From NCBI GenBank assembly GCA_024401395.1, contig JAKSLD010000006.1, positions 1 through 64,000 of the forward strand: a DNA stretch of 64,000 bases, written 5' to 3'. How positions within the stretch are numbered: the first letter of the stretch is position 1; every line of letters starts with the position of its first letter. Of the stretch, positions 1 through 64,000 are shown piece by piece. This DNA is from Bacteroidales bacterium (GTDB lineage Bacteria; Bacteroidota; Bacteroidia; Bacteroidales; Marinilabiliaceae). The translations under genes and the position numbers were made by a program. The notes beneath the pieces are model-generated. The model was not told where the DNA came from. It saw nothing but the letters and a program-made list of their open reading frames with translations, and did no database searches.

Positions 1-9
1 AGATGAAAA

Positions 10-1365
10 ATGCTCACTACCGTACACCTTATAAATCATGAGGTATATCGTTATTTGCACAAAAAAATGCCTCAATTCCCAAATGTCCCAGAGTCAGTCC
101 TCGTCGCAATCAGCGGTGGCGCCGATAGCGTAGCTCTCCTCCACATGCTCGTGAAGGCAGGCCACTCTTGCACTGCCGTCCACTGTAACTTCCACCTCCG
201 TGGCGCTGAATCTGACCGCGATGAGAATTTTGTCAAAAATCTGTGCTCCCAACTCAACGTCCCTCTTCATATAGAACATTTTAATACCCAACAATACGCC
301 CAGTCTCACAAAATCTCCATCGAAATGGCAGCACGTGAACTGCGCTACAACTTGTTCGAGTCTCTCCTCAATCTATATAAACTCCCCGCCGTCGCAGTCG
401 CTCATCACGCCGATGACGCAGCCGAGACTTTTATGCTCAACGTAGCACGAGGTACTGGCATTCGTGGTCTTGCTGGCATGAAGGAAATCCAAGGCCACAT
501 AGTCCGACCTCTCCTCAATTTGTCTCGACTGGAAATAGAAGACTATTGCCACCAGCAAGGTCTCTCTTTCGTAACGGACTCTTCTAATCTGGAGGACGAA
601 TATACACGAAACAAAATCCGACATAATATCATCCCTGTATTCAAGGGCATCAACCCGTCTTTCCTCAACTCTATGAATAGCACTATGCGCCACCTCAATA
701 GTGTATATGGCGTATTCCTCCTCGAAATCGAGAATTTCCGCAAGAGGGCAGTCTCCCCTCACGGCAATGAACTTCATATCTCTCTTCAGGAACTCCGTAA
801 CCTCAACGACCCTGAAATATATTTGTTCGAAATTCTCAACGAATACGGCTTCTCCGAGGACTCTATCCATAAAATTGCTTCGTCTCTGAACGAAAATAAT
901 ACTGGCAAAATATGGTACAGTAATAATTATCGTCTGATTTTTGATAGACTGTGCCTGATTTTGGCACACGAAAAACCTACCTTTGCAGATACTATTTTTA
1001 CGATGAACGAGGGTGATGCCATAGACCAGCCAATACGTCTGTCTATACGTTCCTTCTCTCCGGATAAGAATTTTGCGTTCTCTCGTAATCCTAATATAGT
1101 CCACCTCGATGCCGACAAGGTAACCTTCCCTCTTACCCTGCGTACCTGGAGGGAGGGCGACAAATTCCGCCCCCTCGGCATGAAGGGCTGGAAAAAATTG
1201 TCTGATTTCTTCGTCGACAGAAAAATGTCTCAGACGGAAAAGGAATCTGCTTGGATTCTCGAATCTCAAGGTCAGATAGTTTGGATCGTCAACCAACGTG
1301 TAGACGACCGTTTTAAGTATACTAACGAAACAAAAAGAGTACTAGAAATAACATATACAATATGA
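10..1365 (+). CDS. tilS: tRNA(Ile)-lysidine synthetase
   Basis: TilS attaches lysine to the wobble cytidine of the CAU-anticodon tRNA-Ile so that it reads AUA; it is a cytoplasmic, ATP-dependent and normally essential enzyme. The N-terminal PP-loop motif SGGADS is at residues 35-40, followed by the typical [19 protein letters not shown] segment. The C-terminal substrate-binding domain is present ([20 protein letters not shown], near residue 380). The length of 451 aa is normal for Bacteroidetes. The ATG at 10 is the first plausible start, and the window edge hides the upstream region. The stop overlaps the start of pepT by ATGA, so the two are probably translationally coupled. Confidence 0.95.
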
Positions 1366-2585
1366 ATACTTTAGATCGCTTCCTGAAATACGTCTCTATG
1401 GATACCCAAAGTGACGAAACAACTGAACTTACCCCTTCTACCCCTGGCCAGATGAAATTGGCTCACGTTCTCGCTGACGAACTCAAGGAGATGGGTATGC
1501 AGGAAATATCTATCAGCAACTACGGGTACGTCATGGCTACTCTCCCGGCAACTAACGAGGAACTCGCTAAAACTAAACCGGTAGTGGGCTTCATCGCTCA
1601 CATGGATACTTCTCCCGATTTCTCTGGCCGTAACGTTAAGCCTCGTATCGTAGAAAAATACAATGGCGGAGACATAATCCTCAATAAGGATCTTAATATT
1701 ATCCTCAAACCGGAGGAGTCTCCAGAACTTAATAGCTTCATCGGTCAGGATATTATCGTAACTGATGGCACTACCCTCCTCGGAGCGGACGATAAGGCTG
1801 GTATCGCCGAAATTATGGGCGCTATGCAGTATCTCATCGACCACCCGGATGTTCAGCACGGCAAAATACGTATCTGCTTTACCCCTGATGAGGAAATAGG
1901 TCAGGGCGCAGATAATTTCGATGTCCCTGCTTTCGGCGCCGATTACGCATATACTATGGATGGTGGCGACCTCGGCGAACTGGAATTCGAGACTTTCAAC
2001 GCAGCAGCAGCTAAAATCATCTTCCACGGCCGTAACGTTCACCCTGGGTCGGCTAAGAGAAAGATGAAAAACTCTATGCGCCTCGCCTCAACATTCATAT
2101 CTATGATTCCTCGCTATGATACTCCTGAACATACTGAGGGTTATGAGGGCTTCTACCACCTCACGGGATTCAATGGCACAGTGGAGAAAACAACTCTCAG
2201 CTATATCATTCGCGATTTCGACCGCCCTCGTTTCGAGAGCCGTAAACGTGAAATCCAGCATTTCGTAGATAAAATCAATTCTGAGTACGGCGAGGGTACT
2301 GCCGAAATCGAACTTCACGACCAATATTATAATATGCGCGAAAAGATCGAACCTGTTATGTATATCGTCGAACAGGCTAAAAAGGCTATGGAGAATTGTG
2401 GCATTACCCCTAAAATCCAACCTGTTCGCGGCGGTACAGATGGCTCTCGACTCTCTTTTATGGGCCTTCCTACCCCTAATATCTTCGCAGGCGGCATCAA
2501 TTTCCACGGCAAATTCGAATTTTTGCCTGTCCAGAATATGATGAAGGCTCAGGAGGTAATAGTAGAAATATGTAAAATATGCTAG
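1362..2585 (+). CDS. pepT: peptidase T (tripeptide aminopeptidase, M20B)
   Basis: This is a cytosolic di-zinc aminopeptidase that removes the N-terminal residue from tripeptides. The M20 metal ligands are visible: H80 and D82 in [14 protein letters not shown], the bridging Asp in [12 protein letters not shown] (about 143), the catalytic Glu pair in [11 protein letters not shown] (about 177-178) and the late His in [14 protein letters not shown]. The dimerisation-domain signature [14 protein letters not shown] is also present. At 407 aa it is full length. It overlaps tilS by 4 nt and the following helicase gene by 7 nt, so tilS, pepT and the helicase gene read as one transcription unit. The shared operon does not imply a shared pathway. 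Confidence 0.95.
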
Positions 2586-5500
2586 ACATATACAAGGCAT
2601 CAGCAGGCTCGGGTAAGACTTATACCCTGGCTTTGATATACATAGACCTGATAATCGACGACTTTAGTAAGTATAGCCATATCTTAGCCGTAACTTTTAC
2701 TAATAAGTCTACCGCCGAAATGAAGAGTAGAATAGTGGAGAATCTCTATTCTATCTCTGAACCTTCACACGAGAAACACAATGAACTGCTGGAGGCTCAG
2801 AAAAAATATCGCGCTGAGCACAATAAGCCTTTCGTGAACGATTTCGAGATTATCCGCGCCTGCCGTAATGCTCTTGTATTGCTGTTGAACAACTATAGCC
2901 AGTTCAATATTTCTACTATAGATAAATTCGTACAGAGAATTATCCGCTCTTTCGCTTTCGAAAATAAACTGAGCGCCGACTACCGCGTCAACATTGATGC
3001 CGACCAGACTCGCGCCGAAATGGTGGATCTGCTTATGGCAAATATGGAAACCGACAAGGATCTGCAGTCTTGGCTCACTCGCCTTATGAACGAGAAAATG
3101 GACGATGGTCAGGGTTGGGACATTGAGAGTTTGCTCTCCCCTATCGCAAAATCTCTCCTCCAAGGACACGACCTCCAGCCCGTCGACCGTAAGACTCTCG
3201 AGGATTCGCGAAAAGCTAATAGGAAAACTGTGGATAATCTTATAGTCCCTATTGCAGACGGTTTGGAACGCTTCCTCAACGAAATCAACCGCCTCGCTCT
3301 CTCGGATTCTTCTTATTTTCATCATGGGACTCAACACTCTGCATACAAACTCTCTGATAAACTTCGTAACTGCAATAGTATCTTGGACCTTCTTAAAGAT
3401 AGGTCTGAGTATAATATTGTCATCGACCTGATAAAGAAAGCCCCTTACTACGGCAAGGAACAACGTATCTTGAAAGATAAAAAGGCCGACGAAAGTGGTC
3501 TGCAGTCTATCTTGGCAAACCTTATATCTGTATGCGAAATCAATAATCGAGCTATCCAGACTATCTGGCTCCTCGATTCTAAGTTCTTCGCCCTGGGTAT
3601 CATCAATGACTTGAAGCAGAACCTTAGTAATATCGAACACGAACAGCACATGCAGATGATAGGTGGCGCTAATAAATTACTTAAGGACCTCATCGGTAGC
3701 GCTCCTATCCCTTTCATCTATGAAAAGGCTGGCAGTAAGTTCGACAACATAATGATCGATGAATTTCAGGATACCTCGAAAATACAATGGGATAACTTCA
3801 GACCGCTCATCGAGAATAGCTTGGCAAATGATAGGTCTTGTCTCTTGGTGGGCGACGTCAAGCAGGCGATTTACCGCTGGCGTAATTCTGATTGGAAACT
3901 GCTGAGCGAGACGGTATACAATGATAATTCTATAAACGGATATATCTCTGACAATACTCTTGACACCAATTGGCGAAGTTTTCAGAATATTGTCGAATTC
4001 AATAACGACTTGTTCCCTGTCCTCGCCCGGAGGTGTGTCTCGTTCATTATGCCGAAACTGGATAACGACCCTGCCTCTAAGAGAACTCTTGACGGCATTG
4101 CTGATATTTATGCTAATGGCCAACAGGCTGTCCCTCCTAAAAAAAGGGACAATAGGGGTTATGTCCGCATGAGTATTATGGATGATTCTGATGCCGCCAT
4201 AGAGTACAAGAAACAGCAGCTGACCGAAACTATTGAGACTCTGGTGTCACAAGGATATAAATATAGCGACATCTGTATCATTATCCGAAATAATTCTGAA
4301 GCGACTGAAATAGTCCAACTTCTCAATTCTCACAACATCAACGTATTGTCTAACCAGGCTCTCTATATATGCGAGGCTCCTAGCATCAAGGTGCTCATTT
4401 CTATCCTCAAACTTATTGTGGACGACTCTAACGAACCTGCTTTGGCTCATGTCATAGCAGCTATAGATTCTACTCCTATCGAATCTCTCTACGACTCTTG
4501 GCGTAATGACCGTAAGGATGAAATCGCCCGACAGGTCAGTCTCTTGAAGGGATTGGGTCTGCTCGACCTCGTCTATAAGGCTATCGATATGCTACCCGAG
4601 AAAATGAGAACTCGCGACTATATATTCCTCGAAGCGTTCATCGAAAAGACTCGTAGCTACGCCGACTGCCAGACTGCTTCCTTGAATAGTTTTATTGAAT
4701 ATATAGAGAGTCATAGCCAAAACGGTAATTTCGTCATCCAGGCTCCCGAAGGTCAGAATGCCGTGAACATTACGACTATCCACAAGAGTAAGGGTTTGGA
4801 ATACCCTATCGTCTTTATCCCTAGCGCCAACTGGTCTATATTCAAAAATAATAGTTCTATATGGTGTGATGTCGAGAACGACCCTTACACTCCTCTGAAT
4901 ATGATCGAGTTACCGTTCTCTAGCCTCAAGGAGACTAATTATTCTGACCAATACTATAACGAGGCAACTCAGGGTATAGTCGATAATATGAACTTGCTAT
5001 ACGTGGCTTTCACCCGCGCTAGAGAGGGCCTTTTCGTATGGTGCAATAACCCCGAGGTCAAAAAGGGCGATAAGGCTCTGAGCTCAATAACTATCTGCGA
5101 CCTCATCAAGGAATCTTTTGACGTCGAGGTCGCCATAGAACCGTACTCTGGCAAAGAGAACGGCACAGAACAGATTCTGGCGCGTTCTATTATGTTAAGT
5201 ACGAAGACCTCTACCAAAGAGTGGGTCTTTAATGCTGACGAGGATGAGGAGCCTGTTACATTCTCTGTCAAAGAGTATACCCGAGGTAGTTTATCTTCTC
5301 TCCAGGGGAAACCTGATAATAATCTGACTGCCGAGGATAATGAGCAGCTCCCTGCTATATCTTTCGGTGGTGATATTACAGCTCGCATCAACCATACTAG
5401 GGATATAGACGATGACCCTGATTCTGAAGAGTCTAAGACGGATATAGGTACAGCTAAGCATAATATCATGCAGTCTGTAATGATTGCCGATGATTTGAAT

Positions 5501-5869
5501 AAATCTATTCGCCGCGCTATCCTCAATGGCGATATCTCCGAAAAGGATGCCAACGACTTGTCTGATTGGTTTAATATCGGCTTGAAAAATGATGTCATAA
5601 ATTCTTGGTTCGACCCTTCTAATAGGGTAATAACGGAATCTATCATACTCACCCCGGATAATGGTGGCAAGGAGTATAGACCCGACCGCGTCCTAATGAC
5701 TGGCAGCGGGGAGGTAATGGTTGTCGACTATAAGTTCGCTAACGCTAGCCCTAAGCATCTGAAACAGGTATATAATTATATGAAGCTCATCGAGGTGGCT
5801 TTATCTAAACCTGTAAAGGGATACTTGTGGTATGGCTCTAAGTCGGAACCGACACCTGTAATATTCTAA
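2579..5869 (+). CDS. AddA/RecB-type UvrD helicase with C-terminal nuclease domain
   Basis: This is a superfamily 1 DNA helicase fused to a RecB-type nuclease, the large subunit type used in double-strand-break end processing. Visible motifs in order: Walker A ASAGSGKT at residues 7-14, Walker B with IDEFQDTS near 391, [10 protein letters not shown] near 425, [10 protein letters not shown] (motif IV), [12 protein letters not shown] near 731, YVAFTRARE near 807, then GTAKHN near 957 and the PD-(D/E)XK core RPDR...VVDYKFA with QVYNYMKL near 1030-1065. All helicase and nuclease hallmarks look intact, so AddA is the best family name. An AddB-like partner would be expected nearby but is not in this window. 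A pure RecB orthologue is less likely because no recC or recD is adjacent. Confidence 0.88.
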
Positions 5870-5874
5870 CGCGG

Positions 5875-5903
5875 TTTGTCGACAAATATTACCCGTTTGT
5901 CGG
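5875..5903. promoter_or_regulatory. Palindrome plus half-site ahead of the receptor gene (candidate operator)
   Basis: A perfect 12-bp palindrome TTTGTCGACAAA lies at 5875-5886, and its half TTTGTCG recurs at 5896-5902, exactly 21 bp (two helical turns) downstream. It sits just after the helicase stop and just upstream of the receptor promoter. The position and symmetry suggest a repressor or activator site, but no regulator is identified. Confidence 0.4.
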
Positions 5904-5911
5904 TTTTGATT

Positions 5912-5940
5912 TTTGCTTACACCTATAATACATAGCTTTG
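5912..5940 (+). promoter_or_regulatory. Bacteroidetes-type promoter of the receptor gene
   Basis: TTTG at 5912-5915 and TAGCTTTG at 5933-5940 match the Bacteroidetes -33/-7 pattern (TTTG and TAnnTTTG). The spacer is 17 bp, slightly shorter than the usual 19-21. Transcription would start near 5947, leaving a leader of about 68 nt before the ATG at 6015. Confidence 0.55.
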
Positions 5941-6014
5941 TGTTAGATATTAGCACGGCTAACACGAATCAACCATTACTACCAGTATTACTACAAAAGG
6001 GCTTATTTGAAAAA

Positions 6015-8564
6015 ATGTTGAAAAGATTCTTATTTGTAATGCTTTGTATGCTATGCATTACAATAAACGCAGTTGCAGAGATTGGCAACGTAAAAGGTCA
6101 ATTGAAAGATGCTGATAACGGTCAGCCTATCGAGTTCGCCACAGTAGCTATCACAGACGCTAATGGCAAAATGATTACTGGTGGCATCACTGACTTGGAT
6201 GGTATGTTTAATATCCAAGGTCTTAAGGTCGGTAAGTATACCGTTACTTGCTCTTATATGGGTTATACACCTTTCACTATCAATATTGACATTACCCGCA
6301 ACGGTCAGACTGCCAATATCGGTACTCGAAACTTACAACCTGAAACAAGCCAGCTCGAAGAGGTACAGGTTACTGGCAAGGCTTCCCAAATGCGCTTCGA
6401 ACTCGACCGTAAGGTTTTCGATGCTAGCAATAACATCGCTGCCGAGGGTGGTTCTGCTTCTGACCTCTTGGCTACCGTACCTAGCGTTGAGGTAGATAAC
6501 GATGGCTCTGTTTCTCTCCGCGGTAACTCTTCTGTGACTATTTGGATTAATGGTAAGGCTTCTGGTCTCTCCGCTGAAAACCAGGGTGATATCCTCCAAC
6601 TCCTTCCTGCAGATAACATCAAGCAAATCGAGGTCATCACTAACCCTTCAGCAAAATATAGCCCAGAGGGTTCTGCCGGTATCATCAATATCGTCCTCAA
6701 GGATGAACGCACTAGCGGATACTTTGGCTCTCTCAAAGCTGGCGGAAACACTAATGGCGGATACCATTTCTCTGGTAACCTCAGCGTCAACGTCAGCAAA
6801 TGGGAATTTGGTCTCGACCTCAGCCGCAGACATCGTCGTATGGTAGGTGGCGGTGAGGCTTATCAGGAGGTATTGTCTCCTAAGGTTTCTTCTTTGCCTA
6901 GCCCTCTTAGTATACTTGAAGAGAAGTCTGAATCTGAAAACGGCGGCGGCAACTGGTTCGGTCGATTCAAACTGACTTTCCACCCTACCCCTAAAAATGA
7001 TATCGGTATCGTCCTCGCTGGTATGAATGGCGATGGCGAAAACGAGGAGGAAATTCACTATACTCAGTACGGCGACGGTCTTGGCGATATTCGCACAGAT
7101 AAATTGTACTATACTTCTGTTCGTAATACAAATTCCGACTCTGAGAATCAGATGAGAAATATGGAGTTCAACTTCCGCCACACTTTCTCTGATACTCACT
7201 TTATCGATTTCTCTGCTTCTAAATTCGGCTGGGAAATGGATAACGATGCCGTTTATAAGCAGAATTTCAACTATGTAAATTCTACTAACTCATCAACTAA
7301 CCAGGTTGATAACTCTACAGTGGATAACAAGGGTAAGGTTCTCCAGCTCGACTATACCGTGACTATCGCCGATGAACTTAAACTGGAGGCTGGCTATAAG
7401 GGGCAGTTCCAGAAAAACAAGTCTACTACTGACCGTACAGAAACTGACGGCTCTAATATGTACCAGGATTTTAAGTATAATCAGGATACTCACGCTGGCT
7501 ACCTCACTCTCGGTGGTAAAATAGGCGACATGACTCTTCAGGGTGGTCTGCGCGCCGAACAGTGGGAGTTCGAGACTATAGATAAGGTAAAACAACGTGC
7601 TAGTGGTTCAGATAATGCCGTAAACAACGAGTCTACAGCTAGCAAGAGTTTCTTCAAATTCTTCCCTTCTCTCTTCGTCTCTTATGCTCTCCCTTCTGGC
7701 AATGAGCTTCAGGTGAACTATACTCGCCGTCTACGTCGCCCTTGGGGTGGTCAACTTAACCCTTCGCGACAGATTAGCGATGCTTATAATATCCGCTTCG
7801 GTAACCCAGAACTTACTCCAGAGTACACTAACGCTTTCGAACTTAACTATATCAAGATGTGGGAAAGCGGTCAGACTCTCTCTTTCTCGGCTTACTACCG
7901 CGCAACTAGCGACGTAATGGACCACATCAGCTTCACTCAGGGTAATATCCGATACAATACTCAGGCTAACGTAAGCGACCGTAAGTCTCTCGGTAGCGAA
8001 CTCGTTGGCAAGAACCGCATCTCTAATTGGTTGGAGCTTACTACAACTCTCAACCTCTTCTACCAGAAAATCGAAGCTTATAGATATGCTCCTGATAAGG
8101 ATTGGCTCGCTCTCATGACTGGTAGCACCGAGACTACTAGCGTCGTCGAGGGTGATGAGCAGAATTCTTTCAACTGGAATGTCCGAATGATCGGTAACTT
8201 TACCCTCCCTGCTAACATCTCTATGCAGGCTACCGGTATGTACCGAGGCAAGTCTAAGGGCGTTCAGGGCTATGTTAAGCCTATGGGTGGCCTCGATCTC
8301 GGCCTCAAAAAATCTTTCTGCAAAGATAAATTGGTACTTAGCGTCAACGGCCGTAACGTTCTCAATACCCGTAAGTTCCGTAACGTATTCGAGAGCGAAA
8401 CAATGTACCAGGAATCTAAACGATGGAGAAATAAATGCACTTTTGGATGCACACTTACGTGGAAATTTGGTAACTTGAACCTCAATAAGAAGAAAGGCCC
8501 TGGTGGACCAGAAGGAGATGAAGACGGCGGCGGTGTTTCTTACAGCGGCGGCGGCGACGAATAA
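6015..8564 (+). CDS. TonB-dependent-receptor-like outer membrane beta-barrel protein
   Basis: This is an outer membrane protein of the OMP beta-barrel family common in Bacteroidetes, probably involved in import or surface function of an unknown substrate. After a signal peptide (MLKRFLFVMLCMLCITINAVA) comes a carboxypeptidase-regulatory-like domain (GQLKDADNGQPIEFATVAI, DLDGMFNIQGLKVGKYTV). A plug domain follows (LLATVPSVEVDNDGSVSLRG, GSAGIINIVLK), and then a long barrel rich in alternating aromatic residues. The C-terminus is unusual: after the last strand (LTWKFGNLNL) there is a Gly/Asp-rich tail ending in GGGVSYSGGGDE. I chose the ATG at 6015 because the longer frame uses a TTG at 5913 that overlaps the promoter and would bury the signal peptide. 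No SusD partner is adjacent, so it is not a SusC. Confidence 0.85.
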   Translation: MLKRFLFVMLCMLCITINAVAEIGNVKGQLKDADNGQPIEFATVAITDANGKMITGGITDLDGMFNIQGLKVGKYTVTCSYMGYTPFTINIDITRNGQTANIGTRNLQPETSQLEEVQVTGKASQMRFELDRKVFDASNNIAAEGGSASDLLATVPSVEVDNDGSVSLRGNSSVTIWINGKASGLSAENQGDILQLLPADNIKQIEVITNPSAKYSPEGSAGIINIVLKDERTSGYFGSLKAGGNTNGGYHFSGNLSVNVSKWEFGLDLSRRHRRMVGGGEAYQEVLSPKVSSLPSPLSILEEKSESENGGGNWFGRFKLTFHPTPKNDIGIVLAGMNGDGENEEEIHYTQYGDGLGDIRTDKLYYTSVRNTNSDSENQMRNMEFNFRHTFSDTHFIDFSASKFGWEMDNDAVYKQNFNYVNSTNSSTNQVDNSTVDNKGKVLQLDYTVTIADELKLEAGYKGQFQKNKSTTDRTETDGSNMYQDFKYNQDTHAGYLTLGGKIGDMTLQGGLRAEQWEFETIDKVKQRASGSDNAVNNESTASKSFFKFFPSLFVSYALPSGNELQVNYTRRLRRPWGGQLNPSRQISDAYNIRFGNPELTPEYTNAFELNYIKMWESGQTLSFSAYYRATSDVMDHISFTQGNIRYNTQANVSDRKSLGSELVGKNRISNWLELTTTLNLFYQKIEAYRYAPDKDWLALMTGSTETTSVVEGDEQNSFNWNVRMIGNFTLPANISMQATGMYRGKSKGVQGYVKPMGGLDLGLKKSFCKDKLVLSVNGRNVLNTRKFRNVFESETMYQESKRWRNKCTFGCTLTWKFGNLNLNKKKGPGGPEGDEDGGGVSYSGGGDE

Positions 8565-8579
8565 AGAGAAAAAACGTAA

Positions 8580-8957
8580 ATGTTCGAATTACCAAAAGAA
8601 GAACGAATTTGTTCAGATAAAACTATCGACTCGCTGTTCTCAGACGGCGATAGTTGCTTCAAATATCCTCTACGTGTGGTCTTCAAGCCACGCGTAGAGG
8701 ACTCTGTTTCTACTTCTCGCATGCTTATCTCTGTCCCTAAGAAGAGATTTAAGCACGCCGTAGACAGAAATCGTATCAAAAGGCAGGTACGCGAGGCCTT
8801 CCGCCTCAATAAATCTATCTTGTCATCTATCGGACAGGGTACTGATATCGCTTTCGTATATGCCTCTTCTAATCACAACCCCCAGGACCGAATAGAGGGT
8901 GCCGTGGTTAGCGCTCTGAAAGAGATTGAAAAACGTATTAACACTTCACGCGAATGA
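8580..8957 (+). CDS. rnpA: Ribonuclease P protein component
   Basis: RnpA is the small basic protein that assists the RNase P ribozyme in maturing tRNA 5' ends. The family signature is clear: SVPKKRFKHAVDRNRIKRQV with the RNR core, followed by REAFR. The 125-aa length is normal. It begins 15 nt after the receptor gene and its stop overlaps the next start by ATGA. In many Bacteroidetes rnpA is followed by yidD; here yidD is absent and an aldo/keto reductase occupies that place. Confidence 0.95.
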   Translation: MFELPKEERICSDKTIDSLFSDGDSCFKYPLRVVFKPRVEDSVSTSRMLISVPKKRFKHAVDRNRIKRQVREAFRLNKSILSSIGQGTDIAFVYASSNHNPQDRIEGAVVSALKEIEKRINTSRE

Positions 8958-9910
8958 TTTACAACAAGACTGGTAAATGGGGCCTCAAGCTCCCTGCCGT
9001 ATCTCTTGGACTATGGCACAACTTTGGTTCTGAAGATTCTTTCGACAACGCTCGCAAGGTCCTCGTCCACGCTTTTAGCAAGGGCATTACTCATTTCGAC
9101 CTCGCTAATAATTATGGTCCTGTCTATGGTAGCGCGGAGGAGACTCTAGGTAAGGTCCTGAAGGGTGACCTCTACGGACACCGCGACGAACTTGTAATCT
9201 CTACTAAGGCTGGTTATGATATGTGGCCCGGCCCTTACGGCGATGGCGGCTCTCGTAAATATCTCATCAGTAGCCTCGACCAAAGCCTTAGGCGTATGGG
9301 CATCGACTACGTGGATATATTCTACCACCATCGTCCAGACCCTGAGACTCCTATCGAGGAGAGTATGATGGCTCTCGACCAGATAGTCCGTAGCGGCAAG
9401 GCTCTCTATGTGGGTATCTCTAACTACCACCCCGCCGAGGCTTACGAGGCTATGCGCATCCTTAAGGAACTGGGCACGCCTTGCCTCATCCACCAGGCTA
9501 AATACAGTATGTTCGAACGCTGGATCGAAACCGAGGGCCTGCTCGATACTCTGCAGGAGTTCGGCGTCGGTCTCATCGCTTTCTCGCCTCTAGCTCAGGG
9601 TCTGCTCACCGACCGCTACCTCAATGGTATTCCAGAGGGCTCTCGCGTGACTCATAGTAAGTTCCTTACAGCTGAAAGCGTAGCCGAAACAATTAATACT
9701 GTCAAGCAACTGAATAGCTTGGCTTCCGACTTGGGGATGTCTCTTAGCGAAATGGCTTTGAGATGGATTCTCAGGGATAAACGTGTGACTTCCGTTCTCG
9801 TTGGCGCATCTTCTTGCGAACAGCTGGATAAGAATATGAAAATAGCCGACGGCAAACAGTTGCCTGCCGACATCCTGACCAAAATCGAGAGTATCTTGGC
9901 GGGCAAATAG
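8954..9910 (+). CDS. Aldo/keto reductase, YghZ-like
   Basis: This is an NADPH-dependent oxidoreductase with a TIM-barrel fold, closest in appearance to the YghZ/GpR group that reduces L-glyceraldehyde 3-phosphate and methylglyoxal. The tetrad residues are in place: D49 and Y54 (FDLANNYGPVYGSAEE), K85 (STKAG) and the His pair at 125-126 (FYHHRPDP). The C-terminal cofactor site SVLVGASSCEQL is present. At 318 aa it is slightly short of the usual 330-346. It overlaps rnpA by 4 nt. The physiological substrate cannot be read from the sequence. Confidence 0.88.
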   Translation: MIYNKTGKWGLKLPAVSLGLWHNFGSEDSFDNARKVLVHAFSKGITHFDLANNYGPVYGSAEETLGKVLKGDLYGHRDELVISTKAGYDMWPGPYGDGGSRKYLISSLDQSLRRMGIDYVDIFYHHRPDPETPIEESMMALDQIVRSGKALYVGISNYHPAEAYEAMRILKELGTPCLIHQAKYSMFERWIETEGLLDTLQEFGVGLIAFSPLAQGLLTDRYLNGIPEGSRVTHSKFLTAESVAETINTVKQLNSLASDLGMSLSEMALRWILRDKRVTSVLVGASSCEQLDKNMKIADGKQLPADILTKIESILAGK

Positions 9911-9927
9911 TGGAGCTCAGTATCATA

Positions 9928-9988
9928 AATAAAATTATACTGACGCTCTCTTAATGCTCTCTTAACGCTCTCTTAACACTCCCTTAAT
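9928..9988 (+). repeat. Four 11-bp tandem repeats upstream of the kinase-RapZ operon
   Basis: Four consecutive units of 11 bp begin at 9945, 9956, 9967 and 9978: GCTCTCTTAAT, GCTCTCTTAAC, GCTCTCTTAAC, ACTCCCTTAAT. An A-rich segment AAATAAAATTA (9928-9938) precedes them, as in the dispersed leader-plus-11-mer family elsewhere in the window. The TTAAC/TTAAT cores at 11-bp spacing also resemble binding arrays of OmpR/PhoB-type response regulators. A GC-rich hairpin (ACAC..CCCC TCA GGGG..TGT) follows at about 9993-10012. Confidence 0.7.
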
Positions 9989-10043
9989 ACAGACACTACC
10001 CCTCAGGGGTGTTTCTGCTATAAGTATTTGATATTATTTTTAG

Positions 10044-11456
10044 ATGGAATTATTCGATCAGTTATTTGAACAGGCTACCGGACAAAAGGTCTCTGGCGTT
10101 TCTTTGCTGCCTCAGTCTGGGTCTAATAGAAAATACTACCGCATAACCGGCGAAAAGGGTATCTCGCTGATTGGCGTCTATAGCACTAACCGAACAGAGA
10201 ATAATACTTTTCTCTCGTTTTCTCGTGCTATGCGTAATGCCGACCTCAAGGTACCTCAGATATATGCCGAGGATCTCGATAATAATATCTACCTCCAGGA
10301 GGACTTGGGGGATATGTCGCTGTATCAGCATATCCTGAATACTCGCGCTAAGGAGGGTGGCTTCTCTGCCGCACTGGAGGAGTTGTATAAACGTGTCTTG
10401 GACGACTTGAAGGTGTTCCAGAAAAAGGCAGCGGAGGTGGTCGACTTCTCTCTCTGCTACCCTAGGTCTGCTTTCGATGAACGGTCTATGAACTGGGACC
10501 TCCAGTATTTTAAGTATTACTTCTTGCGTCTGGCTAAGATTCCGTTCAATGAGGAACTGCTAGAGAAGGATTTCGACTCTTTGAAGGATTATCTCCTCCA
10601 GCAGCCTTTGGATATTTTCCTCTATCGCGATTTCCAGAGCCGTAACATTATGCTTCGCGGTGATAGCCTGGAGCCTTGGTATATCGACTACCAGGGCGGA
10701 CGTCGCGGAGCTCGTCACTATGATGTGGCTTCTCTGCTTTTCGATGCTAAAGCCGACATACCTGCTGAGACTCGTACTCGACTGGCTCGTTATTTCTTCG
10801 CTGAGGAGGCCGACAAACAGATGCCTGTATTCCATACTTTCGTCCTCATCCGTATCATGCAGGCTATGGGCGCCTACGGGTACCGCGGTTTCTTCGAACG
10901 TAAGGAGCATTTCCTCCAGAGTATCCCTTATGCCCTCGGTAATATCAAGTATATCTTGAACAATAACCTCCTCCCTGATATCAATATCCCTCACCTCCTC
11001 GGTGTCCTTCAGGCTCTGGAGGCTTCTCACGTAATCCAGGGTATCATTAACCCTGCTAAACCTAAACTCAACGTATTCGTATCTTCTTTCTCTTACAAGA
11101 GAGTGATACCTAATACTTATAATGGTGGCGGTCATACCTTCGATTGCCGCGCTCTGCCTAACCCTGGCAGATACGCCGAGTATAAGCAGTCAACAGGTAA
11201 GGATGCCGACGTAATAGCTTTCTTCGACAAGTACCAGGATGAAATGCAGAAATTTCTATCTGCAGCTAAAACAATAGTAGGTATGTCTGTCGAGAATTAT
11301 ATGGAACGTGGCTTCGAATCGCTTATGGTATCTTTCGGATGCACTGGCGGTCAACATCGTAGTGTCTATTGCGCCGAGGCTATGGCTAAATGGCTCAAGG
11401 AATCCTACGATATCGACGTAACAATTAAACATATTGAACAGGAACTCAAGAAATAA
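10044..11456 (+). CDS. Sugar kinase (AmgK-like) fused to RapZ C-terminal domain
   Basis: The first ~330 residues are an aminoglycoside-phosphotransferase-type kinase: a G-rich start SGSNRKYYRI, the hinge-like LQEDLGDMSLYQ, the catalytic RDFQSRNIM near 195-203 and the metal-binding YIDYQGGRRG near 212-221. Residues ~342-470 are a RapZ C-terminal domain, with HTFDCRALPNPG and GCTGGQHRSVYCAE as in the GlcN6P-sensing half of E. coli RapZ. The Walker-type N-terminal domain of RapZ is missing. The next gene looks like murU. AmgK and MurU in other bacteria phosphorylate MurNAc/GlcNAc at C1 and convert the product to a UDP-sugar, bypassing de novo synthesis. I therefore read this as an anomeric amino-sugar kinase with a built-in sensor or regulatory domain; the substrate is inferred from context. 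Confidence 0.82.
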   Translation: MELFDQLFEQATGQKVSGVSLLPQSGSNRKYYRITGEKGISLIGVYSTNRTENNTFLSFSRAMRNADLKVPQIYAEDLDNNIYLQEDLGDMSLYQHILNTRAKEGGFSAALEELYKRVLDDLKVFQKKAAEVVDFSLCYPRSAFDERSMNWDLQYFKYYFLRLAKIPFNEELLEKDFDSLKDYLLQQPLDIFLYRDFQSRNIMLRGDSLEPWYIDYQGGRRGARHYDVASLLFDAKADIPAETRTRLARYFFAEEADKQMPVFHTFVLIRIMQAMGAYGYRGFFERKEHFLQSIPYALGNIKYILNNNLLPDINIPHLLGVLQALEASHVIQGIINPAKPKLNVFVSSFSYKRVIPNTYNGGGHTFDCRALPNPGRYAEYKQSTGKDADVIAFFDKYQDEMQKFLSAAKTIVGMSVENYMERGFESLMVSFGCTGGQHRSVYCAEAMAKWLKESYDIDVTIKHIEQELKK

Positions 11457-11469
11457 CTGATAGTATATT

Positions 11470-12216
11470 ATGCAGGCTATGATATTCGCGGCTGGATTGG
11501 GTACCCGATTGCAACCGCTGACAAATGATAAACCGAAAGCGCTGGTTCTCCTAAACGGGAAACCGTTGCTTGAACATGTCCTCAACCATTTCTACGCTGA
11601 GGGCGCTCGTCGTATCGTGGTCAATGTCCACCACTTCGCTAATCAGGTCATCGATTATATCAATACTAATAGTAAAACTCTTTGGCCCGAAGCTTCTATC
11701 GCCATAAGCGATGAGAGTAGCAAACTCCTCGATACTGGCGGTGGATTGGTCAAGGCTCTCCCTCTGTTCGACCCTAGCGAACCTATCGTAGTGGGTAACG
11801 CCGACGTAATTTGCGATGCCCCTCTGGCCGACCTCCTGGATATGCATAAACGAATCCATAACGATGCTACCCTCTTGACTCGCGTCCGTAAAACTAATCG
11901 ACAACTGCTGTTCGATGATTTGCATTACCTCTGCGGATGGATAAATACTACCGAGGGTAAAATCAAGGGCGATATTAATATGAAGGATATCCCTCAATAT
12001 AAACAGCAGGCTTTCTGCGGCATCCATATTATAGAGCCGTCTCTCGTAGAGGCTATGTCCGACTTCGGCGAGGTATTCGGTATTATGGATGGCTACCTCA
12101 AATTATGCCAGCCTAAGGATATTATGAGTATCGAACTCCGAAAGGAGTACCACTGGTTCGACGTCGGTACCGTGGAAAAATTACAGACCGCAGAGAATTA
12201 CCTTAAATCATTATGA
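11470..12216 (+). CDS. murU: MurU-like sugar-1-phosphate nucleotidyltransferase
   Basis: This is a cytosolic nucleotidyltransferase of the GT-A-like fold that would convert a sugar 1-phosphate (MurNAc-1-P, if the context holds) and a nucleoside triphosphate into an NDP-sugar. The N-terminal signature AAGLGTRLQPLTNDKPKAL (residues 7-25) is complete, and the metal-binding GNADVIC is near residue 116. At 248 aa it is the short MurU type, without the C-terminal acyltransferase or hexapeptide domain found in GlmU. It lies 13 nt after the kinase-RapZ gene and overlaps the M23 gene by 4 nt. The symbol rests on family resemblance and gene pairing. Confidence 0.8.
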   Translation: MQAMIFAAGLGTRLQPLTNDKPKALVLLNGKPLLEHVLNHFYAEGARRIVVNVHHFANQVIDYINTNSKTLWPEASIAISDESSKLLDTGGGLVKALPLFDPSEPIVVGNADVICDAPLADLLDMHKRIHNDATLLTRVRKTNRQLLFDDLHYLCGWINTTEGKIKGDINMKDIPQYKQQAFCGIHIIEPSLVEAMSDFGEVFGIMDGYLKLCQPKDIMSIELRKEYHWFDVGTVEKLQTAENYLKSL

Positions 12217-13853
12217 AATTAAATCAGCTGCTTTTCTGCCTGGGCTCGCTCTTTTTATTGTCGCTCCAGACGGAAGCTCAGAAGGCTACTCATATCATGC
12301 CTATGGATATCCCCGTCCGACTCAGTGCTTCTTTCGCTGAGTTGCGCGCCGACCATTTCCATTCTGGCATCGACCTTTCTACATCAGGAACCCTCAACGT
12401 CCCTGTAAAATCTACGGCGGATGGCTACGTAAGCCGCATCAAAATGGCAACATACGGCTATGGCTATGCCTTGTACGTGACTCACAACGATGGTACTACT
12501 ACCGTATATGGACACCTAAACTCTTTCATTCCTCGAATAGATAAGGTCTTATGTGACTATCAATACGAACACAGGTCTTTTAACTGCGATGTTTTCCTGA
12601 AAAGTACCGACCTCCCCGTAAAAAAAGGTGAGGTGATAGCTTATAGCGGAAATAGTGGTGGTTCTGGCGGACCGCATCTCCATTACGAGGTGCGCGACAC
12701 TAAATCTGAACACCCCCTCAATCCTTTGGCATATATCCCTGAAGTCAAGGATAATGTTCCTCCGACTATAATGGGGTTGAAACTCTACTCTGTCGAGAAT
12801 GAGGGTGATCGCATAGCATATAATAGCATAAAATACTATGGCGCTCCCGTCTCTCAGATTATCCCTGCACCTGCAGGTCGCATCGCATTGGGCATCCATT
12901 GCACCGACTATTTCTCTTCTGATGGTCGACCTTGTGGCGTAATAGACATTAAACTTTTCAAGAATAATACTCTCGTGTTCCAAAGTCATATAGATGACTT
13001 GGATTTCGACTTGACCCGCCACATTAATGCCCACCTCGATTATAAGGAGTGGATCGGCAATCGTCGCTTCATCCAACGTTCATACCGTCTTCCGGGTAAT
13101 GAATTGTCTTATTATACTGGTGATGGCATAATAGCCGTCGCTCCTAACGACACTCTCAATATGAGATACGAGGCTACTGATTTCGCTGGTCACGTCTCTA
13201 AACTCTCTTTCAAACTGGTTGGCAGAGCAGCCAGCTCTTCTGCCCCTTCTGAACGCAATTGTGAGTGGAATAAGACTTTTGCCGTAGATACCTTGGGTAT
13301 ATCTGTAGTCATTCCTCACGGAGCATTGTATGCTGACGAGCAGATTTCTCTTTCTCATAAAAATAAAATCTGGACTATCGGCAGTAATACTATCCCTCTC
13401 CAGAAAGCTGTTTCTATTACTCTCCCTCTCCCAGATAGTATAGAATCTTCTAAGGCTTGTATCTTATACCGCAATTCTAAGGGGAGCTTCATATACGCTG
13501 GAGGCAAGGCCGATAATGGAAAAATTACGATGAAGAATAAGGCTCTCGGTGACTACACTATAGGAACCGACAATACTCCCCCTGTCGTAATAACACGCAA
13601 TTCTCGCACAAACCTGAAACGCTCTAATACTATTATGATTGGAGTCTCTGATGATCTTAGCGGCATATCTCAATGGGATGTATATATCGACGGTGATTGG
13701 CATCCTTTCGAATACGACTACAAGCAGAATATGCTCAAGGCTCGGATAGAAAGACTACGTATCAACCCGGGCAATCATAATCTGTTGGCTATCGTAACAG
13801 ATGCTCAGGGTAACGCAAAACGCTTTGAATGGAGTTTTTCTCTGGTTCAATAG
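12213..13853 (+). CDS. M23 family metallopeptidase (LytM domain), exported
   Basis: This is a zinc endopeptidase of the lysostaphin/LytM type, expected to act on peptidoglycan cross-links in the periplasm. A signal peptide covers residues 1-22 (ends QTEAQ). The metal ligands are intact: H50 and D54 in HFHSGIDLS and the HLH pair in GPHLHYEV near 153-155, so it should be catalytically active. Residues after about 180 form a long beta-rich region of 365 aa with no motif I recognise (DNTPPVVITRNSRTN near 450 looks Ig-like). Its start overlaps murU by 4 nt, placing a cell-wall hydrolase in the same operon as the salvage enzymes. Confidence 0.88.
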   Translation: MKLNQLLFCLGSLFLLSLQTEAQKATHIMPMDIPVRLSASFAELRADHFHSGIDLSTSGTLNVPVKSTADGYVSRIKMATYGYGYALYVTHNDGTTTVYGHLNSFIPRIDKVLCDYQYEHRSFNCDVFLKSTDLPVKKGEVIAYSGNSGGSGGPHLHYEVRDTKSEHPLNPLAYIPEVKDNVPPTIMGLKLYSVENEGDRIAYNSIKYYGAPVSQIIPAPAGRIALGIHCTDYFSSDGRPCGVIDIKLFKNNTLVFQSHIDDLDFDLTRHINAHLDYKEWIGNRRFIQRSYRLPGNELSYYTGDGIIAVAPNDTLNMRYEATDFAGHVSKLSFKLVGRAASSSAPSERNCEWNKTFAVDTLGISVVIPHGALYADEQISLSHKNKIWTIGSNTIPLQKAVSITLPLPDSIESSKACILYRNSKGSFIYAGGKADNGKITMKNKALGDYTIGTDNTPPVVITRNSRTNLKRSNTIMIGVSDDLSGISQWDVYIDGDWHPFEYDYKQNMLKARIERLRINPGNHNLLAIVTDAQGNAKRFEWSFSLVQ

Positions 13854-13874
13854 CCAACTAACTGATTTTTAAGC

Positions 13875-13882
13875 TACATTTG
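13875..13882 (+). promoter_or_regulatory. -7 element before the ApbE gene
   Basis: TACATTTG fits the Bacteroidetes TAnnTTTG -7 box, 23 nt before the start codon. No clear TTTG lies at the -33 distance, so this is a partial match. Confidence 0.45.
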
Positions 13883-13904
13883 CGATACTTTTAGAACATT
13901 TAGT

Positions 13905-14933
13905 ATGAGTTTTATCAAACGCATAGCATTTTTGCTTTTCGCAATAGGAATCCTTTCTTCTTGCCAGGAGAAGAAACCAAAATATATACAAGATTCAGGC
14001 TTCGTATTCGGAACAGCATACAACTTCAGATATCAATACGATAAGAGTCTTAATAATGAGATTCGCCAGGTGCTTGATATGTACGACAATTCTTTGTCTA
14101 CTTTCAATACCAATTCTACCGTTTCTAAAATAAACCGCAACGAGCATCATCAGGTAGATAGCTTCTTTACCACCGTATGGAATAAGGCTATGGAGATGAA
14201 TGCTCTCTCTGATGGCGTATTTGATGTTACTATTCGCGGACTTAGTTCTCACTGGCGTTTCGCTAAGGGATTTCTTCTCGATACTATATCTACCGAGGTG
14301 TACGACTCACTGGTCGCTGGTGCAAAAGATGTACTCCCTCTCATCGGAATGGACAAGATCCGCCTCCAGGGCGATAGCATCGTTAAGGACGACCCTCGCA
14401 TACAAATTGATATGAATGCCTTGGCTGAGGGCTATGGCATAGATGTTGCCGCTATGACTCTCGAAAAATTCGGAGTTCAGAATTATATGGTTGAAATCGG
14501 TGGCGAACTTCACCTTAAGGGTCTCAGCCCTAGTGGCTCAAAATGGCGTATTGGTATCGACAGCCCTTCCGAGGATAACAATATCTTTGAGCGCCAGGCT
14601 CAGCATATCATCGAAGTGACCGACTGCGCTATATCTACTTCTGGTTCCTACCGTCAGTTCTATTACACAGCCGACGGCAAACGCATCTCTCATACTATCA
14701 ACCCTAAGACTGGCTTCCCTATCGAGCACAAGACTCTTAGCGTTACTGTTATCGGACCTAATACAATGACTACTGATGCAATGGCAACAATATTTATGGT
14801 CATAGGTCACGAAAAGGCTATCGAAATGGCCAACAGCATAGATGGTATCGAGACTCTTATCATCTATGAAAATGACGACAAAGAGCAGGTGGAGGTTATG
14901 ACTGATGGCTTCCGCCAGGTCATGGTCCGATAA
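13905..14933 (+). CDS. apbE: FAD:protein FMN transferase (ApbE), lipoprotein
   Basis: ApbE attaches FMN covalently to threonines of periplasm-facing redox subunits such as NqrB/NqrC and RnfG. The lipoprotein signal ends at ILSSC (Cys 20). ApbE hallmarks are present: DNSLSTFNTNSTVSKIN, IDMNALAEGYGIDVAA, VEIGGELHLKG, HTINPKTGFPIEHK and TTDAMATIFMVIG, the last carrying the metal-binding Asp/Thr. The residues after Cys (QEKKPK) are not acidic, which suggests a periplasmic anchor rather than surface display. It heads an operon with the M28 gene (24 nt downstream) and rnhB. Confidence 0.93.
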   Translation: MSFIKRIAFLLFAIGILSSCQEKKPKYIQDSGFVFGTAYNFRYQYDKSLNNEIRQVLDMYDNSLSTFNTNSTVSKINRNEHHQVDSFFTTVWNKAMEMNALSDGVFDVTIRGLSSHWRFAKGFLLDTISTEVYDSLVAGAKDVLPLIGMDKIRLQGDSIVKDDPRIQIDMNALAEGYGIDVAAMTLEKFGVQNYMVEIGGELHLKGLSPSGSKWRIGIDSPSEDNNIFERQAQHIIEVTDCAISTSGSYRQFYYTADGKRISHTINPKTGFPIEHKTLSVTVIGPNTMTTDAMATIFMVIGHEKAIEMANSIDGIETLIIYENDDKEQVEVMTDGFRQVMVR

Positions 14934-14957
14934 TAATTGTAGAATCGTTTCCCGAAA

Positions 14958-15947
14958 ATGAACAATAAATCCCTAGCTATAGTTTTCTGTTCAGCATTGG
15001 CTTTGGCCGCTTGCCAGAAAACTAACAATACTCCTGCAGCGTCTAAACCTCAGGAGATTCTTTCAGTAGATTTTTCTGCTGATTCTGCATATAAGTACAC
15101 TGCCGATCAGGTGGCATTCGGACCTCGTGTCCCTGGTACTGAGGCTCACGCTAAATGCCTCGACTATATGGTCTCAACTCTCTCTCGATTCGGAGCTGAG
15201 GTGGAGATTCAGGAGGGCGAAGGAACTAATTATCTCGGAAAGCCTGAAAAAATAAAAAACGTAATAGGTCACATCCAACCTCAGAAGGCTAATCGTATCA
15301 TTCTATGCGCTCACTGGGATTGCCGACCATTCGCTGATAATGACCCCGACCCTAAGAAACGTGACACTCCTATCGATGGTGCTAACGATGGCGCTAGCGG
15401 AGTAGGCGTTCTCCTCGAGGTCGCTCGCCAACTTCAACTTAAGCAGTCTAAAATCGGTGTCGACATCATTTTCTTCGACGTGGAGGATATGGGTACCCCT
15501 AGCCATAAGTCTGGCATCAAGTACCTCCCCGACACTTGGTGCTTGGGATCTCAATTCTGGGGACAGAGCGATATGGGCAGAAAATCTCAAGCCCGATTTG
15601 CTATTCTCCTCGATATGGTGGGCGCTCCTAATGCTACATTCCATAAGGAGTCTTTCTCTCAACAGTGGGCTTCTAATATTGTCGATATGATATGGCAACG
15701 CGCTCGCAGAATGGGCTTCGGTGCTAACTTCGTGGATGCTAATGGCGGTTATATTACCGACGACCATTATTATATCCATAAACACACTAACATCCCTGCC
15801 GTAGATATTATCCATTATGACAACCAGACCGAATCTTCTTTCGGTTCTTATTGGCATACTCACCAAGATACAATGGATAATGTCGACAAGGCTACTCTCA
15901 ATGCTGTCGGTAGCGTAGTTTTAGGGGTTATCTATAACGAGAAATAA
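14958..15947 (+). CDS. M28-family lipoprotein, probable glutaminyl-peptide cyclotransferase
   Basis: The protein has the M28 zinc-peptidase fold with the sequence look of bacterial type II glutaminyl cyclases, which turn N-terminal Gln of exported proteins into pyroglutamate. The lipobox is ALAAC (Cys 19). Metal and active-site segments are AHWDCRP, DGANDGASGVG, FFDVEDMG and DDHYYIHKHTNIPAVDIIHY, followed by YWHTHQDTMDNVDKATL, which is typical of the cyclase group. In Porphyromonas and relatives the homologue acts in the periplasm on newly exported proteins with N-terminal Gln. A general aminopeptidase is the alternative. It is 5 nt upstream of rnhB. Confidence 0.8.
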   Translation: MNNKSLAIVFCSALALAACQKTNNTPAASKPQEILSVDFSADSAYKYTADQVAFGPRVPGTEAHAKCLDYMVSTLSRFGAEVEIQEGEGTNYLGKPEKIKNVIGHIQPQKANRIILCAHWDCRPFADNDPDPKKRDTPIDGANDGASGVGVLLEVARQLQLKQSKIGVDIIFFDVEDMGTPSHKSGIKYLPDTWCLGSQFWGQSDMGRKSQARFAILLDMVGAPNATFHKESFSQQWASNIVDMIWQRARRMGFGANFVDANGGYITDDHYYIHKHTNIPAVDIIHYDNQTESSFGSYWHTHQDTMDNVDKATLNAVGSVVLGVIYNEK

Positions 15948-15952
15948 TCTTT

Positions 15953-16534
15953 ATGCTCCTCCCTTATCTCAACCAAGGTATCATAGAGTGTGGCGTCGAC
16001 GAAGCTGGTCGTGGCTGCCTGGCCGGACCGGTCGTTGCTGCGGCTGTCATCCTCCCAGAGGATTTCGTATCGGAATTTATTAACGATAGTAAGCAGCTTA
16101 CCCCTAAGAAACGCGACGAACTGCGCCCTGTCATCGAAAAATATGCCTTGGCTTGGAATGTCTGTATGATCGACAATAGGGTCATTGATGAAAAGAATAT
16201 CCTTCAGGCAACATACGACGCTATGCACGGAGCTATCAACGGACTGAATATCCGCCCCGAGCATATAATTGTCGATGGCAACCGCTTCCGTCCTTTCGAG
16301 GGCATCGACCATACTACTATCGTTAAGGGTGATGGTAAATATATGAGTATCGCCGCCGCTTCTATCTTGGCTAAAACTCACCGTGACGAGTATATGCTCG
16401 AACAGCATAAGATATACCCGGTCTACGCTTGGGATAAAAATAAGGGGTACCCTACTGCGGCGCACTGTAAAGGTCTCGCCGAATATGGTACCTCCCCTTT
16501 GCATCGCTTGACATTTCAAAAGGTCAAGCAGTAA
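15953..16534 (+). CDS. rnhB: Ribonuclease HII
   Basis: RNase HII cuts RNA-DNA junctions and removes single ribonucleotides from DNA. The acidic active site is visible: D16 and E17 in GVDEAGRGCLAGPV, the Asp in IIVDGNRFRP near 108 and the Asp in GDGKYMSIAAASILAKTHRD near 127. The C-terminal GYPTAAHCKGLAEYGTSPLH is conserved. At 193 aa it is standard length. It ends 12 nt from the stop of the convergent pyrE gene, with no clear terminator between them. Confidence 0.96.
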   Translation: MLLPYLNQGIIECGVDEAGRGCLAGPVVAAAVILPEDFVSEFINDSKQLTPKKRDELRPVIEKYALAWNVCMIDNRVIDEKNILQATYDAMHGAINGLNIRPEHIIVDGNRFRPFEGIDHTTIVKGDGKYMSIAAASILAKTHRDEYMLEQHKIYPVYAWDKNKGYPTAAHCKGLAEYGTSPLHRLTFQKVKQ

Positions 16535-16546
16535 TATCTTGACGAA

Positions 16547-17179
16547 TTAGCAGCCCCAGGTCTCTGGCGACTTACGCCACTCCTTCAATGTGTCAATGTC
16601 TGCTGATGTTACATAACCCGACTCTACAGCAGCCTGAATCATATCGTTGTAGTTGCTCAATGTTGTGAGCTCTACCTTAGCGTCTGCAAAAGCATCAACT
16701 GCCTTCTGGAAACCGTATGTGAAGATAGCCAACATACCGACTACCTCCGCGCCTGCATTTCGAAGAGCCTCTACAGCCTTGAGTGAACTGCCGCCAGTAG
16801 AGATAAGGTCCTCAATAACTAATACCTTCTGACCTGCCTTCAAATCGCCCTCAATCAAGTTCTCCATGCCATGGTTCTTTGGAGCCGAACGTACATAGAT
16901 AAATGGCTTGTTGAGAAGATCTGCTACCAACGCACCCTGTGCAATAGCTCCTGTAGCTACACCTGCTACTACATCAAATTCTGCATACTTCTCTTTTGCA
17001 ATCTTCGCAAAAGACTCCTTGATATAAGTACGAGCTGCAGAATAAGACAACGCCTTGCGGTTGTCGCAATAGATTGGTGACTTCCATCCCGATGCCCAGG
17101 TAAATGGATTGGTTGGCTGAAGGCGAATTGCCTTGATGTCGAGCAATTGTTTTGCTACTGTTAGAGATATCTCGTTCAT
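16547..17179 (-). CDS. pyrE: Orotate phosphoribosyltransferase
   Basis: PyrE joins orotate and PRPP to make orotidine 5'-monophosphate in pyrimidine synthesis. The PRPP-binding motif VLVIEDLISTGGSSLKAVEA is at 119-136, and the substrate loop is seen in WASGWKSPIYCDNR and YVRSAPKNHGMENLIEGD. The 210-aa length is typical. It stands alone on the minus strand between two plus-strand units, with its own promoter region to the right. No other pyrimidine gene is adjacent. Confidence 0.96.
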   Translation of the reverse strand: MNEISLTVAKQLLDIKAIRLQPTNPFTWASGWKSPIYCDNRKALSYSAARTYIKESFAKIAKEKYAEFDVVAGVATGAIAQGALVADLLNKPFIYVRSAPKNHGMENLIEGDLKAGQKVLVIEDLISTGGSSLKAVEALRNAGAEVVGMLAIFTYGFQKAVDAFADAKVELTTLSNYNDMIQAAVESGYVTSADIDTLKEWRKSPETWGC

Positions 17180-17198
17180 AACATAAATTATTTTGATG

Positions 17199-17206
17199 CA
17201 AAATTA
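17199..17206 (-). promoter_or_regulatory. -7 element of pyrE
   Basis: Read on the minus strand this is TAATTTTG, an exact TAnnTTTG match, 20 nt before the pyrE start. No convincing -33 TTTG was found. Confidence 0.45.
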
Positions 17207-17277
17207 GAAAAGTGGCTCAAAAGTTGAAAATAAATAACGAACTTTGACACTATAAATAATCTTTAACTACAACGTTG

Positions 17278-18732
17278 ATGAAATACTATTCATTTTTCAT
17301 AGCTGCATTATTGGTAGGTATGTCTTTCTCTTCTTGTGAAGACAAAGATGACGAACTGGTGAACAACAATCCTTCAAGACCGGATGATATCCAGATCCCA
17401 GAACTCACGGCTCTGGCAAACGAATTCGTATACTTCATTATGGATAACTATTATCTCTACAATGAAGGTATCTCGGATAGCAAGGGTTATCCTGTTATCG
17501 ATTTCTACAAGGAGCCTGACACTAAGGAGTATTTTGAGAAACTTCGCAACCCTAAGGATATATTCTCTTTTATCACTGACGACGCAGACGCTTTCCATCA
17601 GGAACAGGGGGGTATCTCTACTTCTATGGGCTGGGACTATTCTCTGATGTATGGCGATTCGGAAAAAACAACGGTCGTCGCAGCTATCAATTATGTCTAC
17701 GAGGGTACTCCTGCTGCTAGAGCTGGCGTCAAAAGAGGTGATTACGTTTTCACAGTCAATGGTACTGTAATGACTCCTCAGAACTATTCTTCTTTATGGG
17801 GCAAGGATGGCGAGTATGGTCTTTCTCGCTACGATGCCGACAGAAACGAGACTCCTCTTACTGTTAATTTGAAATCAGAACAGGTCAGCACTTCTCCTGT
17901 CGCCGAGGCTAACATATTTCAACTGAATGACGGAACAAAAATCGGATACTTGTTGTACATGGACTACTATGCTGCGTTCAACGACGAGTTGGCTTCCGTA
18001 TTCTCTCAGTTCAAGGATAATGGGGTATCTAAGCTTATCCTCGACCTGCGCTATAATCCGGGCGGTCAGATGGAAGCGTGCTCTTACCTCGCCTCTCTCA
18101 TCGCTCCAGAGAATGTGGTTTCGGAAGAAAAGGAGATAGTTCATTATAAATACAACGAAATCCTTACTAAGGAATTTGGTAAGGATGAAACAACATTTAC
18201 TAAAACTGCTCTTGACAACAACCTCAATCTTAATAGTATCGTAATCATCCAAGGCGGCGATACATATTCTGCTTCGGAGGCTACTATCCTCGGTCTTAAA
18301 CCTTATATGGATGTCTATACTATTGGCTACACTTCTGGCGGTAAGAATACTGCCATGTACGTGATAACTCCAGATCTTATTGTTCACTCTAAGACAGATG
18401 AGCCTTATTTCGACAGCCGTATCAATAATTGGCTCATCGCCCCTCTTGTCGCTCAGTATTATAATAGCGCAGACGAGACTTTCGATACTACTGACGGAGA
18501 TGGCATGGAACCTGACTTTATGTTCAATGAGTATTCCGAACTTTTCCGCGAACAACTCGGCGAACCTACTGAGTCCCTCACTGCCTTGGCTATCGAGTAC
18601 ATAGCTAACGGCTCTATCGCTAATTCTAAATCTTCTAAGTTGTCTCAGTGGGGTATTTCTATTCCTGCTACGGACTATCGTAAGATTTGCCCTGTTCAGA
18701 TTCCTTTCAATAATAAGTTCATTTCCAAGTAG
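17278..18732 (+). CDS. S41 family (C-terminal processing) peptidase, lipoprotein
   Basis: This is a tail-specific-protease-type serine peptidase anchored in the envelope. The lipobox FSSC is followed by EDKDDE, an acidic stretch resembling the Bacteroidetes lipoprotein surface-export signal, so it may face outwards. A PDZ-like domain is suggested by YEGTPAARAGVKRGDYVFTVNG, and the S41 core includes LILDLRYNPGGQMEAC and the nucleophile region GGDTYSASEATILGL (Ser near 331). The ATG at 17278 is preferred to the in-frame TTG at 17275. It ends 6 nt before trxB, so the two are probably co-transcribed. The substrate is unknown. Confidence 0.88.
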   Translation: MKYYSFFIAALLVGMSFSSCEDKDDELVNNNPSRPDDIQIPELTALANEFVYFIMDNYYLYNEGISDSKGYPVIDFYKEPDTKEYFEKLRNPKDIFSFITDDADAFHQEQGGISTSMGWDYSLMYGDSEKTTVVAAINYVYEGTPAARAGVKRGDYVFTVNGTVMTPQNYSSLWGKDGEYGLSRYDADRNETPLTVNLKSEQVSTSPVAEANIFQLNDGTKIGYLLYMDYYAAFNDELASVFSQFKDNGVSKLILDLRYNPGGQMEACSYLASLIAPENVVSEEKEIVHYKYNEILTKEFGKDETTFTKTALDNNLNLNSIVIIQGGDTYSASEATILGLKPYMDVYTIGYTSGGKNTAMYVITPDLIVHSKTDEPYFDSRINNWLIAPLVAQYYNSADETFDTTDGDGMEPDFMFNEYSELFREQLGEPTESLTALAIEYIANGSIANSKSSKLSQWGISIPATDYRKICPVQIPFNNKFISK

Positions 18733-18738
18733 CTTAAC

Positions 18739-19665
18739 ATGAATGTTATTATCATAGGCGGTGGACCTGCAGGATACACCGCTGCTATATATGCATCTCG
18801 CGCAGGACTTAACCCTACACTTGTTGAGGGTCCCCTCCCTGGTGGTCAGCTTACGACTACAACTACCATCGAGAACTACCCTGGCTTCCCTAATGGCATT
18901 GATGGGACAGAACTTGTAATGAATATGCGAGAACAGGCTGAACGTCTCGGTACTAATATGGTTGGCGCAATAGTCGAAAAGGTCGAGTTTGCATCTTCAC
19001 CAAGCAGTTTGCATAAGGTTACTCTTGATGATGGTAATACAATGGAGGCTAAAGCTATCATCATTGCAACTGGAGCAGAGGCTAAATATCTAGGTCTTCC
19101 AGCTGAGGACCGTCTGCGAGGTAGCGGTGTTTCTGCTTGCGCCACTTGCGACGGATTTTTCTTCCGTAATAAGGTCGTAGCCGTAGTCGGTGGTGGCGAC
19201 ACAGCAGCCGAAGAGGCTCAGTACCTTGCTTCTCTTGCTCAGAAGGTCTACCTCATCGTGCGTAGAAATGTTCTCCGCGCTTCTAAGGCTATGCAGGACA
19301 AACTTTTCGCTAACCCTAAAATCGAAATCTTGTTCGAACATGAGACTCTCGACCTCATCGGTTCTCCTGTCTTGAAACAGGCGTTACTGGTACACCGTCG
19401 CGGCAAAGCCGACGAGTCTAAGAAAACTATAGATATTGATGGTTTCTTCCTCGCTATAGGTCACACTCCTAAATCGGATCTCTTCCGTCCTGCGGTAGAG
19501 GTAGACCCAGAGGGTTATATAAGGACTTTCGATAACTCTACCCGCACATCTGTTCCTGGCGTATTTGCTTGCGGCGATGTGGCCGACCCTCGCTACCGTC
19601 AGTGCATCACTGCTGCAGCTTCTGGCTGTAAAGCCGCAATGGACTGCAAACAGTATTTGGAATAA
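18739..19665 (+). CDS. trxB: Thioredoxin-disulfide reductase
   Basis: TrxB is a cytosolic FAD/NADPH flavoenzyme that keeps thioredoxin reduced. The FAD-binding GGGPAGYTAAIYASRAG starts at residue 7, the redox-active CATC is C134/C137, the NADPH-binding GGGDTAAEEA follows, and the C-terminal FACGDVADPRYRQCITAAASG closes the FAD site. At 308 aa it is full length. A strong terminator lies just downstream. Confidence 0.96.
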   Translation: MNVIIIGGGPAGYTAAIYASRAGLNPTLVEGPLPGGQLTTTTTIENYPGFPNGIDGTELVMNMREQAERLGTNMVGAIVEKVEFASSPSSLHKVTLDDGNTMEAKAIIIATGAEAKYLGLPAEDRLRGSGVSACATCDGFFFRNKVVAVVGGGDTAAEEAQYLASLAQKVYLIVRRNVLRASKAMQDKLFANPKIEILFEHETLDLIGSPVLKQALLVHRRGKADESKKTIDIDGFFLAIGHTPKSDLFRPAVEVDPEGYIRTFDNSTRTSVPGVFACGDVADPRYRQCITAAASGCKAAMDCKQYLE

Positions 19666-19690
19666 TATCTATACTTGAACCATACACTAA

Positions 19691-19727
19691 AGCGCGAGCC
19701 TTTCTCTGAGCTCGCGCTTTTTCTTTT
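19691..19727 (+). terminator. Rho-independent terminator after trxB
   Basis: The 9-bp GC-rich stem AGCGCGAGC / GCTCGCGCT (19691-19699 and 19710-19718) with a 10-nt loop is followed by TTTTTCTTTT. It lies 26 nt after the trxB stop. Confidence 0.9.
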
Positions 19728-19738
19728 ATATGTACGCT

Positions 19739-19811
19739 AAAAAAAATTACGATGAACAAGGGACTTCCCCGTATCTAGCCCGAGTCTAGCCCGAATCTAC
19801 ATTTAGTCTAC
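19739..19811 (+). repeat. Leader-plus-11-mer array, copy 1
   Basis: The A-rich leader AAAAAAAATTACGATGAA (19739-19756) is followed by five 11-bp units: CAAGGGACTTC, CCCGTATCTAG, CCCGAGTCTAG, CCCGAATCTAC and ATTTAGTCTAC. The array is intergenic, downstream of the trxB terminator, and runs directly into copy 2. Confidence 0.8.
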
Positions 19812-19899
19812 AAAATAAAAAAATTACGATGAACAAGGGTGTTCTCTCTATATAGCAAGGGACTCGCATAGGACTTTTCTATAGGCAGCTATCCCCATC
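19812..19899 (+). repeat. Leader-plus-11-mer array, copy 2
   Basis: The leader ending in AAAATTACGATGAA (19812-19833) is followed by six units: CAAGGGTGTTC, TCTCTATATAG, CAAGGGACTCG, CATAGGACTTT, TCTATAGGCAG and CTATCCCCATC. The first unit corresponds to the first unit of the other copies. Confidence 0.75.
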
Positions 19900-19901
19900 A
19901 C

Positions 19902-19954
19902 AATAAAAAAACTGCGAGCAACAATAACGCTCCCTATACTCACAGACTACCCTC
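19902..19954 (+). repeat. Leader-plus-11-mer array, copy 3 (GCGAGCAA leader type)
   Basis: The leader AATAAAAAAACTGCGAGCAA (19902-19921) matches the leader of the minus-strand copy at 36523-36542 (AATAAAAAAATTGCGAGCAA). About three units follow: CAATAACGCTC, CCTATACTCAC and AGACTACCCTC. The units are less regular than in copies 1 and 2. Confidence 0.6.
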
Positions 19955-20000
19955 CCATAAACTATTAATGTCGCATTTTCTAGTCTTATCTAATCTATTT

Positions 20001-20032
20001 TTTGTCTCTTACATAAAAAATGTGCAACTTTG
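20001..20032 (+). promoter_or_regulatory. Promoter of the first glycosyltransferase gene
   Basis: TTTG at 20001-20004 and CAACTTTG at 20025-20032 are separated by 20 bp, the usual spacing for Bacteroidetes -33/-7 boxes (the second box deviates from TAnnTTTG at its first base). It decides the start of the following gene: the ATG at 20020 lies inside the promoter, so the ATG at 20056 is used. Confidence 0.6.
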
Positions 20033-20055
20033 CGCTCGTATCCAATAATCATAGC

Positions 20056-20985
20056 ATGATAAACATAGCAATAAATATCGACGCGAACTTCGTCCCTTAT
20101 GCTCATATCATGCTATACTCATTGGAGGAGAGTAACAAAGGAGAAACTTTCGCTATACATATCATCAACGTTGACCTGAACGATAGCCTCAAAAATGAGT
20201 TCACCTCGATGCACCCAAAAATGGCTTTCCACTTCTACAGCGTAGATAACTATTTGGTACAGTCTCTCCCTATGTGGCGACGCGATTACGTCTCTCGCGC
20301 TACATATTTGCGCATATTCATGCCAGATTTGCTGCCTTCTTCTGTTGATAAGGTTTTGTTCCTGGATTGCGACACCTTGATATTGGACAGCGTGCGCGAA
20401 CTGTGGAATACTGATCTCGATGCCGACAATCTCATGATTGCAGCTGTAGAGGAACGCCCTCCTTACGACACCAAGAAACCGGAAATCTTGCACTATAACG
20501 CAGACTCTTCGTATTACAATGCCGGAGTGGCTCTCATTAACCTTAAGGCTATGAGAGAGACCGACTTCTCGAAAAAGGCTTCTGCCTTCATAGAGAGTAA
20601 TCGCGATGTCCTCCAACATCACGATCAGGATATAATGAATGCACTGACTGCAGGACACACAAAATTCATCTCGTGCAGATGGAATTTGCTGGACTTCTTT
20701 ACTTTCAAGAAGCCTGAGATACAGAGTCGCAGAAAGGACGACCTCCAGTATGCTCTCGAAAATCCTGCTATCGTACATTTTTCAAACAAACGCAAGCCAT
20801 GGCGTCACAACTGTGGCAACCCGTTTCGCGACCTATACCTTTCTAAGGCCGCACAGTATGGTGTAAGCGTCGGCTCTTCTTGGGAATTGAAAACAAAATA
20901 CTACTTTCGTAAGGTTTTGTACGCAATTCTTCTCAAGAAATCCAAGTACCTTAAACCTGAAAATGTAACCTACTTGACAAAATAA
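20056..20985 (+). CDS. Glycosyltransferase family 8
   Basis: This is a retaining GT-A glycosyltransferase of the family that includes LPS galactosyl- and glucosyltransferases. The nucleotide-sugar and metal motif is DCD at residues 104-106 (LFLDCDTLIL), with the sugar-binding SSYYNAGVALINL and the late IVHFSNKRKPW metal-binding His motif. It is 309 aa from the ATG at 20056; the longer reading frame begins inside the promoter. It opens a glycosyltransferase cluster, which suggests LPS or capsule assembly on the cytoplasmic face. The exact sugar cannot be told. Confidence 0.88.
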   Translation: MINIAINIDANFVPYAHIMLYSLEESNKGETFAIHIINVDLNDSLKNEFTSMHPKMAFHFYSVDNYLVQSLPMWRRDYVSRATYLRIFMPDLLPSSVDKVLFLDCDTLILDSVRELWNTDLDADNLMIAAVEERPPYDTKKPEILHYNADSSYYNAGVALINLKAMRETDFSKKASAFIESNRDVLQHHDQDIMNALTAGHTKFISCRWNLLDFFTFKKPEIQSRRKDDLQYALENPAIVHFSNKRKPWRHNCGNPFRDLYLSKAAQYGVSVGSSWELKTKYYFRKVLYAILLKKSKYLKPENVTYLTK

Positions 20986-21015
20986 ACATATAATACACGA
21001 TAATTTCGCGTCTTA

Positions 21016-22146
21016 ATGAATATAGGGTTCGACGCAAAGCGTCTGTACAATAACTTCACCGGCTTGGGAAACCATAGTCGTACTACAATAGATATTCTCA
21101 CAAACTATTATCCTGAGAATACCTACTATTTGTACACCCCAAAGGTTAAGCAACATAACATGATGCTCTCTTATCTCGATAAGGAGTATTGCCAGACTAT
21201 GTTCCCTAAAAAGTTCATTAAGGGTAGCATATGGAGAACTTTCGGAATGGCTAGCGACCTGAAGCGTGACAAGATCGACCTCTTCCACGGTCTCAGTAAC
21301 GAACTCCCAGTCGGCATCCATAAATGCAACATCCCATCTGTAGTTACTATCCACGATGTTGCTTTCAAGTCTTTCCGGGATATGTATCACTGGCAGGATT
21401 GCAAGATATATGATATGAAATGGCGCTATGCTATCAAGCACGCCGACCGCATCATTGTTATCAGCGAATTCACCAAGCAGGAGCTTATGAGGTATTACAA
21501 TATCGATGAAAGTCGTATCGATATCTTATATCAGCCAGTCAACCCTTCTTTCTACGAGGAATCTATCCTCTCTCAAGAGGAAATAAATAAACAGCTGTCC
21601 GCATATCCTGAGGATTTCATGCTCTACGTCGGGTCTATCAACTCTCGTAAGAATCTCCTGGGAATCGTAAAGGCTATCGAACTTCTCCCTAAGGACCTTC
21701 AGATTCCTGTCATCGCCGTGGGCGACAATAGTTGCTACAAGGCAGATGTTCAGCAGTATATTGCATCTCACCATCTGGAGCACTTGGTTATCTTCCCTGA
21801 TCACCGTATCGAAGATAACGAACTGCATTTGCTATACCAAAAGGCTCGCGTATTCGTATTCCCTAGTTTCTATGAAGGATTCGGACTCCCTGTAGTTGAG
21901 GCGCTTCTCAAAGGTTGCCCAGTAGTGACAAGTAATGTAAGCGGTCTAATCGAAGCTGGCGGCCCATTTTCTCTCCATGCCGACCCTCACAGCGCAGAGG
22001 ACATTAGCAACAAAATCAAAATGGTCCTCACAGATGACGACCTCCGCAATGAGATGATTTCAGGTGGCAAAGAGTTCGCTATGAATACCTACCACCCAAG
22101 CGTACTCGCAGAAAGATTGATGGGCATCTACAACTCCTTGAGATAA
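21016..22146 (+). CDS. Glycosyltransferase family 4 (GT-B fold)
   Basis: This is a retaining GT4-type transferase that likely adds a hexose to a lipid-linked glycan. The N-terminal half shows FDAKRLYNNFTGLGNHSR and DLFHGLSNELP. The C-terminal donor-binding half shows FMLYVGSINSRKNLLGIVKA and the EX7E-type FPSFYEGFGLPVVEALLKG. The 376-aa length is normal. The ATG at 21016 lies 30 nt after the GT8 stop, so the two form one transcription unit. Confidence 0.9.
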   Translation: MNIGFDAKRLYNNFTGLGNHSRTTIDILTNYYPENTYYLYTPKVKQHNMMLSYLDKEYCQTMFPKKFIKGSIWRTFGMASDLKRDKIDLFHGLSNELPVGIHKCNIPSVVTIHDVAFKSFRDMYHWQDCKIYDMKWRYAIKHADRIIVISEFTKQELMRYYNIDESRIDILYQPVNPSFYEESILSQEEINKQLSAYPEDFMLYVGSINSRKNLLGIVKAIELLPKDLQIPVIAVGDNSCYKADVQQYIASHHLEHLVIFPDHRIEDNELHLLYQKARVFVFPSFYEGFGLPVVEALLKGCPVVTSNVSGLIEAGGPFSLHADPHSAEDISNKIKMVLTDDDLRNEMISGGKEFAMNTYHPSVLAERLMGIYNSLR

Positions 22147-22231
22147 TACCCCTTCCCCCTAACCTCACTCTTTTCCATAATGTGGTATGTTTATTTCATA
22201 CCCATATTCATTTATTTTGCTCAAAATAAAG

Positions 22232-22239
22232 TACCTTTG
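22232..22239 (+). promoter_or_regulatory. -7 element upstream of the GT2 gene
   Basis: TACCTTTG is an exact TAnnTTTG match about 95 nt before the start of the next gene. The nearest TTTG (22216-22219) is only 12 nt upstream, so the -33 box is uncertain. Confidence 0.45.
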
Positions 22240-22334
22240 CAACATATATGGCGCGGATGTCAATGGCATATTTACGTTTGCTCCCATATAAACCTATTAT
22301 TGCGATATCCTTTACTTAACAATAGCATTTGTCT

Positions 22335-23270
22335 ATGCCGATGAAGACGTCTGTTGCAATCTGCACCTACAACGGAGAAAAATACCTAGAGGGCCAACTA
22401 CGCTCGATAGTTAGCCAAACCGTAAAAGTTGACGAAATCGTCATTTCCGATGACGGCTCTACAGATAAGACTTTTGACATTATATCAGAAATCAAGGCAG
22501 AAAGCGGTGCCATTATAAGATTACTCAAAAATGAAACCGCATTGGGCGTATGCGCAAATTTCGACAAGTGCATAAAAGAGTGCTCGGGCGACATCATTTT
22601 TCTTTCCGACCAGGATGATCTATGGTACGAAAACAAGGTCGAAGTTACATTGGAGTGGTTCAAAGCTAATCCTAAAAAGGAGGTCGCTTTCTCTAATGCT
22701 ATTTTCATTGACGAGAACAACTCAAAATATTCTGACAGGACATTGCTGGAAACAGTCGGCTTCACTCCTAAGGCTATGAAGCACTTCGATATGGGATTCC
22801 AAATAGAGGCTTTACTATTGCATAATAGATGCACTGGCGCAGCAATGGCTATTAGACGGTCTTTTGTACCATTCCTCAATATCGACAAAACAGCAACTAC
22901 AAAAAACGAGCTACCTCTTCACGATTTCACTATCGCACTCTCTGCTGCTAGCAAACAGGTATTGGGTTACATAGATCAGCCTCTTATCAAATATCGAGTT
23001 CACGTTTCTCAGCAATGTGGTTTGGGAGAATGGATCAAAAACCCACCAAAGGACGACAATCTTATCGAGCCTCTGATTCCTGTCGACAGATTCGTGAATT
23101 ATGTCTTACCCCAACGCAGAGAGAGAGCTGTATTCGGAATCCATCGTCTCGAATACATTAAGAGCCCTCGCAAGATTAAGGTCCTTAGCCATATAGTTAA
23201 ATATTTCAAGATATATGGCTTTATCGCATACCATCCTTTTTTGTACGACTTATTAAAAAATAAGTCCTAA
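22335..23270 (+). CDS. Glycosyltransferase family 2
   Basis: This is an inverting GT-A transferase of the rhamnosyl/galactosyl type found in O-antigen loci. The N-terminus VAICTYNGEKYLEGQLRSI and VISDDGSTDKTFDII are classic GT2, and the metal motif is LSDQDDLWYENK. The C-terminal LPLHDFTIALSAASK and YRVHVSQQ segments are also family-typical. Either ATG 22335 or ATG 22341 could be used; the frame extends to a TTG at 22329 that is unlikely. It is 311 aa from 22335. Confidence 0.9.
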   Translation: MPMKTSVAICTYNGEKYLEGQLRSIVSQTVKVDEIVISDDGSTDKTFDIISEIKAESGAIIRLLKNETALGVCANFDKCIKECSGDIIFLSDQDDLWYENKVEVTLEWFKANPKKEVAFSNAIFIDENNSKYSDRTLLETVGFTPKAMKHFDMGFQIEALLLHNRCTGAAMAIRRSFVPFLNIDKTATTKNELPLHDFTIALSAASKQVLGYIDQPLIKYRVHVSQQCGLGEWIKNPPKDDNLIEPLIPVDRFVNYVLPQRRERAVFGIHRLEYIKSPRKIKVLSHIVKYFKIYGFIAYHPFLYDLLKNKS

Positions 23271-23300
23271 AGTGATTTAATCGTTGTTATAGAAATCAAC

Positions 23301-25787
23301 ATGAGATTAGTACCTAAATTTATCAGCCATGCACTCAATAAAATTTATGTCTTGACTACAGTCAAGATATCTGGTTTGTTTGATGCCAAATGGTATACTG
23401 AGAAATACCTGAAGGATGAGGATTGGCAAATGACCCCTATAAAGCATTACATGAGAGTCGGGTTCTATAAAGGCTACTCCCCTTCCCCAAAATTTTCTCA
23501 TTCAAGATATGTTACAGCATACCCTCTCATACAAGCTCAAGGGAAAAACCCTTTGATGCATTATCTATTCGAGGGACGATATCAAGGCTACGTTTGCTAC
23601 GGCGAAAATTCTATCGGCAAACTCAATGATGCCACAAATCCTATAAGACCTCTTGTTAGCATTATAGTCACAAGCTATAATTATGCCCAATTCATTCCGG
23701 AAACTTTAGATTCTTTGCTGGAACAAACATACGACAACTATGAAATAATTGTCGTAGATGATGGTTCTGAAGATAATTCTGTCGAAGTAATCAATGGGTA
23801 CGTCTCAAAAAGCAATAAAATAAAATTGCTGTTGCATCCTAATGGAGCAAACAAGGGTATTATCGCTTCAATGAAGCTTGCAATAGAGAATGCCAAAGGA
23901 GATTATGTCGCTTTTTGCGAGAGTGACGACTATTGGGCACCAAACCACTTGGAGAAGAAGGTCGAAATGATCAATAAATACAAGGACGTTTGTATTGTCT
24001 CAAATAATATCCAACTTGTTGGCGACCCAAAATGTATCGAACAAAGAGAGGAATATATATCCGTCGTCAGAAAATTACTCCGCGATGGTGGTAATAAAAT
24101 AGATTTGCGACATAATCAGGAGGTTAATTTCATACCGACTTTTTCGTCGGTTATGATTAAAAAAGATGTCCTACAGTCCTTGATTTTCGAATCTCCTATC
24201 CCTGCTTGGATAGATTTTTGGCTCTATAGACAGATTTTAAAAAACAATCTTCTGTTCTTCGTCGACGAAAAACTCACTTTCTGGAGACAGCACGAATCTT
24301 ATAATGGCGCCGATTATATAGAGGATAAGTTTCAGGTTAATAATGCTATTTTCTTGCCAGCTAGTGATAAAATCATTGGCATAAAGAATAGTATGCAAAA
24401 AGAGGAGGGGCTTGAAAGTGTAAGAAATTCTCCTTTGTTCGATCGCTCATACTATTTGAAGAATGTTCGGGAAACGTATGGGCTGAAGCCTTCTATGCAT
24501 TATTGTACGATTGGTTGGAGAGAAGGGGATAACCCTTCTGCCAAATTCCATAATAATGCCTACTTGACACAGCATGTCGAGTTGATTCCTGTAAACATGT
24601 GCCCTCTAGACCATTATGAATATGGCGGGCGTAAAGAGGGCAGAATAATCCATAGCGTTCGCGAAGTACAGGAACACTGCATTACCCAATCTGATGTCGA
24701 TAGAATCCAATCAATAAGAAAAGACAAAAAGACAATCTTGCTTTTCAGCCACGATTTATCTATGACTGGCGCACCACGAGCACTCCTTAATCTGGCTGTC
24801 AGCCTAAAAAAGCAAGGTGCTCACCCAGTAATTCTGTCTCGCCAGGAGGGAAATCTACTTTCAGAAATTGAATCCGAAGGAATAGATTATAAAATAGCCT
24901 ACTCCCTAATAACTCGCAAAGCTTCTCCAGCGAATGAAATATCTTTCAATGATTACGCTTCGTGCTTCGATGTGGTTCTATTTAACACTATCGCAACTCT
25001 CCCTCTGATAAAGGAAATAAGGTATATCAATTCAAAAAAGGTTTGCTGGGTTCACGAAGGATGGACTTCAGTGGAGAGTTTTACTTTCAACAATAAAACC
25101 AAACATTATCTTAGCATCTTTGACGAAATACTGGTCGTAGGCTCTTATGCTGAAAAGATATTGAAAAACAAATACCCAGAACTGACCACTGTTAAACAGT
25201 TCTTATATGGATTGAATGAGGAGAGCATAACAAAGGCCCCAAGTAACACATCGTCAAAAATAAAGATGATTATGGCGGCAACAATCGATGCCCGTAAAGG
25301 TCATGACAAATTACTCGAAGCATTGAATCTTCTGCCTGCCGACATTCTGTCTCAGATTGATATAACCATAGCTGGAGAGGAATTCGACAAGAATCTGACA
25401 TCTATGCTAAAAGCGCAGACTAATGTAGATATTCATGTAATTGGTGAGGTTAAGCATGACATTCTAATGGGCATGATAGCTCAATCGGACTTACTATTGT
25501 GTACATCTATAGACGACCCTATGCCGATTTCCTGCACAGAAGCAATGATGTTCGGCGTCCCAACTTTGGTTAGTGACAATACCGGTACCGCATCTTTTAT
25601 AGAGGATGGCGTGAATGGTTTTGTATTCAAAAGTGGCGATATAGAGATGTTGTCGGGAAAATTGTCTTACATAGTAAAGAATGCTAGTTCATTACCTGCC
25701 ATCGGACAGAATTCAAGAACAGTCTTTACGAATTATTTCGACATCCCTATATTTGATAATAATGTCAAGACAATATTCTTGTCTTAA
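23301..25787 (+). CDS. Bifunctional glycosyltransferase (GT2 + GT4) with repeated HY..G modules
   Basis: Two catalytic domains occupy one chain. GT2 begins near residue 117 (VSIIVTSYNYAQFIPETLDS, VVDDGSEDNS, FCESDDYWAPNH). GT4 begins near 475 (FSHDLSMTGAPRALLNLAVS) and ends with DDPMPISCTEAMMFGVPTLV. A module of about 75 residues occurs twice, at ~24-98 and ~376-450, each with FD...Y, then HY..(x)G, then P..F....Y, then P..HY...G. The same module starts the neighbouring minus-strand glycosyltransferase. A fused enzyme of this kind could add two sugars in sequence. The module's role is unknown; acceptor or membrane positioning is a guess. Confidence 0.85.
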   Translation: MRLVPKFISHALNKIYVLTTVKISGLFDAKWYTEKYLKDEDWQMTPIKHYMRVGFYKGYSPSPKFSHSRYVTAYPLIQAQGKNPLMHYLFEGRYQGYVCYGENSIGKLNDATNPIRPLVSIIVTSYNYAQFIPETLDSLLEQTYDNYEIIVVDDGSEDNSVEVINGYVSKSNKIKLLLHPNGANKGIIASMKLAIENAKGDYVAFCESDDYWAPNHLEKKVEMINKYKDVCIVSNNIQLVGDPKCIEQREEYISVVRKLLRDGGNKIDLRHNQEVNFIPTFSSVMIKKDVLQSLIFESPIPAWIDFWLYRQILKNNLLFFVDEKLTFWRQHESYNGADYIEDKFQVNNAIFLPASDKIIGIKNSMQKEEGLESVRNSPLFDRSYYLKNVRETYGLKPSMHYCTIGWREGDNPSAKFHNNAYLTQHVELIPVNMCPLDHYEYGGRKEGRIIHSVREVQEHCITQSDVDRIQSIRKDKKTILLFSHDLSMTGAPRALLNLAVSLKKQGAHPVILSRQEGNLLSEIESEGIDYKIAYSLITRKASPANEISFNDYASCFDVVLFNTIATLPLIKEIRYINSKKVCWVHEGWTSVESFTFNNKTKHYLSIFDEILVVGSYAEKILKNKYPELTTVKQFLYGLNEESITKAPSNTSSKIKMIMAATIDARKGHDKLLEALNLLPADILSQIDITIAGEEFDKNLTSMLKAQTNVDIHVIGEVKHDILMGMIAQSDLLLCTSIDDPMPISCTEAMMFGVPTLVSDNTGTASFIEDGVNGFVFKSGDIEMLSGKLSYIVKNASSLPAIGQNSRTVFTNYFDIPIFDNNVKTIFLS

Positions 25788-25802
25788 GGGTTAATCTCAT
25801 AA

Positions 25803-25836
25803 AAAAGACTATGTAATTTACATTACATAGTCTTTT
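25803..25836. terminator. Bidirectional terminator shared by convergent glycosyltransferase genes
   Basis: A perfect 14-bp stem AAAAGACTATGTAA / TTACATAGTCTTTT with a 6-nt loop TTTACA gives U-runs in both directions. Its right arm covers the last codons and stop of the minus-strand gene (ends ...K-T-M-stop at 25823), so that gene's C-terminus is encoded within the terminator. Confidence 0.88.
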
Positions 25837-27364
25837 GTTCTAATTTGTACGCTGCTTCTACCATCTGGGCAACTCTGCGATCAAAAGCATCTTCGTTAAA
25901 AACATCTTCAAATACTTTTCGCCCTCGCTTTCCTACTTCTTTCATCTCTCTTGGATGATCTATAGCATAGCATATAGCATCGGTCAATGAATCAATATCT
26001 CCAGCCTTTACAATAAACCCATTCTTCTTGTCGTCAATCAACCCGGCAGTTCCTGTATGGTCACTGACAATTATAGCCTTACCTTTTGACAAGGATTCAG
26101 CACAAACTATTGGTAGAGGGTCTTCTAACGATGGGCACAAAACGACATCTGCCTCATCATAAAGTTTTACAAATAAATCGTGCGACAACTCTCCTCTGTA
26201 TTCTATATTATCGCAACTTCCAGCCCAATCAACTACCTTGTCATACAAATCCATCTCTGACATACTTTTTGGCCCGGCAATAATAATCCTGCTCCTTTGT
26301 AAATAATCGGCAGGTAATCTATTCATTGCTTCTAATAATATATGATGTCCCTTTCTTTTGGAAATCTGACCTGGCATAAGGAACCGCACAACGTTATGCT
26401 CTTCATCGCTAGTGCTATTCACCTCCGATTCTATATGACCTCCTATATCAGGGATGCCGTATGGGAATAACTGAAACAATACGCTTTTATCGCAGTGTGG
26501 CGCAAAAACATCAATTGTAAACTGACTGACAGCATACACTAAAGACATTCTTGATATACTCTCAACTAATCTACTGGTGATAAAGACATTCTTCATCGCA
26601 ACTGGCCCATCATGAATCCAACATAGACTTGGCTTGTCTATTTTTGGCAGATCAGCAGCCCAGCAAAGTCCTATTATACAGTTAAACACCACAAAATCAA
26701 ACGCTTCCATGAAGTGCTTTACCCGCAGTCTCTCTTCTTTATAATTTCTCCTATAGGGCGATGGGAATAGTCCGACAACAATATTGTCTATCCCTCTTCT
26801 CGTTATCTCTCCTTGCAAGTTGCCTTTCGTCAACGAGACTATAAGCGGAGTCAGGCCTATCTTTTTCATAGATTCGGCCATCCCTAATAGTGCTATTGGG
26901 GCTCCCGTATTGGAAAACTCATGACTTATTAGCAAAATAGGTCGCTCTTGTCGCTTTGCCCAGTTCGCCCACTCATCAAGCGCCTGACCGTGAACAATAT
27001 CTCGATAAAATGATGCTGGTATAGGCGAACAGGCGTGCCTATATCCCCAAAATAGATAATGTTCTAGTGGTGAATACGAAAAATTGTTATGCCAATAGAA
27101 TTGATCACAGTATGCATCTGTACAGAATGCTTCTGAAGGGTCATACCCAACTTTCCAACCTTTTCGCAAATAATGATAGAGAAGCTCCGACTCACTCATC
27201 GACTCTCCTCCTGAAACTTGCACCTTGTAGTATTCCGAATCAAATAATCCACTATCTTCTATCTTCTTACGCCATTTCGACCCCTTTACAAATAAGGTCA
27301 TGAAATGCATAAAACCAAACCTTATTGGGTTCGTAACCAACAGCTTGAATGATAATGGTCTCAT
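25823..27364 (-). CDS. Glycosyltransferase family 4 with N-terminal HY..G module
   Basis: Residues ~38-115 carry the same two-part module as the plus-strand 828-aa neighbour (SGLFDSEYY, HYLRKGWKVGYDP, SPLEHYLFWGYR). The GT4 domain follows: ISHEFSNTGAPIALLGMAES, then RFLMPGQISKRKGHHILLEA and CPSLEDPLPIVCAESLSKGK. The GT4 part is a clear paralogue of the neighbour's C-terminal domain. At 513 aa it lacks the GT2 half. It is convergent with the neighbour, which suggests duplication with inversion inside the locus. Confidence 0.87.
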   Translation of the reverse strand: MRPLSFKLLVTNPIRFGFMHFMTLFVKGSKWRKKIEDSGLFDSEYYKVQVSGGESMSESELLYHYLRKGWKVGYDPSEAFCTDAYCDQFYWHNNFSYSPLEHYLFWGYRHACSPIPASFYRDIVHGQALDEWANWAKRQERPILLISHEFSNTGAPIALLGMAESMKKIGLTPLIVSLTKGNLQGEITRRGIDNIVVGLFPSPYRRNYKEERLRVKHFMEAFDFVVFNCIIGLCWAADLPKIDKPSLCWIHDGPVAMKNVFITSRLVESISRMSLVYAVSQFTIDVFAPHCDKSVLFQLFPYGIPDIGGHIESEVNSTSDEEHNVVRFLMPGQISKRKGHHILLEAMNRLPADYLQRSRIIIAGPKSMSEMDLYDKVVDWAGSCDNIEYRGELSHDLFVKLYDEADVVLCPSLEDPLPIVCAESLSKGKAIIVSDHTGTAGLIDDKKNGFIVKAGDIDSLTDAICYAIDHPREMKEVGKRGRKVFEDVFNEDAFDRRVAQMVEAAYKLEQKTM

Positions 27365-27421
27365 TATTAAGTATTTTGACTTTTATTGTATTAACTATTT
27401 CTTAACAAATAGCTATATACA

Positions 27422-29260
27422 TCAACTTACATTCTGCATTTCTGTAAGTTTCTTATAATATCCATCTCGCGCAAGAAGTTCGTCGTGAGTACCTCGCTCA
27501 ACGATCTCTCCTTCTTTCATCACATATATCTCATCTGCATTCTTAATTGTAGAGAGCCTGTGTGCAATGGCTATAGTCGTACGACTCTTCATCAATCGCT
27601 CCAATGCTTCTTGTACCAATCGCTCACTTTCTGTATCAAGCGCACTGGTAGCTTCATCAAGTATCAGAATAGGAGGATTCTTCAAAATAGCTCTTGCTAT
27701 ACTTACTCGCTGACGCTGACCTCCAGACAATCTTCCTCCTCGATCTCCTATATATGTGTCATACCCATGTTCCGACTCCATAATGAAGTCATGAGCATTG
27801 GCTATTTTCGCTGCTTCAATAACCTGCTCCATAGTGGCTCCTGGACAACCAAAGGTAATATTGTTGTAGAAGGTATCATTAAATAGTATGGCTTCTTGAT
27901 TTACATTACCTATCAATTGTCGCAAATCTGTCAGAGTAACATCTTTAATGTTCTTGCCATCTATCAAAATGGCGCCATCACATACTTCATGGAAACGTGG
28001 TATCAAATCTACTAATGTACTCTTACCTGACCCTGATTGTCCAACTAAAGCTATGGTCTTACCCTTCGGAATAGTAATATTGATATGCTTAAGCACTTCT
28101 CTTCCTGGAGTATACGAGAAAGAGACATCTCTGATTTCCAAATCTGTATTAAAACCGTCAAGAACTTTCGGATTCTCTGGGTTCTTTATCGGATTTTCTG
28201 CCTTGAGAATAAAATCAATACGCTCCATCGAGGCCATTCCTAATGGTATATTGTAGAATGCCTTCGACAAATCTTTAAATGGATTAATAATACTATATAG
28301 TATTACCATGTAAAAAATAAACATAGAGGCATCAATAGGCGACCTGTCTTGTAGTATCAAGTATCCTCCAAACCATAGTACCAATACTATCATACAGGTT
28401 CCCATAAACTCGCTCATAGGGTGAGCTGATGTCTGCCTGATGACCATATTGTTTGTAGCTTGTCTGAACCCTTCATTAGTTTCTGTAAAGCGCTTGAGCA
28501 TTCTATTCTCTGCCAGGAATGCCTTGATTATTCTTAAACCTCCAAGTGTTTCGTCCAATTGTGCGACAATATCACCCCAGGCACCTTGCACTTCTGTACC
28601 ACTGCTCTTGAGTTTTCTTGACACACTACCCATTCCCCATCCCGCAATAGGAATAACAATCAGAACGAACAGGGTCAACTGCCAACTAACTCCAAATAGT
28701 GTAATAAAACAAACTATAATGGCTATAGGATTGCGTATCAACATATCAAGACTGCTGGTAAGCGAATTTTCTACCGACTGTACGTCTGCACTCATCCTGG
28801 CCATAATGTCTCCCTTGCGCTCTTCTGAGAAGAAGCTGAGTGGCAATCTTAATACTTTATTGTAAACCTCAACTCTAATATCTTTGACAATACCTGTTCT
28901 CAATGGCACCATAACAGCAGCTGAACCAAAATATCCTGCTGTCTTTAATGCAGTCATGAAAATCAATACTCCGCCCATAATCAACAGCGTAAGGAATTCT
29001 CCATACTCTAGGACAACTTGCTGAATATAGTAGTATCCATTATTAATGAGAACATCTTTACTAACATGCCCCCACTCAAAATCCATAAACTCATAGTGCG
29101 TCGTGTCTATCTTGAACAATAAGTTCAAAATAGGTATCAATGTGGCGAATGAGAACACATTAAGCCATTGTGACACAAAGTTCAGTATCACTGACCAAAC
29201 CAAATGCTTTCGGTAAGGCTTTATATAACGAGCTAATAGCGCAAAAAACTGCTTTAACAT
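27422..29260 (-). CDS. MsbA-like ABC transporter, fused permease and ATPase
   Basis: This is a half-size ABC exporter with six predicted membrane helices in residues ~1-330 and an ATPase domain after ~365. Walker A GQSGSGKST is near 405, the signature LSGGQRQRVSIARAI near 512, Walker B ILILDEATSALDTESERLV, and the H-loop IAHRLSTI. It would work as a homodimer in the inner membrane. MsbA-type flipping of lipid A or a lipid-linked glycan fits its place beside glycosyltransferases and a Wzi-like protein, but drug or peptide export cannot be excluded. Confidence 0.88.
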   Translation of the reverse strand: MLKQFFALLARYIKPYRKHLVWSVILNFVSQWLNVFSFATLIPILNLLFKIDTTHYEFMDFEWGHVSKDVLINNGYYYIQQVVLEYGEFLTLLIMGGVLIFMTALKTAGYFGSAAVMVPLRTGIVKDIRVEVYNKVLRLPLSFFSEERKGDIMARMSADVQSVENSLTSSLDMLIRNPIAIIVCFITLFGVSWQLTLFVLIVIPIAGWGMGSVSRKLKSSGTEVQGAWGDIVAQLDETLGGLRIIKAFLAENRMLKRFTETNEGFRQATNNMVIRQTSAHPMSEFMGTCMIVLVLWFGGYLILQDRSPIDASMFIFYMVILYSIINPFKDLSKAFYNIPLGMASMERIDFILKAENPIKNPENPKVLDGFNTDLEIRDVSFSYTPGREVLKHINITIPKGKTIALVGQSGSGKSTLVDLIPRFHEVCDGAILIDGKNIKDVTLTDLRQLIGNVNQEAILFNDTFYNNITFGCPGATMEQVIEAAKIANAHDFIMESEHGYDTYIGDRGGRLSGGQRQRVSIARAILKNPPILILDEATSALDTESERLVQEALERLMKSRTTIAIAHRLSTIKNADEIYVMKEGEIVERGTHDELLARDGYYKKLTEMQNVS

Positions 29261-29277
29261 TTACCTATTCCTAATTT

Positions 29278-31008
29278 TTAGAAATTATAGATTGCGGCGA
29301 CTTTCAGCGAAACTGAATTGTACATATCACCAAAGTCTGCCGAAACACTACCCTGGAATGATAGATTGTCTCGGTATGCGTATGTCGTTTTTAATATGAC
29401 ATAATGTTCAACCATACCATCTGGTGAATAGTAATAATCCGGTGTCTTATTCCAACTGAACGAGCCTCCATACGTACCTATCCAACTTCCAAAATTTCGC
29501 GAGTATGTATATTTTACTAAATAATTCCACTTGTCTGCAATATTTCCACTCACTCCTACATTCACTGCCCATAGACGCACTAAAGGGAAATTATTGCTGG
29601 TTCCTAATCTCGATGCTTTGGCATACATTGTTGCGGTCGCCATAGTATGGAACAGAGCAGAACCCATAGAAAGACCATCCTTGCTCCACCCTTGCCTGTA
29701 AAAAGCATTTGTAGCGTAGCATGTCCTACCGCCATACCCATATATGCCTTTATTGTAGTGATGCATGAACAACATGACTAAATCTCCGTATCCTCCCATA
29801 CCTCTTCCTACATACTCCTCATATTCGTCTACTACCTCTTGCGGAATATACGTTTCCATCCATGATCTCCAATTACTTTCATCCAAATCTCCAGGGAAGA
29901 TATAATGCGTGTTTCCAAACTTATCTACTACAACAGGGTCTGGCGTAGCTTGCGACCCTTGCCATACTGTACGGACAAACTCTACATTAACATGCGTAGA
30001 CTTACTATTCTTCATCCTCACATCCACACCAATCGTCATATCCTTGGCTCCGAAGCCTCCCGCTCTGTCAAATACCAGATGCTGCGCTTTACTATCCGCA
30101 AATGGTCTTTGATAATAGGCACTGACTCCCACCTTTGGCAGGTCAATATCAATACCTAGATCCCACATACCTTGATGACCGCCTGCTGCATTCGTAACCT
30201 CTCCTTTTTGATTTGATTCTGTGAACTTTGAAGAAGAACCAGACATTCCAAACATCGAATTCCAGAAATCTATCGGTGTCTTTTGTCCACCTGGCAGTGT
30301 ACCTCCCATCATTACAGAATGAACCAAACCTATATATGGCTTCACAAATGGAGTGCCCAAACGTCCATACGCACATTTCTCGTGCAAGAGTATCTTATCT
30401 GTATAGGCGTCATTGCCCTCATCATTCATATAACTGAAATACGCTGAACCCCTTACTTGTATCAGATTCCACGTAAATGGCAGAGACCAATACTTGAACA
30501 ATCCGAATCCTACTCTTGGCAATGGACGGGAATTATTGCTCATCAGATATGAGCCTGTTGACAACTCATTATTACTGAAAACAGGTGTAAAGGCATGCAA
30601 TCCTACTGTATAGTCAAATATCCAAAGATTACCTGTCAAATATCCTTCATGAACAAAGGTGCGCTCTCCTTCTGTAGACAACTGACCTCCAAGTCCAGCA
30701 CGCACACTGAATAGCGGAACTACTGTATCTGTATCAAATGAACTATGTAGTCCACACCATTTGAGAACCACATCTTTATCGGTCTGCCACCCAGCAGTAG
30801 CCTTAGCATAAACAGACAAGTTTGCTTGGTCATACATATTCTCCAACCCCCATTGATTTGAATACGACCATAATGGTTGTAAAGAATTTGTTCCTACTTG
30901 AGTAGTGACTCTAGTAGTAACCTTCAAATCGAATGGACGCTGTGCCAACCCTCGACTTCCAACGAAGCCACAGACTAGCACCAATATCATACCTAGATGT
31001 CTATTCAT
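29278..31008 (-). CDS. Wzi-like capsule assembly outer membrane protein
   Basis: This is an exported beta-barrel protein with alternating hydrophobic and aromatic strands throughout and a C-terminal strand ending in aromatic NF. The signal peptide ends near GSRGLAQ. The N-terminal PLWSYSNQWGLENMYDQANLSVYAKA and repeated turn-rich strands resemble the Wzi family that anchors capsule at the outer membrane; the match is by general appearance. It may start at Met 7 (30990) instead of 31008, because the predicted transcription start is almost at the first ATG. It lies 17 nt upstream of the ABC gene on the same strand, so both probably serve one polysaccharide. Confidence 0.65.
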   Translation of the reverse strand: MNRHLGMILVLVCGFVGSRGLAQRPFDLKVTTRVTTQVGTNSLQPLWSYSNQWGLENMYDQANLSVYAKATAGWQTDKDVVLKWCGLHSSFDTDTVVPLFSVRAGLGGQLSTEGERTFVHEGYLTGNLWIFDYTVGLHAFTPVFSNNELSTGSYLMSNNSRPLPRVGFGLFKYWSLPFTWNLIQVRGSAYFSYMNDEGNDAYTDKILLHEKCAYGRLGTPFVKPYIGLVHSVMMGGTLPGGQKTPIDFWNSMFGMSGSSSKFTESNQKGEVTNAAGGHQGMWDLGIDIDLPKVGVSAYYQRPFADSKAQHLVFDRAGGFGAKDMTIGVDVRMKNSKSTHVNVEFVRTVWQGSQATPDPVVVDKFGNTHYIFPGDLDESNWRSWMETYIPQEVVDEYEEYVGRGMGGYGDLVMLFMHHYNKGIYGYGGRTCYATNAFYRQGWSKDGLSMGSALFHTMATATMYAKASRLGTSNNFPLVRLWAVNVGVSGNIADKWNYLVKYTYSRNFGSWIGTYGGSFSWNKTPDYYYSPDGMVEHYVILKTTYAYRDNLSFQGSVSADFGDMYNSVSLKVAAIYNF

Positions 31009-31015
31009 AACAACG

Positions 31016-31047
31016 CAAAACTACTAATAAATTGCTATATAGACAAA
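31016..31047 (-). promoter_or_regulatory. Promoter of the Wzi-like gene
   Basis: On the minus strand TTTG (31044-31047), a 20-bp spacer and TAGTTTTG (31016-31023) match the Bacteroidetes consensus fully. The predicted transcription start is near 31010, leaving almost no leader before the ATG at 31008. Confidence 0.7.
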
Positions 31048-31144
31048 ACAATGCTCACCTTACATCATAGCTCTTTTCATTTTACCCCCCTCAATAAACG
31101 TGACAATACTCTATTCTTCGACCGCATATCGCATGGTTAGCTTG

Positions 31145-31220
31145 AAAATAAAAAATTACGATGAACAAGGGACTTCTCCGTATATAGCAAGTATCCAGAC
31201 AGAGCACAGACAGAGTGAAC
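31145..31220 (+). repeat. Leader-plus-11-mer array, copy 4
   Basis: The leader AAAATAAAAAATTACGATGAA region (31145-31165) is followed by five units: CAAGGGACTTC, TCCGTATATAG, CAAGTATCCAG, ACAGAGCACAG and ACAGAGTGAAC. It stops 5 nt before the displaced rpsO terminator copy. Confidence 0.8.
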
Positions 31221-31225
31221 AAACA

Positions 31226-31316
31226 AAAAAAAATCGTGCACCATATTGCTATGATGCACGATTGTATGTCTTTCTATTACTAGGATCAGATTACTTACGC
31301 AAACCAAGCTTAGCAA
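31226..31316 (-). pseudogene. Displaced copy of the rpsO 3' end and terminator
   Basis: These 91 bp are identical, except for one base (31288), to 32166-32256. They contain the last 26 bp of rpsO including its stop, the spacer and the terminator hairpin. No rpsO reading frame continues beyond 31316. The copy is therefore a fragment, 940 bp from the functional one and in the same orientation. Confidence 0.92.
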
Positions 31317-31709
31317 TATTACACAAATACTTGCAAATCAAAAAAATAATACACATCTTTGCTCAGTATAACAATAAGCAGTAGCTAGCTTATGTCCATT
31401 GATTGTTACAACAATTATTTATATACAAAACAGACAGACATCTTCTTTAATATGGGCTAAGCCCGATTGGTAAACGATGTTCCAACATCTACACCTCTCT
31501 GTATTTTTTCTGCATTTAGACGACACCACCAAATTGGGTAATTTGTCTAGTTTTCGATGGAGTTCTATCTTGCGTGGATTTCTACAAAGCAAGCTGCTTG
31601 AAATTAGGATTCTGTTCTATACGTTATTGGTCTCTTCCCCATGTAGCAAGAAGCGATTAATTGGCATCTTCTCATGACTACAATAAATCAAATTTCAAAT
31701 CATACTACA
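31317..31709. other. Intergenic region without a recognised gene
   Basis: About 390 bp of AT-rich sequence between the displaced rpsO fragment and the small lipoprotein gene. A small inverted repeat GGGCTAAGCCC is at 31455-31465. An open frame of 66 codons (31477-31677) shows no family resemblance and no ribosome binding site. No clear promoter was found for the lipoprotein gene. Confidence 0.5.
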
Positions 31710-32120
31710 ATGAAAACAATTTACAAATTGCTTGTCAGAGTAATAATTGCCGTCATGGTTGTACCTTCTATTTTTTCGTGCGACGAATGGGGTGAAATAG
31801 AGCTAGACAGATATAAAATAGAAATGAATGCCAATGGTGGCGAAAGCACTATCAAATCCAAAAACTACGATTTCGTGTGGATCGATTGCGTTTACACCAA
31901 CGATTCAATATACACTTCATCTAAAACCGAACAGGTAGACCCCGATATTAAATTAGTTGATGCAGAGTGGCTAAAAGCTTATATGAAAAAAAGCAACACT
32001 AAAGATATATACATCAAAGTCCTACCTAATGAAACCGGCCGTTCAAGAAGAGCCTCACTTTCTGTCACTAATGGAAATAATTTTAGTGATAATGTCCTGA
32101 TCATTCAAAGCGCCGAATAA
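31710..32120 (+). CDS. Small lipoprotein with BACON-like beta-sandwich
   Basis: The protein has 136 residues starting at the ATG at 31710; an upstream in-frame ATG at 31674 would push the signal peptide inwards. The lipoprotein signal ends at IFSC and is followed by DEWGEIE, acidic as in surface-exported Bacteroidetes lipoproteins. The rest resembles a single BACON/Ig-like domain: the NANGGESTIKSK strand pair and LPNETGRSRRASLSVTNG near the end. BACON domains in Bacteroidetes usually sit in glycan-binding surface proteins, but a lone domain gives no firm function. The gene is enclosed by the rpsO-fragment duplication, which suggests it arrived with that rearrangement. Confidence 0.6.
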   Translation: MKTIYKLLVRVIIAVMVVPSIFSCDEWGEIELDRYKIEMNANGGESTIKSKNYDFVWIDCVYTNDSIYTSSKTEQVDPDIKLVDAEWLKAYMKKSNTKDIYIKVLPNETGRSRRASLSVTNGNNFSDNVLIIQSAE

Positions 32121-32129
32121 AATAAGCAA

Positions 32130-32162
32130 ATAAGCACCCTTCCGTTTGTAGCAAGGGGTGAG
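32130..32162 (+). repeat. Degenerate 11-mer array remnant beside the rpsO terminator
   Basis: Units ATAAGCACCCT, TCCGTTTGTAG and CAAGGGGTGAG run directly up to the rpsO terminator copy at 32166. TCCGTTTGTAG corresponds to TCCGTATATAG in copy 4, which sits at the same place beside the displaced terminator. The leader is not well preserved. Confidence 0.5.
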
Positions 32163-32165
32163 ACT

Positions 32166-32203
32166 AAAAAAAATCGTGCACCATATTGCTATGATGCACG
32201 ATT
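32166..32203 (-). terminator. rpsO terminator
   Basis: On the minus strand a 9-bp stem AATCGTGCA / TGCACGATT (32195-32203 with 32172-32180) is followed by a run of eight T. It starts 28 nt after the rpsO stop. An identical copy lies at 31226-31263. Confidence 0.9.
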
Positions 32204-32230
32204 GTATGTCTTTCTATTACTAGGATCGGA

Positions 32231-32500
32231 TTACTTACGCAAACCAAGCTTAGCAACGATAGCACGGTAACGCTCAATATCACGTGACTTGAGGTAATCG
32301 AGCTGACGACGACGCTGACCTACGAGCTTACGGAGTGCGAAAGCTGTTGACTTGTCGTTGTGGTTCGCCTTCAAGTGCTCTGTGAGGTGTTGAATGCGGA
32401 ATGTGAAAAGTGCTACCTGGCTCTCAGCTGAACCTGTGTCCTGTGCTGTCTTGCCATACTGACCGAAGATCTCTGTCTTCTTCTCTTTTGAAAGATACAT
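32231..32500 (-). CDS. rpsO: Ribosomal protein S15
   Basis: S15 is a primary 16S rRNA-binding protein of the 30S subunit platform. The 89-aa protein has the usual helices and signatures: GSAESQVALFTFRIQHLTEH, the loop around HNDKSTAFALRKLVGQRRRQ and the LDYLKSRDIERYRAI helix. It stands alone with its own promoter and terminator. Its 3' end has been duplicated 940 bp downstream. Confidence 0.97.
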   Translation of the reverse strand: MYLSKEKKTEIFGQYGKTAQDTGSAESQVALFTFRIQHLTEHLKANHNDKSTAFALRKLVGQRRRQLDYLKSRDIERYRAIVAKLGLRK

Positions 32501-32574
32501 TGTTGTATGTTTTATTAAATTAGTTTTTCACCAGCGGTAAAATCAATCGTTCTACTACCAGCTTAAATCGGGCG

Positions 32575-32605
32575 CAAATTTAGATAATTCTTTCTATATC
32601 AGCAA
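32575..32605 (-). promoter_or_regulatory. Promoter of rpsO
   Basis: On the minus strand TTG (32603-32605), a 20-bp spacer and TAAATTTG (32575-32582) match the Bacteroidetes consensus. The leader to the ATG at 32500 would be about 67 nt, long enough for autogenous control by S15, but no specific structure was identified. Confidence 0.6.
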
Positions 32606-32620
32606 CAACTTTTGCAAAGT

Positions 32621-34273
32621 TTAATACTCGAAAGAGCTGCCACCAAGGAATTCTCTGATAATGGATGTCGGTGGAACAGCATCTGTCTTCAACGTCTTGA
32701 AGTACGACAATAGCTTGAGAAGTCTGCGAGCCTCAGCATATTGTGGCGTATTACGGCCAACTTCCAGCAAAATGCTCTCTGCCTGTGGCTTGAGTACCGA
32801 CAACTCATAGCATAGTGCAGTATTGAACATCACATCTGCATATTCCTGATTTGGATAGATATATTTGTCCTCTCCTCGACGGACACTAGGCCAACGTGCT
32901 ATTGTATCCTTGGCTGAATAGCCTCTTGTCGCATAGTCTCTTACCATACGGCGGATAAGACGGTTGTCTGTCGTGTGGAGTCTGGTCATATTATCAAGGT
33001 TGATTGATGCCAATGGACATATATATATACCAAACTTAGCCGATTGAGGTACCTGATACGTCAACTGTGGTGTCAATGCATGTGTCCCCTCTATTACCAA
33101 TACGTCTCCCTCCTTCATCTTGAGTCTATTGCCGACAAACGTACGGGAACCTGTCTTGAAATCGAACTTTGGCACCTCTATCTCATCTCCGTTGAGTAGC
33201 TGTGACAGTTGCTCATTGAAGAATTTGATATCAATAGCCTCTACTGCCTCAAAATCGTAATCTCCATTCTCGTCTCTTGGAGTATCTTCTCGATTTACGA
33301 AATAATCATCAGTAGAAAGATTGACAGGTGTCATACCATTTACCATAAGCTGCAGCGCAAGTCGCTTACTGAACGTAGTCTTTCCACTGGAAGATGGACC
33401 TGCAATCATTACGAACTTCACACCTGGACGCTGCTTAATCATGTCCGCAATGGCAGCAATCTTCTTTTCATGAAGCGCCTCTGCAATCTGTAAGACCTTA
33501 TTTCCCTCTCCTGCCTCTATTCTATCGTTGAGATCTGCCAGATTCTGTACACCTAACGTCTTCAACCAACCATCAAACTCGACAAATACAGAAAACATCT
33601 TATCCTGACGGATCGCTTCCGACAACTGCGTCGGATCTGTCTTCTTTGGCAACTGAAGAAGAATACCATTATGATATGGCATTATGTCATATACATCAAC
33701 AATACCAGTATGTGGAACTAAATCACCGAAAAGCGACACTGTATAGCCGTTCAACGAATGCACTGTAGTGTATATATCACCATGATTCAGCAAGAGTCTC
33801 TGCTGTTCGACATCAGACGATATCAATTTACAAGCCTCAACTGTCTCTATCTCTCTACGCACAAATGGGAGTGCGGCCTCAGTCAACTGACGCATCTTAG
33901 CCTTGATACGGCTTATCTCCGTGTCCGATATTGCAACTTTGCCATTTTGAACTATCTCACAATACAGGCCATTAGACACAGAATGTCGGATCTCCAGACG
34001 GGCTTCAGGAAGTATCTCTTTAACGGCAACATACAGAAGGAATCGTAGAGATCGGGTATAGACTCTCAATCCCTCGGAATGTGTAATATCGAAGAAAGTT
34101 ATCAACTTCGGCTGATATACTCTGTATGTAAGACCAATTGCCTTATTATTTACTATAGCACCCAATATAGAGTACCTAAGTTTAATACCTACTTTCTTAG
34201 CCACATCAGCAAGAGTCATACCTTCTTCTACATCAACTATCTTACCGATGTTTGTAATGTTCAATTGTACCAT
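32621..34273 (-). CDS. Uridine kinase-like nucleoside kinase with TGS and tRNA-synthetase SAD-like domains
   Basis: This is a three-part protein typical of Bacteroidetes. Residues 1-60 are a TGS-like domain (DVEEGMTLADVAKKVGIKL). The middle resembles the second additional domain of threonyl/alanyl-tRNA synthetases. After ~290 comes a P-loop kinase with Walker A MIAGPSSSGKTTFSKRLA and the uridine kinase/PRK features STDDYFVNREDTPRDENGDY, VPKFDFKTGSRT and VIEGTHAL. It would phosphorylate a nucleoside, probably uridine or cytidine. The N-terminal parts suggest RNA or amino-acid sensing, but this is unproven. It lies 20 nt downstream of tex on the same strand. Confidence 0.85.
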   Translation of the reverse strand: MVQLNITNIGKIVDVEEGMTLADVAKKVGIKLRYSILGAIVNNKAIGLTYRVYQPKLITFFDITHSEGLRVYTRSLRFLLYVAVKEILPEARLEIRHSVSNGLYCEIVQNGKVAISDTEISRIKAKMRQLTEAALPFVRREIETVEACKLISSDVEQQRLLLNHGDIYTTVHSLNGYTVSLFGDLVPHTGIVDVYDIMPYHNGILLQLPKKTDPTQLSEAIRQDKMFSVFVEFDGWLKTLGVQNLADLNDRIEAGEGNKVLQIAEALHEKKIAAIADMIKQRPGVKFVMIAGPSSSGKTTFSKRLALQLMVNGMTPVNLSTDDYFVNREDTPRDENGDYDFEAVEAIDIKFFNEQLSQLLNGDEIEVPKFDFKTGSRTFVGNRLKMKEGDVLVIEGTHALTPQLTYQVPQSAKFGIYICPLASINLDNMTRLHTTDNRLIRRMVRDYATRGYSAKDTIARWPSVRRGEDKYIYPNQEYADVMFNTALCYELSVLKPQAESILLEVGRNTPQYAEARRLLKLLSYFKTLKTDAVPPTSIIREFLGGSSFEY

Positions 34274-34293
34274 ATATCACTTAGTTAGTATTT

Positions 34294-36441
34294 TTAATCT
34301 TTCATAGAAAGACTAATTCTATTCCTCTTACGATCAATATCAACAACAGTTGCCATAACGTGTTGGTGCAATTTTAATACGCTATTGATATCTTTCACGA
34401 ATGTGTTGGATATTGCAGAAATATGTACCAAACCGTCTTGGTGTACACCTATATCCACAAATGCACCAAAGGCAGTAATGTTTGTCACGATACCTGGCAA
34501 ACGCATTCCGATTTGCAAATCATCTATGGTATTGATGCCATCTGCAAACCTAAACTCCTCCAGTTGCTCTCGCGGATCTCGTCCAGGTTTCTCCAACTCC
34601 TGCATGATGTCAGTCAACGTAGGCAAACCCACACTTTCTGTCACATATTTGTGAATATTTATAGTCCGCCTCTTGTCCCCGCTATCAATAAGGTCCTTCA
34701 CTGTACATTTGGCATCCTTAGCCATCTGCTGAACTATAGAATACACCTCTGGGTGCACAGCCGAATTGTCCAACGGATTCTCAGCACCTCGAATTCTGAG
34801 AAAACCAGCACACTGCTCATACGCTTTAGCACCAAGTCTTGGAACTTTCTTGAGTTGGGCTCGCGACGTAAAAGCACCATTCTCTGAACGATAGTCGACA
34901 ATATTCTGTGCCAACTGCGGACCCAATCCAGAGACATACGTAAGCAACTCCTTTGATGCTGTATTTACATCCACACCTACACTATTAACGCACGATACAA
35001 CGACTTCATCCAAAGCCTCCTTCAATCTAGCCTGATCGACATCGTGCTGATATTGTCCTACGCCAATACTCTTGGGATCAATTTTTACCAATTCTGCCAA
35101 TGGATCCATAAGACGACGACCTATGGACACGGCGCCACGCACTGTCACATCCTCTTCTGGGAATTCGTCGCGTGCTACCTTAGATGCGGAATAGATGCTA
35201 GCGCCATCCTCACTAACTACAAATATTCTCAATTTTCCTGTCGGGTCTACCTTTCTGGCAATCTCCTCTGTCTCTCTTGATGCTGTTCCGTTGCCTATAG
35301 CCACTGCCTCTATATTATATTTCTTGATGAGCGTGCGCAATGTAGCCAATGTACCCTCTGGATCTGCCTTTGGAGGATGAGGATATACTACAGTATGGTA
35401 CAACAGCGAACCATGCTGGTCAAGACAAACCACCTTACAACCTGTACGGAACCCAGGATCAAGAGCCAATACTCGTTGTTGACCAAGAGGAGCCGCCAAA
35501 AGGAGTTGTCGCAGATTATCTCGGAACACACGAATAGCTTCCGTGTCAGCATCATATTTTGTCTGAGCACTATACTCCGTCTCTATTGATGGTTCTATGA
35601 GACGGTCGTATGCATCATCGACAGCCAGTCTTATCTGCTCTGCCGAAGAACGGCTATTTTGTGTACGGGTATAATTGCGCTCAATTCGAGAGATGGCAGA
35701 ATCTTTGTCTCGAGGTGCGACCTGTACCTTAATGATACCCTCATTTTCTGCGCGGCGGATAGCCAAGAGCCTGTGAGCAGGCATCCTTGTCATGCTTTCT
35801 GCCAAATCAAAATAATCCGAGAATTTTGCGCCATCAGATTCCTTGCCCTTGACAACCTTTGTCTTTAGCTGCGCTGTATTCTTGAATGCCGCACGGACTA
35901 TATCTCGTGAATTATTATCCTCACTGACCTGCTCAGCTATAATATCCCTGGCACCCTGAAGAGCATCCTCGGGTGTAGGCACATTGTCGTTGACGAACTT
36001 ACCTGCCTCCGACTCCACATCTCTAAGCTGCCCCAGCATCAATTTCATAGCAAGAGGCTCGAGCCCATTCTCACGTGCCTTTGCAGCACGAGTCTTGCGC
36101 TTAGGTTTGTACGGCAGATACAAATCCTCCAACTTGGTCATATCCCAAGTAGAATTAATCTGACGTTCAAGTTCTGTAGTCAACTTTCCCTGTTCGCCTA
36201 TTGTTTTCAGAATAGTCTGACGACGGGCTTCAACCTCCTGATACTTTGCATAGGATTCCTTTATCTCTCCAATCTTCACCTCATCCAGTCCCCCAGTTCT
36301 CTCCTTGCGGTATCGACTGATGAAAGGAACGGTAGCTCCTTCGTCCAAAAGATTTATCGTATTGCGGACACTTTCTGCGCTGACAGACAAATCAGCCGAA
36401 ATCAGCCTTACATAAGTATCCACATTTGTTTCCTGTGCCAT
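34294..36441 (-). CDS. tex: Tex family RNA-binding transcription accessory protein
   Basis: Tex is a cytosolic nucleic-acid-binding protein linked to transcription and RNA quality. Domains in order are an N-terminal helical bundle (VPFISRYRKERTGGLDEV), a YqgF/RNase H-like core (LALDPGFRTGCKVVCLDQ), helix-hairpin-helix repeats (YVSGLGPQLAQNIVDYRSEN) and a C-terminal S1 domain (GIVTNITAFGAFVDIGVHQD). At 715 aa it is full length. The nucleoside kinase gene follows 20 nt downstream. Confidence 0.95.
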   Translation of the reverse strand: MAQETNVDTYVRLISADLSVSAESVRNTINLLDEGATVPFISRYRKERTGGLDEVKIGEIKESYAKYQEVEARRQTILKTIGEQGKLTTELERQINSTWDMTKLEDLYLPYKPKRKTRAAKARENGLEPLAMKLMLGQLRDVESEAGKFVNDNVPTPEDALQGARDIIAEQVSEDNNSRDIVRAAFKNTAQLKTKVVKGKESDGAKFSDYFDLAESMTRMPAHRLLAIRRAENEGIIKVQVAPRDKDSAISRIERNYTRTQNSRSSAEQIRLAVDDAYDRLIEPSIETEYSAQTKYDADTEAIRVFRDNLRQLLLAAPLGQQRVLALDPGFRTGCKVVCLDQHGSLLYHTVVYPHPPKADPEGTLATLRTLIKKYNIEAVAIGNGTASRETEEIARKVDPTGKLRIFVVSEDGASIYSASKVARDEFPEEDVTVRGAVSIGRRLMDPLAELVKIDPKSIGVGQYQHDVDQARLKEALDEVVVSCVNSVGVDVNTASKELLTYVSGLGPQLAQNIVDYRSENGAFTSRAQLKKVPRLGAKAYEQCAGFLRIRGAENPLDNSAVHPEVYSIVQQMAKDAKCTVKDLIDSGDKRRTINIHKYVTESVGLPTLTDIMQELEKPGRDPREQLEEFRFADGINTIDDLQIGMRLPGIVTNITAFGAFVDIGVHQDGLVHISAISNTFVKDINSVLKLHQHVMATVVDIDRKRNRISLSMKD

Positions 36442-36478
36442 TATTACTCGTTTATATTTACCAATGTCTCGACCTTTT

Positions 36479-36542
36479 CATCTCAGTTGCTACTCTCGGT
36501 CTAGTCTAAGAGAAGTATAAGGTTGCTCGCAATTTTTTTATT
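36479..36542 (-). repeat. Leader-plus-11-mer array, copy 5 (GCGAGCAA leader type)
   Basis: On the minus strand the leader AATAAAAAAATTGCGAGCAA (36523-36542) is followed by CCTTATACTTC, TCTTAGACTAG, ACCGAGAGTAG and CAACTGAGATG. The array lies between hpf and tex and points the same way as both genes. Confidence 0.75.
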
Positions 36543-36603
36543 AACGAGCTGTTCCAAGGACTGCAAATGATATGGTCTATCTCAGATTATCTACCGACAA
36601 ATA

Positions 36604-36654
36604 TAAACAAAAAAAGACCGAGACTTTCCATCGCGAATAGAAAATCTCGGTCTT
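36604..36654 (-). terminator. Terminator after hpf
   Basis: A 10-bp stem AAGACCGAGA / TCTCGGTCTT (36614-36623 and 36645-36654) is followed on the minus strand by a run of seven T. It ends the xerC-hpf unit and separates it from tex. Confidence 0.88.
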
Positions 36655-36704
36655 GTCCTGTTATTACAAATACCCCCTGTCAGCTGTACGGGGCGTACTG
36701 GTTA

Positions 36705-36992
36705 TTACTTGTCCTTGTGCTTTTCAAGCTGCTTCTTGAGTGCATCACAGCAGAGGTCAACTCCTTCCTCAAAAGTCTTACACTGCTTCTGTGCTACGAG
36801 CAACTCGCCGCTAACTGCCAACTTAACTTCTGTTACCTTGTTCTCTGTGTTCTCTGCCTTATCGAGACTAAGAACAACATCAGCAGAAATGATATTACCG
36901 CAGAAATGCTCTAGCTTTGTAACCTTGTGCTCAACGAATTCCTTGAGTTGAGCAGAAGCATCGAAATGCAAAGATTGGATGTTAATCTTCAT
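36705..36992 (-). CDS. hpf: Ribosome hibernation promoting factor, short form
   Basis: This is a small ribosome-associated protein that blocks the A and P sites during slow growth. Its 95 residues show the beta-alpha fold with the signatures INIQSLHFDASAQLKEFVEH and CGNIISADVVLSLDKAEN. It lacks the C-terminal dimerisation domain of long HPF. It begins 2 nt after xerC ends, so the two share a transcript. In other Bacteroidales hpf is near tRNA-Thr and tuf; here tuf is about 21 kb away. Confidence 0.92.
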   Translation of the reverse strand: MKINIQSLHFDASAQLKEFVEHKVTKLEHFCGNIISADVVLSLDKAENTENKVTEVKLAVSGELLVAQKQCKTFEEGVDLCCDALKKQLEKHKDK

Positions 36993-36994
36993 AA

Positions 36995-37909
36995 TCAGTC
37001 CTCCTTATTCTTCTGTGCCCACGGATGGGCGGTTTGATAAATGTGACTCAATTGCTTGAAATCACTGTGCGTATAAATCTGTGTTGCTGCCAGACTTGTA
37101 TGACCAAGGAGCTCTTTTATGGCCATTATATCAGCCCCGTTGTTCAGTAAAGCCGTAGCAAACGAATGTCTTAGTATATGTGGACTCTTACGTGAAACAG
37201 TACTAACAAGTTCCAAATTTGAATGAACTATTTTGTAGATGTGCCACGGAGCCATCTTTTCTCCCTTGAGAGTGAGAAACATAGGAGTTGCATTATTATT
37301 TACAAGGCTCCCGAATTCCTCTTTTCTTTTGCTAATATAATAAATTAAATCGGATTCCAGCTTATTTGTAAACGGAATTATTCGTTCTTTATTGCGTTTT
37401 CCCAGTACGGTAATGTATTGCATTCCGTAATTCACAGCTGATGGCGTGAGATTTATCAGTTCTGACAGACGCATACCTGTCATATACAGTATCTCAAGAA
37501 TCATGTGATCGCGCACTCCCTCGTAGTCGTCGCTAAATTCCACATCATCCAGCAATTTGTCCATCTCCTGAGTCTGGACGAATATAGGCAGAGTCTTCGG
37601 AGTCTTGACATTCTCGACAAGTTCGCACGGATTCTTGCGTATAATCTCATCGTGCATCAGGAACTTATAATAGCTCCTCACGCTAGCTATTTTTCTGTTA
37701 ACGCTCGTCTCTTTCATTCCACCTGCCAGGAGCGACATAATGAATCTGCGCACAATCCTAGCAGTTGCCTTAGTATTATCCGCCAGATCTGTATGTTTTT
37801 CTACATAATCCTCCCACAAGCCAAGATCGTTCCTATACGCCACTACGGTCAATGGCGAACAACGCTTTTCATAAAGCATATATTTAAGGAAATCTTCTCT
37901 GTAGTCCAT
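36995..37909 (-). CDS. xerC: Tyrosine recombinase XerC/D-like
   Basis: This is a site-specific recombinase of the Xer type, which resolves chromosome dimers at dif. An N-terminal SAM-like DNA-binding domain covers ~1-100. The catalytic residues are all present: R147 (TGMRLSELI), K171 or a neighbour, H244 and R247 (HILRHSFAT), H270 (LLGHTSL) and the nucleophile Y279 (QIYTHSDF). The size of 304 aa and housekeeping setting with hpf favour Xer over a mobile-element integrase, although no cargo or att site was looked for beyond the window. Confidence 0.87.
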   Translation of the reverse strand: MDYREDFLKYMLYEKRCSPLTVVAYRNDLGLWEDYVEKHTDLADNTKATARIVRRFIMSLLAGGMKETSVNRKIASVRSYYKFLMHDEIIRKNPCELVENVKTPKTLPIFVQTQEMDKLLDDVEFSDDYEGVRDHMILEILYMTGMRLSELINLTPSAVNYGMQYITVLGKRNKERIIPFTNKLESDLIYYISKRKEEFGSLVNNNATPMFLTLKGEKMAPWHIYKIVHSNLELVSTVSRKSPHILRHSFATALLNNGADIMAIKELLGHTSLAATQIYTHSDFKQLSHIYQTAHPWAQKNKED

Positions 37910-37941
37910 AGGATTCTAACCTGTCGGTGTATAAAGATACG

Positions 37942-37974
37942 AAAAAAGGAGACGCTATGTTTAGGCGTCTCCTT
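37942..37974 (-). terminator. Terminator after purA
   Basis: A 10-bp stem AAGGAGACGC / GCGTCTCCTT (37946-37955 and 37965-37974) with a 9-nt loop is followed on the minus strand by T6. It lies between purA and xerC, so xerC-hpf needs its own promoter, which I could not identify with confidence. Confidence 0.88.
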
Positions 37975-37997
37975 AAAAATATTGCGACAATTCTGAT

Positions 37998-39257
37998 TTA
38001 TCTTTGAATAGTCTGCTCGCGGTCAGGACCTACAGAAACGAACTTAACTGGCACACCAAGATACTCCTCGATGAACTTGATATAGTTCTTGTACTCTACT
38101 GGGAACTGCGCCTCGCTGGTTACTTTAGTCATATCGACCTTCCAACCTGGGAACTCCTTGTAGATTGGCTCTACACCCTCGTTGATATCAAATGGCATAT
38201 CCTTTGTCTCAACGCCATTAACTTTATAAGCCACGCAAGCCTTGATTGTTGGGAACTGGTCCATAACATCGCTCTTCATCATGATAAGCTGCGTTACACC
38301 ATTAATCATCACTGCATACTTGAGAGCTACAAGGTCAATCCAACCGCAACGACGTGGGCGACCAGTTACTGCACCGAACTCGTGACCGAGCTTGCGAAGT
38401 TCCTCACCTACCTCATCGAACAACTCTGTAGGGAATGGACCTGAACCTACACGTGTACAATATGCCTTGAAGATACCGAATACCTCGCCAATCTTATTAG
38501 GAGCGACGCCAAGACCTGTACAAGCACCTGCACAAATGGTGTTAGATGATGTTACGAATGGATATGAACCAAAGTCAACATCAAGCATCGTACCCTGAGC
38601 ACCTTCTGCCAATACGCGCTTACCCTCGCTCAAAGTCTTATTTACGAAATGCTCGCTATCTACAAACTTAAACTGCTTAAGTTTCTCAATACCTGCCAAC
38701 CAGTCTTTTTCGATAGGCTCAAGGTCATATTTGAAGTCATAATGAGAAAGCATCTCCTTGTGACGTGCAATAGCTGCAGCATACTTCTCCTCGAAGTTGT
38801 TTTCTATATCACCTACACGGAGACCGTTGCGAGATGTCTTATCTGTATATGTTGGGCCAATACCCTTACCTGTGGTGCCAATCTTACCCTTACCCTTAGC
38901 TGCCTCAAGTGCTGCATCGAGAAGTCGGTGTGTAGGAAGAATCAAATGAGCCTTACGAGAAATATACAAGCGCTGTGTCAACTCATGACCGCTCTGCTCG
39001 AGCTGCTCTATCTCTGCCTTGAACAAAGCTGGATCAAGAACCACACCATTACCGATTACGTTAATCTTGCCTCCCTGGAATATACCTGATGGCACTGAAC
39101 GCAAAACGTACTTCTGGTTCTCAAACTCTAATGTGTGTCCTGCATTTGGTCCGCCCTGGAAACGGCTTACTACTGAATAGTTAGGGGTCAATACATCAAC
39201 GATTTTACCCTTACCTTCATCTCCCCACTGCAATCCTAATAAAACATCTACTTTCAT
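37998..39257 (-). CDS. purA: Adenylosuccinate synthetase
   Basis: PurA joins IMP and aspartate with GTP hydrolysis, the first step from IMP to AMP. The GTP-binding loop LGLQWGDEGKGK (residues 8-18) contains catalytic D13, and H41 sits in GGPNAGHTLEF. The motifs GKIGTTGKGIGPTYTDK and TVTGRPRRCGWID-type AVTGRPRRCGW are present. At 419 aa it is a normal bacterial length. It lies downstream of a Fur-family regulator gene, separated by a terminator. Confidence 0.97.
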   Translation of the reverse strand: MKVDVLLGLQWGDEGKGKIVDVLTPNYSVVSRFQGGPNAGHTLEFENQKYVLRSVPSGIFQGGKINVIGNGVVLDPALFKAEIEQLEQSGHELTQRLYISRKAHLILPTHRLLDAALEAAKGKGKIGTTGKGIGPTYTDKTSRNGLRVGDIENNFEEKYAAAIARHKEMLSHYDFKYDLEPIEKDWLAGIEKLKQFKFVDSEHFVNKTLSEGKRVLAEGAQGTMLDVDFGSYPFVTSSNTICAGACTGLGVAPNKIGEVFGIFKAYCTRVGSGPFPTELFDEVGEELRKLGHEFGAVTGRPRRCGWIDLVALKYAVMINGVTQLIMMKSDVMDQFPTIKACVAYKVNGVETKDMPFDINEGVEPIYKEFPGWKVDMTKVTSEAQFPVEYKNYIKFIEEYLGVPVKFVSVGPDREQTIQR

Positions 39258-39308
39258 TTATGTGTATGTGTTATATTGATCGTTCTATTTGTATTTACGC
39301 ACAAAAAT

Positions 39309-39333
39309 GAGGCATACTAGTGTAGCATACCTC
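39309..39333. terminator. Hairpin terminator between fur and purA
   Basis: An 11-bp stem with two G-U pairs on the minus strand (GAGGTATGCTA / TAGTATGCCTC, loop CAC) is followed by ATTTTTG. The plus strand also reads into T5. It probably ends the Fur-family gene. Confidence 0.75.
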
Positions 39334-39354
39334 TTTTTCATACCGTGCGCTAAG

Positions 39355-39843
39355 TTAATTATTATTCTCTAAACTACCAACTTTACTTGTCTTGCATTTT
39401 TTGCACATGCCGTATATGTACAGAGAATGATGAGCCACAGTAAACTCGGCACGCTCAGCCACGTCTTTTACCGTTGCTTCTATTTCTGTATCGACTTCCG
39501 ACACTTCACCGCACTCCAGACAAATCAGATGGTCGTGGGGGCGGTTGCCATATACACGTTCAAACTGCGCTATATTTTTCCCGAACTGATGCTTGACAAT
39601 AAGCTTGGCATCCAGCAATAAGTCCATCGTATTGTAAAGTGTAGCTCTTGAAACACGATAGTTCTTATCCTTCATATACATAAACAATGCCTCAACATCA
39701 AAATGTCCGGTACGAGAGTATATCTCTTCTAGTATTGCATATCTCTCTGGTGTCTTTCTATGCTGATGCACCTCAAGATAATCCGTCAATACCTTCTTGA
39801 CATTCTCTAGTAGTCTTGTTGATACCTGTTTCTTTTCTGCCAT
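39355..39843 (-). CDS. Fur/PerR-family transcriptional regulator
   Basis: This is a metal-dependent repressor. The winged-helix part covers residues ~15-95 (HRKTPERYAILEEIYSRTGH, SRATLYNTMDLLLDAKLI). The dimerisation half carries the two CxxC pairs for structural zinc (CLECGEVSE and GMCKKCK) and the HHSLYIYGMC metal site. The frame starts at a GTG 6 nt upstream, but the ATG at 39843 (MAEKKQ) is the better start. Sequence alone does not tell whether it senses iron, zinc or peroxide, and no operon mate indicates its target. Confidence 0.88.
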   Translation of the reverse strand: MAEKKQVSTRLLENVKKVLTDYLEVHQHRKTPERYAILEEIYSRTGHFDVEALFMYMKDKNYRVSRATLYNTMDLLLDAKLIVKHQFGKNIAQFERVYGNRPHDHLICLECGEVSEVDTEIEATVKDVAERAEFTVAHHSLYIYGMCKKCKTSKVGSLENNN

Positions 39844-39902
39844 TTTCACTACGCTTAAATAGACTGCGTAAAAATAACAACAATTCGCGAAATACGAACA
39901 AT

Positions 39903-41885
39903 TTACTCCACTATTTTTACCTCTATGCGTCTATTGAGTGCCCTGCCCTCTTCCGTATTGTTGTCTCCAATAGGTTTTTTGGCACCGTAACCTTGGGCTG
40001 TCATTCTCTTCGGATTGATGCCCTTTTCAACCAGGAAGTTCATTGTACTCTTGGCTCTTGCCATAGAAAGTTTGGCATTATACTCTGCCGTGCCTACATT
40101 GTCTGTATGACCGCCTATCTCTATATCCACATTAGGATTCTGATTCATCAGCTGAACAAGTTTCATCAGTTCAACAGCCGACTCTTCCTTAAGTTCGGTC
40201 GAATTTGTCTCAAAGAATACATTTTTCAATGTAATGACAGCGCCGGACTTTATTGGAACCAGTGGCAAGTCCATAACTACAGATTTACTTTCATTTACAG
40301 GCTCATCAATAACTATGGTTTCCGAACGATATAGATAATCATCTCTAGTTACTATCAAGGCGTATTGATGTCCCGAAGGCAAATTCAGCAAAAAAGTTCC
40401 ATCTGACGGCTTAGACGATGACAATGTAATTTTATTACCCTGGTAATCCAACAACTCCAGCATTGCTTCCAACGGAACATTAGTTTCTTTGTCGTATACC
40501 TTTCCTGATACGTAAACAATGGGTTGTGGACGATGTTGCACCGGAATATCAAAGCAATACAACACCTGTTTCAAATTACCTGTCGGCATCTCATCTTTCT
40601 TCGCAAAATAACCGAGCGTACCCTCTGCGTTAAGTATCAGTCCATCTTCATCATCTTTCGAGTTGATAGGATAACCCATATTCACAGGCGTCCCCCACTC
40701 TGCATTTTCATTTTCTCTTCTTGATACGAAAATATCCATACCACCCAATCCTTCCCATCCGTCTGACGAAAAGTACAATGTCTTATTATCTGCATGTATA
40801 AATGGAGATGCTTCGTCTTTTGGTGAATTTACATTCGGGCCCAAGTTCTCTACCTTACCGAACACAGGCATCCCGTCACTTTTGAACGACTCTATCTTCG
40901 CTTTCCAAATATCATGACCGCCTTTCCCTCCGCCTCGACCGGATACGAAATAAAGTGTCTGACCGTCAGCTGACAGACATGGCTGACTCTCCCAGGAAGC
41001 GGTGTTCACTGGCTCTCCAATATTCCTCGGTGCAGTCCATCCTGTCTTTGTTCTACGCGAAAAATAGATATCACACGAACCTTTCGAATCTTGTCTCCCG
41101 CATATTGTCAAAAACATCCACATACCATCTGGAGAGAGTGCTTGCGCTCCTTCGTTAGCTCTATTGGTATTTATGTCTGGCACATCTTGAAGCACTCCCC
41201 ATTCACCAAAATCGTCTTTCTGCGCCATACAGAAATCTTCCTGGAAATATTGCGGCGTCCTAGGCATATCTGGATATGTCTTGAACATGGACATATCAAA
41301 GGGCTTCAAAATAGTCATCACTATCTCTTTCCCGTCTAATGTAAGGCTAGGCCAATAGACATCAAATTCCGAGTCAAGATTCTTACCGACTTTCCTTAGA
41401 TTGTATGGCACAGGATTGTCATACATATACTTTATGAACTTGGCGTGCTCTATCCATTTGTCTGTATCCTTTCGCATCCTTTTGGGATTAGCAAATCTTT
41501 TGTAAAGATCAAAAAACTTGAGCGACTCAATGGCATCTCCCATATTGCACAGGGCTACGCCTGCCGAATAATAGGCCATGGGGTAATACGTAGAGTCAAT
41601 GGCTATACCTTTTGTCAAAACTCCATACTGTGCTTCATAGTCCTTACGTTCCCTGTATATATCTGCCATAGCATAATAACAATCTGCAAACTTAGGAGCC
41701 ACCTTCAATGCAGATTGGAAACGTTCGAGCGCAGCCTCATATCTGTTCCAGTTGTAGTGTTCATAACCCTCCTCGAACATCTTGATGGCTTTCTTGTTAT
41801 CCACATAATATTTCTTCTGCTGCCCGTTTACACCTACAATGCTAACGGTCAACAACAGCACTAATATGAAGGTCAACTTTTTCAT
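39903..41885 (-). CDS. PorE-like OmpA-family protein (TPR, PD40 propeller, CRD, OmpA)
   Basis: This is an exported envelope protein of 660 aa that probably bridges outer membrane and peptidoglycan. After the signal peptide (ends VGVNGQ) come TPR repeats at ~33-140 (AIKMFEEGYEHYNWNRYEAA), a WD40/PD40-type propeller at ~165-430 (LYFVSGRGGGKGGHDIWKA, LYFSSDGWEGLGGMDIFVS), a carboxypeptidase-regulatory-like domain at ~448-525, and a C-terminal OmpA domain (EIGGHTDNVGTAEYN, RALNRRIEVKI) that binds peptidoglycan. This order and length match PorE of the type IX secretion system, but such proteins also occur where that system is absent. The start overlaps the ruvX stop by 4 nt. Confidence 0.87.
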   Translation of the reverse strand: MKKLTFILVLLLTVSIVGVNGQQKKYYVDNKKAIKMFEEGYEHYNWNRYEAALERFQSALKVAPKFADCYYAMADIYRERKDYEAQYGVLTKGIAIDSTYYPMAYYSAGVALCNMGDAIESLKFFDLYKRFANPKRMRKDTDKWIEHAKFIKYMYDNPVPYNLRKVGKNLDSEFDVYWPSLTLDGKEIVMTILKPFDMSMFKTYPDMPRTPQYFQEDFCMAQKDDFGEWGVLQDVPDINTNRANEGAQALSPDGMWMFLTICGRQDSKGSCDIYFSRRTKTGWTAPRNIGEPVNTASWESQPCLSADGQTLYFVSGRGGGKGGHDIWKAKIESFKSDGMPVFGKVENLGPNVNSPKDEASPFIHADNKTLYFSSDGWEGLGGMDIFVSRRENENAEWGTPVNMGYPINSKDDEDGLILNAEGTLGYFAKKDEMPTGNLKQVLYCFDIPVQHRPQPIVYVSGKVYDKETNVPLEAMLELLDYQGNKITLSSSKPSDGTFLLNLPSGHQYALIVTRDDYLYRSETIVIDEPVNESKSVVMDLPLVPIKSGAVITLKNVFFETNSTELKEESAVELMKLVQLMNQNPNVDIEIGGHTDNVGTAEYNAKLSMARAKSTMNFLVEKGINPKRMTAQGYGAKKPIGDNNTEEGRALNRRIEVKIVE

Positions 41886-42298
41886 ATCCTCTTTTGTTCT
41901 AGATAGTCTTGTAATATCAATGATGCCGATACCTTATCCACAATACCGTTCTTATTGTCTCTCTTTTTCTTTCCCAACCCGGCATCCAGCATCGACTGGA
42001 AAGCTATCTTCGTGGTATACCTCTCGTCAAAATATTCCACCTCGACATCGGGAATTGCCTTTTTCAGACGACCTACGAATGGTCGGATATAACGCATAGA
42101 ATCACTATCCTCTCCATTTGGCTGTCGAGGGTAGCCTATCACTATCGTCCTTACCTCTTCTTTCTTGACATAGTCCGACAGAAACTCCATCAGTTGTGCA
42201 GTATCAACACAGGTCAATGGCTGCGCAATGATACCCGAAGTATCTGTCACGGCAATACCCGAACGTTTTTTCCCAAAATCAATCGCTAAAATACGCAT
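41882..42298 (-). CDS. ruvX: YqgF/RuvX family putative Holliday-junction resolvase
   Basis: This is an RNase H-fold nuclease implicated in rRNA 5'-end processing and possibly junction resolution. The N-terminus MRILAIDFGKKRSGIAVTD holds the first catalytic Asp (D7), followed by VIGYPRQPNGEDSDSM and VEYFDERYTTKIAFQ. At 138 aa it has the usual size. The ATG at 42298 is preferred to one 18 nt upstream because the family begins at MRILAID. It overlaps the PorE-like gene by 4 nt. Confidence 0.92.
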   Translation of the reverse strand: MRILAIDFGKKRSGIAVTDTSGIIAQPLTCVDTAQLMEFLSDYVKKEEVRTIVIGYPRQPNGEDSDSMRYIRPFVGRLKKAIPDVEVEYFDERYTTKIAFQSMLDAGLGKKKRDNKNGIVDKVSASLILQDYLEQKRI

Positions 42299-42390
42299 AA
42301 CTTGGTCTTGTATCAATAGTACAAAGACGATGCCACATCTCTTAATGTAACACCGTCTTTGATGTAATATCTATTTATTGTAGCGGGTAT

Positions 42391-43302
42391 TTACTTACCC
42401 CACTTGAACTGAAGTCCGAAACCAAAAAGCTCCTTAACCTGAACTCGTGCACCACGCAAACGAGTCTGCTTGTCGCCATTTGCATCTGTATATGTCTCCT
42501 TATACTTGATGTCATCATCAAAGAGAACGTTAAACTTCAACACTGCTGTCAACCAATCGTTAACATTGAGGTTAAGTCCTGTCTCCATATCAACATCAAT
42601 ATGCTCAGGATGATCGGTCAAGTTTGAGAAGAAGTCTGCACGCAAGAAGTAATCCACATTCTTTACGATATTCTTCTTGTTGATATTCAACTTTGCAGAA
42701 GCACCATACTCACATCTCATCTTGTCGCCCTTATCCAAACCATAAGATGTTGACAAAAGTGTATCGGATACGATTGTCATGTGTGCTGTAACAGGAGACA
42801 AGAAGAATGAGAACCAATCTGATGGCTTGTACAACATACCAACTGAGAAGTTAATGTATGCTGGAGCGAAACCTTTTGATACATATTCTCTCTCATCCTT
42901 GCCAAGATACTTATAACCATTGGCAAACTGTGTCTTGAAGTCGAATGAAGCTGAGTAGAAAAGTTTCTGCTTTGCTGCATCATAACCATATACAGATGAG
43001 AGCAAGATTTTATCTTCTGACTTCTGATAATCTTCTCCATCGTATTTCATCATACCGTAACCCAAGTCAAGGACGTTATCCCAAGTAGCTTTGTCCGACT
43101 TATAGTTGGCTGTTGTTTTTGAAAGGAATGTACCAGAAAGTGAATTCTTACCACCGGCAGCCCAATTCTTCAAAGAAATCTGATTGAATGTAAACGATCC
43201 GTTACCGCCTACTGTCCAATGGCTCGTACTGTCCTGCTGTGCATTTGCCATTCCCAATCCTAAAACCATCGCTATAGCCGATAGTACAACTCTTAGTTTC
43301 AT
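42391..43302 (-). CDS. DUF3078 family exported beta-barrel-like protein
   Basis: This is a 303-aa exported protein of a Bacteroidetes-specific family of unknown role. The signal peptide is MKLRVVLSAIAMVLGLGMANA. The family-typical segments are NGSFTFNQISLKNWAAGGKN and GYGMMKYDGEDYQKSEDKIL, followed by alternating strands that end GFGLQFKWGK, consistent with an outer membrane barrel. The ATG at 43302 is chosen because a 23-residue upstream extension has no signal character. It stands alone between ruvX and the divergent DUF4837 gene. Confidence 0.82.
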   Translation of the reverse strand: MKLRVVLSAIAMVLGLGMANAQQDSTSHWTVGGNGSFTFNQISLKNWAAGGKNSLSGTFLSKTTANYKSDKATWDNVLDLGYGMMKYDGEDYQKSEDKILLSSVYGYDAAKQKLFYSASFDFKTQFANGYKYLGKDEREYVSKGFAPAYINFSVGMLYKPSDWFSFFLSPVTAHMTIVSDTLLSTSYGLDKGDKMRCEYGASAKLNINKKNIVKNVDYFLRADFFSNLTDHPEHIDVDMETGLNLNVNDWLTAVLKFNVLFDDDIKYKETYTDANGDKQTRLRGARVQVKELFGFGLQFKWGK

Positions 43303-43599
43303 GTTCTTTAATGTGTAAATAATAAACTGTTTGTCTCTATTGAAATGTTCCGACCGACGGTTACTGTTCAAATTGCCCGATTGGTTGTAACGTGTCTCGC
43401 GCGCCTATATTTCTTAGCAATAATGACAACCCAACAAACCGCGTCGTAATACAGTTTATTACGCCAATGAGACTCATAAGGTTACTTTTTATGCAGAATA
43501 GGCGTCTGTTCTCGCACGTCTCTCTCCGTTTTTCCTTAAGAGAACGGCGCAACGCACTACCCTATAATGGCGTTTTTCGCAAGGTTGACGTAATGCATT

Positions 43600-43686
43600 A
43601 AAATAAAAAATTACGATGAACAAGGGACTTCCAAGGACCCAGCAAGGACCCAGGCCGTAACTAGACCGAGTTCAGGCCGAGCCTAC
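43600..43686 (+). repeat. Leader-plus-11-mer array, copy 6
   Basis: The leader (43600-43620, ending TTACGATGAA) is followed by six units: CAAGGGACTTC, CAAGGACCCAG twice, GCCGTAACTAG, ACCGAGTTCAG and GCCGAGCCTAC. It lies between the divergent DUF3078 and DUF4837 genes. The rest of this 510-bp gap (43303-43813) shows only a -7 element for the DUF4837 gene. Confidence 0.8.
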
Positions 43687-43773
43687 AAAAGCCAATATAA
43701 TTCGGTCTTCTCCAAGTCCTAAGTTCGGTCTCAAATAAAATCGTCTTGCTCTTTCTCGTTCAACTTTTTTTAT

Positions 43774-43781
43774 TACATTTG
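43774..43781 (+). promoter_or_regulatory. -7 element before the DUF4837 gene
   Basis: TACATTTG matches TAnnTTTG, 33 nt before the ATG at 43814. A -33 TTTG is not evident. Confidence 0.45.
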
Positions 43782-43813
43782 TATTAATATATAACTCTTA
43801 AAATTTACATGCT

Positions 43814-44836
43814 ATGAGAACTTCAATACCAATACTATTACTCATTGCCGCAAGTCTACTTTCATGTTCCCCTTCAGGGAATAGCGGTAAGATTGCTCTC
43901 CCTAACGTCACAGGACGTAATGGAGAAGTTCTTGTCATCATGAATGAAGGCATCAAAGCCGACACCTCGGGTGGTTATCTTCGCGCTATGCTGACAGATG
44001 ATTTCGTCGGACTCAGTGCTTCAGAACCTCTATTCGATTTTCAGTCTATCCCTCTTCGTCATCTCACTGGAGATATGAAGACTTTCCGTAATATTATTAA
44101 CGTTGAGGTTTCTGACAGTATCTCACGCGATACCGTAAACTTCTACAATGACTATTGGGCAACTCCTCAAGCTTTCATAAATGTACGTGCCCATAGCAAG
44201 GAGGCTCTTCTTTCTACTCTCGAGAGAAATCACATAAAAATAGTAGGGTTCCTTACCAAGAGTGAGCGCGACAGAATGATTGCGTTCAACCACCGTACTG
44301 GCAACAACGCAATAAGCAAAGACCTAAGCGAAAAATATGGTGTAAACATCGTCGTCCCTAACACTTTCAGCAGATGTAATCCTAAACATCCTGACGACAT
44401 GAGTTGGATTAATATCAATACTGACGAATATCAATGCGGGTTGTTTATGTACTCTTTCGACTACACTTCTGAGGATTGCCTGTCAAAGACATTCCTTATG
44501 AACAAACGTGACCAGCTTCTCCGCGATAACGTCGAAGGTCCTGGTGGTTCATACATGTGTACAGAAATTCGTTATGGTCTGGATGAAACAATTTACAAAG
44601 CTGGCAACTATAATGGTATGTATGTAGCAGAGCTTCGCGGTCTATGGCGCACAGAGGGCTACGCAATGGGTGGTCCTTTCGTACTCCGTGCTCACCTCGA
44701 CCAGAAGAGAGGCAAGGTAATCGTTACTGATGGTTACGTCTACTACCCATCAAAGCAGCGCAAGCGTAATCTCATCCGCCAACTGGAGGCTGTCATGTAT
44801 TCACTTGAGTTGCCTAAAGAAGAAAATAAAGAATAA
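43814..44836 (+). CDS. DUF4837 family lipoprotein
   Basis: This is a 340-aa lipoprotein of a Bacteroidetes family of unknown function. The lipobox is SLLSC, and the residues after Cys (SPSGNSG) are not acidic, so it is probably periplasmic. Recognisable segments are NEGIKADTSGGYLRAMLTDD and GPGGSYMCTEIRYGLDE. It begins a three-gene unit with pdxA (11 nt downstream) and the formyl-THF cyclo-ligase gene. Confidence 0.8.
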   Translation: MRTSIPILLLIAASLLSCSPSGNSGKIALPNVTGRNGEVLVIMNEGIKADTSGGYLRAMLTDDFVGLSASEPLFDFQSIPLRHLTGDMKTFRNIINVEVSDSISRDTVNFYNDYWATPQAFINVRAHSKEALLSTLERNHIKIVGFLTKSERDRMIAFNHRTGNNAISKDLSEKYGVNIVVPNTFSRCNPKHPDDMSWININTDEYQCGLFMYSFDYTSEDCLSKTFLMNKRDQLLRDNVEGPGGSYMCTEIRYGLDETIYKAGNYNGMYVAELRGLWRTEGYAMGGPFVLRAHLDQKRGKVIVTDGYVYYPSKQRKRNLIRQLEAVMYSLELPKEENKE

Positions 44837-44847
44837 TACAATAATAT

Positions 44848-45972
44848 ATGAATCCTAACGAAAACTATTCTGATCCAGAACAGTCAAACAATATTCCTTC
44901 ACTTCCTAAGGAGACTCCTACAATCAAAGTAGGTATCACTCAGGGAGATATCAATGGCATCGGCATTGAAACAATTATCAAGGCTCTCAGCGAACCTGAC
45001 ATGACAGACAATTTCATTCCTGTCATCTATGGTTCCCCTAAGGCTTTTGCTTTCTACCGCAAGAATATCGATGTTCCTAACTTCAATCTCAACAACATCC
45101 GTAATGCTGATGAGACCCATCCTCGTCGCATAAATATCATCGATTGCACATCTGATGATATCCATGTAGAGCCAGGTCTTTCTACTCCACAAGGTGGACA
45201 GGCTGCATTCGCTGCTCTCCAGACGGCTGTCAATGACCTGAAGAATGGCAAGATAGATGTTCTAGTTACTGCTCCTATCAATAAAAAGAATATCCAGAGC
45301 GACAACTTTCACTTCCCAGGTCACACAGAATACCTTCAGAAGGAGGCAGGCGAAATGCCAGCCTTGATGCTCTTGGTATCAAACAACATACGTGTAGGTG
45401 TAGTAGCAGGGCACATGCCAATGGCGCAGGTACCTTCATACATTACTGTTGATCGTATCCTCGACAAACTCCGTATCCTCAATTCTACCTTGAAGCTCGA
45501 CTTCACTATCCGTCGTCCACGCATAGCTGTTTTGGGGCTCAACCCTCACGCTGGCGACAACGGTCTTCTTGGCTCAGAAGAGGAGCAGGTTATCATTCCT
45601 GCCATCAAGGCGGCCTCAGAAGAGGGTATATACGCTATGGGGCCTTATGCTGCTGATGGTGTATTCGGTTCTGACGCCCTCGGAAAGTTCGATGCCATAC
45701 TCGCAATGTATCACGATCAAGGCTTGGCTCCTTTCAAAGCCCTCGCTTTTGAGTCGGGTGTTAACTACACAGCCGGACTGCCTTTCATCAGAACTTCGCC
45801 TGACCACGGTACAGCTTATGACATAGCTGGTCAAGGTAAAGCCTCTGCCGACTCTATGCGCGCCGCTATCTGGTTGGCACTCGACGTATTCAAGAGCCGT
45901 AAGCAGAATCGAGAAATCAGCGCTAACCCTATGGTATCACGCGCCGAGCAAGTACGTGAACGTAATGCTTAA
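44848..45972 (+). CDS. pdxA: 4-hydroxythreonine-4-phosphate dehydrogenase
   Basis: PdxA oxidises 4-phosphohydroxy-L-threonine in the deoxyxylulose-dependent route to pyridoxal phosphate. The substrate and metal sites are visible: VGITQGDINGIGIETI, NFHFPGHTEYL (first His ligand), VVAGHMPMAQVP, LNPHAGDNGLLGSEE and AMYHDQGLAPFKAL (metal His), ending TSPDHGTAYDIAGQGKA. It has an N-terminal extension of about 24 residues before the usual start, which may be real or an early start. The next gene overlaps its end by 8 nt. Confidence 0.95.
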   Translation: MNPNENYSDPEQSNNIPSLPKETPTIKVGITQGDINGIGIETIIKALSEPDMTDNFIPVIYGSPKAFAFYRKNIDVPNFNLNNIRNADETHPRRINIIDCTSDDIHVEPGLSTPQGGQAAFAALQTAVNDLKNGKIDVLVTAPINKKNIQSDNFHFPGHTEYLQKEAGEMPALMLLVSNNIRVGVVAGHMPMAQVPSYITVDRILDKLRILNSTLKLDFTIRRPRIAVLGLNPHAGDNGLLGSEEEQVIIPAIKAASEEGIYAMGPYAADGVFGSDALGKFDAILAMYHDQGLAPFKALAFESGVNYTAGLPFIRTSPDHGTAYDIAGQGKASADSMRAAIWLALDVFKSRKQNREISANPMVSRAEQVRERNA

Positions 45973-46555
45973 AACAAAATCAGACATACGCAAAGAGGTG
46001 AGGACTCGCAAAAAAGAGCTCTCACCTCTCGTTTTTTCAGAGGAGAGCAACCTTATCTGTAATCATCTCGAGTTATTTGCCTCCAACATTTCCAGTACCC
46101 ACAAAGTACAAAACATAGTAGCATTCTGGCCGATGAGCGACGAAATAGATATCCGTCCTTTCTTAGAATCAACATATAATAACGGTGCATACCATATTTT
46201 TCTGCCTGTAATAACTGGCGATAATACCATGGAATTCCGTCTCTTTGAAGGGAAAGACAAGATGGCTCAGGAACCTCAGTTCGGCATTTGGGAACCTACT
46301 AGCAGCACTACCCTTACACCCGATCAAATCTCAGATGACGAAACACTCATAATAATAGTACCTGGTGTTGCATTCACCCCATGTGGAGACCGTCTCGGTC
46401 GAGGCCGTGGATTCTACGACAGAATACTGACAGCATTCACCAACACAAAAAAAATTGGAGTCTGTCTTTCCTGTCAGATATACGATAAGCTCCCTACTGA
46501 CCCTCACGATCAACCTATGGATGCTATCCTGTCACCTGTCCTGATTCAGAAATAA
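45965..46555 (+). CDS. 5-formyltetrahydrofolate cyclo-ligase
   Basis: This enzyme converts 5-formyl-THF to 5,10-methenyl-THF with ATP, rescuing folate from a storage form. The signatures are KSDIRKEVRTRKKELS at the N-terminus, FWPMSDEIDIRPFL for substrate binding and PGVAFTPCGDRLGRGRGFYD for ATP binding. It has 196 aa from the ATG at 45965, overlapping pdxA; the frame extends 9 nt upstream to a GTG. It is convergent with rpoC, whose terminator lies between them. Confidence 0.92.
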   Translation: MLKTKSDIRKEVRTRKKELSPLVFSEESNLICNHLELFASNISSTHKVQNIVAFWPMSDEIDIRPFLESTYNNGAYHIFLPVITGDNTMEFRLFEGKDKMAQEPQFGIWEPTSSTTLTPDQISDDETLIIIVPGVAFTPCGDRLGRGRGFYDRILTAFTNTKKIGVCLSCQIYDKLPTDPHDQPMDAILSPVLIQK

Positions 46556-46569
46556 CCTACACATATATA

Positions 46570-46607
46570 TAAAAAAACTCCCGATAAGCATTTGCCTATC
46601 GGGAGTT
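46570..46607 (-). terminator. rpoC terminator
   Basis: A perfect 11-bp stem AACTCCCGATA / TATCGGGAGTT (46576-46586 and 46597-46607) is followed on the minus strand by T5 and then TATATAT. It lies 20 nt beyond the rpoC stop and would also impede plus-strand transcripts from the cyclo-ligase gene. Confidence 0.92.
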
Positions 46608-46626
46608 GATATTTAGTAAGTATATA

Positions 46627-50928
<4,302 letters not shown>

Positions 50929-50949
50929 ATAAAGTAGAGATTATTATTC

Positions 50950-53900
50950 TTATTCAAGTGTGACGCTTAGACCCAAACCACGCATTTCGTGCAAGAGCAC
51001 GTTGAGTGACTCAGGAATACCAGGAGTAGGCATCAAATCGCCCTTAACGATAGCCTCGTAAGCCTTAGCACGACCCATTACGTCGTCGGACTTAACGGTC
51101 AAGATCTCTTGAAGAATGTTTGCTGCGCCGAAACCTTCGAGCGCCCAAACCTCCATCTCTCCGAAACGCTGACCACCGAACTGAGCCTTACCACCGAGAG
51201 GCTGCTGTGTAATGAGGGAGTATGGACCGATAGAACGCGCGTGCATCTTATCGTCAACCATGTGACCCAACTTAAGCATATACACAACACCTACAGTTGC
51301 TGGCTGGTGGAAACGTTCGCCAGTACCACCATCATAGAGGTAAGTACGACCTACGTCTGGGAGACCTGCCTTACGAGTCAACTCTGTAATCTGCTCGAGA
51401 GAAGCACCGTCGAATACAGGAGTAGCGAACTTCTTACCGAGGATACGACCTGCGTGACCGAGAACGGTCTCATAGATCTGACCGAGGTTCATACGAGAAG
51501 GCACACCAAGAGGGTTAAGAACGATATCTACTGGAGTACCATCGTCCAAGAATGGCATATCCTCGAGACGTACGATACGAGATACGATACCCTTGTTACC
51601 ATGTCGACCGGCCATCTTGTCACCTACGCGGATCTTACGCTTCTTAGCGATGTAAACCTTCGCAATCTGCATAATACCAGATGGGAGCTCGTCACCGATT
51701 GTAGCGTTATACTTCTTACGCTTTTCAACAGCCTCGTAATCCTTGTACTTCATACGATAGTTATGAACTACCTGGTATACAAGATCGTTGGTATGAGCAT
51801 CTGTAGACCACTTGCTAGGATCTACTGTCATATAATCAATATCGAGGAGAATACGCTGAGAGAACTTAACACCCTTAGCAATTACCTCAACACCATAATA
51901 ATCCTTTACGCCCTGAGATGACTTACCATTAAGGAGAGTTGTCAACTTCTCAATGAGCTTACCGCGCAATGCGTCAACATTAGCATTGAACTCGTCATCG
52001 ATCTTTTGGAGGATAGCCTTCTCTGAAGAACGGCTACGACGATCCTTAACGATCTTAGAGTAGAGTTTACGTCCGATAACGACACCACGAAGAGAAGGAG
52101 TAGCCTTAAGAGAAGCATCCTTAACGTCGCCAGCCTTATCACCGAAAATAGCGCGGAGCAACTTCTCCTCTGGAGTAGGATCGCTCTCACCCTTAGGAGT
52201 AATCTTACCGATAAGGATATCACCTGGCTTAACGTGAGCACCCATACGGATGATACCATGCTCGTCGAGATCCTTTGTAGCATCCTCACCTACGTTAGGG
52301 ATATCAGCTGTAAGTTCCTCCATACCGCGCTTAGTATCGCGAACCTCAAGAGAGTACTCATCTACGTGTACAGAAGTGAAGATATCCTCACGTACAGCGC
52401 GCTCAGAGAGAACGATAGCATCCTCGAAGTTGTAACCCTTCCAAGGCATGAAAGCAACCTTAAGGTTACGACCGAGAGCCAACTCACCATTATTAGTAGA
52501 GTAACCCTCTGTCAAGATCTGACCCTTAGTTACGCGCTGACCGAGCTTAACGATTGGACGCAAGTCGATAGAAGTAGACTGGTTAGTCTTCTGGAACTTA
52601 GGGAGGATATACTCCTTAGTATCTGGTTCGAAGCGTACGAAACGCTCGTCATCTGTATAATCGTACTTAACTACGATACGGTTAGCATCGACGTAATCGA
52701 TAACACCATCCTTCTCAGCAGCTACCTGAGTACGAGAGAAGCGGATAAGAGGCTCCTCGAGACCTGTACCAACGATAGGAGCTTCGCAACGGATCAAAGG
52801 AACTGCCTGACGCATCATGTTTGATCCCATCAATGCACGGTTAGCGTCATCGTGCTCCAAGAAAGGAATCAAAGAAGAAGCTACAGAAGCGATCTGGTTA
52901 GCTGCAACGTCGATAAGTTCGATTTCGCTAGGAGATACGATAGGGAAATCAGCATCCTGATGAGCCTTAACGCGCTCCTGAGTGATAGTACCATCGTCAG
53001 TCATCTGAGTTGTTGCCTGAGCGATGATCTTCTTCTCCTCCTCCTCAGCTGAGAGATACTTAACGCCCTCGTCAGAGAGGTCGACCTTACCATTCTCAAC
53101 GACACGATATGGAGTCTCGAGGAAACCGAGATCATTAATCTTAGAGAAGATAGTAAGAGAAGAAATCAAACCGATGTTTGGACCTTCAGGAGTCTCGATA
53201 GGACACAAACGACCGTAGTGAGTATAGTGTACGTCACGAACCTCAAAGCCTGCACGCTCACGAGAGAGACCGCCAGGGCCGAGGGCTGACATACGGCGTT
53301 TATTAGTTACCTCAGCAAGTGGGTTAGTCTGGTCCATGAACTGAGACAATGGGTTAGTAGCGAAGAAACTATTGATAACAGAAGCAATAGTCTTGCTATT
53401 GATCAACTCAGAAGGAGTGAACACCTCATTATCGCGTACGTTCATACGCTCGCGGATTGTACGAGCCATACGAGCCAAACCTACTGCGAACTGATTAGCC
53501 AACTGCTCACCTACAGTGCGTACACGGCGGTTAGACAAGTGGTCGATATCATCGACAGTAGCCTTGCTGTTAAGTAGGTTGATCAAGTGCTTGATGATCT
53601 CAATCATATCCTCCTTAGTCAAGACACGGATATTCATATCAGTTGTCAAGCCAAGTTTCTGGTTGAGACGGTAACGACCTACTTCGCCCAAATCGTAACG
53701 CTTATCAGAGAAGAAGAGCTTATCGATAACGTCACGAGCTGTAGCCTCATCAGGTGGGTCAGCATTACGGAGCTGACGGTAGATATAGACTACTGCCTCT
53801 TTTTCAGAGTTGCAAGGGTCTTTCTGCAACGAGTTATATATGATAGCGAAATCAGCGAGAGCCGACTCCTTATGAAGGAGGATAGTCTTCACGCCAGACT

Positions 53901-54756
53901 CGATGATATCATCGATCTGAGCCTCAGTGAGGACGTTCTCGCGATCTACGATAATTTCATTTCTTTCAATAGAAACAACCTCACCTGTATCCTCGTCTAC
54001 GAAATCCTCTACCCAAGATTTCAGGACACGAGCGGCGAGTTTACGGCCTACGCACTTTTTAAGGTTAGCCTTGTTAACCTTAATTTCGTCAGCGAGGTCG
54101 AAAATATCAAGTATATCTTTATCTGACTCGAAACCGATAGCACGGAGCATTGTCGTAACAGGTAATTTCTTTTTACGATCAATGTAAGCGTACATCACGT
54201 TATTGATGTCAGTTGCGAATTCTATCCACGAGCCCTTGAAAGGGATGATACGAGCTGAGTACAGCTTAGTACCGTTAGCGTGAACACTCTGACCGAAGAA
54301 CACACCTGGTGAACGGTGGAGCTGAGAAACAATAACGCGTTCGGCGCCATTGATAATGAAGCTACCTTTCTCGGTCATATAAGGAATCATACCAAGATAC
54401 ACATCTTGGATGACTGTATCGAAATCCTCATGTTCAGGGTCGTTACAAGACAAACGGAGAGTAGCTTTAAGAGGGACATTATAAGTCAAGCCCTGCTCAA
54501 GGCACTCTTGGATAGTGTAACGAGGTGGATCGATACTATAATCCAAAAATTCCAATACGAAGTTGTTTCTCGTATCGTTGATTGGGAAATTCTCTACGAA
54601 CACTTTGTAGAGTCCCTCATTTTTTCTGTCCTCAGGAGTTGTTCCGAGCTGGAAAAGCTCTCTGAAAGACTTAAGCTGAACCTCCAAGAAATCGGTAAAA
54701 GGTAGTGGTTTCTTGAGAGAAGTAAAGCTTTCCCTAACAGCTGTCGTTGAATTCAT
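50950..54756 (-). CDS. rpoB: RNA polymerase beta subunit
   Basis: RpoB forms the other half of the RNA polymerase active-site cleft and the rifampicin pocket. The pocket region [20 protein letters not shown] with [20 protein letters not shown] is of the sensitive type as written. The C-terminal [20 protein letters not shown] is conserved. At 1268 aa it is full length. It lies 104 nt downstream of rplL, with a strong hairpin in between. Confidence 0.98.
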
Positions 54757-54802
54757 TTAAATTGTATTGGATAGATTTTGGAACTTAATAAACTAACAAA
54801 AA

Positions 54803-54837
54803 CACGAAAAAGCGAGGAGTTAGAGAACTAACTCCTC
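54803..54837 (-). terminator. Hairpin between rplL and rpoB (attenuator candidate)
   Basis: On the minus strand a perfect 10-bp stem GAGGAGTTAG / CTAACTCCTC (54814-54823, 54828-54837) with a 4-nt loop is followed by GCTTTTTCG. This has the form of an intrinsic terminator inside an essential operon, so partial read-through must be assumed. Confidence 0.75.
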
Positions 54838-54860
54838 ACCAATCCTTGTATAGGTTGTTA

Positions 54861-55232
54861 TTACTTAAGTTCTACTTCAGCACCAGCCTCCTCAAGTTTA
54901 GCCTTGAGAGCCTCAGCCTCCTCCTTAGAAACCTTCTCCTTAATTGTGCAAGGAGCCTTATCTACGAGTTCCTTAGCCTCCTTAAGACCGAGACCTGCGT
55001 TCTCCTTAACAGCCTTAACAACGCCGAGCTTAGCAGCACCTGCGCTCTTGAGGATTACGTCGAACTCTGTCTGCTCTGCTGCTGCAGCACCTGCCTCAGC
55101 ACCACCTGCTACAACTACAGCTGCAGCTGCTGGCTCGATACCGTACTCGTCCTTGAGAACTGTTGCGAGCTCGTTAACTTCCTTTACTGTGAGGTTTACC
55201 AACTCCTCAGCGAGTTTCTTTATATCTGACAT
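54861..55232 (-). CDS. rplL: Ribosomal protein L7/L12
   Basis: L7/L12 forms the ribosomal stalk that recruits elongation factors. The 123-aa protein shows the N-terminal dimerisation helix, an Ala-rich hinge ([19 protein letters not shown]) and the C-terminal factor-binding domain ([20 protein letters not shown]). It is preceded by rplJ with a 36-nt gap. Confidence 0.97.
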
Positions 55233-55268
55233 TGTACTAAAAATTATTGGGTCAAAATTAATGAAATG

Positions 55269-55775
55269 TTACTTTAAAGTTTCAGACTCTTCCTTACCTT
55301 CTGCAGCATGAGTAAGTGCAGAAATAACAGTACGAGCTGGAGATTGCAAGAGAGCGATAACGTCTGCGATGAGTTCGTTCTTGCTCTTTATTGCTGCGAG
55401 TACATCGAGTTGGTCGGCACCATAAACTGCCTGCTCAACGTATGCACCCTTCAGGGCAGGTTTGTCGCCAGACTTAAGCATTTCCTTAACGATCTTTGCA
55501 GGCACGTTACCAGTATTGGTAAACATGATAGCAGAAGAACCCTTAAGCATTCCCTTAACATCTGCATACTCCTCAGCGTTAACGGCCTCGAGAGCCTTAA
55601 CGAAAGTAGTATTTTTAACGACCATGAGTTTAACTTCCTTATTGAAGCACTCACGACGGAGCTTACTTGTCTGCTCAGCGTTCAAACCAGAGAAGTCTAC
55701 TACATAGAAATGTGCGTAGTCCTTAACTGCCTGTGAAAGCTCAGCTGCGAGAGTATTCTTTTCTTCCTTGTTCAT
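55269..55775 (-). CDS. rplJ: Ribosomal protein L10
   Basis: L10 anchors the L7/L12 dimers to 23S rRNA. It has 168 residues with the conserved KLRRECFNKEVKLMVVKNT region and a C-terminal helix that would bind L12. It is spaced 29 nt from rplA. Confidence 0.96.
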   Translation of the reverse strand: MNKEEKNTLAAELSQAVKDYAHFYVVDFSGLNAEQTSKLRRECFNKEVKLMVVKNTTFVKALEAVNAEEYADVKGMLKGSSAIMFTNTGNVPAKIVKEMLKSGDKPALKGAYVEQAVYGADQLDVLAAIKSKNELIADVIALLQSPARTVISALTHAAEGKEESETLK

Positions 55776-55804
55776 CAGAAATTCAGTTTAGATGTTAAAC
55801 ACAA

Positions 55805-56500
55805 TTAAGCCTCAACTGACTTGTAGTCAACATGAATACCAGGACTCATGGTGCTAGAAATGAATACGCTCTTAACGTAAGTACCCTTAGCTGCTGAAGG
55901 TTTCAACTTCAGAATAACACTGATAAATTCCTTAACGTTGTCAACAATTTTAGCGGCATCAAAAGAAACTTTACCTACTGATGCGTGGATAATACCAAAT
56001 TTGTCAACCTTAAAGTCGATCTTACCAGCCTTGACCTCTGTTACAGCCTTAGCTACATCCATAGTAACAGTACCGCTCTTAGGGTTTGGCATCAAACCGC
56101 GAGGACCGAGTACACGGCCGAGGGCACCTACCTTAGGCATGATAGCAGGCATAGTGATGATAACATCAACATCAGTCCAGCCACCCTTGATCTTCTCGAT
56201 ATACTCATCGAGACCAACATAATCAGCGCCAGCTGCTTTAGCTTCTGCTTCCTTATCTGGAGTACAGAGAACAAGTACACGTACTTGCTTACCAGTGCCG
56301 TGAGGGAGAGTGCAGACGCCACGTACCATTTGGTTTGCCTTACGAGGGTCGACGCCCAAGCGAACGTCAACATCAAGAGAAGCGTCAAACTTAGTAGTAG
56401 TGATTTCCTTAACGAGAGCTGCTGCCTCGTTAATATCGTACTGCTTACCTGCCTCAATTTTTGCTAAAGCTAACTTTCTGTTTTTCGTTAGTTTTGTCAT
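55805..56500 (-). CDS. rplA: Ribosomal protein L1
   Basis: L1 binds the mobile L1 stalk of 23S rRNA. Signatures are [39 protein letters not shown] and [17 protein letters not shown]. The 231-aa length is normal. It lies 22 nt after rplK, the usual order in the L11 pair. Confidence 0.97.
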
Positions 56501-56522
56501 TGTTGCAATGGGTTTAAATTAA

Positions 56523-56957
56523 TTATTTGCTAGCGCCGTTTACGGTAACGCCCATACTTCTGGCTGTGCCAGCAATCATACTCATTGCAGCCTCAACAGT
56601 GAAACAGTTAAGGTCAGGCATCTTATCCTCAGCGATTGCCTTCACCTGATCCATAGTCAAAGAGCCTACCTTCTTACGGTTTGGTTGATCCGAACCTGAC
56701 TTAAGTTTAGCGTACTCTTTGATCTGCACTGCTGCAGGAGGAGTCTTAATAACGAAGTCGAAAGACTTATCGTTATAAACAGTGATGACAACTGGGAGAA
56801 TCTTACCAGCCTTGTCCTGTGTTCTGGCGTTGAACTGCTTGCAGAATTCCATAATGTTCACACCCTTTGAACCAAGAGCTGGACCAATTGGAGGTGAAGG
56901 ATTCGCTGCGCCACCTTTAACCTGAAGTTTGATAAAGGTTTCTACTTCTTTAGCCAT
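56523..56957 (-). CDS. rplK: Ribosomal protein L11
   Basis: L11 binds the GTPase-associated region of 23S rRNA. The N-terminal [20 protein letters not shown] and [20 protein letters not shown] are diagnostic. The length is 144 aa. It begins 101 nt after nusG; that spacer holds a short inverted repeat (CCCTATCACGTAGGG) but no clear promoter. Confidence 0.97.
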
Positions 56958-57058
56958 TTTAGCAATTCTAAAAATAAATAACTATATATATAATTCGTAT
57001 CTACTGGTATGACCCCTATCACGTAGGGAGGAAGCATTAATACTCAGCGATTTACCAA

Positions 57059-57604
57059 TTATTCTTTTTCAACCTGAAGGTAACCCAACTCTAATGGAGT
57101 CTTACGACCGAAGATCTTAACCATTACAGAGAGTTTCTTCTTCTCTTCGTCTACCTTTTCGATAGTACCGGTAAAACCGTTGAAAGGGCCATCGGTCACC
57201 TTAACGTTCTCACCGACATAATAAGGAATCTGCTCCTCCTGGGTATCATCGGACATTTCGTCGGTAGTACCGATCATACGAGCGACCTCAGCTGGGCGCA
57301 TTGGGGCAGGCTTATTATCTCTACCGCGCAAGAAATCAATGATGTTTGGAATGTTTTGAATAATGAACTCTACATCATTAACGAGAGCAGCCTCGACGAA
57401 CACGTATCCTGAGAAAAGGATACGTTCCTTCTGGACTTTCTTGCCGCCTACCTGAGAGAATACCTTCTCGACAGGCACTACTACTTCGCCTACGTAGTCA
57501 TTATAACCGATGCGAGCTATTTCCTTTTCAAGGTTCTCTTTAGCCTTTTTCTCCTTGCCGCCTATAGCACGCAACACATACCACTCTTTCTTGATCTCTG
57601 CCAT
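57059..57604 (-). CDS. nusG: Transcription termination/antitermination factor NusG
   Basis: NusG is an RNA polymerase processivity factor that couples transcription to translation. The NGN domain starts EWYVLRAIGGKEKKAKENLE, and the KOW domain is near 125-180 (VKVTDGPFNGFTGTIEKVDE). At 181 aa it is the housekeeping form, encoded 9 nt after secE, as in nearly all bacteria. Confidence 0.96.
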   Translation of the reverse strand: MAEIKKEWYVLRAIGGKEKKAKENLEKEIARIGYNDYVGEVVVPVEKVFSQVGGKKVQKERILFSGYVFVEAALVNDVEFIIQNIPNIIDFLRGRDNKPAPMRPAEVARMIGTTDEMSDDTQEEQIPYYVGENVKVTDGPFNGFTGTIEKVDEEKKKLSVMVKIFGRKTPLELGYLQVEKE

Positions 57605-57613
57605 ATCTAAATA

Positions 57614-57808
57614 TTAATACAAGAGACTATATACACCCTTCAAGATATTCTCGAAGCAATAATCCATAACGAACACGATGAGAGCGATGATAACAGAAGC
57701 TACCATAACTACGCGTGCGCTATTAGAAAGATCTGTCCAAGAAGGCCAAGAAGTTTTATTGACCAACTCGTTATATACTTCTTTGAAGTAATTTACTATC
57801 TTTTTCAT
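57614..57808 (-). CDS. secE: Preprotein translocase subunit SecE
   Basis: SecE clamps the SecY channel. The 64-aa short form has the amphipathic YFKEVYNELVNKTSWPSW segment and one transmembrane helix (VVMVASVIIALIVFVMDYCF). It lies between tRNA-Trp and nusG. Confidence 0.95.
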   Translation of the reverse strand: MKKIVNYFKEVYNELVNKTSWPSWTDLSNSARVVMVASVIIALIVFVMDYCFENILKGVYSLLY

Positions 57809-57829
57809 AATTTCTTCTTACGCTTTTAG

Positions 57830-57902
57830 CACGGGAGGAGAGACTCGAACTCCCGACACCTGGTTTTGGAGACCAGTGCTCTACCAACTGAGCTACACCC
57901 GT
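57830..57902 (-). tRNA. tRNA-Trp (CCA anticodon)
   Basis: The minus-strand sequence folds as a full tRNA: D-arm GCTCAGTTGGTAGAGC, anticodon arm CTGGTCTCCAAAACCAG with anticodon CCA, T-arm around TTCGAGT and acceptor stem ACGGGTG/CTCCCGT with one T-T mismatch at the sixth pair. The discriminator is G, as usual for tRNA-Trp, and the 3' CCA is not encoded. Its place between tuf and secE is standard in Bacteroidetes. Confidence 0.95.
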
Positions 57903-57903
57903 A

Positions 57904-57935
57904 TAAAAATCAGAGGGGAGGGAAATCCCCTCTGA
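57904..57935 (-). terminator. Terminator after tuf
   Basis: A 10-bp stem TCAGAGGGGA / TCCCCTCTGA (57910-57919 and 57926-57935) with loop GGGAAA on the plus strand is followed on the minus strand by TTTTTATAC. It lies between tuf and tRNA-Trp, so downstream genes need read-through or another promoter. Confidence 0.85.
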
Positions 57936-57954
57936 AGATATGATGAGTAAGGTA

Positions 57955-59142
57955 TTACTCGAGGATCTCTGTGATCTGACCAGCACCTACTGTACGACCA
58001 CCCTCGCGGATAGCGAAGCGGAGACCGAGGTTGAGGGCTACTGGGTAGATAAGATCTACTGTGATCTCTACGTTATCACCTGGCATAACCATCTCTGTGT
58101 TCTCTGGGAGAGTGATCTCACCTGTGATATCGAGAGTACGGAGATAGAACTGTGGACGGTAACGGTTGTGGAATGGAGTTGTACGACCACCCTCTTCCTT
58201 CTTCAAAACGTAGATAGAAGCCTTGAACTTAGTGTGAGGAGTGATTGTGCCTGGCTTAGCGAGTACCATACCACGCTTAACCTCAGACTTCTCAATACCG
58301 CGGAGGAGCAAACCTACGTTATCACCTGCCTGACCCTCGTCGAGGATCTTACGGAACATCTCAACACCTGTACATACAGTCTTCTTACCCTCAGCACCAA
58401 GACCGATGAGCTGAAGCTCCTCACCTACGTGAACGATACCAGCCTCGATACGACCTGTTGCTACAGTACCACGACCTGTGATTGTGAATACGTCCTCTAC
58501 TGGGAGGAGGAATGGCTTATCAACGGCGCGCTCTGGGAGTGGAATCCACTCGTCAACAGCAGCCATAAGCTCCATTACCTTCTCTTCCCACTGTGGCTCA
58601 CCGTTGAGTGCGCCGAGGGCAGAACCGCGGATTACTGGAGAGTTATCACCATCGAACTCATAGAATGAAAGAAGATCGCGGATCTCCATCTCAACGAGAT
58701 CGAGAAGCTCAGCGTCGTCAACCATATCTACCTTGTTCATGAAAACAACGATCTTAGGAACGTTTACCTGACGTGCGAGAAGGATGTGCTCGCGTGTCTG
58801 AGGCATAGGACCATCTGTAGAAGCTACTACGAGGATAGCACCATCCATCTGAGCAGCACCAGTAACCATGTTCTTTACATAGTCGGCGTGGCCTGGACAG
58901 TCAACGTGTGCGTAGTGACGGTTCTCTGTCTGATACTCTACGTGAGCTGTGTTAATTGTGATACCACGCTCCTTCTCCTCAGGTGCGTTATCGATAGAAT
59001 CAAATGCCTTAGCCTCTGACAAACCCTTCTTAGCGAGAACGGTTGTGATAGCAGCGGTCAAAGTAGTCTTACCATGGTCAACGTGGCCGATAGTACCAAT
59101 GTTAACGTGTGGCTTGGTTCTTTGGAAAGTTTCTTTAGCCAT
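57955..59142 (-). CDS. tuf: Elongation factor Tu
   Basis: EF-Tu delivers aminoacyl-tRNA to the ribosome. The G1 motif GHVDHGKT is at residues 19-26, followed by [12 protein letters not shown] (G3) and FMNKVDMVD (G4), and domains 2 and 3 are complete, ending [13 protein letters not shown]. At 395 aa it is normal. Its promoter and a ~98-nt leader lie upstream. Confidence 0.98.
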
Positions 59143-59246
59143 AATTCGAATTATTAGACAATTAGATATTAAAATATTTAATCTTCTTACTTTAGTGAAG
59201 ACTCTAGCTTACAGACATAGTTATCCATAGGTAGAATTTTCGGGGG

Positions 59247-59278
59247 CAAAGGTATATATTTTATTTGAATTATACCAA
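59247..59278 (-). promoter_or_regulatory. Promoter of tuf
   Basis: On the minus strand TACCTTTG (59247-59254) is an exact -7 match, with TTGG (59275-59278) 20 bp upstream as a partial -33 box. Transcription would start near 59240. Confidence 0.6.
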
Positions 59279-59340
59279 TACGTGGAAGTAAAAAAAATGG
59301 GGATTTAGTGTTTTTTAAGAAGGGCGGGGGAATTCCTGAT

Positions 59341-59572
59341 TAGTAATTCCTAATTCCTAGGAATGGGGAGAAGAGGAGAGGAGTTATTGAGGAAGAGTGG
59401 GGCTAGAGGAGCTAGTTGGGCTAGATAGACGAGGTGGGCTGGACAGACGGGATGGAAAGAGATGGGAAGAGGCAAAAGGAGGTGAAAGGTGATGGAGGGA
59501 GGCGGAAGAGGCAAAAGGAGGTGAAAGGTGATGAAGAAGAAGAAAGGTGATGGAAGGAGGCGAAAAGAGGCG
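59341..59572. repeat. Purine-rich tract with 39-bp tandem repeat
   Basis: The plus strand is almost all A and G over about 200 bp. A 30-bp segment that begins GGAAGAGGCAAAAGGAGG repeats exactly at 59465 and 59504 (period 39), with partial copies after it. The left part contains repeated CTAG motifs (CTAGAGGAGCTAGTTGGGCTAG, read in two parts) at 9-bp spacing. It runs directly into the minus-strand 11-mer array. No coding potential was seen. Confidence 0.75.
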
Positions 59573-59659
59573 GAAGTATAAGGCTGCTTGCAGTATTTGT
59601 TATTGGAGGATAGTTGCTAGTATAAGGGAAGTACCTTGTTCATCGTAATTTTTTTATTT
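59573..59659 (-). repeat. Leader-plus-11-mer array, copy 7
   Basis: On the minus strand the leader (59639-59659, ending TTACGATGAA) is followed by six units: CAAGGTACTTC, CCTTATACTAG, CAACTATCCTC, CAATAACAAAT, ACTGCAAGCAG and CCTTATACTTC. The last unit equals the first unit of the 36-kb copy. Confidence 0.78.
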
Positions 59660-59742
59660 GGAAAGTGTAACCTTATACCGGGATGCTACGTAAAAGATGG
59701 GAAACAAATACAAACACCTTACAATTAAAAACAGAACTCGAT

Positions 59743-60216
59743 ATGGGAAGAGTAACCATTCGTAAGAAATGCATTACGATTGCGCGCAAGGCGATGCGAT
59801 CGGACAGTACTGCCAGAGTGGACGGCAAGAGTATCTTTATCAAGCGATATCCGGGGCATAACTATAAGCTTATCATGGTTCACGTTACAAAGAAGCAACG
59901 TGCTGTGAGAGATATGTTTGCGGATGCCAATGTGCTAGCCAAAGAAGATATGAAGAGATGGAACCGAGTGAGACATTGGGAGAGATATGCGCGACAGCAT
60001 AAGAAGTCGGGCGCATACAGAGCGGCAGTATCCTACTATTATAAGATGATAAGAGAGCACGGAAAAGAGCTGAGGGAAATCAGGCTACAGAACCGGCGAG
60101 ATAAGCGTGTAGAGAAGAGAGATATGCGAGTATTCAAGGAGAGAGAGACATTCTTCTGGGTTAAGTTTGACAACGCAGAAGAATATCAGTCGGCCTTGGC
60201 GCGGTTAGCAGGGTAA
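59743..60216 (+). CDS. Unknown basic protein
   Basis: I do not recognise this family. From the ATG at 59743 it has 157 aa; the frame continues upstream to an ATG at 59683 (177 aa), and neither start has a clear ribosome binding site. It is very rich in Arg and Lys and has no signal peptide or membrane segment. Notable segments are TIRKKCITIARKAMRSDSTA, VTKKQRAVRDMFADANVLAK and a strongly helical RHWERYARQHKKSGAYRAAV, ending with an aromatic FFWVKFDNAEEYQSALARL. The charge suggests nucleic-acid binding. It is flanked by the repeat array on the left and the convergent ion channel gene (7 nt away) on the right. Confidence 0.6.
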   Translation: MGRVTIRKKCITIARKAMRSDSTARVDGKSIFIKRYPGHNYKLIMVHVTKKQRAVRDMFADANVLAKEDMKRWNRVRHWERYARQHKKSGAYRAAVSYYYKMIREHGKELREIRLQNRRDKRVEKRDMRVFKERETFFWVKFDNAEEYQSALARLAG

Positions 60217-60222
60217 AAAGAA

Positions 60223-61041
60223 CTACTTCTGGAGTTGCTGTATCTGCTTCTCCAAATCCTCCATTTTCTTAAGAAGACATTGTATATCCTCCTTAGTAAG
60301 AGGAGCCTTAGAGTCATCCTGCTGTCCATCAGGCTGTTGGGCTTTCTGTGCGTTACCCTCATCAGTCATAGAAGTCACCAATACACCAGTGAGAGCATTG
60401 AGCATTACGAAAGCCGTCACACAGATATAAGAGACGAAATAGATAGAAGACAACGGATACAACTCCATTACCGGGCGAGCTATGCCCATACTCCAGCTTT
60501 CGAGAGTCATGACCTGGAACATCGTATAGCAAGTAGCCCCCAGAGAACCGAACCACTCAGGGAAATCGGCACCGAAGAGATGGCAGCCGATGACAGCGTA
60601 TATAATCATGATAGCGAGCCACAACGCCACGAGCCAACCGATTTTAGGGATAGAGCGAAGCAAGCTACCCACCAAGATACGCAAGCCATCGAATATTGTA
60701 AATACGCGGAGTAGGCGAAGGAGACGGAGGAGACGCAAAGAACGGATAGAAGCGAATGCGCCGCCGCTAGTGAGAACCGTCACGAGAGTCACGATGAGAT
60801 CGAACCAGTTCCAAGCCCAGTCCTTTCCGACCCAGAAACTCTTACCGCCGAAGATGATACGCAATCCGATTTCGATACAAAAGATAATCATTGCGCAATA
60901 GTCGAACCAATCTACAGCTACAGCGAAATGCTCTTCGAACCAAGGGTATGTAGTGAGGATAGCCTCGATAAAGACGAGGATAATAAGGATATCGATAAAC
61001 TTCTGACCGAAGTTAGCAATCTGTTTCAGTTTATTATTCAC
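60223..61041 (-). CDS. Voltage-gated sodium channel-like ion transporter (BacNav type)
   Basis: This is a single-repeat six-helix channel subunit of 272 aa that would assemble as a tetramer in the inner membrane. The voltage sensor S4 carries five arginines every third residue (R100, R103, R106, R109, R112 in SIRSLRLLRLLRLLRVF). The selectivity filter TLESWSMG (from T179) is that of bacterial Nav channels, with Glu 181 as the key residue. Residues ~253-271 (CLLKKMEDLEKQIQQLQK) form the C-terminal coiled coil that holds the tetramer. All features of a working channel are present; sodium selectivity is inferred from the filter. Confidence 0.9.
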   Translation of the reverse strand: MNNKLKQIANFGQKFIDILIILVFIEAILTTYPWFEEHFAVAVDWFDYCAMIIFCIEIGLRIIFGGKSFWVGKDWAWNWFDLIVTLVTVLTSGGAFASIRSLRLLRLLRLLRVFTIFDGLRILVGSLLRSIPKIGWLVALWLAIMIIYAVIGCHLFGADFPEWFGSLGATCYTMFQVMTLESWSMGIARPVMELYPLSSIYFVSYICVTAFVMLNALTGVLVTSMTDEGNAQKAQQPDGQQDDSKAPLTKEDIQCLLKKMEDLEKQIQQLQK

Positions 61042-61075
61042 CGGGGTAATAATAGTTTAGCTATTAATAATGGTC

Positions 61076-61083
61076 CAAAGGTA
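61076..61083 (-). promoter_or_regulatory. -7 element of the ion channel gene
   Basis: On the minus strand TACCTTTG matches TAnnTTTG exactly, 35 nt before the start codon. No -33 TTTG was found at the right distance. Confidence 0.45.
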
Positions 61084-61144
61084 AGGATAAATTTTGATTT
61101 GACTATCTATCAGGACAGATAAAGAATGAAAAAACGGGCAATAA

Positions 61145-61180
61145 TAAAAAAAGGGGCAAGCCTAGAAAGGCCTGCCCCTT
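61145..61180 (-). terminator. Terminator after the SusF-like gene
   Basis: The stem AAGGGGCA / TGCCCCTT (61151-61158 and 61173-61180), extended by inner GCCT/AGGC pairs, is followed on the minus strand by T7. It closes the Sus operon. Confidence 0.88.
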
Positions 61181-61215
61181 GGGAAATGTTTGTATCAGAA
61201 CAAATAAGAGTTTAC

Positions 61216-62640
61216 TTAGTTCTTTTTCACAGTACAGTGGCTATTGCCATTGTATGAAGGGTAAAGAGTGATAGTATAGTTACCATCCTCAGCAATGTTA
61301 AGGTTAGCACCATTCTGCTCGAGAGAATCGAAAGTACCACCGAGGTTGAGATCCCAGCCATCGTTAGCAACGAACTTGAACTCGCCGGCAACCATATCGA
61401 CAGTAATAGTATAAGAAACCTCACCTGTCTCAGAAGCAGAAACTGTCATGTGAGTAGTCTCATCAGCTGCATTCCAGCCATTGAAAGCGCCAGCGAGACC
61501 GAAAGAAGTGATAGGAGTCTTAACGAAAGTCTTAGCAGCGAGATCAACAGTGAGGAAGTTTACAGTAATCTCAGAACCCTCATTGATGTTACCGCCGGCA
61601 GGATCGAGAGTACCCTCTGCAGCGCCCAAGCCGTACCAAGTTTCGCCATCCTTAACCTTCCAGCCCCATTCGCCACCGAGAGCTACGTAGCCAGAATAGA
61701 TACCATCCTTATTTGGAGAATAGATAGCGCCCAACGAGCCATCCCAGCCATTATGAGAACCAGGAGTATAGATGAACTCCTGGAAAGAGACAGGCTGAAC
61801 ATCGAATGTACCCTCGATAAAGTTTACTGTAAGCGTATAGCTAACAGCGTCAGGGTCAGCTGTCACCTTAAAGTTCTGAGAGCCATCGCCCTGCTTCAAA
61901 GCATCGCCATTTACGCCCCAAACGTTATCCCATGAATTCTCCGAAGCAGCAGAAATAGGAGCAACCTTGAACTCGAAGTCGATATTATTTCCGTCGGCAT
62001 CCTTAGGAGCTTCGATACTGATAGAGAAGACAGGATCTTCATATACATCCTTACCGCTATGAGAGAACAAGAGAGAAGGGTCAGTAATAGTCCAATTCTG
62101 GATGCTACCGACTACGAAATACTCCTTCTCGATAACAGGAGCAGCAGGAGTTACAGAAACCTTTGCAGTTGTAGTATAAGCAGTGAACAACTGAGACTCG
62201 ATAGTATATACCATCTTATCGACGATATAGAACTCACAAGCCTTAGGAGCGTTACCGAACTCGGTAGTCACCAACTTCTGGAGCTGCTCAGATGTAAAAA
62301 CAATCTTAGAACCCTCCACAGAGAATGTATTAGCGTCTGCTGTGTAGAAGTTAGTAGCTGATGCTGGATCTTCCTCCTTAGTAAAAGCGAGGTTATGAGT
62401 CACATTAGCGCTAGCAGGCAAAGAATAAGCTACATCAATAGAGAAAGTAGCGCCTTCCTCAACCTCAGCCAGGTTAACAGTAGCAAACGATGGAGTAGCC
62501 TTCAGACCGAGGTCGATGATAGCCTCCTGCGAATATTTCTGTTTCTCGGTGGTTTTAGTCCAATCGTCATAAGACTCGTCATCACAGCTAACGAAACCTA
62601 GGGCAGCGAGACCAAGAACCGACAATAATAATTTATTCAT
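61216..62640 (-). CDS. SusF/SusE-type outer membrane glycan-binding lipoprotein
   Basis: This is a surface lipoprotein of the starch-utilisation type. The lipobox FVSC is followed by DDESYDDW, an acidic surface-export signal. Residues ~50-150 form the SusE-type N-terminal domain. Two or three tandem starch-binding-like domains follow, each with FxxGxxNGW-type strands (VVGSIQNWTITDP, YTPGSHNGWDGSLGAIYSP, GLAGAFNGWNAADETTHMTV). The aromatic residues in these repeats are likely to stack on sugar rings. It is the last gene of the cluster, before a terminator. Starch or a related alpha-glucan is the inferred ligand. Confidence 0.82.
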   Translation of the reverse strand: MNKLLLSVLGLAALGFVSCDDESYDDWTKTTEKQKYSQEAIIDLGLKATPSFATVNLAEVEEGATFSIDVAYSLPASANVTHNLAFTKEEDPASATNFYTADANTFSVEGSKIVFTSEQLQKLVTTEFGNAPKACEFYIVDKMVYTIESQLFTAYTTTAKVSVTPAAPVIEKEYFVVGSIQNWTITDPSLLFSHSGKDVYEDPVFSISIEAPKDADGNNIDFEFKVAPISAASENSWDNVWGVNGDALKQGDGSQNFKVTADPDAVSYTLTVNFIEGTFDVQPVSFQEFIYTPGSHNGWDGSLGAIYSPNKDGIYSGYVALGGEWGWKVKDGETWYGLGAAEGTLDPAGGNINEGSEITVNFLTVDLAAKTFVKTPITSFGLAGAFNGWNAADETTHMTVSASETGEVSYTITVDMVAGEFKFVANDGWDLNLGGTFDSLEQNGANLNIAEDGNYTITLYPSYNGNSHCTVKKN

Positions 62641-62723
62641 ATTAAAAGATTTATCGAAGTTATACCTAGAAGGGACGAGGGGGCGAGGGCAAGCCAGCCC
62701 CCTTGTACCTCATTAGCTGCAAA

Positions 62724-63875
62724 TTATCTAACAAAAGTATATGTCTTGTCGATATCGTTGTAGTAAACCTTAATAGGCTCAGCAGAAGCCTCAGCAGAGA
62801 AAGCGAAGTTACCATCGCCATCCACCTCGAAGTCGATACCCTCAGCGCAATAGATGCTAGTAGCGTCGTTAGGGCCCTTCCAGCCTGGGTTGATCTTAAA
62901 CTTATTGAAGCCATCGCCAGCAGCGTCAGTATTAGCAGCAGCAGGGATTTCGTAGAACCAGATATGGTTGTTAACGCCCTCCACTGTATTAACAGCAGCC
63001 ATTGGAGTAGAGCTATCAGACCAGCCATTGAAGTTACCAGAGATAAAGATACCATCGAGGACCTCAGGTTCGCCATCATAAGGCTTGATCGAGAGAACCA
63101 CGCCATCAGACTGATCGAGAGTTACTACATAATAACCATCGGCATCAGGAGTAATATTACCAGAACCGCCATCGTTAACAGCGAACTCGCCGAAAGAAGC
63201 GCCCTGACCGATCTGGTCGTCCCACTTACCAGGGAACTTAACCATCTTAAAGCCAGCAGAAGTGAGGTAAACAGTAGACTCGAGCTTAGACTTATCGGCG
63301 CTATAAGCCAAAGGATAAACCTGAGCAGCGCCCCAAGTTCCATCGCCGATACAAGAACCGATGAACCACCACATAGCAGGAACCTCATTAGCTGCGCTAG
63401 GATCGAAGAAATAAGGCTTAAAGTTCATCTTGATAGCATTAGAGAAAGACTTTGCAGTACCTACAGAAGCCATCATACGGAAATAAACCGACTGCTCCTC
63501 TGGGGTAGCATCCTTCTCATAAGCGAAGATAGAATTGATAGCTGAGTTAATCTCCTTGGCGCCGAGTTCGATAGAATTCACGGTAGAAGTGAAAGCATCC
63601 AATGTACGAGTGTCAGCCTCAGAGAAAGCCTCGCTCTTGCTAAGCTGAGCAGTATAAGTCTGTACGCATGGGAAGCCGAACTGAGCCTCCTCATAAGTAA
63701 GAGTAATCATATCTGTGCTCTGCTTGAGGTCGAGAGGGAGATTAGCTATTGAAGGTGTAAAGAGTTGGAAAGACTCAGGCACCGAGATTGTAGGGTTATC
63801 GTCGCGATCGGACTCGCAAGCTGTAAAAATCATGCCAGTTGCCAATGCTGCGCCCCATATAAATAGATTTTTCAT
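62724..63875 (-). CDS. SusE-type outer membrane glycan-binding lipoprotein
   Basis: This is a 383-aa lipoprotein whose lipobox FTAC is followed by the acidic ESDRDDNP, fitting surface export. The N-terminal SusE domain shows VPESFQLFTPSIANLPLDLK and TYEEAQFGFPCVQTYTAQLS. The C-terminal part has a binding-domain repeat FISGNFNGWSDSSTPMAAV and ends with KVYYNDIDKTYTFVR. It lies between the susD end and the SusF-like gene, the usual Sus order. Confidence 0.82.
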   Translation of the reverse strand: MKNLFIWGAALATGMIFTACESDRDDNPTISVPESFQLFTPSIANLPLDLKQSTDMITLTYEEAQFGFPCVQTYTAQLSKSEAFSEADTRTLDAFTSTVNSIELGAKEINSAINSIFAYEKDATPEEQSVYFRMMASVGTAKSFSNAIKMNFKPYFFDPSAANEVPAMWWFIGSCIGDGTWGAAQVYPLAYSADKSKLESTVYLTSAGFKMVKFPGKWDDQIGQGASFGEFAVNDGGSGNITPDADGYYVVTLDQSDGVVLSIKPYDGEPEVLDGIFISGNFNGWSDSSTPMAAVNTVEGVNNHIWFYEIPAAANTDAAGDGFNKFKINPGWKGPNDATSIYCAEGIDFEVDGDGNFAFSAEASAEPIKVYYNDIDKTYTFVR

Positions 63876-63899
63876 CGTATTATCTGAATTAAGACAAGA

Positions 63900-64000
63900 T
63901 TAATAACCAGGGTTCTGTTTCAAGTTGCTATTAGCATTCAAGTCAGTTGCTGGGATAGGGAACAACTTAGCTGTCTCAGGAAGAGAAGTACCATTAGCCA
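63900..64000 (-). CDS. SusD/RagB family protein, C-terminal end only
   Basis: The last 33 codons are in the window and the rest lies beyond the right edge. The final residues LFPIPATDLNANSNLKQNPG, then Tyr and stop, are the classic SusD C-terminus. A SusC-type transporter gene is expected further upstream on the minus strand. SusD proteins cap the SusC channel and bind the glycan at the cell surface. Confidence 0.85.
   Translation of the reverse strand, partial: ANGTSLPETAKLFPIPATDLNANSNLKQNPGY

Follow-up and report, generated by a model that had tools for sequence, protein, structure and literature searches.

Dispersed intergenic 11-bp arrays and a linked orphan protein family in Bacteroidales: a candidate phased DNA-binding system

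Intergenic regions of the 64,000-nucleotide stretch of Bacteroidales DNA analysed here (referred to as the window) contain arrays in which a leader is followed by consecutive 11-bp units that vary in sequence and keep a common register. The arrays belong to a genome-wide family, members of which adjoin genes for a small orphan protein. The explanation that we favour, with a probability slightly above 40 per cent on the sequence comparisons described here, is that these are helically phased, degenerate binding arrays, most likely bound by the adjoining orphan protein, with the leader as the entry point. In such a system each turn of the DNA would offer one degenerate 11-bp unit, read by letter class, and the invariant leader would seed the binding. 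The orphan protein would bind the array beside its own gene and, as the array and leader of gene-bearing copies lie mostly directly upstream of the gene's promoter, the first job of the binding would be autoregulation. Gene and array would have spread as a block, and the array also without the gene.

The leaders fall into two classes, class 1 with GATGAA and class 2 with GCGAGCAA, which has no ATG. Three arrays follow each other on the forward strand. The first (19737-19811) consists of a class-1 leader (19737-19756) and five units, the second (19814-19899) of a class-1 leader (19814-19833), 77 bp past the first one, and six units, and the third (19902-19954) of a class-2 leader ending at 19921 and three units. 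Two other forward-strand arrays have class-1 leaders: one at 31146-31220 (leader end 31165, five units), preceding the terminator of a gene 3' end that we take to be rpsO-like, and one at 43601-43686 (leader end 43620, six units). On the reverse strand are the array at 36479-36542, with a class-2 leader ending at 36523 and four units, and the array at 59573-59658, with a class-1 leader ending at 59639 and six units, which is divergent from the linked orphan gene at 59683-60216 (forward strand; a 177-aa frame with the homology-defined start at 59743). All seven arrays had been listed in an earlier, sequence-only reading of the window, and each was found where that reading had placed it, with three to six consecutive 11-bp units after the leader. 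The list lacked an eighth array (9938-9992, forward strand, five units, decayed leader), recognized by TRF (9943-9987) and by the register rule given below, and it lacked the fact that the array at 59573-59659 abuts a multicopy gene.

Some other repeats were observed in the window. Next to the array at 31146-31220, a terminator with the 3' end of the rpsO-like gene is present at 31228-31317 and again at 32168-32257, the same relatives being matched at both places, with about 0.9 kb of other sequence between them. Outside the 11-bp array at 59573-59658, a heptamer array (AATTCCT, 59331-59359) and a 9-mer array (AGTGGGGCT, 59396-59424) were found, thus three periods are stacked in one intergenic region. 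A leader word with one mismatch at 13519-13534 lies inside a long reading frame, is followed by a first unit unlike those of the family, and was taken as chance.

Evidence for the register came from the spacing of the leaders. Among 172 leaders in stretches of four genomes there were 47 neighbouring same-strand pairs less than 400 bp apart, and in 44 of these the leader-to-leader distance was an exact multiple of 11 (44, 55, 66, 77, 88 and so on), which shows that the leader itself is two units long. An excess of intergenic self-matches at lag 11 was detected in the genome of the window (G000; 3.3 Mb, 97.9 per cent complete, 47 contigs) with z 5.1, in G008 (z 5.6) and in G010 (z 4.1), and was absent in G002, G003, G004, G011, G012 and G013 (z at most 1.6). 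Lag 11 is not the sole peak: in G000 and G010 the excess at lags 4 and 7 is similar in size.

Letter classes were determined in 99 G000 arrays that had been selected solely by their leader together with the opening three letters of unit 1. In the 227 distinct units found at unit positions 2-4, position 9 is C or T in 94 per cent, position 10 is A or T in 94 per cent and position 11 is C or G in 85 per cent. The three classes (Y9-W10-S11) occur jointly in 78 per cent of these units in register versus 0-16 per cent at shifts of 1-10; the corresponding in-register values are 68 per cent of 84 units in G008, 72 per cent of 32 in G010 and 54 per cent of 83 in G010 and G011 taken together, and in the first array of the window all five units conform. 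A rule consisting of Y9-W10-S11 and two exclusions (no C at position 6, no G at position 7), used alone, detected three runs of at least five units in the window, all of them at arrays and one of them new (9938-9992); the array at 43601-43686 is also recovered by this rule without the leader. The controls gave 0 or 1 run in each of 12 Markov resamples and 0 or 1 at periods 8-10 and 12-14. The leader spacings and the joint letter classes bear out the earlier claim that the register is kept even though the unit sequences differ, beyond simple tandem duplication. A search of the whole genome and of related genomes for the leader with the 11-bp register, proposed in the same reading, yielded more than 100 copies in G000, and the register was far beyond chance genome-wide.

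Units of different arrays have little sequence in common. Computed on motif-filtered units, agreement is 4.92 of 11 letters within an array, 5.53 between adjacent units and 3.92 between arrays. The higher agreement within arrays would fit a neutral minisatellite, in which 11-bp units grow by slippage and spread by recombination between copies, nothing is bound and the gene linkage is hitch-hiking. The low agreement between arrays (3.9 of 11) shows that the units are not the product of mere recent copying, although arrays of tandem loci are not independent. Constancy at particular positions counts against neutral growth, which we consider improbable: in units 2-4 of the 99 arrays, position 10 is never G in 297 cells and C in only 13, A and T both occurring, yet transitions (A to G) are usually the commonest mutations, while in units 3 and 4 position 3, for example, hardly departs from background. 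In a logo made from 93 of 120 G000 copies, kept if the first unit was like CAAGGGACTTC at at least 7 of 11 positions, information fades after about unit 5, and the invariance of the leader in this logo is partly due to the choice of copies. Positions within the unit covary; at positions 6 and 9 the combinations G-T and A-C prevail, which are not Watson-Crick pairs.

The class-1 leader 16-mer was found at 155 places in G000 (at most one mismatch) versus none for the reversed control. The extended leader is present in four of the 71 genomes of the family, all four within the 15 genomes of the window's genus, with 153 copies in G000, 34 in G008, 26 in G011 and 10 in G010. A scan of named genome contigs with the extended leader returned 33 stretches. 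One is from Lachnospiraceae; the other 32 belong to three assemblies of uncultured Bacteroidales/Bacteroidia, and the names of two of these assemblies refer to horse faeces. Leader words in two viral contigs, one Lachnospiraceae contig and genome G060 came without matches to the family protein and, by eye, without phased units, and were dismissed as chance. Most leader or array copies in G000 are array-only, without a family gene. The G000 copies form 74 array clusters, of which 65 are flanked on both sides by a frame whose orientation is known (19 divergent pairs, 6 convergent pairs, and 23 and 17 tandem pairs), seven overlap a called frame and two are incomplete. No strong strand rule relative to the neighbouring genes was found in these 74 clusters. 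The idea that the array-only copies form a regulon at a fixed promoter distance was abandoned, since no fixed offset was found.

The lack of a strand rule counts against a function at the RNA level, in which either the leader would serve as a translation start (an A-run, then ATG AAC AAG GG) or the array would act as an RNA, folded or bound by protein. The leader resembles what we take to be a Bacteroidetes start region, and in a distant genome (G268, see below) the array of the homolog has a -7-like box on one side and the start codon on the other. On the other hand, ATG is missing from class-2 leaders, a period of 11 does not fit a reading frame of triplets, a search of the window with Rfam at gathering scores gave nothing but a tRNA, and the mean folding z of 40 sampled arrays was -0.33 on the leader strand and -0.34 on the other strand. 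We consider a role as RNA very unlikely, and the folding values do not support the structured RNA that the sequence-only reading had named as an alternative. A short peptide starting at the leader ATG was likewise not supported, given the ATG-less class-2 leaders and the frame shift caused by each 11-bp step.

The protein encoded at 59683-60216 has relatives in exactly those four of the 15 congeneric genomes that have the leader. Including fragments, there are 77 family matches, 29 in G000, 21 in G010, 17 in G008 and 10 in G011; some of the 29 in G000 carry stops. The four carrier genomes may form one clade, which makes the co-occurrence of gene family and leader weak by itself, but not their physical linkage. 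From the 77 matches, some of which are fragments of one gene, 70 places were examined and 69 gave a homology-defined start. A leader of class 1 or 2 (at most two mismatches) was present within 600 bp upstream in 53 of these 69 genes, on the opposite strand in 45; with at most one mismatch the numbers were 48 of 69 and 44. The upstream share expected from the frequency of leaders, counted over 84 kb of G000 and 60 kb of G010, is 6-7 per cent, and in the interval 300-1200 bp downstream a leader was found in 3 of 69. The leader type largely follows the protein clade.

Among the 44 opposite-strand loci, 12 have the motif TAnnTTTG, presumably the -7 promoter box, at a distance of 22-24 bp from the tip of the leader, and another 14 have it at 50-51 bp. 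The box at one of these two distances in 26 of 44 loci suggests that the array is just upstream of the gene's likely promoter. Distances between leader and start codon in 11-bp steps (60, 82, 93, 104, 126 bp) were also seen; this quantisation was not relied on because it is confounded by clade and because the box offsets (23 and 50 bp) are not a multiple of 11 apart. The sequence-only reading had suggested a phased protein-binding array. This is favoured by the register and the classes at positions 9-11, kept while the letters change, and by the many gene-linked arrays upstream of a promoter box; from these features we infer that the array is bound and that binding regulates the promoter. That reading had omitted the linked protein family, which we judge to be key to the system.

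The window protein is basic, with 42 K+R and 18 D+E in 157 residues. Its structure model, of moderate confidence, predicts a helix, a two-stranded sheet and a helical bundle followed by a poorly predicted tail, and in a fold comparison with this model no known fold stood out. Pfam contained no family matching the window protein at E≤0.01, there was no transposase among the weak matches of 16 family members, and no ribbon-helix-helix match was found in Pfam or among PDB sequences.

Multiplicity of the family could also reflect mobility. The array could be the end or recombination substrate of a mobile element, the orphan protein its mobility factor and the solitary arrays non-autonomous copies, and regulation would not be needed. 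The 29 family matches in one genome, some of them with stops, agree with this, as do the borders of similarity in two paralog groups (L258/L259/L261 and L271/L275/L282/L286/L300/L325). One border of the similar stretch is the stop codon, to within a few bases, and the opposite border falls inside the array; the favoured explanation relies on these borders too, for the spread of gene and array as a block. One locus is occupied in G010 by a gene with a leader-like word and in G000 by the array only. The block edge is weakened by the pairs L302/L304 and L307/L316, in which similarity runs on beyond the stop codon and which speak against mobility. No transposase or nuclease family matched the linked protein at a convincing score, no clean empty site or target duplication was seen, and the conserved register and letter-class rule exceed what an end sequence needs. 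Terminal inverted repeats were not found in three regions: there was no inverted repeat in L098:1380-2095 or in 19700-20010 of the window, and the sole one in 59450-60230 was a hairpin inside the gene (60147-60187). On balance we think it less likely than not that mobility alone accounts for the system. The earlier suggestion of a non-autonomous element is consistent with the existence of gene-bearing and array-only copies, including the locus that differs between G010 and G000; movement of the block would be one way to explain them.

The same results apply to decayed ends of a known insertion sequence or MITE. The copies are dispersed and intergenic and the leader is absent from 11 of the 15 congeners, as such ends could be. 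Without inverted-repeat ends in the three regions, with an 11-bp register and with a linked protein that matches no transposase family, the copies can hardly be of this origin, and the sequence-only reading, which had treated such an origin as fatal to its proposal, is not contradicted here.

Returning to the phased binding array, seven pairs of linked copies were compared. The leader is identical at 20 of 20 letters in five pairs. Five pairs also have no more than 2 differences in the 55 letters of the array, and the other two share 42 and 30 of 55; this constancy is only suggestive, since some of the pairs have near-identical flanks. (For L274/L297, leader and gene share a strand, and the 55 letters used for the comparison extend to the start codon.) Synonymous codon differences outnumber the others in all seven pairs, which argues that the genes are used. 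The orthologous gene copies L275 and L298, of G010 and G000, have retained protein and leader but share no more than 30 of the 55 letters of the array, which looks like an exchange of the array. An array that changed much faster than its gene is what a minisatellite could produce, but the identical leaders in five of seven pairs do not fit that explanation.

Arrays were compared between species at three loci. At the locus of 19739 the array is at the same place and in the same orientation in G008, with a first block of four units versus five, a difference of one 11-bp step; the same upstream gene is followed by a leader in G011 as well, where the units, however, belong to a CTAG type and are not 11 bp long. 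At the locus of 31145 all four species have an array or leader at the same place and in the same orientation, differing in leader class or units, the G008 copy being decayed. At 43600, G000 and G008 agree, the G010 array is on the opposite strand and G011 has none. Thus, at these three loci, the place of the array is often kept while the units turn over. The one-unit difference between G000 and G008 would also be compatible with minisatellite growth, and the differences at 43600 with mobility, against which the shared place at 19739 counts.

Other periods were seen elsewhere in the genus. In G011 (L119-L126) the one or two 11-bp units after the leader often give way to 9-bp units with CTAG (of the CTAGAATAA type), which looks like a change of unit length within this lineage. 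The leader-less congeners G002, G004 and G012 (L166-L175, L156-L165) contain variable intergenic arrays with other periods, mainly 7 bp (AATTAGG, GTAAAGA and TACTCAT types) and 9 bp (GTCGGAGTC), and in the self-match of G004 lags 7, 14, 21 and 28 stand out. Such 7- and 9-bp arrays in congeners are a point for the minisatellite.

Distant relatives of the protein were found with profiles. Among 393 genomes of the order the family profile detected one further genome, G268 (E 6e-6 for one genome), in which five 11-bp units of unrelated sequence precede the homolog's gene. The G268 protein led to homologs of about 190 aa in 4 of 395 genomes of the class, and a second profile had matches, some of them weak, in 29 of 390 genomes of another order, a patchy distribution that would also suit a mobile element. 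DUF6266 (PF19781) was matched by five of the eight distant homologs scanned (L360, L363, L367, L368 and L369) and not by the window protein. Alignment of the two profiles with hhalign gave E 1e-4 and a probability of 58 per cent over the helical part. The window family is thus likely, not certain, to be homologous to the wider DUF6266-containing group.

After arrays had been noticed at L288 and L337, fresh homolog loci were tested. From 30 loci 26 were used, L342 and L371 being left out as seen before and L361 and L370 because the frame was broken at the match. Period-11 arrays were present within 350 bp of 10 of the 26 genes versus 4 of 191 control genes (Fisher 8e-8), where the 26 loci come from few genera and are not fully independent and the controls comprised 15 of 20 stretches (five were under 5 kb), 285 kb in all, from genomes of the class, nearly all of the order searched with the second profile. 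Period 11 was found in 11 of the 29 tandem arrays near the genes at the 26 loci, compared with 2 of the 23 at a greater distance from them and 4 of the 74 in the vicinity of control genes (loci versus controls, Fisher 1e-4). These arrays are unrelated in sequence to those of the window, and unrelated 11-bp arrays beside distant relatives of the same protein are not expected of a minisatellite. Upstream of the DUF6266-like genes at L363, L365, L366 and L367, which are from related genomes, lie 11-bp arrays whose cores resemble each other (TTCGACT or TTTGACT types) and whose units vary elsewhere. The one distant homolog tested for charge was not basic, which weakens the idea of DNA binding for the wider group. 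Plasmids and phages contained no match to one DUF6266 query protein, and none of 32 viral stretches with the family pattern encodes a relative.

Taking the distant loci into account, we tentatively extend the binding hypothesis to phylum-wide two-part elements, an extension that could well prove wrong: an orphan protein family (including DUF6266) would be paired with its own phased 11-bp array, of a private degenerate sequence co-evolved in each protein lineage, and in one gut genus the array would have become independent of the gene and populated the chromosome with well over a hundred phased binding arrays. If true, this would open a first way to the function of DUF6266 and its relatives; no paper naming DUF6266 was found in a literature search that left most subscription journals outside. 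It would also be a natural case of recognition by spacing and letter class (pyrimidine, A/T, G/C) instead of exact sequence, and the many paralogs, each beside its own array, would form a series for testing protein-array co-evolution.

Several known systems share features with the arrays. REP elements are dispersed intergenic repeats with a linked RAYT gene, palindromes mobilised by Y1 transposases. The present arrays are likewise dispersed, intergenic and linked to a gene; unlike REPs they showed no palindrome in the window arrays tested, the sampled arrays had the weak folding given above, and neither the linked protein nor the 16 members matched a Y1 (HUH) transposase. DUF6266 (PF19781) loci are alike in that several carry upstream 11-bp arrays, with the difference that the window protein itself has no match to the model. 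The BrickBuilt MITE of Porphyromonas gingivalis is also intergenic, of Bacteroidales, and built of a leader and a tandem array, with copies differing by whole units; the accessible text describes 23-nt units, inverted-repeat ends, a tail and 19 copies (PMC4596501), whereas the present units are 11 bp and degenerate, no inverted ends were found and a gene family is linked. The TAACTGA heptamer repeats form many short intergenic direct-repeat sets, some in Bacteroidetes, with mostly whole-unit indels; their unit is 7 nt instead of a degenerate 11 bp, and the accessible part of the source describes no invariant leader or linked protein family (PMC4679880).

The closest parallel is parC/ParR of plasmid R1. 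According to the accessible parts of the two sources, ParR needs at least two 11-bp repeats (PMC9426499) and the parC repeats lie on both sides of the promoter (PMC5016525). Both systems have 11-bp direct repeats by the promoter of a small binding-protein gene, a role that the orphan protein would play here, and in most gene-linked copies such repeats, with a length of about 11 bp, were found at the linked gene's promoter. The arrays differ from R1 parC by their more than 100 dispersed chromosomal copies, invariant leader and degenerate units, and by the 29 family matches in one genome. For the linked protein, neither Pfam nor the PDB sequences gave a ribbon-helix-helix match, and the structure model, of moderate confidence, gave no clear fold match. 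The literature search, which had the same coverage as that for DUF6266, returned no case of a degenerate phased array paired with a family of orphan proteins. We place the arrays outside the known kinds because of this result and because each of the families considered either lacks a defining feature for which we tested or allowed no clear assignment. Cooperative wrapping with autoregulation is a proposed parallel, and with R1 parC as the nearest working analogue, membership not being claimed, the array and its orphan protein look like an undescribed DNA-and-protein system.
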